Positions 1 to 41,517 of a DNA stretch of 41,517 nucleotides are shown here, piece after piece. The notes below the pieces were generated by a model. That model was not told where the DNA came from. It was given only the letters and a program-made list of their open reading frames with translations, and made no database searches. The first letter of the stretch is position 1. Each line of letters starts with the position of its first letter. This DNA comes from Oscillatoriales cyanobacterium. GTDB taxonomy: Bacteria > Cyanobacteriota > Cyanobacteriia > CACIAM-69d. Location: contig RDXB01000046.1 in assembly GCA_004292515.1 (NCBI GenBank), forward strand, positions 1 to 41,517. Reading direction: 5' to 3'. The position numbers and the translations under genes are program-made.

Positions 1-126
1 CGGTGCAAGGGCGAGCGTCACTTCTGGACTAAGGCTGCTGGGGCCACAAGCACTTAACAGGGGTAGCGGCAGGGCAATCGCTCCGATTAGGGCTGTGATC
101 CGGCGATCGCGGTAAATCGTGCTCAT
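1..126 (-). CDS. Lipoprotein, N-terminal part only (cut by window edge)
   Basis: An open frame begins with ATG at 126 and runs off the left edge after 42 codons. It has a clear lipoprotein signal peptide: a basic start (residues 5-9 include YRDRR), a hydrophobic stretch at about residues 10-25, and a lipobox LSAC with the lipidated Cys at residue 27. This is followed by a Gly/Pro/Ser-rich linker. The mature part would start near VTLALAP, which resembles the first beta strand of periplasmic solute-binding proteins, but too little is visible to assign a family. The protein should be anchored on the periplasmic side of the plasma membrane or in the outer membrane. No strong Shine-Dalgarno sequence is visible before the ATG. 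The signal peptide is convincing; the function is unknown. Confidence 0.6.
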   Translation of the reverse strand, partial: MSTIYRDRRITALIGAIALPLPLLSACGPSSLSPEVTLALAP

Positions 127-332
127 GGGGGTGGCATGTAGTAGCGAATGGGATGACTGGCTTACTGGCAGATGTCCACCCCATTATCCACACAGGCGAT
201 CGAGTCTTAGGGAATGCTCAGTGGATCGAAAAACCAGGTGATTGCCTCAACCTGGCGAACGGGTTAGCTGCATCACGCTGCTGGATTGTCGAATGGATCG
301 TTGAATCGGCCTGACTGTTGATTAACCCTCCC

Positions 333-998
333 TTAATCGTCAGCTTGATCGCTCGATCGCGGGGGCAAGGGTCGAAAGGATTGAAAAAAGGCTTGAGATT
401 CAGGCGATCCGAGCTGGGCCGAGCCTTCGGTGGTGCCAAATACCAACACAAATAGTTGCCCCCGATCGGGATCAAAAATAGCTCGCGCTTCGTATTGAAT
501 ACCGCGCTTGTTTTGAAAGAAAAACCGGGCGGTCGGTTGCGGGTTGATTGTTTGGCGATCAAAGCGATCAATCTGCTGTGCGCCAAATTGTTGAATCACC
601 CCGCGCGCCACATGCTGCAAATAGTCGCTGAGGCGATTGCGATCGTCGGTGTTGATGGCTGGGCCCGGTGCATCACCCCGCGCGTAATAGAATCGATTGC
701 CGCCATCGTAGTAAGCCGCTGTCCAGGGCGACAAGCTTGTTTCTGGTTCTGCTGGAAACACAATCCGAAAGCTGCCGTTGGGGGCTTCGTAGTCGTAGCC
801 CGGTTCCGTGGCCGGCACGCTGGGACTGGTGGCGATCGTGGTTAGTTCGGCAGCGGGAGCGGTGGTTGGGGCATTCAGGATCTGATCGTTCGATCGACCA
901 CAGGCCCCCAAGCTGCCCACTGCCAGCCCCCAGCCCAAAGGCAAACCCCACAAACCCCACAAACCCCACAGCCAAGGGCGTTTTTCCCTACGGCTCAT
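333..998 (-). CDS. Conserved hypothetical lipoprotein
   Basis: The product is a 221-residue lipoprotein of unknown function. The N terminus has a basic start (MSRREKR), a Trp/Gly/Leu-rich hydrophobic stretch and a lipobox LGAC with Cys at about residue 33. A low-complexity Thr/Ala/Pro linker follows to about residue 65. The rest is a soluble domain that starts with a strand like NGSFRIVFPAEP and includes ARFFFQNKRGIQYEARAIF and QLFVLVFGTTE. This pattern recalls small cyanobacterial periplasmic proteins distantly like PsbP, but that likeness is only an impression. The start overlaps the end of the upstream DUF3318 gene by 11 nt, and AGGAG lies about 8 nt before the ATG, so the two are probably co-translated. 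The signal sequence codes a tandem 9-bp repeat (about 943-970) that gives three GLW triplets. Confidence 0.8.
   Translation of the reverse strand: MSRREKRPWLWGLWGLWGLPLGWGLAVGSLGACGRSNDQILNAPTTAPAAELTTIATSPSVPATEPGYDYEAPNGSFRIVFPAEPETSLSPWTAAYYDGGNRFYYARGDAPGPAINTDDRNRLSDYLQHVARGVIQQFGAQQIDRFDRQTINPQPTARFFFQNKRGIQYEARAIFDPDRGQLFVLVFGTTEGSAQLGSPESQAFFQSFRPLPPRSSDQADD
943..970. repeat. 9-bp tandem repeat inside a signal peptide
   Basis: Three near-identical 9-bp units (CCCCACAAA on the plus strand) lie in frame and encode repeated Gly-Leu-Trp in the hydrophobic core of the lipoprotein signal peptide. A change in copy number would lengthen or shorten the core by three residues without breaking the frame. 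Confidence 0.7.
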
Positions 999-1590
999 GG
1001 GTGGCTCCTAGGGGCGACAAACCTGCGATCGCCCGCAACCGCTGACAGCGCAATAACTCAATGAAGTCCAGGCCAGGCCGCCGCTCAAGCTGGGCCACGG
1101 TTTCAATGCCCTCTAGCAACAGGCGCGCCGCCTCGGATTCGCTGTAGCCCCGGCGGGCCGCCACCCCGATCGCGTCGCGATCAGCTTCTAACTCTCGTTC
1201 ATCGCGCTGGTTGTTGCGCCAAATTTGCCAACCGGCCAGACCAGCCAAACCACCGGAAGCCACAGCCCCCAAACCATCCCCCTGACTAATTTGCCAAGCA
1301 GCGCTGGCTGCCCCAAGCAACAGGGATCCTTGATACCAATTCGGCTCAAACCAGCGCACACTCATCAACCAGCAGGATTGACGCAGCATGAGCAAATCGC
1401 GCTGGGGGCGGGGAATCCGTCGCCACAGCTCAAAGTTAATGTAGATCGGTCGATCGCGCTGCCAAGGCAAAGGAAAATCAGCAGCTAGCACTTGGGGTCG
1501 ATCCGATCGCCCGACAATCTTGACGGTCATTCGCGCCGAGGCAGGCAATAAGTCCAATAAACGCAGAATTTCAGGTTCCGGATTCGCCAT
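988..1590 (-). CDS. DUF3318 family membrane protein
   Basis: This resembles the cyanobacterial DUF3318 family, whose function is unknown. The protein opens with PEILRLLDLLPASARM and continues with a beta-rich segment ending in RPIYINFELW. A conserved RDLLMLRQSCWL segment follows, then a Gly/Ala-rich hydrophobic stretch (about residues 95-125) that could be one or two membrane segments. A charged region RDERELEADRDAIGVAARRGYSES comes next, resembling the helix around the third zinc ligand of some membrane peptidases, but no HExxH motif is present. ATG at 1590 is chosen because the family begins close to this Met; an in-frame ATG at 1602 adds four residues. The downstream lipoprotein gene overlaps its end, which suggests a two-gene operon. 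Confidence 0.8.
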   Translation of the reverse strand: MANPEPEILRLLDLLPASARMTVKIVGRSDRPQVLAADFPLPWQRDRPIYINFELWRRIPRPQRDLLMLRQSCWLMSVRWFEPNWYQGSLLLGAASAAWQISQGDGLGAVASGGLAGLAGWQIWRNNQRDERELEADRDAIGVAARRGYSESEAARLLLEGIETVAQLERRPGLDFIELLRCQRLRAIAGLSPLGATHEP

Positions 1591-2065
1591 TGATCGCCCC
1601 ACAGGCTATGCAGCCCGCCCATTGTCGTTCAATACCCTAATCGAAAATGGGGCCGGATCGGCCGATCGTCGCCGGGACAGATTTAGGCAGGGACGCGCAA
1701 CCACAAGCGCCTACCGGAGTTGGCAGGAAAAGTAGACAGGGTTCGATCGCGCTGGATTGGCAGGATTTTGACCCCGCTAACCGTGTCATGGCAGCCCAGA
1801 CCCAGACCCGCCTAACTCCAGTGCCGCAGGTACGCCCGTTAGCCGTGAGGGGTTGATCAACGGAAATCAGCGGTTACGATCGAACCATTCTAGAGCCGTT
1901 CACCCCGATCGCCACTGGCATAACTGTGCCGGCGATGGGCTGTCCAGTCTGGTTGGAACTTGCTTGCCGACTGGTTCGGTCTCCAGTTCCGTCAATTGCC
2001 CCCCAACTCAGCGACTCCCAACCCAGCGGTGAATTGCCCCCACTCAGTGGCGCACAATTAGCGCG
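1591..2065. other. Divergent spacer, no gene seen
   Basis: This 475-bp stretch separates the minus-strand DUF3318 operon from the plus-strand zinc-ribbon and cupin pair. It should carry both promoters. Short open frames on the plus strand have no recognisable composition or motif. I see several CGATCG-type sites but no clear -35/-10 pair or operator. Confidence 0.4.
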
Positions 2066-2332
2066 ATGCCTATGGATGCTTTTGCCCCGGAGTCTCCCGC
2101 TTGGGCTGACTCAGCCGTTCGTGCTTTGCAATTTTGTTGCCCAACCTGTGGAGCCTCGGTGATGGAGGCAGAACGGGTTTGGGTCAACCGGCGATCGCCC
2201 GTTTTGACTGAAAACTACCACCGCAAATGGCAGGAATTTTATCAATGCCAGTGTGGCTGCGTCTGGTGGGCCTGGAGCGACGAGCGGCCGCCCTCAGATT
2301 TGGTTGTCCAAGATTCAACCCCAGAACCCTAA
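2066..2332 (+). CDS. Small zinc-ribbon protein, conserved in cyanobacteria
   Basis: The 88-residue product has two Cys pairs in the arrangement CPTC ... CQCGC, about 36 residues apart, as in a zinc ribbon. The region between them (WVNRRSPVLTENYHRKWQEFYQ) and the following WWAWSDERPPSDL are strongly patterned, so I take this as a real gene rather than chance. Its role is unknown; small zinc ribbons of this type often bind nucleic acid or another protein. The frame has two possible starts, MPMD at 2066 and the second Met at 2072. The stop lies 21 bp before the cupin gene start, so the two are probably co-transcribed. Confidence 0.7.
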   Translation: MPMDAFAPESPAWADSAVRALQFCCPTCGASVMEAERVWVNRRSPVLTENYHRKWQEFYQCQCGCVWWAWSDERPPSDLVVQDSTPEP

Positions 2333-2353
2333 TTTGCGAGGAGATGACTGGCT

Positions 2354-2698
2354 GTGAAACTTGTTTCCCTAACGGATTTGCCGATCGAATCCGTGTCGCA
2401 TAATCCGGCGATCGCCAAGCAAGTAATGCTCCGCAAAGGCGACTTGCCCCATCTGACCAACTTTGCCCAAGCGCGCCTTGGGCCAGGACAAGTCTCGCCC
2501 GCCCACGCCCACCAGGATATGTGCGAAGTATTTTTCATCGAAGCGGGTACGGGGCAAATTGCGATCGATGGCGTACCCCATGTCCTAGCCCCCGGCACTT
2601 GCATTGCCGTCTCCCCCCAAGAAACCCATGAAATCACCAACACAGGCCTAGAGGATTTGGTGATCACTTACTTTGGCTTGCAAGTGGAGGCCGCCTAA
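2354..2698 (+). CDS. Single-domain cupin protein
   Basis: A 114-residue protein with one cupin barrel. Motif 1 is visible as PAHAHQDMCEVFFIEAGTGQI, where the His residues and Glu are the usual metal ligands. Motif 2 is seen as PGTCIAVSPQETHEITNTG, whose His would complete the site. A metal-dependent enzyme or small-molecule binding role is expected from the family, but the substrate cannot be read from the sequence. The start is GTG at 2354, with GCGAGGAGATG about 8-14 nt upstream serving as ribosome-binding site. The ATG at 2344 is in another frame. The gene follows the zinc-ribbon gene by 21 bp. Confidence 0.85.
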   Translation: MKLVSLTDLPIESVSHNPAIAKQVMLRKGDLPHLTNFAQARLGPGQVSPAHAHQDMCEVFFIEAGTGQIAIDGVPHVLAPGTCIAVSPQETHEITNTGLEDLVITYFGLQVEAA

Positions 2699-2912
2699 TC
2701 CACCTAGACGATTTACCGCGATGATCTGCTGAGATTCCGCCGCCCAAGCAACCGCGCCATGACAGCGATTGGGATTGCGCGCGATCGACGAGGTGGCGAT
2801 CGACCAGTCAGGGGCCACCAATCAGAGGCCACCAGTCAGGAGACGCTTAATATCAACACCTGAGAATCAACGCCTTAGACTAGAAGGAAATGTCTTAGAA
2901 TAGGTAGTCAGC

Positions 2913-2931
2913 TTTGAGAATGATTCTCAAA
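2913..2931. promoter_or_regulatory. Fur-family (probably Zur) operator
   Basis: The 19-bp sequence TTTGAGAATGATTCTCAAA is a perfect inverted repeat around one central base. This is the 7-1-7 type architecture bound by Fur-family regulators (Fur, Zur, PerR). The next gene downstream encodes a histidine-rich COG0523 GTPase, a class often derepressed by Zur when zinc is scarce, so Zur is the most likely ligand. A possible -10 element TAGAAT lies at 2896-2901, which would put the operator over the transcription start. The distance to the CDS is about 340 bp, giving a long leader. The palindrome is direct evidence; the identity of the regulator is inference. Confidence 0.65.
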
Positions 2932-3000
2932 CGATGTCCGCCAATCCATAACTGTGCTGAATCAGCACCATTTCCATGATTCACCCACAGCCCACCGCTC

Positions 3001-3051
3001 AAGAGTTCATTTCTTAAGAGTTCATTTCTTAAGAGTTACTGCTCAAGAGTT
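3001..3051. repeat. 15-bp tandem repeat in the cobW leader
   Basis: AAGAGTTCATTTCTT occurs twice exactly (3001-3015, 3016-3030), followed by two degraded copies starting AAGAGTT. The array lies between the Fur/Zur-type operator and the GTPase gene. A second direct repeat, GGGATCGCAACATC, occurs at 3076-3089 and 3090-3103. No conserved open frame is present in this 576-bp spacer. Confidence 0.75.
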
Positions 3052-3274
3052 GTTGACGTAGGATTGGTGGCGATCGGGATCGCAACATCGGGATCGCAAC
3101 ATCGATATCGCTGCAATGTTCATTCGGCAGCATTCATTCAGCGGTCTTCAACTCAGCGTTCGTTTCGATCAGCCATATCACTCCCGATCGCACTCCCCCC
3201 AAGCCAGCCATTGCCTCACCTGTTTCTGTTCGTTTCCATAGACTCACACAGCGCCAGCCATTGACAAACTTGCT

Positions 3275-4459
3275 ATGACTTCTAACACCTACTCTCCGAT
3301 CGAGACCGTAATGTCTGCGCCCAAATTGGGCTTACCCGTAACCATCATTACAGGTTTTTTAGGGAGCGGAAAAACCACCCTGCTAAACCATATTTTGACC
3401 AACCAAGAGGGGATTAAAACTGCAGTCTTAGTCAATGAATTTGGCGAAATCGGCATTGATCAAGAACTGATTGTTGAAGTCGGTGAAGATAACGGCATCA
3501 TCGAATTATCCAACGGCTGCATTTGCTGCAACATCAACAATGACCTCGTGGATGCAGTCTATCGCGTGCTCGAGCGCGAAGAACGCATTGACTACTTGGT
3601 GGTTGAAACCACTGGTCTGGCTGACCCGCTGCCCGTAGCACTCACTTTCCTGGGCACTGAACTGCGGGATATGACGCGCCTAGACTCGATCGTGACCCTT
3701 GTGGATTGCGCCAACTTCAGTCTTGATTTGTTTAACAGTGAAGCGGCCTATAGCCAAATTGCCTATGGCGACATCATTTTGTTGAATAAAACAGACTTGG
3801 TTGATCCAGCCACAGTGGATGCCCTCGAAGTCCGGATTCGTGACATCAAACAAGGGGCACGAATTTTGCGAACCCAAAATTCAGAAATTCCCTTGCCCCT
3901 CGTTTTAAGTGTGGGATTGTTTCAGTCCGATCACTACTACAATCCCGATGATGATCATGCCAACCATGACGCACATAGTGATCACAATCACAATCATGAT
4001 CATGACCATGATCATCACGATCACTCAAATTGTGATCACGATCATGGTCACTGCGAGCATGATCACTCGGATGACCATACCCATGATGGACATGCTCACT
4101 CGAACTCCGATCACGATCATGGCAACTGCGAACATGATCATCATGAACACCATCATCACCATTCCAATCACTTAGAAAATGATGGTTTTGTGTCGGTTTC
4201 GTTCCAGAGCGATCGCCCCTTGAATATTCGGAAATTCCAGCTTTTCCTAGATGAACAATTGCCGAGTGAGGTCTTTCGCGCCAAGGGAATTTTGTGGTTT
4301 CAAGAAAGTGAGCAGCGACATATTTTTCACCTGTCCGGTAAGCGATTTACCCTTGAAGATGACCTGTGGAAAGGCCAGCCTAAAAATCAGTTGGTGCTGA
4401 TTGGGCAAAACCTTGATCAGCCCCTGTTGCTACAGCAATTGGAGAGTTGTCTGGCTTAA
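3275..4459 (+). CDS. COG0523 GTPase, CobW/ZNG1-type metallochaperone
   Basis: A G3E-family P-loop GTPase likely to deliver zinc (or a related metal) to client proteins at the cost of GTP. The G1/Walker A is GFLGSGKTTLLNH near residue 30. The metal-binding CICC motif sits in SNGCICCNINNDL. The switch region is ETTGLADP and the G4 motif is NKTD. A long insert rich in His and Asp (about residues 225-300, coded at 3940-4170) should bind several metal ions. The CobW C-terminal domain follows (DGFVSVSFQSDRPLNIRKF to the end). A second Met at residue 13 could be the start. A Fur/Zur-type palindrome upstream points to control by zinc. CobW proper (cobalamin synthesis) is less likely because no cobalamin genes are nearby. 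Confidence 0.9.
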   Translation: MTSNTYSPIETVMSAPKLGLPVTIITGFLGSGKTTLLNHILTNQEGIKTAVLVNEFGEIGIDQELIVEVGEDNGIIELSNGCICCNINNDLVDAVYRVLEREERIDYLVVETTGLADPLPVALTFLGTELRDMTRLDSIVTLVDCANFSLDLFNSEAAYSQIAYGDIILLNKTDLVDPATVDALEVRIRDIKQGARILRTQNSEIPLPLVLSVGLFQSDHYYNPDDDHANHDAHSDHNHNHDHDHDHHDHSNCDHDHGHCEHDHSDDHTHDGHAHSNSDHDHGNCEHDHHEHHHHHSNHLENDGFVSVSFQSDRPLNIRKFQLFLDEQLPSEVFRAKGILWFQESEQRHIFHLSGKRFTLEDDLWKGQPKNQLVLIGQNLDQPLLLQQLESCLA

Positions 4460-4492
4460 AGGTTGTCTGGCTTAAAGGTTGTCTGGTTTAAA
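4446..4492. repeat. Tandem duplication of a gene end (stop codon repeated)
   Basis: The last codons and TAA stop of the GTPase gene lie in a 16-bp unit (AGGTTGTCTGGCTTAA) that is repeated twice more just downstream, the last copy with one change. Each copy carries TAA. The following 290 bp up to the tRNA contain another short direct repeat (GGTGTTTGATT twice near 4575-4600) and no credible gene. Confidence 0.8.
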
Positions 4493-4785
4493 GAACGTCT
4501 GAAAACCAAAGCTAATCCTCCCTACGCCGCATCTCGATGGAAACAAGATGCTCCAGCCCCTTGCTGCCATGACTATTGGTGTTTGATTTGGTGTTTGATT
4601 CGGGCTGAAAGATACTTTTCAGACATTTTCTCAGGGGCGATCGCCACGCCTGGTAAAGGTGGCCCTTCAGCTGCCCTGCGCCTTGAGCTTTGAGCCAATC
4701 GCCCTGAGAAATTTTTGCCAAGGGCTTGCTCAAATCCAAAACTGATGCAAAAATGGCATCTGCTGAATAAGACGCTCCAGCAAGT

Positions 4786-4856
4786 GGCGGCATGGCCAAG
4801 TGGTAAGGCAGAGGACTGCAAATCCTTTACCCCCAGTTCGAATCTGGGTGCCGCCT
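4786..4856 (+). tRNA. tRNA-Cys (anticodon GCA)
   Basis: The 71-nt cloverleaf has a seven-pair acceptor stem (GGCGGCA with TGCCGCC), discriminator U, a D-arm containing AAGTGGTAAGGC, the anticodon loop CTGCAAA with anticodon GCA, and the T-arm CCCAGTTCGAATCTGGG. CCA is not encoded. A strong terminator follows 24 nt later. Confidence 0.95.
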
Positions 4857-4879
4857 TCGTCTAAAGCCTAATAGCAGTA

Positions 4880-4922
4880 AGCGCGACAGCCTTTGATGAA
4901 CTCGAAGGCTGTCGCGCTTTTT
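4880..4922 (+). terminator. Rho-independent terminator after tRNA-Cys
   Basis: A perfect 14-bp stem (AGCGCGACAGCCTT at 4880-4893, its complement at 4905-4918) with an 11-nt loop runs straight into five T residues. It ends the tRNA-Cys transcript. Confidence 0.9.
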
Positions 4923-4933
4923 AAGGTGGCAAA

Positions 4934-5290
4934 TTAAGGTTTAAGGCTCAGTGCTTGCCAGGCTTGATCGAGGTCGGTTTCTGCTAGCCACTTTTGATCA
5001 ATTCGGTAGTGAACCTCGGGAGAATGACCGAGCGATCGGGCCATGGCTGTTGCGGATTGGCGGCCGATGCCCCTGACTGCGTAGGCATGGCGCAGGGAAT
5101 AGGCCGGGTAGGGAATCCGTGGCCGTTTGAAGGCGTTGGCGACTCGGTGGCCCAGGGCGGCGTGGCTTGCACCGGAGCAGTTGGGCAGGCGAATGGCCTG
5201 CAATCCAAGCTGATCGGGCCGATCAGATTTGCTGATCGCCTGATCGGCCCAAGCGTGTCATAGGTCGTAGGGGGCAAAGGGTATTCCCAT
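4934..5290 (-). pseudogene. Decayed tyrosine recombinase (phage-type integrase)
   Basis: The open part (4934-5203 and its upstream frame) encodes a recognisable integrase C terminus: IPYPAYSLRHAYAVR (the Arg-containing box), ARSLGHSPEVH (second His/Arg box) and a tail ending QKWLAETDLDQAW. The usual nucleophile position, ten residues after the conserved His of GHS, holds Asp (GAT) instead of Tyr. In the same frame upstream, MGIPFAPYDL is followed by TGA and then HAWADQ, as if the Arg codon of another PYDLRHAWA box had become a stop. So there are two Arg-box remnants about 65 codons apart, with no N-terminal domain. The remnant lies next to tRNA-Cys, a common integration target. It is not expected to be functional. 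Confidence 0.65.
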
Positions 5291-5371
5291 ACGCCGAAAG
5301 ACTGGACTCGATCGCGATGGTGACGGTATTCCTGCGAAAGCCTGCCGAAGTAGTTATGAAACAGAGTGGTT

Positions 5372-5878
5372 ATGAAACAGATAGGAGCATTTCTGGCTGT
5401 GTCGGTGGTGAACTACGCGATCGGGCTGTTGATCGCTTGGCTGCGCCGTCTGGTGTACCACCCCTCAGTACCGCCCTTTTTCGGCCAGGTTTTCGATGTT
5501 TTCGATCCCTACGTCACTAGCTTTATCCTGATCGCGATTCTCGTAACCATCAACAGCGCTTTTTTGCAGCGGTTGGGTATGCGGTTGGGTATACGGAAAT
5601 CGGTGGTCATCTCGATCCACATTTGGGGCTTTGCGCTGGCCTGGCTGGCTAACCAGATTGGCGACTACCAGGCTTGGTTCGCCGTTCAGCCACCGACCGC
5701 TCCCAGCACCCTCAAAGACCCCTGGGCTTGGTGGTCGAGCACGGGTGGCAAAGAAGTGGTTGCCTGGTACAGTCGGCGAGAACGTGAACTCATCACAACG
5801 CCCCTGTGGGTAACTCGCCCTCTACAACTGGTGATCAGTTCGGCGGTGATCGGATTTATCATCGCCGATGATGACTGA
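5372..5878 (+). CDS. Membrane protein of unknown function
   Basis: I do not recognise the family. The protein is about 168 residues from ATG 5372; GTG at 5366 adds two. Hydrophobic segments appear at about residues 5-25, 47-66, 78-97 and 147-165, so three or four membrane spans are likely. The segment between 100 and 145 is polar and Trp-rich (DPWAWWSSTGGKEVVAWYSRRERE), probably outside the membrane. The start region holds a direct repeat of TTATGAAACAGA (5354 and 5371), the second copy being the chosen start. It lies downstream of the dead integrase and could be island cargo, but base composition looks like the surroundings. Confidence 0.6.
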   Translation: MKQIGAFLAVSVVNYAIGLLIAWLRRLVYHPSVPPFFGQVFDVFDPYVTSFILIAILVTINSAFLQRLGMRLGIRKSVVISIHIWGFALAWLANQIGDYQAWFAVQPPTAPSTLKDPWAWWSSTGGKEVVAWYSRRERELITTPLWVTRPLQLVISSAVIGFIIADDD

Positions 5879-5998
5879 GCGATCGCCCGGCAGCGATTCC
5901 ACGACTGTCCCTTGCGATCGGCGTTGCGTGACCACCCCTAGAAGGAAAGACAGCGCCGACGCAGGATTGATCAAACCCCGCACCCCGAAGTTCTACCC

Positions 5999-7927
5999 CT
6001 AGGGTTGTTGCGACTGGCGGTAAAACGTGACGCGATCGTGCAGGGTATGAGCAGGGGTGTTTTGGGTCCAGTGTTCCACGAGGGCTTGCCCCAAAGCCCA
6101 AGCCTCCGATTCGGGTGAGCCGGGGCAATCCACCACCAGGGGCCAGAGAGCCAGCCAGTCGATCGCCCGTTGTGGTGAGCGCTCGCCCTCCAAGCTTGGT
6201 GCTGGTTGCAGCAGCCCAAACAAGTCCCAGGCCAGTTGCAGCTTGCCGATCGCCACCGGGAGCCGTTCGATCGGGATGCGTTCTGCCAACAAGTAGGCCA
6301 GGGTAGGTGAACCGGTCATTACCCGCGAAATCAGTTGCAGCACAGGGCTTTTGAGGAAGTTCATTAGCCCACGGGTGGTGGACATTTGCAGCCGATACTG
6401 ATCCACAATCCGAATCGCAGCGGCGGCCCGGGCATCGCGATCGCGCAAAAAACGGGCCAAACGTAACTGTTCAGCGGGGCTGATTGCCTCCAACAAAGTT
6501 AGGGACAGCGCTTCGATCCCCCAAGGGCCGCGATCGCCCAGCACCACCGGCACCCAACGATCACACAGAGACCCCAGCACGCCCGATCGATAACTGACGG
6601 CCTCACGAATCACTTGTTCCTTGGGTCGATCGCCCCAAATCCAATCGTAGGGGGGTTGCCATTCCCGGATCGGCCGCAGCCGATCGACCTGGGACACCAC
6701 CCCAATCACGGGAGCCGTTACCCCCACTCTTTGCAGGGCCTGCAAACAATCCAGATCCATTTGGAGGGCCGGATCGAGCGCCGGGGTCACCAGCAAAATC
6801 AAATCCGCCGCCTGAGCCGCCGATCGGGCCCGATCGCCCGCCGCCAAATTACCCACTTGCTCATAGCCCGGAGCATCCCATAGGGTCAACCGATCGCCCG
6901 TCGCCGACCGCCATTCATAGCTCGCTACCCGATCGGTGTTGGGCAGCACATCGGTTTCCGCCAGCTCCGCCGCAAACAAGGCATTCACCAAGCTACTCTT
7001 GCCCGCCCCCGTGCGCCCCAGCAGCAGCACATTAATCGGCTTGGCCACCACCGCCGCTTCGGGTTCCGCCTGGGCAATCAGATCTTGCAGGGTTTGGGTT
7101 TGGGCCTGAGGGGCGGCCAATGAACTGGGCGCAAAGCTGGCCGGCGGCAGACCATTGCCCCCATAGAGGGCGATCGCCTGTTGGGCCAAGTTGCGCAAAG
7201 CCGCTTCCCGCATCACTTGGGCCAAATTAGCCAGCAGCTCTTGACCCGCCCGGCCTCTCGATCGACGGGTCACCATCCGAGCCATCGCCACCACCGGGTT
7301 CAACAACCATTGGGCCCCCTGCCAAGCTTGCCAAACCTTGCGCATCGATGGCTCTAGCTTTTGGTAAATCGTGTAGGTTTCGTAGGCCTGGCCCACCGTC
7401 ACTTGTCCCAGCACCGGTTCAAGTTGTTGCATCCAGCGATCGAGATCATCCACCGTGCCCCGAATCAAGCGATAGGCCTGGGGCACATAGATACTCAACA
7501 GGGGATAGGTCGATTCTGGGTAGTAGGCCTTGGCCACCGCCGTTGTCAGTTCCAAACAGCGCTGCCAAAATTGGTTCCAATCTTCCCAGGGGGCCGGATC
7601 GCTTTGGGAGGCTTGCAAAATTCCTTGCAGGCTGGTTTCAGCCCGGGCCAATGCCCCTTCGTTGACTGGAATCGCCGCCCGATCGCCCGCTGCATCCCAA
7701 TCGGCCAGGCCAGCCGCCGCGATCGCCGCTTCCACCTGACCCAAAACCGGCTTGGTCCAGCGCACCAGCAGCCAGCGCCACCCCACCAACACCGCCGTAA
7801 ACAAACCCCAAATCCAACTGAGGCCCCAGGCGTGTAACTGGGCACCGGCCGCCCACAGGATGAGACCAACGATCGCCACCAATGGCAGTCCTAGCACTGC
7901 CCACTGCCACCGTGCCAGCCGTATCAT
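5999..7927 (-). CDS. Membrane-anchored GTPase (TRAFAC, Era/YcjX-like)
   Basis: A 642-residue protein with two hydrophobic segments at the N terminus (about residues 9-27 and 33-53), an alpha-helical middle region (60-290) and a GTPase domain from about 298. G1 is GRTGAGKSSLVNAL near residue 303, a Thr suitable for G2 lies in the following TDVLPNTDRV, G3 is DAPGYE, and the G4 position reads SQVDRL where NKxD is usual. The C-terminal 150 residues are helical with hydrophobic patches (LMNFLKSPVLQLISRVMTGSP). The protein probably sits on the cytoplasmic face of a membrane; its partners are unknown. A vWA-protein gene lies 376 bp upstream on the same strand. No gene symbol is justified. Confidence 0.8.
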   Translation of the reverse strand: MIRLARWQWAVLGLPLVAIVGLILWAAGAQLHAWGLSWIWGLFTAVLVGWRWLLVRWTKPVLGQVEAAIAAAGLADWDAAGDRAAIPVNEGALARAETSLQGILQASQSDPAPWEDWNQFWQRCLELTTAVAKAYYPESTYPLLSIYVPQAYRLIRGTVDDLDRWMQQLEPVLGQVTVGQAYETYTIYQKLEPSMRKVWQAWQGAQWLLNPVVAMARMVTRRSRGRAGQELLANLAQVMREAALRNLAQQAIALYGGNGLPPASFAPSSLAAPQAQTQTLQDLIAQAEPEAAVVAKPINVLLLGRTGAGKSSLVNALFAAELAETDVLPNTDRVASYEWRSATGDRLTLWDAPGYEQVGNLAAGDRARSAAQAADLILLVTPALDPALQMDLDCLQALQRVGVTAPVIGVVSQVDRLRPIREWQPPYDWIWGDRPKEQVIREAVSYRSGVLGSLCDRWVPVVLGDRGPWGIEALSLTLLEAISPAEQLRLARFLRDRDARAAAAIRIVDQYRLQMSTTRGLMNFLKSPVLQLISRVMTGSPTLAYLLAERIPIERLPVAIGKLQLAWDLFGLLQPAPSLEGERSPQRAIDWLALWPLVVDCPGSPESEAWALGQALVEHWTQNTPAHTLHDRVTFYRQSQQP

Positions 7928-8044
7928 GCATCAGCTCCCGCAAATGATTACTGCTCATTTTAAGAAGCAGATAGGGGGCAGGCTCAGACGACCACCCGGT
8001 GTGTTGAAACCCGCCTAGTGGGGAAGATGAGCTAGGGTCAGTCC

Positions 8045-8079
8045 GTCAGTGTTTTTTGTCAGTGTTTTTCGTCAATGTT
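8045..8079. repeat. 13-bp tandem repeat
   Basis: GTCAGTGTTTTTT is followed by a one-base variant and a third, more degraded copy starting GTCAATGTTT. It lies in the spacer between the GTPase and vWA genes. Confidence 0.6.
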
Positions 8080-8178
8080 TATTGATCGCTTGATTGCTGT
8101 TTTTAGCAAGTGGCGATCGAACACGGCTGCTAGAAACGATTTTCCCCGGCCTGACTGGATCTCGAAATCTTGGGATCT

Positions 8179-8269
8179 TAGATCTCAGATTTCAGATTTC
8201 AGATTTCAGATTTCAGGTCTCAGATCTCAGATCTCAGATTTCAGGTCTCAGATCTCAGATCTCAGATTA
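8179..8269. repeat. Heptanucleotide array (13 units) with higher-order period
   Basis: Twelve exact-length 7-bp units of the form CAGAYYT run from 8186 to 8269, preceded by one degraded unit TAGATCT. Four CAGATTT units come first. A block of four units (CAGGTCT, CAGATCT, CAGATCT, CAGATTT) is then repeated with only the last base changed, giving a 28-bp higher-order repeat. This is like the heptameric STRR sequences known from filamentous cyanobacteria, though the unit differs. It fills most of the 376-bp spacer between two genes. A plus-strand open frame across it is an artefact of the 21-bp (3 x 7) period. Confidence 0.9.
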
Positions 8270-8303
8270 AGGAATCGGCGATCGATCCCCAACGCGATCG
8301 CGA

Positions 8304-8981
8304 CTATACCTCGCTCCAGCCCGTGGGTGACGGCAACGGCACTTGCTCACCAGGGCGCGATCGCGACACCTGTTGCATACTCGTCGAGAGCCACAAGAAG
8401 AGTTCTTGAAAGCGCAACCCCTTTAACTTGAGGGGCGATCGCACCGACAGCGATCCCAGCCGTTCCAAATCTGCCCCCTCAACCCCCACCGCAAAAAATG
8501 CCAGGGCCTTTCGCGATTCTTCATCGCGCACCCGGTTGGCTGCCGATCCGAGGGTTTCCGCGTCGTCGCTTGGCGCGCCGTCCGTAATCAAAAAAATCCA
8601 AGGGCGATAGTAGGCAACCCCGTTGCTGCGATATTGAGCCTTGCGATCGCGCACCAAGTCCAAGGCCGCATGGACAGCTGCACCCATGTGGGTCATGCCG
8701 CCCACCGTCAGCCGAGGCACTTCAAAGCTGTCCGCCGTTACAAAATCTTGCAGAACTTCGACCCGGTCAGCAAAGGTGGCGATCGCCACTTCCACCCGTT
8801 TCGCCGCCAGGGTATCGCGATTCAAGTCCGCTTGAAAAACTCTCAGACCCTCTTCCAGAGCGGTTAAGGGCGCGCCTTGCATCGAAGTTGAAACATCCAG
8901 CAGCAGCACGCAGGGACAACGCGGCTCGGGATTTTCGGCAAAGGCGATCGCCTCTTCAAAGTCAAAACTTCCAGACACCAT
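8304..8981 (-). CDS. vWA-domain protein, TerY-like
   Basis: A 225-residue protein consisting almost wholly of a von Willebrand factor A domain. The MIDAS metal site is intact: DVSTSM at residues 29-34 (DxSxS), Thr in GGMTHMG near 96, and Asp in LITDGAPSDD. TerY proteins of tellurium-resistance and related phosphorylation-linked clusters have this layout, and the C-terminal tail here (RPGEQVPLPSPTGWSEV) is typical of small cyanobacterial copies. No ter genes or kinase genes lie beside it, so its partner is unknown. The start codon is embedded in a 17-bp direct repeat (8964-8980 and 8983-8999). Confidence 0.85.
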   Translation of the reverse strand: MVSGSFDFEEAIAFAENPEPRCPCVLLLDVSTSMQGAPLTALEEGLRVFQADLNRDTLAAKRVEVAIATFADRVEVLQDFVTADSFEVPRLTVGGMTHMGAAVHAALDLVRDRKAQYRSNGVAYYRPWIFLITDGAPSDDAETLGSAANRVRDEESRKALAFFAVGVEGADLERLGSLSVRSPLKLKGLRFQELFLWLSTSMQQVSRSRPGEQVPLPSPTGWSEV

Positions 8982-8999
8982 TAAAACTTCTAGACACCA
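8964..8999. repeat. 19-bp-period duplication across a start codon
   Basis: AAAACTTCCAGACACCA at 8964-8980 recurs at 8983-8999 with one mismatch. The first copy contains most of the vWA start codon (minus strand, 8981-8979); the second lies in its leader and lacks the ATG. Confidence 0.7.
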
Positions 9000-9676
9000 G
9001 AGGGGGCAAAGAAAATCACTCGGCTAGACTAGGACTCAATCCTAAACGATTGCTCTAGTTTGGCCCAAGCTGCACCATTTCTAGACCACTAGAGATTGTC
9101 TAGAGTTCCGTGGTCATCGTTCAGGGCTGTCCACGACAGTGTCCACAACACCGTTCACGATTCCATTGACCGCTGACCGCTGCCATCGATTTTGCTAGCC
9201 TCTCTGTTAGCTCTCGTGTCCTGCTCTTGCTGCGATTTCAGCTTGATGCGCTTCGTCCGATGCCTCATCACCGATGTTCCATCACCGATGCTTCATCACC
9301 GATCGCACTTTTTGGGATTGGGCTTCCGCCTTGACCATGCCTCTGCCCTGCTCTAGATGACTGCATGAGTTGTGTCAGCTCAAACTCGATCGCTCTTTGG
9401 CTGCCGGGGACTCATAAGCCCAATCCAGCCATTGCCGTTGCCGTTGCCATCCTGGCCACACCGCAATCACGACAGAGTTGATGAGCAATGACTATTTCAA
9501 CCACGACTACATCAATCCCGACCTGATCGCGATTGCCGCATCGCCCCTTCCTCGACGATCCCGTCTCCAGCCAGGATTGCTTCCTCAAGATTGCTCCTCA
9601 GCCGTTGGGTATGTTCCATTGCGCGGACTGACGGCCACCACGATTGCCCCTTAGATTTTGTTACCCCGCCGACCCT
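9000..9676. other. Long spacer before glgP, no gene seen
   Basis: Nearly 700 bp separate the vWA start from the glgP start. The frames on either strand have no credible product. A 14-bp tandem repeat (CATCACCGATGTTC, CATCACCGATGCTT, CATCACCGATCGCA) occupies 9266-9307. The stretch near 9090-9110 has paired CTAGAG/TCTAGA motifs. I see no clear promoter or RNA gene. Confidence 0.4.
9266..9307. repeat. 14-bp tandem repeat, three units
   Basis: Three consecutive 14-bp units share CATCACCGAT and differ at their last four bases. It lies in the glgP upstream spacer. Confidence 0.7.
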
Positions 9677-12265
9677 ATGACCTCTACTGGACAACCCCTC
9701 TCGAACTACGCCGATTCCTTTGATCCCCAGGGTAACTTCTGCCCAATCACGATCCACGTTGAGGACGATCGCACGGGCATGGCCCCCGACACCCTGCGGC
9801 GCGCCTTTGCCGACAACCTGTACTACATCCAGGGCAAAAACGAGCTAACCGCCACGCCCTTTGACTACTACATGGCGCTGGCCTACACCGTGCGGGATCG
9901 GCTGCTGCACCGTTGGATCGCCAGCAACACCACCTACATGCAGCAGGACGTGAAAACCGTCTGCTACTTCTCGGCGGAATTTTTGCTGGGGCGACAGTTG
10001 GGCAAAACCATGCTCAACCTGGGCATGTATGACAAAGCCAAACAAGTGGTGACCGAAGCCGGCCTCAACTTCAACCACCTACTGGAACTGGAGCCAGAGC
10101 CGGGTCTCGGCAATGGCGGCTTGGGCCGGTTGGCCGCCTGCTTCCTCGACTCGCTGGCCACCTTGCAAATTCCGGCGATCGGCTACGGCATTCGCTACGA
10201 GTTTGGGATCTTTGACCAACGGATCGAAGAGGGGGCCCAAGTCGAGCGGCCGGACAAATGGCTGCGGTTTGGCAATCCCTGGGAAATTCGTCACCCCGAA
10301 TTGACCGTAGAAGTCGGCTTTGGCGGCCATGTGGAGCATGGCACCGATGAGCGCGGCCAACCCCACTGCACTTGGGTGCCAGCCCGCCGCATTTTGGGCA
10401 CGCCCTACGATGTGCCGATCGCCGGCTACAACAACAACACCGTCAGCACCCTGCGCCTCTGGAAAGCCAGTGCCAGCGAGGAGTTTAACTTCCAGGTGTT
10501 CGATCGCGGCGACTACACCGGAGCCGTAGCCGATCAAATCCTGTCGGAAAACATCTCCAAGGTGCTCTATCCCAACGACAACACCGCCCAAGGCAAGCAA
10601 CTGCGCTTTGAGCAGCAATATTTCTTCGTCAGTTGCTCGCTACAGGATGCGATCAACCGCCATCGGCGCGATCGCAGACGGGGCCTCGAATACTTACACG
10701 AAAGCATTGCGATTCAGCTCAACGACACCCACCCGGCGATCGCCGTGGCCGAACTGATGCGGCTGTTGATCGACAAGCACGGCATGGGCTGGAACCGCGC
10801 TTGGCACGTCACCCGCCAATGCCTGGCCTACACCAACCACACCCTGCTCACGGAAGCCCTCGAACGCTGGCCCGTCAACCTGTTTGAACGGTTGCTGCCC
10901 CGCCACCTGGAAATCATCTATGAAATCAACCGCCGCTTCCTCGATGAAGTGCGGTTGACCTATCCCCACGACGAAGCCCGGGTGGGGCGGATGTCGATGA
11001 TTCAGGAAAGCCCCGAGCGGATGGTGCGGATGGCCCACTTGGCCTGTGTGGGCAGCCATGCGATCAACGGCGTGGCCGCCCTGCACACGGACTTGCTGCA
11101 AAAGCACGTGCTCAATGACTTCTACACCTTCTGTCCTGAAAAGTTCCAAAACAAAACCAACGGGGTCACGCCGCGCCGCTGGTTGCTGCTGGCCAATCCG
11201 CGCCTGTCGGAACTGTTCACCGAAAAACTGGGGGACGATCGCTGGGTGACGGATCTCGATCAGTTGCGCAGCTTGGAACCGTTGGCCGATGATCCCGAGT
11301 TTCGCCACCGCTGGGCCGCCATCAAGCAGGCCAACAAGCGCGAGCTGGCCGAATATCTGCTGCTCTACAACGATTTGGAAGTGGACGATCGCGCCATTTT
11401 CGATATCCAAGTCAAGCGGATTCATGAGTACAAGCGGCAATTGCTGGACATTTTGTACGTGATCTCGCTGTACCAGAAGCTGAAGGAAAACCCCAGCCTC
11501 GACATTCACCCGCGCGTTTTTGTCTTTGCGGGCAAGGCCGCACCGGGCTACTACCTGGCCAAGCTGATCGTGCGCTTGATCAACGGCGTGGCAGAAGTGA
11601 TCAACAACGACAGCACGATCGCCCGTCGCTTGCAGGTAGCCTTTGTGGCTAACTACTCCGTGTCCTTGGGCCAACGGATTTATCCGGCGGCAGATCTGTC
11701 GGAGCAAATTTCCACGGCGGGCAAGGAAGCCTCGGGCACCGGCAATATGAAGTTTGCCCTCAACGGAGCCTTGACGATCGGGACGCTGGATGGAGCAAAC
11801 ATCGAGATTCGCGAAGCCGTGGGGCCCGAAAACTTCTTCCTGTTTGGGATGACTGAAGCGGAGGTGGTGAAGTGCAAAGCTGAGGGCTACGACCCGATGA
11901 GCTACTACACCAACGATCCCGAGATTCGGGGGGTGCTGGATGCGGTGGCTTCGGGGCAGTTTGGCCGGGGCGATCGGGAGCTGTACCGGCCGCTGCTGGA
12001 TGCCCTGTTCTATCGCGATGAATATATGGTCTTGGCGGACTACCAAGCCTATGCGGAGGCCCAATCCAAAGTCGATCGCGCCTATCGCGATCGGGATTGG
12101 TGGACAAAATCCTCGATCCTCAACTCAGTGCGGATGGGTAAGTTTTCCAGCGATCGCACGATCCGCGACTACTGCCGGGACATTTGGAATGTGTCCCCTG
12201 TGCCGGTGTCGTTGGAAACCTACTCCCAATCGAGCGCGGGCTTGAAAGTCACTCCCGCGCCCTAG
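9677..12265 (+). CDS. glgP: Glycogen/alpha-glucan phosphorylase
   Basis: GT35 phosphorylase of 862 residues that releases glucose-1-phosphate from glycogen with a pyridoxal phosphate cofactor. Family hallmarks in order: FSAEFLLGRQLGKTMLNLG, EPEPGLGNGGLGRLAACFLDS, IQLNDTHPAIAVAELMR, QNKTNGVTPRRWL, DIQVKRIHEYKRQLL and EASGTGNMKFALNGA with the PLP lysine near residue 692. The length is normal for the family. ATG at 9677 is preferred over an upstream TTG (9644) because the added residues do not resemble the family. The last codons, PAP then TAG, run into a MITE-like element that starts at 12262, so the stop codon belongs to the repeat. The extreme C terminus may therefore differ from relatives. 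Confidence 0.97.
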   Translation: MTSTGQPLSNYADSFDPQGNFCPITIHVEDDRTGMAPDTLRRAFADNLYYIQGKNELTATPFDYYMALAYTVRDRLLHRWIASNTTYMQQDVKTVCYFSAEFLLGRQLGKTMLNLGMYDKAKQVVTEAGLNFNHLLELEPEPGLGNGGLGRLAACFLDSLATLQIPAIGYGIRYEFGIFDQRIEEGAQVERPDKWLRFGNPWEIRHPELTVEVGFGGHVEHGTDERGQPHCTWVPARRILGTPYDVPIAGYNNNTVSTLRLWKASASEEFNFQVFDRGDYTGAVADQILSENISKVLYPNDNTAQGKQLRFEQQYFFVSCSLQDAINRHRRDRRRGLEYLHESIAIQLNDTHPAIAVAELMRLLIDKHGMGWNRAWHVTRQCLAYTNHTLLTEALERWPVNLFERLLPRHLEIIYEINRRFLDEVRLTYPHDEARVGRMSMIQESPERMVRMAHLACVGSHAINGVAALHTDLLQKHVLNDFYTFCPEKFQNKTNGVTPRRWLLLANPRLSELFTEKLGDDRWVTDLDQLRSLEPLADDPEFRHRWAAIKQANKRELAEYLLLYNDLEVDDRAIFDIQVKRIHEYKRQLLDILYVISLYQKLKENPSLDIHPRVFVFAGKAAPGYYLAKLIVRLINGVAEVINNDSTIARRLQVAFVANYSVSLGQRIYPAADLSEQISTAGKEASGTGNMKFALNGALTIGTLDGANIEIREAVGPENFFLFGMTEAEVVKCKAEGYDPMSYYTNDPEIRGVLDAVASGQFGRGDRELYRPLLDALFYRDEYMVLADYQAYAEAQSKVDRAYRDRDWWTKSSILNSVRMGKFSSDRTIRDYCRDIWNVSPVPVSLETYSQSSAGLKVTPAP

Positions 12266-12369
12266 TAGTACAACTGCTCTAATTCACTGGGTTAATCATT
12301 TTTTCGAGCTTGATTTGTCTGAATTTCAGGCTTTGATAACCCAGCGTCTTAGTCTAGGAGCACTACTAG
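12262..12369. mobile_element. MITE-like element, copy 1 (supplies the glgP stop)
   Basis: A 108-bp segment begins CTAGTAGTAC and ends with ACTACTAG. Its outer 33 bp (12262-12294 and the complement of 12337-12369) match at about 24 positions, including eight terminal bases and the inner GGGTTA/TAACCC. No coding capacity. The right half matches copy 2 (14613-14651) at about 35 of 47 positions. The glgP stop codon TAG (12263-12265) lies inside the left end. Confidence 0.65.
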
Positions 12370-12387
12370 GACTGGTTATCTAAATCG

Positions 12388-12450
12388 CTTGAAACCCTGA
12401 TCGCCGTGAGGGGATCGTGTGGCAGCAAGGGGCTTAAGCCCCTTGTTACG
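12388..12450. repeat. Dispersed palindrome family P, copy 1
   Basis: The core CAAGGGGCTTAAGCCCCTTG (12426-12445) is a perfect 20-bp palindrome. It is preceded by GAAACCCTGATCGCCGTGAG and followed by TTACGAC, blocks that recur around the other copies of the family. Confidence 0.75.
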
Positions 12451-12489
12451 ACGGTTGAGGCAGGCAAAATTAACCGCTCCATCACGACT

Positions 12490-12521
12490 GGAAATGGCGA
12501 TCGCCCCCGATCGCCATTTCC
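12490..12521. repeat. Perfect 14-bp-arm hairpin with CGATCG in both arms
   Basis: GGAAATGGCGATCG (12490-12503) and its exact complement (12508-12521) flank a CCCC loop. There is no T-run, so it is not a standard terminator. It lies 200 bp before the aldehyde dehydrogenase gene and after the glgP-side repeats. An RNA processing or stability role is possible. Confidence 0.75.
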
Positions 12522-12716
12522 CCGCAAGCTGGTTTAGCCAAGTGCTAGGCCGGCTTTTTGTTGGGGGCGATCGCCCTCGTCAGCCAGCCAACCGCGCCAA
12601 ATGGGTGCGCTATGGTTTTAAGGGAGCAATGTTACTAATCGCAACAATTGCCAACCCCTTCACGCTAGCTGATCCCACTCGTTCCACATCCACGCGCAGG
12701 AGAGTTTCCTAGGGCA

Positions 12717-14135
12717 ATGGTCACCATCACGCAGCAAGCAACCGCCGACTTCACCGCCGAAATTGTCGCCGAAATTGTCGCCACGCTCGATCGCCAGCGG
12801 CAGTTTTTCGCGACGGGCCAAACCCGCGATCTGGACTTTCGGATCGCGCAACTGACCAAACTGAAACGGGCGATCCAAGAGCGCCAAGGGGCGATCGTGG
12901 CGGCTGTGCAGCAAGACTTGGGCCGGCCCGAGTATGAGGCTTACTTTGAGCTAGCTGCATTGACGGAAATTGACGGCGCGCTGAAAAACCTGAAAACCTG
13001 GGCCAAGCCCCGCCGCGCCCCCCTGTTGATCGATCAGTGGCCGGGGAAAGCTTGGATTGAGCCGCAGCCCTTGGGTGTGGCCCTGATTATTGGCCCCTGG
13101 AACTATCCGATTTCGCTGGCAATTTCACCCTTAGTCGGGGCGATCGCGGCGGGCAACTGTGCGATCGTCAAGCCCTCGGAAGTGGCCCCGGCCAGCTCGG
13201 CGGTGGTAGCCCAGTTGATTCGCGACACCTTCGATCCCGAGTTTGTGGCGGTGTTTGAAGGGGATGCGACCACCAGCCAAGCCCTGTTGGCCTGCAAGTT
13301 TGACCACATCTTCTTCACGGGTGGCACCAAGATTGGGCGGGTGGTGATGGAGGCGGCCGCTAAAAATCTAACGCCAGTGACGCTGGAGCTAGGCGGCAAG
13401 AGTCCTTGTTTTGTGACGGCCGATGCCAACTTGGCGATCGCGGCCAAACGGATCGCCTGGGGTAAATTCCTGAACGCGGGGCAAACCTGCATCGCGCCGG
13501 ATTATCTGCTGGTTGATCGGGCGATCGCGCCGGCCTTACTCGAAGGACTGAAAGGCGCGATCGCAGAGTTCTACGGCTCCGACCCAGCCAGCAGCGCCGA
13601 CTACGGCCGAATCATCAATGAGCGCCAGTTCGATCGGCTGGTGTCCCTGCTCGATTCAGGTCGGCCGTTGGTGGGCGGCCAACACAATCGGGGCGATCGC
13701 TACATTGCGCCCACGATCCTGACCGAGGTCGCCGCCGACAGCCCAGTGATGGCCGATGAAATCTTCGGGCCGATTTTGCCGGTGATCCTCTATGACAACT
13801 TGGATCAGGCGATCGCCCAGGTGAACAGCCGCCCCAAACCCTTGGCGCTCTATGTGTTTTCCGAAGACAAAACGACCCAGCGCTATCTGCTCGATCGCAC
13901 CAGTTCCGGCGGTGCATGCATCAACGAAACAATCATGCACGTGGGCTGTCCGTCGTTGCCCTTTGGCGGCGTGGGCGACAGCGGCATCGGCAGCTATCAC
14001 GGCAAGGCCAGCTTCGACACCTTTTCGCACCATCGCAGTGTCCTGAAAAAGGCGACTTGGCTGGATCTCGATTGGCGGTATGCGCCCTACGGCAACAAGG
14101 TGGCGACGATCAAAAAGCTGTTGGGCATGGGCTAA
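12717..14135 (+). CDS. Aldehyde dehydrogenase, class-3 (ALDH3) type
   Basis: NAD(P)-dependent oxidation of an aldehyde to an acid, probably fatty or aromatic aldehydes as in the ALDH3-like group found in cyanobacteria. The protein has 472 residues, the usual length of this short ALDH class. Motifs: cofactor site IIGPWNYPISL, IVKPSEVAPASS, FTGGTKIGR, catalytic Glu in LELGGKSP (near residue 224), catalytic Cys in NAGQTCIAPDY (near residue 258), and EIFGPILPV. The C-terminal LPFGGVGDSGIGSYHGKASFDTFSH is typical of the class. Some cyanobacterial members act on alkanals from fatty-acid metabolism; the substrate here cannot be read. It follows glgP on the same strand but 450 bp of repeats separate them, so they are probably independent. 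Confidence 0.95.
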   Translation: MVTITQQATADFTAEIVAEIVATLDRQRQFFATGQTRDLDFRIAQLTKLKRAIQERQGAIVAAVQQDLGRPEYEAYFELAALTEIDGALKNLKTWAKPRRAPLLIDQWPGKAWIEPQPLGVALIIGPWNYPISLAISPLVGAIAAGNCAIVKPSEVAPASSAVVAQLIRDTFDPEFVAVFEGDATTSQALLACKFDHIFFTGGTKIGRVVMEAAAKNLTPVTLELGGKSPCFVTADANLAIAAKRIAWGKFLNAGQTCIAPDYLLVDRAIAPALLEGLKGAIAEFYGSDPASSADYGRIINERQFDRLVSLLDSGRPLVGGQHNRGDRYIAPTILTEVAADSPVMADEIFGPILPVILYDNLDQAIAQVNSRPKPLALYVFSEDKTTQRYLLDRTSSGGACINETIMHVGCPSLPFGGVGDSGIGSYHGKASFDTFSHHRSVLKKATWLDLDWRYAPYGNKVATIKKLLGMG

Positions 14136-14171
14136 GTGAGTCGGCGCGGCCGCCTTTAAGTCAGTTACCTC

Positions 14172-14282
14172 AAGGTGTAGGTTGGGTTGAGGTATATAGC
14201 TTGCTTCCCGAAGGGTAACCCAACACCAACAGGGCTTGCATGAATCGCGTTGGATTTCGCAAAGCTCTACCCAGCCTACGAA
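14172..14282. repeat. Dispersed repeat of the GTAGGTTGGGTT type
   Basis: Contains GTAGGTTGGGTTGAGG, CCCGAAGGGTAACCCAACA and GTTGGATTTCGCAAAGC, ending with CCCAGCCTACG. Inverted GGGTTG/CAACCC-type blocks of this kind are widespread in cyanobacterial spacers. A related copy in the other orientation lies at 18692-18755. Confidence 0.65.
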
Positions 14283-14396
14283 AAAATCAGGCTATTGATT
14301 CGCTAAGTGGCTTTGGATAAATTGCCTCCAAGTCCGTTCTGCGGCGATTTCATCCTGTTTTGCTTGAGCTAGAAATTGATATAAATATTGATATAA

Positions 14397-14417
14397 ATAA
14401 CGTCAGTTCGGGTTAAG
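14397..14417. repeat. Possible left inverted end of the IS982 remnant
   Basis: The motif around ACGTCAGTTCGGGTTAAG has a partner in inverted orientation at 15124-15144 (about 17 of 21 positions match). The broken IS982-type transposase lies between them. A third, solo copy is at 18344-18368. Confidence 0.5.
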
Positions 14418-14434
14418 CAGAAAGTTCAATTCCG

Positions 14435-14661
14435 AGTAGTAGTGCCACTAGATTAATATGCTGGATCTATGCACCGTCACTAGTCGCATGTTGATTCTCG
14501 ATCTGCGCTACATCACAGATTCGTTTATTTCCAAGATCTTGGTAGGGGCAGGTTTCAAACCTGCCCCTACGATAATTCGTCGGGTCTATCAATTGCCGAG
14601 CCTGATTCGTCTGGCTTTCGGATTATGCCGACCCAGCGTATTGGTCTAGTAGTACCAGTAG
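14435..14661. mobile_element. MITE-like element, copy 2, carrying a second palindrome
   Basis: The left end (14435-14467) and the complement of the right end (14630-14661) agree at about 17 of the inner 21 positions. The right half matches copy 1 (12308-12354). The element is about 227 bp, twice the length of copy 1. A perfect 29-bp palindrome at 14542-14570 lies in its interior, possibly inserted there. No protein is encoded. Confidence 0.6.
14542..14570. repeat. Perfect 29-bp palindrome
   Basis: GTAGGGGCAGGTTT, a single C, then the exact complement. The motif reads the same on both strands and would form a 14-bp stem. Palindromes of this GGGGCAGG type are common dispersed elements in cyanobacteria. 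Confidence 0.75.
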
Positions 14662-15053
14662 GGTGGGCAATGCCTACCGACCAACAGCTTCATCGCATCT
14701 GCGATCGGATGTGCCAATCGACTGATACCCCGACAAGAGCCAAAACAGTGACGCAGATAGGCACAGAGTAGCAGCAACACCAAAGGTAAGTACTCACTCA
14801 AGCGGGAGTAGCTGACCAGGGTTGGGAATTCTGCGCGCCAGTAGACCGCGACATGATTGTGATAGCAGGTTTTGAAGTTGCGATCGCCCTGCTGATGGAA
14901 CGCCACCAGAATCGTGGTGATTTCGCTGAGACGCATGGAGCGCTGACACTGGCGTTGCTTGAAACCATCCTTGAGTAGACGTTACATCCATTGCGCCCCA
15001 AAGTCTTGGCAGAAGTCGTTGATTTTGCAGAACAGAGCTTCTAGCCTGAGCAT
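14646..15053 (-). pseudogene. IS982-family transposase, broken
   Basis: The minus strand from ATG 15053 reads MLRLEALFCKINDFCQDFG and then hits TAA at 14984-14982, codon 24, in the middle of what should be a QWMxRLLKDGF segment. The frame then continues through MRLSEITTILVAFHQQGDRN and a Cys-rich segment ending CAYLRHCFGSCRGIS, typical of the N-terminal third of IS982-type DDE transposases. Similarity stops at about 14721; the remaining residues come from an unrelated GTAGGGTGGGCAATGCC-type repeat and the adjoining MITE end. The catalytic domain is absent, so the element cannot move by itself. Confidence 0.75.
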
Positions 15054-15496
15054 GGTGCGGTTAGGCTGAGAGTTGTTTTGGTTGATGCCTCAGCTTAACG
15101 AGCCTCGTCTTTTCTTCGCTCCCCTGATCCCGAACTGGCGTGATTTTTAGCGATCTCGTTGCGGGTTTGCCAGTCCCTCTTCCGGCTTGGGCGAGGGATC
15201 TAGGGTGAGGATCTGGATTGATGCAAGAGGTCAAATCATGGAGCTTTTCGTGGGATGCCGTCGCCGAGAAGAACCAGACCCAGCTAGGCGATCGAGGGGT
15301 TTTAACGACCAGGAAAGATCCAGAGCAACGCATCTGGCGGCCCACTCGCTACAAAAATTGTTTCACGGTCAGTTGAATAGTCCGTGGGCGATCCCCGGCC
15401 CGGCGGGGGGATTCTGATCGGCAAAGCGACGCATTTTCGGGAAATTTTTGCTACGCTGCTGAAATTCCGGCCGCAATTCTAGTTCTCAACAAGCTC
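15054..15496. other. Spacer with dispersed repeat, no gene
   Basis: The segment holds the possible right inverted end of the IS remnant (15124-15144) and a CCCTCTTCC/GGGCGAGGGATC-type hairpin repeat at 15175-15210, related to the one at 33006-33045. Short frames on both strands have no recognisable product. Confidence 0.45.
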
Positions 15497-15525
15497 TTGG
15501 AAAAATTGCGTGCGCAGAGTATAAC
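15497..15525 (+). promoter_or_regulatory. Sigma70-type promoter for the DUF1816 gene
   Basis: TTGGAA (15497-15502) and TATAAC (15520-15525) are separated by 17 bp. They point at the DUF1816 gene, leaving a 5' leader of about 190 nt. No other gene lies between. Confidence 0.5.
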
Positions 15526-15719
15526 GAAGTGTAAAGATCGCCTAGAGAACACTGCGCGACCTCTCGCCAACAAGACCCGAGTGTTCTGTATCCGATCTCG
15601 CTGTCTTCAGCACCGCCTTCCTTCAAACTGATTTGGAGCGTCCCCTGGTCGCTGCTCTCATCCCTACCCACTGTTCGCCTTAGCAATCTTTTGAACAGCG
15701 CCAGCAAGCCACAGCGCCT

Positions 15720-16004
15720 ATGAAAGACCTTTCCGCTCGTTTGATGAACTCTCTGGGGCTCGCCTATTGGGTTGAGATCTCAACCCAGGTTCCCCGTTGC
15801 ATCTACTACTTCGGCCCATTTGCCCTGCAAAATTCCGCCAAAGCTGCCGTTGCTGGCTATGTAGAAGACTTGGAAGCCGAAGGGGCTCAAGGAATTGCAG
15901 TTCAAGTTACGCGCTGCAAGCCCGATAACCTGACTGTGTTTGACGAAAGTGAGGAGGTGGCCCAAGGCAACCGCCCTTTTTCGATCGCGAGTAGCCAAGC
16001 TTAA
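15720..16004 (+). CDS. DUF1816 family protein
   Basis: A 94-residue protein that matches my recollection of the small cyanobacterial DUF1816 family: LAYWVEISTQVPRCIYYFGPF, spaced by a helix, then AGYVEDLEAEGAQGIAVQVTRCKPDNLTVF. The pattern predicts a compact alpha/beta fold. No biochemical role is firmly established as far as I know; such proteins are cytoplasmic and often stand alone, as here. The ATG at 15720 is at the right distance from the conserved start of the domain. A good promoter lies about 195 bp upstream. The last residues (FSIASSQA) are variable. Confidence 0.85.
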   Translation: MKDLSARLMNSLGLAYWVEISTQVPRCIYYFGPFALQNSAKAAVAGYVEDLEAEGAQGIAVQVTRCKPDNLTVFDESEEVAQGNRPFSIASSQA

Positions 16005-16449
16005 CGCCGACCTTGACCGTAGAGCGCTACCGGTCTTGTCGGGCTTGTGCCGCTCGCTCCTTTCCTACGGATTGCCTTGGTGCACCGTTCTGCCCCGGCC
16101 AGCATGGGTCGTTGGGCTATTGGATCGTTGTCTATAGTGATACGAATTTAGTTTGAGAACGGGTTGCGACCGTGAGACCTTGTTGGTTCTTGCGGTCGTC
16201 GTCTTTCGCCGGTTCGATGGTTGGGGCCTGTCATTAATCAGCCTAGAACCCTGATTCCACGGTGCTGAAATTGTGGGGGGCAAGAGGTTCAAGCCCCTTG
16301 GGACGACAACTGGCGTACGGAAAATGGATGAGTTTAGGATCACGCTGGGATATTTATGCTGGGAGATTTGCGCTGGGAAATCATGAAACTTTCTAGCTCT
16401 CTTGCACGAGTCAGTCAGCAGATTCTATGGGGAGTGAGGGAGATCGAGG
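16005..16449. other. Spacer holding a family P element
   Basis: No credible gene. The second copy of the dispersed palindrome family lies at about 16222-16306: GGGGCCTGTCATTA, then GAACCCTGATTCCACGGTG, then the core at 16281-16300. Confidence 0.5.
16222..16306. repeat. Dispersed palindrome family P, copy 2
   Basis: The core CAAGAGGTTCAAGCCCCTTG (16281-16300) is a diverged palindrome. It is preceded by CCTGATTCCACGGTGCTGAA and followed by GGACGAC. It appears the longest copy on its left side. Confidence 0.7.
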
Positions 16450-17310
16450 TCAGGGCCTAGCCTGTTTCGACCCACCTATGCCTGGTAAACCATCGGGGCG
16501 ATCGGTTAGCCATTGATCGAGGTCGGCCAACAGACGATCGGGCAGTTCCCAGGGAAAGAGATGGGCGGCATTGTCGTAGCAGTGCCAGCGACTGTCGGTT
16601 AGGGCTGTGGCTGTGGCTTGGCTGGCGGCGGGAATGATGTGGCGATCGGCTGCGCCGGCTAGTACCAGCGCTGGGCAGCGAATGGCCACTAAGTCGGGTT
16701 GGCGATCGTACCCCTGGCTGAGGGCTTGGCTGAGGGCGCGTGTTGCCGATCGCGATGTTCGCAGCACGTCCCACAGGGCTGATTCAGCCAAATAGCGATA
16801 GGTGCTGGGGGTATGTTGCCGAATCAGGTAGCGCAGGAGCGATCGCGGCCCCCATTGCTCGATCGCCCACCGGTTGCCCGGCCAAAGTTGGTTTGTCAGC
16901 GCCGCCAACACGGTGTACAAACCATCGCGCCAATGGCTGGGCATGGGAGCGCTACGGGGGCGGGCTGCCGTGGCGATTAACACCAAACCGCTGACCCGAT
17001 CGGGGTGACGCAGGGCCAGCTCTAGGGCCAAAATGCCGCCCAATGACCAGCCCAACACCAGCACTTGGGGCATTTGTAGGCGATCGAGCAGGGTTACTAG
17101 ATCATCAATATGTGCCGCCATAGCAAAGTCACCGGGCGATCGACTGCGACCATAGCCGCGCAAGTCCGGGGCGATCGTGCAAAAGCGCCGGGAAAGATGG
17201 CGCACAAACACGCCCATGCTGCGGCTTGAGCCTGGATGGCCATGTAAGCAAAGGATTGGTGGGCCTTGACCCTGGCGATCGAACTGGAGGGAGACGGGGC
17301 GATCGCTCAT
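16450..17310 (-). CDS. Alpha/beta-fold hydrolase
   Basis: A 286-residue alpha/beta hydrolase. The oxyanion-hole motif is LCLHGHPGSSRS, the nucleophile elbow is GWSLGG (Ser near residue 106), a likely catalytic Asp is in LAGAADRHI, and the His is in NAAHLFPWELPD. The DLRGYGRSRSPGD segment is typical of the esterase/haloperoxidase-like subgroup. The substrate is unknown. ATG 17310 is preferred: longer versions only read the neighbouring gene in another frame. The start overlaps the stop of the 2H phosphoesterase gene as ATGA, so the pair is translationally coupled. Confidence 0.9.
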   Translation of the reverse strand: MSDRPVSLQFDRQGQGPPILCLHGHPGSSRSMGVFVRHLSRRFCTIAPDLRGYGRSRSPGDFAMAAHIDDLVTLLDRLQMPQVLVLGWSLGGILALELALRHPDRVSGLVLIATAARPRSAPMPSHWRDGLYTVLAALTNQLWPGNRWAIEQWGPRSLLRYLIRQHTPSTYRYLAESALWDVLRTSRSATRALSQALSQGYDRQPDLVAIRCPALVLAGAADRHIIPAASQATATALTDSRWHCYDNAAHLFPWELPDRLLADLDQWLTDRPDGLPGIGGSKQARP

Positions 17311-17936
17311 GGAGTCACTGCCCTGGCCGGCGTGTCGGGGTGGTGGTCGGGGCCGACGAGATCGGAACTCAACCGAAAGGCTTGATCGATTTGCCAGCAG
17401 CGATCGCGATGGCAGAGCAACACGATGTGATCGACCATGAAATCGGCTAGAAAGGGGCAATCGCCAAACTCAGCCCAGGCCGCATGGAACTGGGCCGGCT
17501 CCCAGTCCCGAAAAGCTACGGTCATATGCGCATGGAACGGTCGAGTTTCCCGAGGGATTTGGCAGTCGGTTTGGCAGCGATCGGCTAGGTCTGCCCGCAA
17601 AATTTCCAGCGATGGATTCGCCGCCGGCCGCAAAAACAGCACGCGCGGCACAAACGCCCCAAACCCATCCAAGCGCAATGCAAAGGGCGATCGCTCTCGG
17701 GCAAAATCCGCCAAAACCTGTCGGATCGGTTTCACAGCAGCCATCGATCGCTCGAATGGCGGGATTAGCGTGATGTGGGGCGGCGACTTGAGTGCTTGGC
17801 GCGTGCCAAACCGATCGGCACAGTCCTGCTTGAGCGCCGTCACCCGATCGCCCACCCCATCCGGCGGCACGATCGCCACAAACCACCGTTCCTGCTCACC
17901 CACGGAGCGATCGCGTCTAGGAGTCCGATTGTCCAT
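17307..17936 (-). CDS. 2'-5' RNA ligase family (2H phosphoesterase)
   Basis: A 209-residue 2H-superfamily protein with the two hallmark HxT motifs: SPPHITLIPPF (His near residue 54) and FHAHMTVAFRDW (near residue 138). Members such as ThpR open 2',3'-cyclic phosphates on RNA. The N terminus (ERWFVAIVPPDGVGDRVTALKQ) fits the family. The gene lies directly upstream of and overlaps the alpha/beta hydrolase by 4 nt. The real substrate is not known; RNA-repair or nucleotide-processing roles are inferred from the family. Confidence 0.9.
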   Translation of the reverse strand: MDNRTPRRDRSVGEQERWFVAIVPPDGVGDRVTALKQDCADRFGTRQALKSPPHITLIPPFERSMAAVKPIRQVLADFARERSPFALRLDGFGAFVPRVLFLRPAANPSLEILRADLADRCQTDCQIPRETRPFHAHMTVAFRDWEPAQFHAAWAEFGDCPFLADFMVDHIVLLCHRDRCWQIDQAFRLSSDLVGPDHHPDTPARAVTP

Positions 17937-17965
17937 TCCCCACCTGTTCCCTCAAAACAGCCTTA

Positions 17966-18025
17966 CAGCCAAGGCGCTTGCAACCAAGGCGCTTGCAGCC
18001 AAGGCACTTGCAGCCAAGGTAATTG
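17966..18025. repeat. 15-bp tandem repeat, four units
   Basis: Four consecutive 15-bp units: CAGCCAAGGCGCTTG and three variants with one to three changes. It lies between the divergent 2H phosphoesterase and YCII genes and takes up about half of that 133-bp promoter space. Confidence 0.85.
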
Positions 18026-18069
18026 ATCCCCGATCGTAGTAGTAATGAGTTCCAAACGCCGCTCGCCCT

Positions 18070-18348
18070 ATGCCTTGGTACGCCAAACTCGAAACCGGGA
18101 TTGTCAGCAAAGCCGACTTCGATCGGCAAGTGCCCGCCCACAAAGCCTATGTTCAAACCCTGATCGATCGCGGCCACCGGGCCAAAACCGGCTATTGGAA
18201 AGATGCACCGATCAGCGATCGGGGCGGTATGTTGCTGTTTTGGGCAGACTCACGGGCAGAAGCAGAGGCGATTGTGGCGGCTGACCCGCTGGTGCAAAAC
18301 GGCTGCGTTATCCATCATCTCTACGAATGGTGTGTGGTGCTGGAATAA
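18070..18348 (+). CDS. YCII-related (YciI-type) protein
   Basis: A 92-residue YCII-family protein with a ferredoxin-like alpha/beta fold. The N terminal MPWYAKLETG, the RQVPAHKAYVQTLIDRGH segment, the GGMLLFWADSRAEAEAIVAADPLVQNGC helix and the closing LYEWCVVLE are typical. Members use a His/Asp pair for small-molecule chemistry or act as dehalogenase-like or binding proteins; the exact role here is unknown. The TAA stop lies at the beginning of a repeat (ATAACGTCAGTTTGGG) that resembles the ends of the IS982 remnant. Confidence 0.9.
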   Translation: MPWYAKLETGIVSKADFDRQVPAHKAYVQTLIDRGHRAKTGYWKDAPISDRGGMLLFWADSRAEAEAIVAADPLVQNGCVIHHLYEWCVVLE

Positions 18349-18368
18349 CGTCAGTTTGGGTTAAACCC
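18344..18368. repeat. Solo copy of the IS982-type end repeat
   Basis: AATAACGTCAGTTTGGGTTA and the next bases match the motif at 14397-14417 with one mismatch over the core. No transposase is nearby. It includes the stop codon of the YCII gene. Confidence 0.5.
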
Positions 18369-18429
18369 ATCATGTTCAGGCCAAATCATGCCTTAGTCCA
18401 ATTCCAGCTCAATTCCGTGGTATCGTTAG

Positions 18430-18535
18430 GTTGACCTGGACTTGCGCGATCGCAACGCCCGAACCGTGTCAGAGCCGGAAGGCAGCAGCACTAAGGGATG
18501 CTTGAGATAGGCGCAATCTCCGGGTCTCTTTTTTT
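18430..18535 (+). ncRNA. ffs: SRP RNA (4.5S-type), with terminator T-run
   Basis: The signal-recognition-particle RNA core is clear: GTCAGAGCCGGAAGGCAGCA followed by GCACTAAGGG. The 5' arm GACCTGGA (18433-18440) pairs with TCCGGGTC near 18519-18526. This gives the small bacterial form of about 97 nt. A run of seven T follows at 18529-18535. A TATCGT at 18421-18426 could be the -10. With Ffh it targets membrane proteins to the translocon. Confidence 0.92.
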
Positions 18536-18961
18536 GAGCAAAATTTTTTGGGGCAAGAATTTTAGTCCCCAATTTTTTGGGGTGAAAATTCAGTCAGACC
18601 TAGTAAAGGAACCAACTCAAATCATTGGCTTAAAAGTCAAGCGTCAAGAGTTGGATCAGTAGATTAATCAGTAGATTAAGTTGAAGCACCAAACCCAACG
18701 CCAGTAAAATCTATATTGATCGTGTTGGGTTGAGCTTGCGAAACCCAACCTACTAGTTATCAACCCAGCTTATTTGTCTGGTTATGCAACTAGTTGTCGC
18801 CAAGGCTCGTGCCAAAATCCCCGGATGGTGAATCCCTGACCCCCTCGGCGACATCCCGATTTCTGAAAGCGCCCAAGCCATTGATTGTCCTGGGGCAAGT
18901 TGTCAAATTCACCCAACATCCACCCAAGCCCCTGGGCCACCATTACGCGATCGTGGGGTAG
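18536..18961. other. Repeat-rich spacer, no gene
   Basis: AATTTTTTGGGG occurs twice in 18542-18587. CAGTAGATTAA occurs twice near 18657-18680. A CCCAACCTAC-type dispersed repeat spans about 18692-18755. A solo right end like that of the MITE family is at 18762-18793 (AACCCAGCTTATTTGTCTGG). I see no credible coding sequence. Confidence 0.5.
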
Positions 18962-18981
18962 CAAGGGGCTTCAGCCCCTTG
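18962..18981. repeat. Dispersed palindrome family P, copy 3
   Basis: CAAGGGGCTTCAGCCCCTTG, preceded by CGATCGTGGGGTAG and followed by TCTATGACG. It is 35 bp beyond the end of the DUF3181 gene on the minus strand, where it could fold as a hairpin in the 3' end of the transcript. Confidence 0.75.
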
Positions 18982-19015
18982 TCTATGACGAGGGGGGATT
19001 TTTCCCAGCCTTTTG

Positions 19016-19333
19016 CTATAGCCCCTTGGCATCACGGTAGTCCTCGATCGCCTGGTAGAGCCGATCGATTTCCCGATCGGGCAGCAAATCCACTAGAGGA
19101 ATCGATCGCTTGCCCCCACCCACAACCACTGCCACATCCCCCAACAGTTGCAATAGCTTTTGGCGATTGAAGCTGCGATCGAGCAGGCTGGGATAGAGCT
19201 TTTCAGCTAGGGGCAAGTGCAGGTGAGCATTGGCTAAGTACAAATGCCACTTGGCCACATCCAGATAGGCCGCTTCGCCGATGTCCGCCGCTAGGGATTC
19301 GATCGCCTCGCTGTTAGGGGATTGCATGGCCAT
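19016..19333 (-). CDS. DUF3181 family protein
   Basis: A 105-residue helical protein that fits the small cyanobacterial DUF3181 family. Recognisable parts: EAIESLAADIGEAAYLDVAKWHLYLANAHLH, LAEKLYPSLLDRSFNRQKLLQLLGDVAVVVGGGKRSIPLVDLLP. Function unknown. It lies 90 bp downstream of narB on the same strand and may be read as part of the same transcript. Alternative Met at residue 3. A family P hairpin lies beyond its end. Confidence 0.85.
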   Translation of the reverse strand: MAMQSPNSEAIESLAADIGEAAYLDVAKWHLYLANAHLHLPLAEKLYPSLLDRSFNRQKLLQLLGDVAVVVGGGKRSIPLVDLLPDREIDRLYQAIEDYRDAKGL

Positions 19334-19423
19334 AGTAATGATCTCCAGCTTGATTGCTATTCAGAATGGATTGTGATTCAACCATATCTGGCGATATCTG
19401 GCGATTGGGATTTGGCGATCGAG

Positions 19424-21538
19424 CTAGGGGCGATCAAGCTTGGCCAACTGCACCGCGCAGGCCTTCAGTTCCGGTTCGTAGGAATCGGGGCAAGCTTCTG
19501 GATGGGTGAGGCTGTTGGCTTCGGCATGGTCATCCCACAGCCCGCCCCAATGCATCGGCACAAACACCGTTCCCGGCGCGATCGCCTTGGTCACCTTAGC
19601 CCGGAACTGACATTCCCCCCGGCGCGATCGCACCGCCACCCAGTCCCCTTCCCCAATCTCCAAAGGCACGGCATCAAAGGGATGAATTTCGATGAAAGGA
19701 TGGGGATGCATCTTTTTGATCTTGTCGATCCGGCCGGTGCGGGTTTGGGTGTGCCAATGGCCGTAGAGTCGTCCGACGGTTAGCACCAGTGGATAGGCCG
19801 CGTCGGGAGGTTCCGCCAGACCGCGCGAATGGACGGCGATGAATTGGGCCCGGCCATCGGCGGTGTTAAATCGGCCGTCGGTGTAGAGGCGCTTGGCGGG
19901 CTGACTACCTTCGGGCAGGGTCGAATCGGGGTAGGGCCATTGCAGGGGGCCTTGGGTACGGAGGCGATCGTGGGTGAGACCTGTCATGTCGCAGGGGCGA
20001 TCGCGCGTTAGTTGCACAAACTCCTGATACACATCAGCCGAGGACTCAAACCAAAATTGCTCGCGGAAACCCAAGCGTCGCCCCACTTCCGCAAAAATCG
20101 CCCAGTCTTCGCGGGCTTCGCCGGGGGGAGCCTGGAACCCTTGGGACAGGGTGACAAACCGCTCGGAGTTGGTCATCGTGCCGGTTTTTTCGCTCCACTG
20201 GGTGGCGGGCAACAGCAGATGGGCAAAGGCGGTGGTTTCCGTGGGGTGGTAGGACTCTTGATAGATCGTGAAGGGCGATCGCGCGAAGGCCGCTTTGGTC
20301 CGGTTCAGATCCGGGAAACTGACCGCAGGATTGGTGGCCGCAATCCACAGCAAGCCCACATCACCAGTTTCGAGACCCTCAACAATTTCCCAAGCCGATC
20401 GCCCTGTGTGGGGGGAAATGCGGCCCGCCGGGATCTGCCAAAATTGCTCCACCTCAGCCCGATGCTGGGAATTGGTCACCAATCGATAACCCGGCAGCAA
20501 CCGCGATAGGCCGCCCGCCTCGCGCCCACCCATGGCATTGGGCTGACCGGTCAGGGAAAAGGGGCCAGCACCCGGTTTACCAATTTGCCCCGTCAGCAGG
20601 TGCAGATTAATAATGCTGCGGACTTTGGCCGTGCCTTCGGAGGATTGGTTAATTCCCATCGACCAGAGGGACAAGACTCGATCGCTCTCGGCCCAAATCC
20701 GCGCGGCCGTTTCGATTAACTCGGCCGAAATGCCACAGCGATCGGCCACCCAGTCCGGCGAATATTGCCGCACGATCCCTTCATAGGCCGCAAACCCGTT
20801 GGTATGCGTGTCAATATAGGCGCGATCGATTCGATCCCACCGCAACAGCAGATGGGCAATGCCATTGAGCAAATCGATGTCTGTACCGGGGCGAATCGGC
20901 AGGTGCAAGTCTGCCACTTGGCCCGTTTCGGTGCAGCGGGGATCGGCCACAATCAACCGCACCTTGCCTGGGTTGGCCCGGTGGTGCTTGCGGAAGCGAT
21001 TGAACACAATGGGGTGACATTCCGCTGTGTTCGTCCCGATCGCAAACAGGCAATCCGTCAACTCCAAGTCGTCATAGCTACAAGGCGGCCCATCGGAACC
21101 AAAGCTGCGAATGTAGCCCGACACAGCCGACGACATGCAAAGGCGCGAATTCGCATCAAAGTTATTCGTTCCTAAACAGCCTTTGATTAATTTTTGGGCG
21201 GTGTAGTAGTCTTCGGTAACAAATTGCCCGGAACCATACATACAAATGCCGTCGGGCCCTTGGGTGGCCAGCACCGCTTGAATCCGACTGACGATCGCAT
21301 CGAAGGCCTCATCCCAGCTCACCCGCTGAAACTCAGCATCCAGGGAAGCCCGCAGCATGGGGTAGAGCAACCGATCGCGATCAACCGACTCCAAAATCGT
21401 CGCCCCTTTGACGCAGACCATCCCTTGGCTCGACGGATGGGCGCGATCGCCGCGCACCTTCGACCCCGCCGGGCCTTTGACCACTTCTAAGCCACAGCCC
21501 ACACCACAGTAGGGACAAACTGTTCTCACCGATTCCAT
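19424..21538 (-). CDS. narB: Ferredoxin-nitrate reductase
   Basis: A 704-residue assimilatory nitrate reductase of the cyanobacterial NarB type, reducing nitrate to nitrite with electrons from ferredoxin. Cys residues 8, 11, 15 and 42 (CPYCGVGC...GMVCVKG) ligate the 4Fe-4S cluster. The Cys in [13 protein letters not shown], near residue 133, is the usual molybdenum ligand of the bis-MGD cofactor. [29 protein letters not shown] and the C-terminal molydopterin-binding domain with [16 protein letters not shown] are all intact. It comes last in the nir/nrt cluster, 392 bp after nrtD with a hairpin/T-run between, so it may have partly independent transcription. I found no GTA-N8-TAC in that spacer. 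Confidence 0.97.
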
Positions 21539-21930
21539 AGATCATTGACGCTTCTTAGCGATTTGATGGCGAAATTCATCGGGACATGAATGGCAAATTT
21601 TTAAAACCAACGAGGCAGGGGCAATCACGGAGACACTGACACCCGAGTTAGCAACCATTAATTAACCCTGATTCGTTAATAATCGGCTTAAAGGGGCCGG
21701 ATTAAAACAACATTTGTGTTGTAAAAAATAGCGCAAAAAATACCCCAACAGGGGTATAGGTTCCGTAGAATGTGCGATCCCAGCCACGATCGCCCAGTGG
21801 CCGTGGAGGATAAAAACGATAAGCACCCCATCAAGCATTCCCTCCACCATCAGGGGTCGATCAGTCGATCACGTCGATCACATTGAACCGCAGAGGGAAT
21901 GCTGGGCCGCCGAGCTGCCAAGACACTGGC
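21539..21930. other. nrtD-narB spacer
   Basis: Besides the hairpin at 21735-21757 it contains another inverted repeat, ACAACATTTGTGTTGT at 21707-21722, 169 bp upstream of narB, which might bind a regulator. No open frame is credible. Confidence 0.45.
21735..21757 (-). terminator. Hairpin plus T-run between nrtD and narB
   Basis: On the minus strand ATACCCC, TGTT loop, GGGGTAT is followed directly by a run of T (plus-strand A residues 21735-21740). It lies 174 nt after the nrtD stop and about 200 nt before narB. A 7-bp stem is short, so termination is likely partial. Confidence 0.6.
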
Positions 21931-22773
21931 CTACTCAGCTGCGTCGTCGTGGGCATAGCGGTTGAACAGGAAATCGAGCGCGTAGTTTCGCAGCTCGTAG
22001 TAGCGCGGATCCTCAAGCAGACGGGATCGATCGCGCGGCCGCGAAAACGGAATCTCCATCACCTCCCCAATCTTGGCGGCAGGCCCGTTGGTCATCATCA
22101 CCAAGCGATCGGACAGGTAGAGGGCCTCGTCAATGTCGTGGGTGATCATCATGACTGTCACCCGGTTGTCCCGCCAAATCTGCAACAGCTCGTCTTGCAG
22201 TTCTTCGCGGGTAATAGGGTCTAATGCCCCAAAGGGTTCATCCAAAATCAACACCTTGGGAGAAATGGCCAGCGCCCGGGCGATCGAAACCCGCTGCTTC
22301 ATCCCCCCAGAAATTTCGGCAGGTCGCTTGTTGATCGCTTCACTCAAGCCCACCATTTCCAGATATTTCAGGGCTGTGTTTTTTTGTTCGGCCTTGTCCC
22401 AACTGGGATACACCGCCTTCACGGCCAAAAAGACATTTTCAAGTACCGTTTTCCAGGGCAGCAGCGCATAGTTTTGGAACACCACCATTCGATCGGGCCC
22501 CGGCCGCACAATCCGCTCCTCCTGGAGACGAACCTCACCGCTAGTCGGCTCCGCAAAGCCCGACACCATGTTCAGCAGGGTGGACTTGCCACAACCCGAG
22601 TGGCCAATCACGCAGACAAATTCACCTTCATCGATGTTTAAGTCCACGCCATCGAGGACGGGGTAGGGGCCGCTCGGTGTTTGGTAGACCTTCGACACCT
22701 GATCGATGACCAGAAAATTTGGCTTCGGGGCAGACAGCATGGGGGAATGACTAGGTGAGGAAAGGGTTTGCAT
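21931..22773 (-). CDS. nrtD: Nitrate/nitrite ABC transporter ATPase
   Basis: One of the two ATPases of the NrtABCD importer. About 280 residues from ATG 22773 (MQTLSSPSHS), which matches the normal NrtD length; an upstream Met at 22812 adds 13 residues that look like read-through. Walker A GHSGCGKST, Q-loop VVFQNYALLPW, signature ISGGMKQRVSIARAL, Walker B VLILDEPFGALD, switch His in MITHDIDEAL. The C-terminal part (SRPRDRSRLLEDPRYYELRNYALDFLF) is typical of NrtD/TauB-like ATPases. It pairs with NrtC on the cytoplasmic face of NrtB. Confidence 0.95.
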   Translation of the reverse strand: MQTLSSPSHSPMLSAPKPNFLVIDQVSKVYQTPSGPYPVLDGVDLNIDEGEFVCVIGHSGCGKSTLLNMVSGFAEPTSGEVRLQEERIVRPGPDRMVVFQNYALLPWKTVLENVFLAVKAVYPSWDKAEQKNTALKYLEMVGLSEAINKRPAEISGGMKQRVSIARALAISPKVLILDEPFGALDPITREELQDELLQIWRDNRVTVMMITHDIDEALYLSDRLVMMTNGPAAKIGEVMEIPFSRPRDRSRLLEDPRYYELRNYALDFLFNRYAHDDAAE

Positions 22774-22974
22774 AAAATGGCCAGCAGTAGAACGAGTGGG
22801 TCGAAGCAACACAGGAATCGAAACACGGTGGCGAGCAGCAAGGAGATCAGGCGATCGCTGGGCGGGTCAGTGTGGTGGGGTTGCTCAAACCATGCGGCAG
22901 AGCGGCATCGTTGGGCACCCTTGACCACCCTTGACCACAGAACCCGTTTGATGCGATCGCCCTACCGAGTTGCT

Positions 22975-25005
22975 CTAGCTGGGGGTTGATGCAGGAGTGG
23001 ACACGGAGCAACTAAAGATTTCGTCCACGCGGATTTCCGCGACACGGACATTGCGCTTGATCGCCAGATTGTCCAGATAGTCGATCGGCGCGTTCGGGTC
23101 AAAGACCTGCCCATCAAACAAGGTGATGGGTTTGCGATCGAGCGAAATATCCGGCAAGTCGAGGTTGCGGGCCGCCGCCAGATAGGCCGCCGTCGGATTG
23201 ACCCGCTCGATCACTTCCACCCAGTTGCGAGGGAAGGGCGTGATTTCCCAGCGGGCCATCTGGGCCAGAGTCCACAGGGACTGCGTTGCATCGGGGCAAG
23301 CCGACCGATCCACAAAGTATTGGTGGAACGTGTAGAGATCTTCGGGCTTGGTGCCATTGCCCCGATCGAACGGAGCCAGGAACCCAGGAGCCATCATCTC
23401 CACCGGCAAGCCCACATAGTCCGGGCGGGACAAGATTTCCAGCACCTCAGCGCGGTTGCGGCGATCATCGCAATATTCACAGGCTTCCAACAGAGCTGTC
23501 AGCAACGCCACATGGGTTTGGGGATAGGCTTGGGCCCAGTCTTCGCGCACACCCAGCACCTTTTCCACGTGGCCGGGGAACAGGTCAAGATCCGTAGCCA
23601 TCACCACGCCGATCCCCTCTTGCACCGCCCGTGAGTTCCAAGGCTCACCCACGCAATAACCGTCGATGTTGCCCGCCTTCAGGTTGGAAACCATCTGGGG
23701 CGGGGGCACGGTGGCCAGGCTGATATCCCAGTCGGGATCGATGCCAGCCGAGGCAAACCAGTGGCGCAGAATCAAGTTGTGCATCGAGGATGGATGCACC
23801 ATCGCAAAGGTATGTACCTTGTCGGGATCGCGCTGGATGTAGGACTTGAAGCTGGCTAGGTCAGTGATGCCCTGGTCAATTAAGCGCTTGCTCCAGGTGA
23901 TGGCGTTGCCGTTACGCGACAAGACCATGGAGGCTTGGATCGGCACGGGGGCATTGTCACTGTTGCCGAGGGTCATGGAGAGGGGCATCCCCGCTACCAT
24001 TTGCCCTGCGTCGAGCTGGCCGGTGGCCACGCCGTGGGCGATCGATTTCCAGTTGGGTTTGCGCTGGAGGGTGACGCTTTCAAGACCATGCTTGGCGAAG
24101 AAGCCTTTTTCCTTGGCGATCGCCAGGGGTGCACAGTCCGTCAGCGGAATGAAGCCCAACTCCAGGTTGATTTTTTCCAAACCATTGCTGGCCACAACTG
24201 CCGGAGTGGCGGCCTTGCGCTTTTTGGAACGCTTTTGCTGGTTGAGGAAGTAAACCATTTCGTTGCGCAAGCTGTAGTAGCTCGGGTGGTTCACTACCTC
24301 CATCCGGTTGCGAGGACGGGGAATGTCTACCTCTAAAATTTGACCCACTTCGGCAGCGGGGCCCGTGGTCAGCATCACCACGCGATCGCTCAGGAGCAGG
24401 GCCTCGTCCACATCGTGGGTGACCATCACACAGGTGACTTTGCTCTCTTCGCAAATTCGCATCAGTTGCTCTTGCAGACCGCCCCGAGTCAGGGCATCCA
24501 GCGCCCCAAAGGGTTCATCCAGCAGCAGCACTTGGGGACGGGTGGCCAAGGCCCGGGCGATCGCCACCCGCTGTTTCATGCCGCCCGACAGTTCGCCGGG
24601 GAGCTTGTCGGCCGCGTGGGCCAAGCTCACCATTTGGATGTTTTCTTCGATGATCGCCTGACGCTCCGCCACGGGCAGGTTCTTCAGCACCGTGTTGACC
24701 GCGAGGGCAATATTCTCGCGAACCGTTTTCCAGGGCAACAGCGAATAGTTTTGAAACACCACCATTCGATCGGGCCCCGGCGATTCGATTTGGCGACCAT
24801 TGAGGATCGCGCCACCGTTGGTGGGCCCGTCGAGGCCAGCGATGATGTTGAGCAGGGTGGACTTCCCGCAACCCGAGTGGCCGATCAGCGAAATGAATTC
24901 GCCCTGGGCAATCTCGAAGTTGATGTTCTGGAGTGCAACGTAGCGACTGCCCCCCGGTAGCGGAAAGATTTTGTCAACGTGATCGATTTCCAGAAAAGCA
25001 GTCAT
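22975..25005 (-). CDS. nrtC: Nitrate/nitrite ABC transporter ATPase with fused NrtA-like domain
   Basis: A 676-residue two-part protein. Residues 1-260 form an ABC ATPase: Walker A GHSGCGKST (42-50), Q-loop VVFQNYSLLPW, signature LSGGMKQRVAIARAL, Walker B LLLDEPFGALD and VMVTHDVDEAL. After a basic linker (QQKRSKKRKAA) comes a domain like NrtA (about 290-660, starting INLELGFIPLTDCAPLAIAKEKGFF). In Synechococcus this domain is known to mediate ammonium-promoted inhibition of nitrate uptake. The protein therefore both powers and regulates the importer. It is separated from nrtB by 145 bp and from nrtD by about 200 bp. Confidence 0.96.
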   Translation of the reverse strand: MTAFLEIDHVDKIFPLPGGSRYVALQNINFEIAQGEFISLIGHSGCGKSTLLNIIAGLDGPTNGGAILNGRQIESPGPDRMVVFQNYSLLPWKTVRENIALAVNTVLKNLPVAERQAIIEENIQMVSLAHAADKLPGELSGGMKQRVAIARALATRPQVLLLDEPFGALDALTRGGLQEQLMRICEESKVTCVMVTHDVDEALLLSDRVVMLTTGPAAEVGQILEVDIPRPRNRMEVVNHPSYYSLRNEMVYFLNQQKRSKKRKAATPAVVASNGLEKINLELGFIPLTDCAPLAIAKEKGFFAKHGLESVTLQRKPNWKSIAHGVATGQLDAGQMVAGMPLSMTLGNSDNAPVPIQASMVLSRNGNAITWSKRLIDQGITDLASFKSYIQRDPDKVHTFAMVHPSSMHNLILRHWFASAGIDPDWDISLATVPPPQMVSNLKAGNIDGYCVGEPWNSRAVQEGIGVVMATDLDLFPGHVEKVLGVREDWAQAYPQTHVALLTALLEACEYCDDRRNRAEVLEILSRPDYVGLPVEMMAPGFLAPFDRGNGTKPEDLYTFHQYFVDRSACPDATQSLWTLAQMARWEITPFPRNWVEVIERVNPTAAYLAAARNLDLPDISLDRKPITLFDGQVFDPNAPIDYLDNLAIKRNVRVAEIRVDEIFSCSVSTPASTPS

Positions 25006-25150
25006 GGCGTTGTGCGATCGAGGAGTGAGTTATCGAAACCATTGACCAGCGATCGGTAAGCAGAAGCTCCCATCGCCGTCCAACCCACCGGGACTCCCAG
25101 TTGCCGAAATCCCTCCCGTTAGGCCGGGGCGAGTTGTACTGAGCGGCTCC

Positions 25151-25996
25151 CTAGCGGCGCTCGGGCGGAACAGAAATGCTGCCAACAAAAGCCACCAGGC
25201 GATCGAGCAACAGCCCCACCAAACCCACAAAAATCAGCGCCAAAATAATTTCACTCGTCAGCGAGCTGTTGTAGGCATCCCAGATGAAGAAGCCAATACC
25301 CACACCGCCGACCAGCATTTCTGCTGCCACGATCGCCAGCCAAGACAGACCCACACCGATTCGCAAGCCGGTGAACACATAGGGAACCGTGGCTGGAAAC
25401 AAAACATTCAAGAAATATTCAACCCGACCCAAGCGCAGCACCCGCGCCACGTTCTTATAGTCTTGGGGCACTTGCTGCACACCCGTCACCGTGTTCAACA
25501 GCACGGGCCAGACCGCCGTAATGAAGATCACGAAGAGAGCGGCAGACTGGTTATTTTTCAGGGCAGCCAAGGAAATCGGCAACCAAGCCAAGGGCGGAAT
25601 GGTCCGCAACAGTTGGAACACAGGATCGAATGCGTCGTAGACCAATTGGTTGCTACCGATCACGATCCCGAAAAGCACACCAACGATCGCTGCCACCGAA
25701 AAGCCGATCGCCACCCGCTGCAAGCTGGCCATCAAGTGCCAAAAAATGCCCACATCAGTGCTGTTGGGATCCGTGCGATCGAACGCCCCAATAATCAGCT
25801 CTTGGGTGTCCGTAAACACTTCCACAGGCCCCGGCAGCGGCGCACCGGGAATCGAACAAACGGCTTGCCAAGCCACCAGACACAACAATGTCCCCACCAG
25901 GGAAGCCAGGATCTTGCGAGCGTTCTTTTTGGAAATCGGCAAGAACCGCATCACCGAATCTAATAACGAACCAGAACTGGGTGTACTTGCTGCCAT
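25151..25996 (-). CDS. nrtB: Nitrate/nitrite ABC transporter permease
   Basis: Integral-membrane subunit of NrtABCD. About 281 residues from MAASTPSS (25996); an upstream Met at 26005 adds three. Hydrophobic segments begin near residues 30 (ILASLVGTLLCLVAWQAV), 88, 130, 160, 215 and 250, giving about six spans. The EAA-type cytoplasmic loop that docks the ATPases is present as AAEMLVGGVGIGFFIWDAYN. The preceding PLAWLPISLAAL segment is typical of the TauC/SsuC/NrtB group. Its 5' side is separated from nrtA by 330 bp with a palindromic element. Confidence 0.95.
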   Translation of the reverse strand: MAASTPSSGSLLDSVMRFLPISKKNARKILASLVGTLLCLVAWQAVCSIPGAPLPGPVEVFTDTQELIIGAFDRTDPNSTDVGIFWHLMASLQRVAIGFSVAAIVGVLFGIVIGSNQLVYDAFDPVFQLLRTIPPLAWLPISLAALKNNQSAALFVIFITAVWPVLLNTVTGVQQVPQDYKNVARVLRLGRVEYFLNVLFPATVPYVFTGLRIGVGLSWLAIVAAEMLVGGVGIGFFIWDAYNSSLTSEIILALIFVGLVGLLLDRLVAFVGSISVPPERR

Positions 25997-26005
25997 GATG
26001 TGCAA

Positions 26006-26335
26006 TTCCTCAAGCGAGCGTCAGCGTGATCAAACCCAAACCAACCTAAAATCCTGTCAACCCAAACAGTCAAAACGGTCAAACCATGGGGCTAACCAAA
26101 CTGGCTAATCCAAACGGTCTACCTCGACCCAACCATGGGGCGATCGCCCAGCTCTCAGGCTTGTCATCTAATTCCAGCGATTGGGTTCAACTGATTGGGG
26201 CTAAAACAACTGATTGTCTGTGTCCCCACCGTTACAACAAGGGGCTTCAGCCCCTTGCCACCCCACGATCAGCTAACAACCGATCAGGGTTTAGGTCATT
26301 GGACAAAACCGCCTTAGACCCTGATCGCGATCATC
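26006..26335. other. Unusually long nrtA-nrtB spacer with a repeat element
   Basis: The 330-bp gap contains a minus-oriented copy of palindrome family P and several short repeats with CAAAC/CCATGGGGC. No open frame is credible. Confidence 0.5.
26238..26305 (-). repeat. Dispersed palindrome family P, copy 4 (inside the nrt operon)
   Basis: The core CAAGGGGCTTCAGCCCCTTG at 26238-26257 is preceded on the minus strand by TAAACCCTGATCGG and a CGTGGGGTGG block, as in copies 1 and 3. It lies 31-98 nt beyond the nrtA stop and would form a stable RNA hairpin there. Confidence 0.75.
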
Positions 26336-27682
26336 CTAGGCCTTGGTCGCCTTGATCTTCAGACCATCGAGATAAGCCTTCGGATTTTCAGGATCGAACT
26401 TCGTCCCGTCGAAGAAGGTTTCCACACCGCGCGACGTATCCTTGGGAATTTCTGCATCGGGCACACCCAAGGCCTTGGCTGCCTCGCGCCAGATATCCTC
26501 GCGGTTCACTTGGTCAACCAAGGCCTTGGTGTCGGTGCTTTCCGGCAGGTAGCCCCAACGGATGTCCTCAGTCAAGAACCACAGGTCATGGCTCTTGTAG
26601 GGGTAGGAGGCAAAGTCCGCCCAGAACTTCATGGCCAGCGGGAACTTTTCCTCCTTGCGCCCATCGCCGAAGTCGATCGTGCCTTGGGAGCGACCCAAAA
26701 TGTCTTCAGCCTTGATCTTCAGCCACTCGCGCTTGCTGATGATGTCGCACATTTCCGCCACATTCTCGGGCTTGTCGCACCAGATTTGGGCTTCCAGCAC
26801 CGCCATGGTCAAGGCTTTAGCAGCCTTCGGATTCTTTTCGACCCAGTCGGCGCGCATGGCGAAGGCCTTTTCGGGGTGGTCTTTCCAGAGTTCACCCGTC
26901 ACCAAGGCCGAGAAGCCCAGCTTTTGGGAAACCGTCTGCGCATTCCAAGGCTCACCCACACAGAAGGCTTCCATGGTGCCCGTCTTGATGTTGGCCACCA
27001 TTTGCGGCGGCGGCACTACAATCACCGACACATCCTTGCTCGGATCAATGCCACCAGCAGCCAGCCAGTAGCGCATCCACAGGTCGTGCGTTCCACCGGG
27101 GAAGGTGACGGCTACCTTCACATCTTTGCCGCCAGCCTTCGCTTTGGCCAGTGCTTCCTTGAAGGGCTTGTTGTCCAGTCCGATTTTTTGACCCAGGTAA
27201 TCCTTGCTTAGGGAAATAGCCTGACCATTGGTGTTCAGACGGGCCAGGATGTTCATCGGCACGGGCTTTTTGGTCACCTTGCCGGTGGTCATCAGGTAGG
27301 GGATCGGCGACAGAATGTGTGCACCATCAATCCCGTTACCGGCTGAACCCAATTCCAGGTTGTCGCGGGTTGCACCCCAGGAGGCTTGCTTGGCGACTTG
27401 CACATCGGGCATGCCGTACTTGGCAAACAGGCCCTTTTCCTTGGCGATGATCAACGGGGCCGCGTCGGTCAGGGCGATGAACCCGAGCTTGGCTGTGGTG
27501 ACTTCGGGCGGCTCGATCGAAGCGGCCGGCGAAGGACTGCCACCGCTGGGCGATTCGGCGGGCGATCCAGAGGGGCTGCTACCGGATTGGGAACCGCTAG
27601 CACCACAGCCGTGGATCGCAACGGCAGCACCGGCGGCAGTGGTGGCGGTGAATAGAAACTTACGGCGGGACAGATTACTCAT
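26336..27682 (-). CDS. nrtA: Nitrate/nitrite-binding lipoprotein
   Basis: A 448-residue solute-binding protein that captures nitrate and nitrite for NrtBCD. The N terminus has a twin-Arg start (SRRKFLF), a hydrophobic stretch and lipobox IHGC with Cys 26, followed by a Ser/Gly/Pro linker to about residue 52. Family motifs: TAKLGFIALTDAAPLIIAKEKGLFAKYG, GAHILSPIPYLMTTG, AVTFPGGTHDLWMRYWLAAGGIDP, VVPPPQMVANIKTGTMEAFCVGEPWNAQ. It follows nirA by 93 bp and so belongs to the NtcA-driven operon. It is similar to the C-terminal half of NrtC. Confidence 0.97.
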   Translation of the reverse strand: MSNLSRRKFLFTATTAAGAAVAIHGCGASGSQSGSSPSGSPAESPSGGSPSPAASIEPPEVTTAKLGFIALTDAAPLIIAKEKGLFAKYGMPDVQVAKQASWGATRDNLELGSAGNGIDGAHILSPIPYLMTTGKVTKKPVPMNILARLNTNGQAISLSKDYLGQKIGLDNKPFKEALAKAKAGGKDVKVAVTFPGGTHDLWMRYWLAAGGIDPSKDVSVIVVPPPQMVANIKTGTMEAFCVGEPWNAQTVSQKLGFSALVTGELWKDHPEKAFAMRADWVEKNPKAAKALTMAVLEAQIWCDKPENVAEMCDIISKREWLKIKAEDILGRSQGTIDFGDGRKEEKFPLAMKFWADFASYPYKSHDLWFLTEDIRWGYLPESTDTKALVDQVNREDIWREAAKALGVPDAEIPKDTSRGVETFFDGTKFDPENPKAYLDGLKIKATKA

Positions 27683-27775
27683 GATGGCGTGATTCAGGGT
27701 TTGAGAAGTGTGGTTGCGTGAGCAGCGAGTTAACCAGTGGAGTAGAGGCGCGATCGCCCCAGGGCAGACAATCCC

Positions 27776-29329
27776 CTAGGCGACGGGCAGCGGCGACAGG
27801 CGTTCGGCTTGGAAATGCTCCACCAGCAAATTCACCAACACCTCATTCAGGTCATCGCAGGGAATACCCTTCATGACCCGATCGCCCAAGTGAGCCTCCT
27901 TGCCCACCTTGCCACCGAGGAAGATATCCACGGCCTCGACGGTTTGGCCGTCTTTGCGGGCCTTGCTGCCCATCAGTCCGATATCGGCCACCTGTGGTTG
28001 GCCACAGGAGTTAGGGCAGCCAGTCCAGTGAATCCGCACGGGACGCGAGAGTTTGACCTCTTGTGTCACCGCTTGGGCCACGGCTACGGCCCGTTGTTTG
28101 GTTTCAATCAGCGCGAAGTTGCAAAACTGTGACCCCGTGCAGGAAACCAGCTCACGCACTAGGGGCAACGGGGCGATCGAAAAAACTTGCAACAGGGGTT
28201 CCTGAACAAAGGACTCTAGGCGCGAGTCGGGAATATTCGGAATAATCACGTTCTGTTCGACCGTGAACCGCAACTCGCCGCTGCCATAGATGTCAGCCAA
28301 ACGGGCGAGGTCAAACATTTGACGGGCGCTTAAGCGGCCAACGGGAATGTGTAAACCCGCGTAGTTAAGACCCGTTTGTTTTTGGGCGTGGATCCCGATG
28401 TGATCGCGCTTGTCCCAACAGTATTCGTCTTGGTCGGCCGCTGTTTGTAGCGTAAAGCCCAATTGCTGCTCGACTTCGCGGCGGAATTGGTCAATGCCCC
28501 ATTCGTCAATCAGCCACATCAGGCGCGATTTTTGGCGATTGGCGCGGGGGCCATGGTCGCGGTAGACCACCAAGATTGCTTCGCACAGGGCCACCACGTC
28601 GCGCGGATCGACCCAGGCATTCAGCGGAACTGCCGGGGCCACGCGGCTAGCGGAGAAGAAGCCGCCCACCACCACGTTGAAGCCGAGCTTGTCGTTTTTG
28701 TAAGCAGGGATGAAGGCGATATCGTTGATTTCGGCATGGACAGAGTTGTCGCGGCTGCCGTCGATCGCAATGTTGAACTTCCGGGGCAAGTTGGTGAAGC
28801 TGGGGTTGCCCTGGCCGTTGTTGGTGATCATGTCCTGCACTTTGCGGACAAGACCTCGGGTGTCGATCAGCTCGTCGGCATCAATACCCGCAACGGGGGA
28901 GCCGGTGATGTTGCGTACGTTGTCCATGCCAGACTGAATGCTGGTGAGACCGGCGCGATCGAGCTGTTGAAAAATGTCGGGAATGTCTTCCAGGCGAATT
29001 CCGCGCAGTTGCAAGTTTTGGCGCGTGGTTACATCAGCGCTGCCATCGTCGCCATAACGCTCCAGAATGCTGGCTAGGACGCGCAGTTGACCGCTGGTGC
29101 AAATGCCGTGGGGCAACCGCATCCGCAACATGAACTTGCCAGGCGTGACGGGCCGGAAGAACACACCTAGCCACTTGAGCCGATGATTCAGATCATCTTC
29201 TGGCAGGTTTTGCCAACCCAGGCGGGCAAAGGTGTCGAGTTCGTGCTTAACTTGCAGTCCGTCTTTTTCGGCTTTGAATTTTTCAAACTTCGTGAGTTTG
29301 GGAGTGGCCGGAGAAATTGCTTGAGTCAT
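27776..29329 (-). CDS. nirA: Ferredoxin-nitrite reductase
   Basis: Reduces nitrite to ammonium with six electrons from ferredoxin, using a siroheme and a 4Fe-4S cluster. From MTQAIS at 29329 it has 517 residues; an ATG at 29350 would add seven. Two Cys pairs for the siroheme-cluster centre are present: SCTGSQFC near residues 397-403 and GCPNSCGQPQ near 437-442. GVFFRPVTPGKFMLRMRLPHGICTSGQLR and NVRNITGSPVAGIDADELIDTR are typical of the family. It is first in the cluster and lies behind the NtcA promoter. Confidence 0.97.
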   Translation of the reverse strand: MTQAISPATPKLTKFEKFKAEKDGLQVKHELDTFARLGWQNLPEDDLNHRLKWLGVFFRPVTPGKFMLRMRLPHGICTSGQLRVLASILERYGDDGSADVTTRQNLQLRGIRLEDIPDIFQQLDRAGLTSIQSGMDNVRNITGSPVAGIDADELIDTRGLVRKVQDMITNNGQGNPSFTNLPRKFNIAIDGSRDNSVHAEINDIAFIPAYKNDKLGFNVVVGGFFSASRVAPAVPLNAWVDPRDVVALCEAILVVYRDHGPRANRQKSRLMWLIDEWGIDQFRREVEQQLGFTLQTAADQDEYCWDKRDHIGIHAQKQTGLNYAGLHIPVGRLSARQMFDLARLADIYGSGELRFTVEQNVIIPNIPDSRLESFVQEPLLQVFSIAPLPLVRELVSCTGSQFCNFALIETKQRAVAVAQAVTQEVKLSRPVRIHWTGCPNSCGQPQVADIGLMGSKARKDGQTVEAVDIFLGGKVGKEAHLGDRVMKGIPCDDLNEVLVNLLVEHFQAERLSPLPVA

Positions 29330-29438
29330 GGTGACCAGCGAGGGGCGCATTGCCGGTGGGTAAAACTTCTGACCGCTGGTTGGCCACCAGGGAGTGACTC
29401 GGTCAGAAGTTGACGTTGCCAGAGCTGAGAATGGGCAA

Positions 29439-29480
29439 ATGCTAGCGATCGCGCCGCTGGTCTTTTGTAGTGCAGGTTAC
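29439..29480 (-). promoter_or_regulatory. NtcA-activated promoter of the nirA operon
   Basis: On the minus strand GTAACCTGCACTAC (29480-29467) matches GTA-N8-TAC exactly. It is followed after 22 nt by TAGCAT (29444-29439), a TAN3T-type -10. This is the canonical class II arrangement used by the nitrogen-control activator NtcA, with the site centred near -41.5. The start would be near 29432, giving a leader of about 100 nt. Transcription should rise when ammonium is absent (2-oxoglutarate high). Confidence 0.9.
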
Positions 29481-29820
29481 AAAAAACTTTACTTAATCCA
29501 ATTTCTGCATGATTTTGATGGATTTAACGCATAAAGCACCGAGATAACCGGCGAATGTCACCTGAAACCGATGGTTTTGGATTCTGGCATGGGCTGGAGA
29601 TCGCCTGGAGATGCGCTTGGCGATCGGATGCGCTTGGTGGTCAGGAGGAGTGGATCGCTGGCCCCGGATCGCTAAACCCCGATCGCTGCCATGCGATCGC
29701 AAGTCGATCACCGATCGCCCCACAGGCCGCTCAGTCGTCCCGGAGGATCGTAAAGAAAAGTTGAAATCTGTCCTCAGTCTGCGCTAAACCTAAGTCCATC
29801 CGCGCGCTCGCAACCAGAGG
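29481..29820. other. Divergent spacer between nirA and the DUF4079 gene
   Basis: About 340 bp without a gene. It contains a short direct repeat (GGAGAT/GATGCGCTTGG twice near 29600-29640). A TTGAAA at 29761 with a weak -10 (CTAAAC) 17 bp later might start the DUF4079 transcript. No second GTA-N8-TAC was found. Confidence 0.4.
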
Positions 29821-30297
29821 ATGAACACCGTGAACTTGATTTCTGACGACATCAAGCCCTATCTCAACTTTTTTCACCCACTCATCATGTGGGTGTTGTT
29901 TGGTCTAACGATTTATGCGTTGTACTTGGGCGTGCAAGCTCGTCGCACCCGCACCGCCGACGCAGAAGCGCGCAAAGACCTGATCAAAGGCAAATTCGCT
30001 AACCGCCACTTCCAAATCGGCTCCCTTGTCATGGCCCTGATGGTGCTGGGGACGATCGGGGGGATGGCCGCCACCTATATCAACAACAACAAGCTATTTG
30101 TGGGGCCGCACCTGTTGGCGGGCTTAGGCATGACGGGCCTGATTGCCGTGTCGGCCTCCCTGTCACCCTTCATGCAAAAGGGCCAGGACTGGGCCCGCTA
30201 CACCCACATTGGCCTGAATACCGTGATTGTGGGGCTGTTTGGCTGGCAAGCAATTTCTGGCGTGGAGATTTTCCAGCGCATTTTGCAGAACTTCTAG
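29821..30297 (+). CDS. DUF4079 family membrane protein
   Basis: A 158-residue membrane protein that fits the cyanobacterial DUF4079 family. Hydrophobic segments are at about residues 17-37, 68-88, 98-115 and 128-148, giving four spans. Conserved-looking features are HPLIMWVLFGLTIYALYLG, the basic loop QARRTRT...RKDLIKGKFANRHFQIGSLV and GPHLLAGLGMTGLIAVSASL. His residues in the spans make a heme or redox role thinkable, but no function is established. It diverges from nirA; the shared region raises the question of shared nitrogen control. ATG 29821 follows AGAGG closely. Confidence 0.85.
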   Translation: MNTVNLISDDIKPYLNFFHPLIMWVLFGLTIYALYLGVQARRTRTADAEARKDLIKGKFANRHFQIGSLVMALMVLGTIGGMAATYINNNKLFVGPHLLAGLGMTGLIAVSASLSPFMQKGQDWARYTHIGLNTVIVGLFGWQAISGVEIFQRILQNF

Positions 30298-30303
30298 GGA
30301 TCT

Positions 30304-30363
30304 GGGGACTGCAGACCTGGGGACTGTAAATCTAGGGACTGTAAATCTGGGGACTGCTGCTCT
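30304..30363. repeat. 15-bp tandem repeat, four units
   Basis: GGGGACTGTAAATCT and three variants (30304-30318, 30319-30333, 30334-30348, 30349-30363). The array begins 6 bp after the DUF4079 stop and is followed by a half core of family P (CAAGGGGCTT at 30381) and AGGGGCTGTCATC. Confidence 0.85.
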
Positions 30364-30636
30364 TGCCTCAACCCCTGTAGCAAGGGGCTTAGGGGCTGTC
30401 ATCCGAGAGACTGGAACCGGCGCGATCGCGTCGGTTTTTTGGGGCCGATTTTTTGGGGCCCACCCGAGGCGATCGCCCTCCACTTTGCAGGCTGGCTCCC
30501 CCCTGGCCGGAGAGGCGATCGCAACGCTAACATGGCCCCATCGCGCCGAAAAGCCTTACCAACTGCGGTTTATTGCAATTTCGTAGCATTCGGCCGCCCA
30601 TCCTTCCTCAGCCTTTACGAAGCATCGATACCAACC
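30364..30636. other. Spacer with family P fragment
   Basis: Contains only the left half of the P palindrome (30381-30390) joined to GGGGCTGTCATC, a motif that also occurs at the outer edge of other copies. No credible gene; the reading frame upstream of ATG 30637 is open but does not look like protein. Confidence 0.4.
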
Positions 30637-32772
30637 ATGCCCCAGATTTTCTACGTCAACCCGGCCAGTGGTAATAACAGCGCCAATGGGTCTCAAGGCA
30701 CACCCCTAAAGTCGATTTCGGCGGCCCTGCGCAAAACGCAAGTGGGCGATCGCGTCCAACTGTCGCCGGGAACCTACAGCACCGCCAGCGGCGAAGAATT
30801 TCCGCTCAACGTGCCTGCGGGGGTGACGATCGTGGGCAACGAAGCCAACAAAGGCAGCGGCATTTTGGTGCAAGGCAGCGGCCGCTATATCAGCCCCACC
30901 TTTGCCGGCCAAAACGTGATTTTTCTGTTGGCCGATGATTCCCAACTGCGCGGCGTGACGATCACCAACACAGAAACACGCGGCACTGGGGTTTGGATTG
31001 AGTCTGCTCGCCCCACGATCGCCAACAACACGCTGATTAACTCCAAGCGCGAAGGCGTATTTGTCAGCGGGGCCAGCGTTCCCTTGGTGGAAGGGAATTT
31101 GTTTGAAACGAATGCGGGGAACGGGATCTCGATCGACCGCAACTCCAGCGGCATCGTGCGCGGCAACACCTTTCGCAACACCGGCTTTGGCCTGGCGATC
31201 GGTGGCAACGCCAACCCCACAATCACCGGCAATGTGATCACCGGCAACCGCAGCGGCATCGTAACCTCCCAAACGGCCCGCCCGATCTTGCGCAACAACA
31301 CGATCGAAAATAACCGCGACGACGGCCTGACCGTGATTAACCAAGCCCTGCCGGATTTGGGTAGCAGCGGCCAACCGGGGGGCAACGTGTTCCGGGCCAA
31401 CGGCAAATACGACATCCAAAACGCCACCACGAACACAATCATCGCCGTGGGCAACCAAATCGGCGCAGTAGCCGGTTCCGTGTCGGTGTCTGGTTCGGCC
31501 TCCCCGTCGCCGGGCCCCACCCCGATTCCTTCGCCTGGGCCTAGCCCGTCACCCGGCCCCAGTCCCTCGCCTGGCCCCGGCCCTTCGCCTGGCCCCAGCC
31601 CGACCCCGATCGATGACCTCAAGGGCCATTGGGCCGAAGCCTTCATCCGCGCCCTGATCAGCCAAGGAGTGATCAAGGGTTTTGAAGATGGCTCCTTCCG
31701 ACCCAACAACAGGCTGACCCGCGCAGAATATGCAGCCCTGGTGACCAAAGCGTTTGATCGCCCGATCGCAAAACCGCCCCTGAGCTTTGGAGACATCCCC
31801 GCAGGCTTCTGGGCCCTATCCGCCATCTCCAAAGCCACCCAAATGGGCTTCATCTCCGGCTTCCCCGACAACAGCTTTCGCCCGGGCCAAAACCTGACCC
31901 GCACCCAAGCGCTGCTGTCGATTACCAACGGGCTGGGCTTATCTGGTGGATCGTTGAACCTGCTGGGCAACTTTGCCGATCGCGCCCAAATTCCCAGCTA
32001 TGCCACCAACCCGATCGCCACAGCCACAGCCAATCGATTGGTTGTCAACTATCCGCAGCTCAACGCCCTGCGCCCCCTCGAAGACATCACGCGCGCCGAA
32101 ATTTCCGTGATGATCTATCAAGCCCGCGTCCTGTTGGGCCAAGCCACCGCGATCAATTCGCCCTACATTGTGCAACCCGATGGCAAGCTGCCGGCCTTCA
32201 CCGACACCCGTGGCCATTGGGCGGAACCCTTCATCGAAGCGCTCTCGGCCAAGGGCTTGATTGGCGGCTTCCCCGATGGCAGCTTCCGGCCCGATGCCAC
32301 CATGACCCGCGCCCAATACGCCACGGTGATTACTAAGGTGTTTAATCCACCTGCGGAGCGGCCCGCCAAGACTTTTACGGATGTTGCACCTGGGTTCTGG
32401 GGCAATGCAGCGATCCAAACGGCTTACCAAGCAAGCTTTATGTCTGGGACTTCGGAAACCACCTTCAGTCCCGATGTGACGCTGCAAAAAATGCAGGTGG
32501 CGATTTCGCTAGCCAGCGGTCTCGATTGGCCCGATGGTGCCGAGGCGGATTTGGCCCTGTTGACCGATCGCGAATCGGTGCCCAAGTGGGCCCGTCCCAA
32601 AGTGGCAGCAGCCCTGAAACAGAAAGCCTTGGTGAGCTATCCGAGCGCGGCAACCTTTTCGCCAGAACGGTTTGCCACGCGGGCGGAGGTGATTGCTATG
32701 GTCTACCAAGCCCTGCGGACGCGCGATTCGTCCTTGGCGGCGATTTCGTCGCCACACATTCTGTCGGCCTAG
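30637..32772 (+). CDS. DUF1565 beta-helix protein with six SLH modules
   Basis: A 711-residue surface-type protein. Residues 1-275 are a DUF1565/right-handed parallel beta-helix (FYVNPASGNN, then PGTY, then repeated short strands such as NNTLINS, GNTFRNT, GNVITGN, NNTIENN). A Pro/Ser/Gly linker follows at about 290-325. Then come six SLH modules in two sets of three: each set opens with GHWAE(A/P)FI and TRAEYA/TRAQYA and ends with an SPYI/SPHI tail, which suggests duplication of a whole triad. SLH modules bind cell-wall polymers. ATG 30637 is chosen because MPQIFYVNP matches the domain start. No signal peptide is visible, although the SLH modules imply export. Confidence 0.85.
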   Translation: MPQIFYVNPASGNNSANGSQGTPLKSISAALRKTQVGDRVQLSPGTYSTASGEEFPLNVPAGVTIVGNEANKGSGILVQGSGRYISPTFAGQNVIFLLADDSQLRGVTITNTETRGTGVWIESARPTIANNTLINSKREGVFVSGASVPLVEGNLFETNAGNGISIDRNSSGIVRGNTFRNTGFGLAIGGNANPTITGNVITGNRSGIVTSQTARPILRNNTIENNRDDGLTVINQALPDLGSSGQPGGNVFRANGKYDIQNATTNTIIAVGNQIGAVAGSVSVSGSASPSPGPTPIPSPGPSPSPGPSPSPGPGPSPGPSPTPIDDLKGHWAEAFIRALISQGVIKGFEDGSFRPNNRLTRAEYAALVTKAFDRPIAKPPLSFGDIPAGFWALSAISKATQMGFISGFPDNSFRPGQNLTRTQALLSITNGLGLSGGSLNLLGNFADRAQIPSYATNPIATATANRLVVNYPQLNALRPLEDITRAEISVMIYQARVLLGQATAINSPYIVQPDGKLPAFTDTRGHWAEPFIEALSAKGLIGGFPDGSFRPDATMTRAQYATVITKVFNPPAERPAKTFTDVAPGFWGNAAIQTAYQASFMSGTSETTFSPDVTLQKMQVAISLASGLDWPDGAEADLALLTDRESVPKWARPKVAAALKQKALVSYPSAATFSPERFATRAEVIAMVYQALRTRDSSLAAISSPHILSA

Positions 32773-33005
32773 ACCAAATCCTCGGGGGCGATCGACCCGT
32801 GCGCGGTTGGTGGGTAATTAGACTGTTGACTAGAGGGGTGACCCTTTCCCTGCATGGGTCTGAAATCATCGATTTTCCATGCCTCAATGGTCATCACAAG
32901 AGGCTTGAGCATCTTGGGCCCCACAACCTCGTCAGGGTGGAATCAGGGTTTGAGGCTAACTTTTGAGGCTAATTGATGGCAAGCCCCAACCGCTGGCATC
33001 CATCC

Positions 33006-33045
33006 AAACCCTTACCCTCAAGCCCTCTCCCAAGCAGGGAGAGGG
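33006..33045. terminator. CCCTCTCCC/GGGAGAGGG hairpin between convergent genes
   Basis: CCCTCTCCC (33023-33031) and GGGAGAGGG (33037-33045) flank a 5-nt loop, followed by TTTGT on the plus strand. It lies between the convergent SLH-protein gene and gcvP and could stop transcription from the plus side. The surrounding CCCTTACCCTCAAG makes it a member of a repeat family also seen at 15175-15210. Confidence 0.5.
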
Positions 33046-33067
33046 TTTGTCAACGGTTTGTCAACGG

Positions 33068-35998
33068 CTAGCTCGGTTCGGCGTAGGCCTCCATCGGCAA
33101 GCAGGAACAGACTAAGTGGCGATCGCCCCAAGCGTTGTCGATTCGGGAAACGGGCGGCCAGTATTTCAGCTCGCGTGTCCAGGGGGCGGGGTAGGCTCCC
33201 TGCTCGCGGCTATAGGGGCGATCCCAGTCGGCTTTTAATAGCACATCGGCGGCGTGGGGGGCGTGTTTCAGGGGGTTGTTGTCCCAGGGCAGCGTGCCGG
33301 ATTCGATCGCCCGAATCTCGTCCCGAATCGCAATCAGGGCATCACAGAAGCGATCGATCTCGGCTTTCGATTCGCTTTCGGTGGGTTCGACCATGATTGT
33401 GCCCAACACGGGCCAGGAAACCGTGGGCGCGTGGAACCCATAATCCATCAGCCGCTTGGCGATGTCGTCCACTTCGATCGCCGCCGATTGTTTCACGCCG
33501 CGCAGATCGAGGATGCACTCGTGGGCCACCAAGCCGGCCTCGCCGCGATAGAGCACGGGGAAGTGGCGATCGAGCCGGTGGGCGATGTAGTTGGCGTTCA
33601 GGATTGCCAGTTCCGTGGCCCGTTTCAGGCCGTCCGCGCCCATCATCCGAATGTACATCCAGGAAATGGGCAGAATGCTGGCGCTGCCGAAGGGGGCCGC
33701 CGAAACCAGACCGATCGAGCCGTCGCCCGTGGGGGTCTGGGCGATCGCCTGCCAATCGGTGGGGGGCAAGAAGGGGGCCAAATGCGCCACCACCCCGATC
33801 GGCCCCATGCCGGGGCCGCCGCCGCCGTGGGGAATGCAGAAGGTTTTGTGCAAGTTCAGGTGGCACACATCGGCCCCGAAATCGCCGGGGCGACAGAGGC
33901 CCACCTGAGCGTTTAGGTTTGCGCCGTCCATATAAACCAGGCCGCCCCGATCGTGGACGATCGCGCAGATCTCCCGAATCGCCGTCTCAAATACGCCGTG
34001 GGTGGAAGGATAGGTGATCATCAACGCGCCCAGACGATCGGCGTGCTGGTCGGCCTTGGCCCGCAGGTCGTCGAGATCGATGTTGCCGTTGGCATCGCAG
34101 GCGACGGGAACCACTTGCAGCCCCACCATCACGGCACTGGCGGGGTTCGTACCGTGGGCCGATTGGGGAATCAGGCAAACGGTGCGATCGCCCTCGCCTC
34201 GGGCCGCGTGGTAGTGGCGAATGGTCAGCAGGCCGGCGTATTCGCCCTGGGAACCGGCGTTCGGTTGCAGGGACACAGCCGCAAAGCCGGTAATTTCCGC
34301 CAAATCCCGCTCCAGCTCCTCAAACAAAATTTGGTAGCCCGCCGCCTGCGATCGGGGGGCGTGGGGGTGCAGGTTGCCAAACTCCGGCCAGGTGACGGGA
34401 ATCATTTCCGCCGTGGCGTTTAGCTTCATGGTGCAAGACCCGAGCGGAATCATCGATTGATTCAGGGCGAGGTCTTTGGCTTCTAACCGGTGCAAATACC
34501 GCAGCAGCTCCGTTTCGCTGTGGTAGCGGTTAAAGACCGGATGGGTTAGGTAATCGCTGGTGCGCGATCGGGTCAGGGCGGGCGGTTCCACGGGGGCGAT
34601 CGCCTGGCCACCAAAGATCTTGATCAGTTGCTCCAAATCTTGCTCGGTGGTCGCTTCGTCCAGGCTGAGGGCGATCGCCCCGTCGGGCAAGTAGCGCAAA
34701 TTCACCTGGCGCACGTCGGCGGCGATTTGCACCTCAGTAGCCGACCGATGGGGCGATCGCGCCGTCGGTTTCAGGGCGATCGTGTCGAACAGTTGGGCAG
34801 TTTCCGCTAGCTCATAACCCAGATTTTGTAGGGATTGGGCCAGGCTGACGGTTTGGTGGCGCACCCGCTGGGCGATCGTCCGCAACCCCGCCGGCCCGTG
34901 GTAGGTGGCATACATGGCCGCCATCACCGCCAACAGCACTTGGGCCGTGCAAATGTTGCTGGTGGCCTTGTCGCGACGGATATGTTGCTCGCGAGTTTGC
35001 AGCGATAGGCGCAGGGCCAGCTTACCTTGGGCATCCTTGGAAATGCCGACGATCCGACCGGGCATTTGTCGCTTGAACCGATCGCGCGTCGCAAAAAAGG
35101 CCGCGTGGGGCCCGCCATAGCCCAGGGGCACACCAAACCGCTGGGAACTGCCGATCGCAATGTCCGCGCCCCAGTCCCCCGGCGGCTCCAGCAACGTCAA
35201 GGCCAACAAATCCGTGGCTACCGTCACCAATGCATCGGCAGCGTGGGCTTGCTCAACCAGTTGGCGATAATCCTCGATCGCCCCCAGCGTGGTTGGATAT
35301 TGGACGATCGCCCCGAAGATGCCATGCGCCGACCAGTCCGCCACCGTCAGCGATCGCCAATCCGCCACAATCACCTCAATTCCCAACGGTTGGGCCCGGG
35401 TTTGCAACAGGGCGATCGTTTGGGGATGGCAACCGCGATCGGCAAAGAAAGCCCGCGCCGTCTTCGATTTGGTTGCGCCATAACTGAGGGCCATCGCCTC
35501 CGCCGCCGCCGTCGCCTCGTCCAACAACGACGCATTGGCGATTTCCAGCCCAGTCAAATCGCAAACCATCGTCTGGAAATTCAGCAGCGCCTCCAACCGA
35601 CCCTGGGCAATTTCCGCCTGATAGGGCGTGTAGGCCGTGTACCAGCCAGGATTTTCCAACACATTCCGCTGAATCACCCCCGGCACAAGGCAGCCGTAGT
35701 AGCCCGTGCCAATGAACGATCGCCAAATTTCGTTTTGGCTGGCAATCTCCCGCAACCGAGCCAGGGCCGCCGTTTCCGTCATGGCCGGGGGCAACCGCAG
35801 CGATCGCCCCAAGCGAATATCCGCCGGAATGGTTTTGTCAATTAACTGCGCGATCGACTCCAGCCCCAGCGCCTCCAGCATGGCCGCCGTTTCGATCGCG
35901 TCTGGCCCAATATGCCGCGCCGCAAAACCCTGCGGATCGATCGCCGTCGATCCCACCCCACCACCGAGAACAGCATCCAGCCCAGAGAACCCACTCAT
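33068..35998 (-). CDS. gcvP: Glycine dehydrogenase (decarboxylating), P protein
   Basis: The PLP enzyme of the glycine cleavage system; it decarboxylates glycine and passes the aminomethyl group to the lipoyl H protein. In cyanobacteria it serves the photorespiratory glycolate pathway. The protein is 976 residues from ATG 35998 (MSGFSGLD), the usual single-chain length; GTG 36010 adds four. Motifs: [76 protein letters not shown] and the PLP lysine in [23 protein letters not shown] (near residue 717). gcvH and gcvT are not in this window. Confidence 0.97.
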
Positions 35999-36077
35999 CA
36001 ACCTTGCCACCTCCGATTGTCAATACCTAGCCTAACGGTCTGCCATCAAATGCGGTTAGGGCTGGTCATCAGTTGGA

Positions 36078-36217
36078 CTGAAAACCTTAACCTGAAATCC
36101 TTAACCTGAAATCCTTAACCTGAAACTCTTAGTCTGAAATCCTTAACCTGAAACCTTTGGACTGAAATTCTTAGCCTGAAATCCTTAACCTGAAATTCTT
36201 AGCCTGAAACCCCGATT
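36078..36217. repeat. 14-bp minisatellite, ten units
   Basis: Ten consecutive 14-bp units of the form CTGAAATCCTTAAC (exact in four units, one to six changes in the rest). The last unit, CTGAAACCCCGATT, continues into GCCGGGGCAAGGGGCTAGTC, the truncated family P element at 36204-36250. The array thus seems to have grown from the P-element sequence CTGAAACCCTGATT. Confidence 0.9.
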
Positions 36218-36250
36218 CCACCGTCACGAGAGCGCCGGGGCAAGGGGCTA
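36204..36250. repeat. Dispersed palindrome family P, truncated copy 5
   Basis: Has the GAAACCCCGATTCCACCGT block and the left half core CAAGGGGCT, but the right half is missing. Confidence 0.6.
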
Positions 36251-36261
36251 GTCAAAAACGT

Positions 36262-36305
36262 TGACGACCCTGCCAGCATGGGTATTGATGGCAGGGTCAT
36301 CGTCA
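36262..36305. repeat. Hairpin upstream of the histidine kinase
   Basis: TGACGACCCTGCCA (36262-36275) pairs with TGGCAGGG-TCA-TCGTCA (36289-36305) with a 3-nt bulge and a 13-nt loop. No T-run follows. It lies 216 bp before the kinase start. It may be a regulator-binding or RNA element. The remaining spacer shows nothing else. Confidence 0.6.
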
Positions 36306-36520
36306 GCTATTGATATCTACGTATAACTTTACACATAGACAACTTTGCAACGGTGAACTCGGAGGGGCAAGGGATCACCTGCCACCATTGCAGTTCATTG
36401 ATTACCCAAGCAATGGGCTGACTTGGAAGGCTTTCCTAGTTTTTCCCGATGCTTGAGTTAAAACTACTGATATGCCGCCTCGGATGTGCAGACTCAGATA
36501 CGCAAGAGCTAGGGATCATC

Positions 36521-38809
36521 ATGCAGGGCCAATTAAAATCTGGTTTTTTACAGAACTGCCTGCCTGTTTTGAAGACAGGTCGGCTGCCCCTCAAGGTGTT
36601 GCTGATTATTCCGTTCTGTATCGAAGTTAGTCTAGCCATTGGGTTAACGGCGTACTGGTCGATCCAGAACGGACAACAAGCTGTGCATCGTCTGATCTCG
36701 CACCTTGAAAATGAAGCCGTCGAGCATTTGAATCTCAACCTGATGGCAGGCTTGCGCGATCCGCAGCAAGTGAACGCCATGAATGCACAGCTCATGGCGC
36801 GCAATGTAGTTAACACAGAAGATCTGTCGGCCCTGACTCAGCAACTGTGGCAGACCATGCGGATCTATCAGGGTTTGAACTATATCAATTTTGCCTCGCC
36901 TCAAGGCTTATTTGTCGGAGTTGAGCGCCTCAAAAATGGTGATCTAGCCCTAGAAATCACAGATCCCAAGGCATTTCCTGGCAAGATTCATCGCTACAGT
37001 CTCAACGATCGCGGACAGCCCATCAATCTCCTCAACATCTATGACTATGAGGCAACAAGCGATGATTGGTATGTCGCAGCTTGGCGTGCCAAATCTCCTA
37101 CTTGGAGTCCGGTGTATACCTGGGAAACGGGTGAGCCTTTAAAGCGACTAGCCATTTCAGCCAGTTATCCCGTTTACGATGATCAGTCCAAAGCCTTTAA
37201 AGGGGTTATTGGTGTTGATTTGCTATTCGATAGCATTCAGATTCAGTTGCAACAAATGCAAGTCACGAAAGGCTCTAGCATTTACCTGCTAGAAGCCAAT
37301 GGCTCGGTGATTGCTTCATCCAAAGAAGATAGCTTCCAGAAAGTAGGAAATCAGTTCCAACGGCTGTCGATTAATAACACGAATGATCCTATTCTAAAAG
37401 CGTTAAGACCTGTCCTGAAGTCTACTGATGGCAGTGTCCTGGGAGCCTTTAAGAGTGAGCAAAACTTGAGTGGTCAACCCTACCTAATTCAGGTGGCGAC
37501 CTGGGAGGGCATCGCCAATTTGGAATGGCGAGTGGTGTTAGCGATTCCTCGGGCAGACCTGATGGTAGAAGTCGATCGCAGCACAGAGCAAACGATCGTA
37601 ATTTGTGCGCTAGCCTTGCTCGGTTCCATCGTCTTGGGGATTGTGACCACCAAAGCCATTAGTCGTCCTGTGCGCCGTTTGGCTGATGCGGCGGAGCGTT
37701 TTTCCATGACCCGAAACCGTGAATCGTTGTCCCAATCACCGATCGCAGAACTGAACGCCCTGTCGGAAGCATTTGACCATATGGGTCAGCAACTGCAAGT
37801 TTCCTTTGCTGCCCTAGCGGGTGCCAAGGCGGAGTTGGAACAGACCAATGTGGAGCTGGAAGATCGAGTGCGCGATCGCACTCGTGAACTAACCCAAGCC
37901 ATGGACGATTTGAAGGCTGCCGAAGCCCAACTGATCCAAACCGAAAAAATGTCGAGCCTGGGGCAAATGCTGGCAGGCATTGCCCACGAAATCAACAATC
38001 CAACGGCATTCGTCCATGGCAACTTGGACTATGTTCAGGAATATATGGATGAATTGTTGACCCTTCTGAGCTTATATCGGGCATCCTATCCCAATCCAAC
38101 CCCGGAAATCGAAGCCTATCAAGACCAATTCGACTTAGATTTTCTACTCGAAGATCTGCCAAAAGTCGTGGGATCAATGCGCGAGGGAACAGAGCGAATT
38201 CGCGATATTGTACGCAACTTACGAAATTTCTCGCGCATTGATGGCGTGGAAATGCAATTGGTGAACTTAAATGAGGTGCTAGATAATACGTTGATGATTT
38301 TGGAGCATCGACTCAAAGGCAATGGCTCCCATCCACCCATCCAAATTGTGAAGCATTACAGCCCAGTCATGACGGTGGAATGCTATCCGGGTTGGATGGG
38401 GCAGGTGTTCGTAAACCTGCTCAGTAATGCGGTAGATGCTTTAGATGAAGCCGTGGTTGCGGGCCGGTGCGATCGCCCAGAAGTTATCATTACCACCGAG
38501 ATACTGTCGGATGAGCGATCGATGATCGTTCGAGTGCAAGACAATGGCCCAGGCATTCCAGCCCGGGTTCAGCAGCGAATGTTTGATCCCTTTTTCACCA
38601 CCAAGCCTGTGGGCAAAGGCACAGGACTCGGGTTAGCCATCAGCTATCAAATCGTGGCGGAAAAACATCACGGTCGGCTCCTGTGCAACAGTGATCCCAG
38701 TTGGGGAACCGAGTTTGTCATCACAATTCCGCTGCAACCCGACAGTGGTGAAAACGAACCCACTGACAGCGATTCACCTGAGTCGCGACGCATCACTATT
38801 GCTGCTTAA
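36521..38809 (+). CDS. Orphan sensor histidine kinase (Cache-HAMP-HisKA-HATPase)
   Basis: A membrane sensor kinase of about 762 residues. First span: LPLKVLLIIPFCIEVSLAIGLTAYW. The external region of about 300 residues has Cache-like features (YINFASPQGLFVGVERL, DDWYVAAWRAKSPTWSPVY, ISASYPVYDD...GVIGVDLLFDSI). Second span: QTIVICALALLGSIVLGIVTT. Then HAMP (ISRPVRRLADAAERF), a coiled coil, the HisKA H-box AGIAHEINNP, the N-box LLSNAVDALDEA, G1 VQDNGPGIP, F-box FDPFFTTKPVGKG and G2 GTGLGL. No response regulator is adjacent. ATG 36521 is preferred; ATG 36449 would add 24 atypical residues. The last codons and stop are duplicated downstream. Confidence 0.9.
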   Translation: MQGQLKSGFLQNCLPVLKTGRLPLKVLLIIPFCIEVSLAIGLTAYWSIQNGQQAVHRLISHLENEAVEHLNLNLMAGLRDPQQVNAMNAQLMARNVVNTEDLSALTQQLWQTMRIYQGLNYINFASPQGLFVGVERLKNGDLALEITDPKAFPGKIHRYSLNDRGQPINLLNIYDYEATSDDWYVAAWRAKSPTWSPVYTWETGEPLKRLAISASYPVYDDQSKAFKGVIGVDLLFDSIQIQLQQMQVTKGSSIYLLEANGSVIASSKEDSFQKVGNQFQRLSINNTNDPILKALRPVLKSTDGSVLGAFKSEQNLSGQPYLIQVATWEGIANLEWRVVLAIPRADLMVEVDRSTEQTIVICALALLGSIVLGIVTTKAISRPVRRLADAAERFSMTRNRESLSQSPIAELNALSEAFDHMGQQLQVSFAALAGAKAELEQTNVELEDRVRDRTRELTQAMDDLKAAEAQLIQTEKMSSLGQMLAGIAHEINNPTAFVHGNLDYVQEYMDELLTLLSLYRASYPNPTPEIEAYQDQFDLDFLLEDLPKVVGSMREGTERIRDIVRNLRNFSRIDGVEMQLVNLNEVLDNTLMILEHRLKGNGSHPPIQIVKHYSPVMTVECYPGWMGQVFVNLLSNAVDALDEAVVAGRCDRPEVIITTEILSDERSMIVRVQDNGPGIPARVQQRMFDPFFTTKPVGKGTGLGLAISYQIVAEKHHGRLLCNSDPSWGTEFVITIPLQPDSGENEPTDSDSPESRRITIAA

Positions 38810-38828
38810 TTGCTGCTTAATTGCTGAT
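38798..38828. repeat. Duplication of the kinase gene end
   Basis: ATTGCTGCTTA, which includes the stop codon TAA, is repeated immediately after the gene and then a third, partial copy ATTGCTG follows. This is the same kind of gene-end duplication as at 4446-4492. Confidence 0.75.
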
Positions 38829-38880
38829 GCCAGTTGCAATCATCATGTCACCCACAATCTCAGATCTAGCTAGGTCTTCA

Positions 38881-38934
38881 GCAGGAGATCTGTAAGCAGG
38901 ATCTGTAAGCGAGATCTGTAAGCAGGATATGTGG
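38881..38934. repeat. 13-bp tandem repeat, four units
   Basis: GCAGGATCTGTAA and variants, with the first unit 15 bp and the others 13 bp. It lies between the kinase and the convergent small gene. Confidence 0.8.
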
Positions 38935-38977
38935 TGTGAGGAGGTGACTTTGGGTATAAAGTTGTCAACTGGCTCGC

Positions 38978-39295
38978 CTAGTTCACCACACGAACTCGGC
39001 CGGTACGGAGTTCTTCAAAGACGCGATCGACTTCTGCCTGCTCTTCAGGAGTCAAAACATCGATCGATAGCAATGCAGCCATCAGTTTTCGCTGATCATC
39101 ACGGCTGATTTGTCGAGTGTGGCGAATGAGTTCTAGCGTGTGGGCAACCCGGTAATGTTGCAGGGTTTCTGCCGGTGAGCTGTTGATACCTTCTTGGTGT
39201 AGCTCTTCAGACAAGCCCACCGCAAAATTACCGCCTGTATTGAAGTAGATTTTGGATGCTGGAGGCGGGAGGAACTCGAATTCTCGGTCAGTCAT
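38978..39295 (-). CDS. Small protein of unknown function
   Basis: I do not recognise the family. About 105 residues from ATG 39295, which has GAGG nine bases upstream; ATG 39313 would add six. The N-terminal third (FEFLPPPASKIYFNTGGNFAVGLSEELHQEGI) is non-helical; the rest is helical and charged (ETLQHYRVAHTLELIRHTRQISRDDQRKLMAALLSIDVLTPEEQAEVDRVFEELRTG). Codon use resembles the neighbours. Length and charge would allow a regulatory or antitoxin-like role, but no partner gene is visible. Confidence 0.55.
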   Translation of the reverse strand: MTDREFEFLPPPASKIYFNTGGNFAVGLSEELHQEGINSSPAETLQHYRVAHTLELIRHTRQISRDDQRKLMAALLSIDVLTPEEQAEVDRVFEELRTGRVRVVN

Positions 39296-39950
39296 GACAT
39301 CATTCCTCGACATGCTCTAGACGACAGGGGTTGCGCCTGGATAGCACCATCTCAAATTTGCAGCGCAAAACTCATGATGCGTTTTGCACAGGGCCAAGGG
39401 CGCTTCTCTTCTAGTATTGGATGCCGAACCGACACGTTCAGTGACGTTAGCAATCAACACTCAGTGATTGTGGAGCTGAAATTGGGTGATATCGACCACA
39501 ACTTCACGGTGTTTTTTAGGGAGCTTCCATGGGCGATCACCCTTGATGCCTTGGGGCAACATCCCTGATCCCAGCATACGCTCAAACCGAGAGGAGGTGT
39601 GTAAATCTTAACTAACAAAAATCCCTCCGATTTGGCTGCTTGACTAACAACTGATAAAGGTTGTCAACTTGCTCACTAGGGGGCTATGTCGGTTGCACTG
39701 AAGTCCACAATCCTATGTCTGCGACCCCTGTTATCGATCGCATTGATCGCAATTTGACCACTATTTGATTGCTGTGGAGCTTGATTGCTGTGAAGCGCGT
39801 TTGTTGGTAGTCGCGATCAGTCGCAATAGACACTCAAGCACTCAACCCGACCGATCGCAGGAGCAGTCCGTGGGCTGGTCTATGGGCTGTGAGGGAAAGT
39901 TGCACTGATGAGACCGGCTGAATTCGTTGAATCAATCAGTTTCCATCAGC
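39296..39950. other. Long spacer, no convincing gene
   Basis: One plus-strand frame (39374-39568, 64 codons) has no motif and is probably chance. A direct repeat of TTGATTGCTGTGRAGC lies near 39767-39796. I see nothing else. Confidence 0.4.
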
Positions 39951-41192
39951 CTAGTTCCCGTAATTCCAGCGGGCACGATAGCCCCGGTTATCCAAGTGAG
40001 TGAAGGTGGAGCCATAGCCCAAACCACCTTCCCACCAAGGATCGAGAATGCGTTGGACGGCTGCCGGTGAGAGGCCGTCGGCTACGAAGTCCACACCATA
40101 GCCCCGCATGTGGGTGGAGTTGGATGCGCCGCCCACGGCTCGATTGATGGCGGGTGGGCGATACCAACTGGTGATGGTGATCGATCGATTGCCCAATTTT
40201 TCGCGGACGCGCTGCATTTGCTCGGCCATTTTGACGATGTTGCGGGCAATTTCCGCCGACTCAGGAATGCGTGTGCCATCTTTGGTGGCCTCGCCCCAGA
40301 AGAACGATCCATTGGGCACGATCGGCTGGCGAGTCCACACGGTGCCATAGCCAGGGATTTTGAGGGCTTGGCCGCGATCGACGGGTTCGGGGCTGGGGGA
40401 TGGGCTAGGACTAGGGCTAGGACTAGGGCTGGGACTGGGGGCGGGGCTGGGGGCGGGGGCGGCGCTGACCTTCAGTAACTTCTCAGCATCAATGGGCTTG
40501 AGGTGATCTTTAAACACGAACCAGTCTTGTCGGGTTGCAAGGGGTTCTTGGAGTTTGACTTTGTAATGATTGCCCACCAGCTCAATTGCCGAAATCCGAA
40601 ATTCTCCCGGCGGCACGGACACTTCTTCGTCGTCTAAGAGTTCGGCGGCGGATACCGGACGCTGCTTAAAGACGGTGGGGGCTACGATGCGAATTTTGGG
40701 AAAGGGAGCGAAGTTGGTGCTGTCGTTGGGAGGGCTGTAGGGCGGTACGTTGAGAATTTCGACGTGGCCTTTAAAGACAAACCAGGCTTTGCGATCGCGT
40801 AGGGGCTGGGTGAGGGTGACAACCAGGTGCGAGCCTTGATCTTCGTAGTTCTCTAGGGGAAATTCCCCGCGTGTAACGCTGAGTTTTTCGGTGGCCGCTA
40901 ACTCTGAAGACACGGCTAGTCTGACTTTAAACACGGTGTCGCTTTTGACGACGAGGGTGGGTGGTGTAGCGAGCTGAACGTGATCTTTGAACACAAACCA
41001 TTCCGATCGGTTGGAAATGGGCTGGGTTAGGGTGATCCGGTAGTGGTTGCCTTCGAGCTGGGCCGATTGGACGGGCAGCTCGCGAGGGGCAACCGACAGT
41101 TTTTCGGCCGTTGTCAGTTCGTTGGACGAAACGGGCCGGCTTTTAAAGACCGTAGGTTGCACAATTTTCAGCGTCACCATGGGCTGCACCAC
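39951..41192 (-). CDS. M15-type peptidase with three repeated N-terminal modules
   Basis: A 413-residue protein. The C terminus (about residues 285-413) is an M15/DUF882-type metallopeptidase domain: TSWYRPPAINRAVGGASNSTHMRGYGVDF, with His and Asp zinc ligands near 361 and 368, and FTHLDNRGYRARWNYGN with the third His. Such enzymes cut D-Ala-containing peptides of peptidoglycan. Before it lie three related modules (about residues 7-72, 80-151, 166-236), each of the form TVFK.RPVSS.EL...EKLSV..GEFP and ending WFVFKDHV, probably small SH3-like beta barrels. A Pro-Ser repeat linker joins the parts. No signal peptide is visible at ATG 41192, so either the start is elsewhere or export is unconventional. 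Confidence 0.8.
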   Translation of the reverse strand: MVQPMVTLKIVQPTVFKSRPVSSNELTTAEKLSVAPRELPVQSAQLEGNHYRITLTQPISNRSEWFVFKDHVQLATPPTLVVKSDTVFKVRLAVSSELAATEKLSVTRGEFPLENYEDQGSHLVVTLTQPLRDRKAWFVFKGHVEILNVPPYSPPNDSTNFAPFPKIRIVAPTVFKQRPVSAAELLDDEEVSVPPGEFRISAIELVGNHYKVKLQEPLATRQDWFVFKDHLKPIDAEKLLKVSAAPAPSPAPSPSPSPSPSPSPSPSPEPVDRGQALKIPGYGTVWTRQPIVPNGSFFWGEATKDGTRIPESAEIARNIVKMAEQMQRVREKLGNRSITITSWYRPPAINRAVGGASNSTHMRGYGVDFVADGLSPAAVQRILDPWWEGGLGYGSTFTHLDNRGYRARWNYGN

Positions 41193-41517
41193 ACCAAAAA
41201 CATTAGGAGAAACAAGACAACTGATGGGTTCGATCGGGCGTTGCGAGTCGATCGCGCGGGGAATGCACGACGGCGATCGCTCAGATCACTCGCGACCCCA
41301 CCGCCATGCTAGCGATCCTGCCTGGGCGATCGGGCGAAGTTTCAACGATTTTTATGAATTGCGGCTGGATGAGTTAGGCGGAGTCCTGGCGATGGGTCAG
41401 GGTTGGATCGCGGGTTTGAGGGGGTTAATCAACAGTGATTGATTTCCTGTCATTTCCTCACATTCTCTGAAAAACGCGAATCCATCCTAGGGGCTGTCAT
41501 ACACTGAACAGATGCTG
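41193..41517. other. Right-hand window end, no gene seen
   Basis: The 325 bp hold several CGATCG sites and, at 41489-41501, AGGGGCTGTCATAC, a motif that also borders family P copies (30387, 16222), so another repeat may start at the window edge. Confidence 0.4.

Follow-up and report, generated by a model that had tools for sequence, protein, structure and literature searches.

A perfect palindrome upstream of a COG0523 GTPase gene in an Oscillatoriales cyanobacterium is very probably a Zur operator, from which repression would be relieved in zinc shortage, and the long leader between the two would be a passive spacer. The DNA analysed, termed the window, is a whole contig of 41,517 nucleotides (C80) belonging to a 3.98-Mb genome, G000. 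A sequence-only reading of the window had proposed Zur control of the COG0523 gene, and this proposal is supported computationally because the box co-occurs at znuA (identical core) and at a znuCB-type operon (one mismatch) and recurs in two other species, G001 and G002. The box itself, its sharing with zinc genes, its conservation within the genus and the sensor residues of Zur are computational observations. The gene is assigned to a predicted Zur regulon by the 7-1-7 box upstream of it, the boxes at znuA and znuCB, the Zur sensory site encoded in the genome and the within-genus conservation.

The palindrome, described earlier as a perfect 19-bp palindrome of Fur-family layout, is exact, with a 9-1-9 arrangement and 12 of 12 fixed positions (Table 1). 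Only two odd palindromes with arms of at least 9 occur in the 41.5-kb window, one of them being TTTGAGAATGATTCTCAAA. Palindromicity alone is only weakly significant because about 0.18 palindromes of this kind, whatever their sequence, are expected per window. The specific core TGANAATNATTNTCA is significant beyond chance: it occurs at four places in the whole of G000, where 0.076 are expected, and its reversed pattern occurs at none. A genome search for the palindrome had been named beforehand as a check, and znuA is among the four places that it returned. The position of the candidate -10 element resembles that in the sister-species znuCB promoters, which also have TAGAAT. A consensus promoter scan of positions 2600-3400 gave no promoter near the box, and shuffled sequences give 1.1. 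The cyanobacterial Zur motif of RegPrecise, TNANAATGATNATCATTNTNA, as quoted in a passage of PMC9337993, scores below 13/16 at the window locus, where the box is a plain 7-1-7 box. At the threshold of 13/16, this motif has 2 matches over the 110 loci described below and 5 for its reversed control, and therefore discriminates poorly; the hemB/folE site fits it at its centre.

Table 1. Coordinates of the features discussed, in window positions unless another location is given
Feature	Position	Strand	Remarks
Cupin_2 gene upstream of the box, 114 aa	2354..2698	+	PF07883
Candidate -10 element TAGAAT	2896..2901	+	11 nt 5' of the palindrome; by eye, weak
Perfect 9-1-9 palindrome TTTGAGAATGATTCTCAAA, proposed Zur box	2913..2931	.	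7-1-7 core at 2915-2929
Expanded leader, 343 nt	2932..3274	+	core to first ATG is 108 nt in the sister species
Tandem repeat AAGAGTTCATTTCTT, 15 bp x 2.5	3001..3037	+	
Tandem repeat ATCGGGATCGCAAC, 14 bp x 2.3-2.8	3073..3104 or 3073..3111	+	
COG0523 (CobW-domain) G3E GTPase, 394 aa	3275..4459	+	ORF, Pfam, alignment
Alternative start ATG	3311	+	by eye, coincides in alignment with where the conserved core begins
Walker A GFLGSGKTT, aa 27-35	3353..3379	+	
NGCICC metal motif, aa 80-85	3512..3529	+	aligned to NGCICC of YjiA
ETTGLADP, Walker B region, aa 111-118	3605..3628	+	
NKTD guanine-specificity motif, aa 171-174	3785..3796	+	LLKTD at the same place in YjiA
His/Asp-rich insert, aa 225-299, including NCDHDHGHCEHDH	3947..4171	+	ends by hand count
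Near-perfect box TGAGAACCATTCTCA (as read on +) before the P-loop-motif protein	L038 1501-2379, G000:C60:61984 on		

The four perfect cores in G000 lie at the window gene, at znuA, between hemB and folE, and at the gene of an SBP_bac-type solute-binding protein. The core at znuA (Pfam ZnuA, 4.6e-80) is identical to the window core. The znuA ORF as listed begins inside its box, which makes its start uncertain, and the true start is probably further downstream. The hemB and folE genes are divergent around one box (L036 328-2495), and their products are identified by Pfam ALAD and by a FolE score above the NCBIfam cut-off, respectively. A TATAAT directly adjoins this box on the hemB side. At what we take to be its metal site, the HemB encoded beside the box has the sequence DVALDPYTTHGHDG, which lacks the cysteines found there in zinc-dependent enzymes. 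The box of the solute-binding protein, TGATAATTATTGTCA, is perfect and differs from the window core at two fixed positions; the box of the homolog in G002 is TGAGAATATTTCTCA. This protein is taken here as iron-binding by general resemblance; in NCBIfam it matches other transporter models best, none of them reaching its cut-off.

Two further places in G000 come up when one mismatch to TGAGAATNATTCTCA is permitted. One is 125 nt 5' of the znuC/znuB-type operon and the other is 21 nt 5' of the gene of a protein that has a P-loop motif but matches nothing in Pfam; this gene is a possible unrecognised Zur target. Homologs of the P-loop-motif protein are seen in G004 (39% identity, about 2 kb from the hemB box) and, as a fragment, in G005, and none was found in G001-G003. 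At two mismatches, a site appears upstream of the Fur-like gene of G000 itself.

Three Fur-family genes are encoded in G000. The first (L001) is closest to Fur structures, the second (L002) is closest to PerR structures, and the third (L003, G000:C60:23149-23490) has 7ne9 as its closest PDB entry. The code 7NE9 occurs once in PMC9337993, a paper on the Zur of Synechococcus WH8102, and on the basis of this single mention and the ligand numbering the entry is assigned to SynZur. The sensory ligands of Synechococcus Zur are given in that paper as D77, H79, C95, and H115. By hand count in the alignment, the 7ne9 chain has D, H, C, and H at positions 77, 79, 95, and 115, and all four sensory ligands are kept in L003, the one protein covered by this check. 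Passages of PMC10957091 and PMC9337993 describe boxes that overlap the -10 elements at repressed cyanobacterial Zur promoters, namely all3515, znuA, and znuC. Zur is not always a repressor, since activation of bmtA is also described in a passage of PMC9337993.

The box is conserved in the genus of the window genome. An identical core, TGAGAATGATTCTCA, precedes the orthologous gene in the same-genus genomes G001 and G002, and is thus present in all three genomes of the genus. In both species, what reads by eye as a similar cupin gene lies just 5' of the box. A site search allowing up to one mismatch was run over 12 chosen genomes, and the neighbouring genes were viewed in the family members; sites were present in 11 of the 12. 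In G001, four of six sites precede the ortholog of the window gene, znuA, or znuCB or lie between hemB and folE, and the other two have no adjoining gene matching the zinc genes of G000. The same positions account for four of the five sites in G002, and the remaining one precedes the homolog of the solute-binding protein mentioned above. G003, from the sister genus, has boxes at znuA and znuCB and also before a different COG0523 paralog (L166); the other sites (L163, L164, L165, and L167) are at genes unrelated to the zinc set of G000. The L166-type paralog was not found among the PF02492 genes of the window's genus. In G005, also from the sister genus, an 11/12 box precedes what reads as an L166-type paralog. 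The three sites in G004 are at znuA, at hemB, and at one unrelated gene. In L165 of G003, two boxes form overlapping double sites before a gene that looks oxidoreductase-like by eye, and two more COG0523 genes are on the same contig.

Beyond the genus, the box at this widespread COG0523 gene is sporadic at the threshold and in the sample used. The scan covered 110 loci, made up of the 30 best matches from a search in which each of 59 genomes gave a match, and of the top 80 of 316 matches from a second search; a few genomes are in both sets (for example, L013 and L073), three loci have less than 300 nt upstream, and the orthologs of the other 29 of the 59 genomes lie outside the scan. A box with 11 or 12 of 12 fixed positions within 500 nt upstream is present at 7 of the 110 loci, as compared to 0 of 110 for the reversed control. 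These are the three loci of this genus together with L008, L014, L017, and L107.

The protein encoded downstream had been described as a GTPase with a CICC motif and a 75-residue His/Asp-rich insert, and both were recovered at the places given in Table 1. Its membership in COG0523 follows from the presence of both CobW domains (PF02492, 195.3 bits; PF07683, 79.7 bits; both above cut-off) and of the GCXCC and GTPase motifs. The 85 residues at positions 221-305, which contain the insert, include 31 His, 19 Asp, and 3 Cys, and all 30 best-match relatives have 19 or more His within a stretch of 60 residues. The sequence is enough to make the fold clear. Among solved structures, E. coli YjiA (PDB 1nij, 4ixm; E = 4.4e-38) is nearest in sequence. 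The two proteins have the GTPase domain and NGCICC in common, whereas the alignment (query 20-216 and 302-381) does not include the insert. The ZigA equivalog model NF038288 (204.9 bits, cut-off 600) and the CobW equivalog model TIGR02475 (159.3 bits, cut-off 332.1) both score the GTPase below their cut-offs, and by these models it is not identified as ZigA or CobW. G000 has four PF02492 genes: the window gene, a second COG0523-type gene (C83), in front of which no box of at least 10/12 was found, and two others that are UreG- and HypB-like by eye.

The leader had been called unusual for its length of about 340 nt and its tandem repeats. Both the length, which is 343 nt from the 19-mer to the ATG at 3275 (345 nt from the 15-bp core), and the repeats are confirmed, but the repeats are not special to the leader, as other spacers in the window have them as well. 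The spacers flanking the box are both longer than in G001 and G002: in these two species 26 nt separate the core from the preceding stop codon and 108 nt separate it from the first ATG, as compared to 216 and 345 nt, respectively, in the window genome. The leader of folE is also longer here, at 347 nt as compared to 206 nt in the sisters. Tandem repeats with a period of 7-40 occupy 11.9% of the noncoding and 1.1% of the coding bases of the window. The corresponding values are 3.7% and 1.9% for other loci of the same genome, 6.3% and 1.7% for sister loci, and 2.9% and 2.1% for other family members, with gene calls that are longest-ORF guesses and with non-window loci that form a small chosen sample, some of them overlapping. 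The enrichment is strongest in the window, and these loci do not show a genome-wide excess or an above-sister excess elsewhere. Based on these observations, the best explanation for the long leader, found only here among the three species compared, is a local expansion of the spacers by tandem repeats. This case suggests that a 5' leader can grow threefold by short tandem duplications with its operator remaining intact.

The origin of the leader from a dispersed repeat was considered and rejected: positions 2700-3274 compared with the own genome match themselves and give 14 weak matches of 17-54 bases (best E 0.001). The noncoding tandem arrays of the window include 36078-36209, 8174-8268, 9257-9303, 17962-18019, 30300-30357, and 38880-38932, mostly with units of 13-15 bp and one of 7/28; a 14-bp unit reaches 9.4 copies.

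The 7-1-7 core is compatible with Fur boxes too, and the box could be an iron-responsive Fur operator that makes the GTPase an iron-starvation gene. This overlap in sequence between Fur and Zur boxes, the perfect or near boxes that G000 and G002 have before the putative iron solute-binding protein, and the two-mismatch site upstream of the Fur-like gene are consistent with such control. We nevertheless consider it very unlikely, as the window gene and znuA have identical cores, the window core departs from the solute-binding-protein box at two fixed positions, the partners of the box over three species are mostly zinc genes, and COG0523 genes are listed as Zur targets of Anabaena in a passage of PMC6103462. 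Joint action of Fur and Zur at the box, giving dual metal control, is somewhat easier to accept but still unlikely. The box architecture is common to both regulators and a passage of the same paper reports that Zur, Fur, and PerR cross-talk in Anabaena, yet nothing specific at the locus points to it.

The two other alternatives concern the leader. It could form a regulatory RNA element, responsive to zinc or to the ribosome, that acts after Zur. Its predicted fold is somewhat more stable than those of shuffled sequences (z = -2.52, with 1 of 100 shuffles as stable), but tandem and inverted repeats favour folding by themselves and tandem repeats alone can produce such stability. The leader does not align to the G001 and G002 leaders, which are 108 nt of different sequence, and has no Rfam match at the gathering threshold; on these grounds a riboswitch or conserved leader was rejected. 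Repeats are also common in the other window spacers and the folE leader is lengthened too, so that an RNA element is highly improbable. The 343-nt distance and a 66-aa ORF at 3064-3264 would agree with a box that controls something other than the GTPase, for example a separate leader transcript. However, the product of this ORF has no Pfam match, the leader is not alignable to those of the sisters, and the sisters have the box 108 nt from the same gene; a separate transcript is hardly credible.

In the preferred reading of the palindrome as a Zur operator, the binding of Zur, the direction of regulation, the start site, the metal, and the clients are those that we infer for the following scheme. 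With ample zinc, dimeric Zn-Zur (L003) would bind just downstream of the -10 region or over it, and transcription would be blocked. As zinc falls, Zur would lose its sensory zinc and let go of the DNA, and the COG0523 GTPase would then be made together with ZnuABC. The GTPase, with its CICC site and a His/Cys/Asp-rich insert that may hold zinc, would hand scarce zinc to its clients in a GTP-dependent manner. The 343-nt leader would act as a passive spacer, presumably one that short tandem duplications have lengthened in this species.

Zur control of the COG0523 gene is an ordinary, known type of regulation, and Zur-controlled COG0523 genes of cyanobacteria appear in passages of PMC2770081, PMC6103462, and PMC10957091. 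In Anabaena sp. PCC 7120, alr1197, all1751, and all4722 are COG0523 genes of the Zur regulon, together with znuABC, hemB2, and folE2 (passages of PMC6103462; all4722 in PMC4787780), whereas in the window genome folE and hemB have one box between them, separate from that of the COG0523 gene. The Zur regulon of Synechococcus sp. PCC 7002 is described in PMC4628125 as a zinc ABC transporter with hemB-II and folE-II, induced by TPEN, and the product of the third gene in that cluster is GTPase-like and has a methylmalonyl-CoA mutase domain. In the window genome, in contrast, the COG0523 gene lies on another contig and has its own box. In other bacteria, COG0523 subfamily 1 (YciC/ZigA) has a CXCC motif and often a His stretch and lies behind a Zur box, according to a passage of PMC2770081; the window protein differs in not being ZigA by the NCBIfam model.

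The analysis adds a well-supported predicted Zur target that is common to the three searched species of the genus and outlines a small zinc-saving regulon in this cyanobacterium. The fresh point is that the COG0523 gene carrying the box apparently changes between sister genera, as judged from six genomes of one family compared without a tree. It is conceivable, if somewhat doubtful, that a COG0523 chaperone common among cyanobacteria, where it mostly has no recognisable Zur box, was put under Zur in this genus, replacing the dedicated Zur-controlled paralog that is present in the sister genus and absent here, and that the operator was kept while the spacers grew by tandem duplication. If such a swap of paralogs took place, the link between Zur and COG0523 would have been kept while the carrier gene changed.

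Some minor observations were made along the way. Among the 80 best of 316 protein relatives, one belongs to a metagenome-assembled genome titled Tatlockia, and the remaining titles are, as far as we recognise the names, cyanobacterial. Tatlockia is a gammaproteobacterial name. The contig in question, JACCVJ010000578.1 (L145), encodes a relative that is 64% identical to the GTPase and is probably mis-binned. Just 3' of the GTPase gene is a tRNA gene (4786-4856), and the same tRNA adjoins the gene in both sisters (by eye); a bacterial small SRP RNA is present at 18433-18529. The window also has a 29-bp perfect palindrome, GTAGGGGCAGGTTTCAAACCTGCCCCTAC, at 14542-14570. With 38 occurrences of its half pattern GTAGGGGCNNGTTT in the genome (17 forward, 21 reverse), as compared to one for the reversed control, it looks like a dispersed repeat family.
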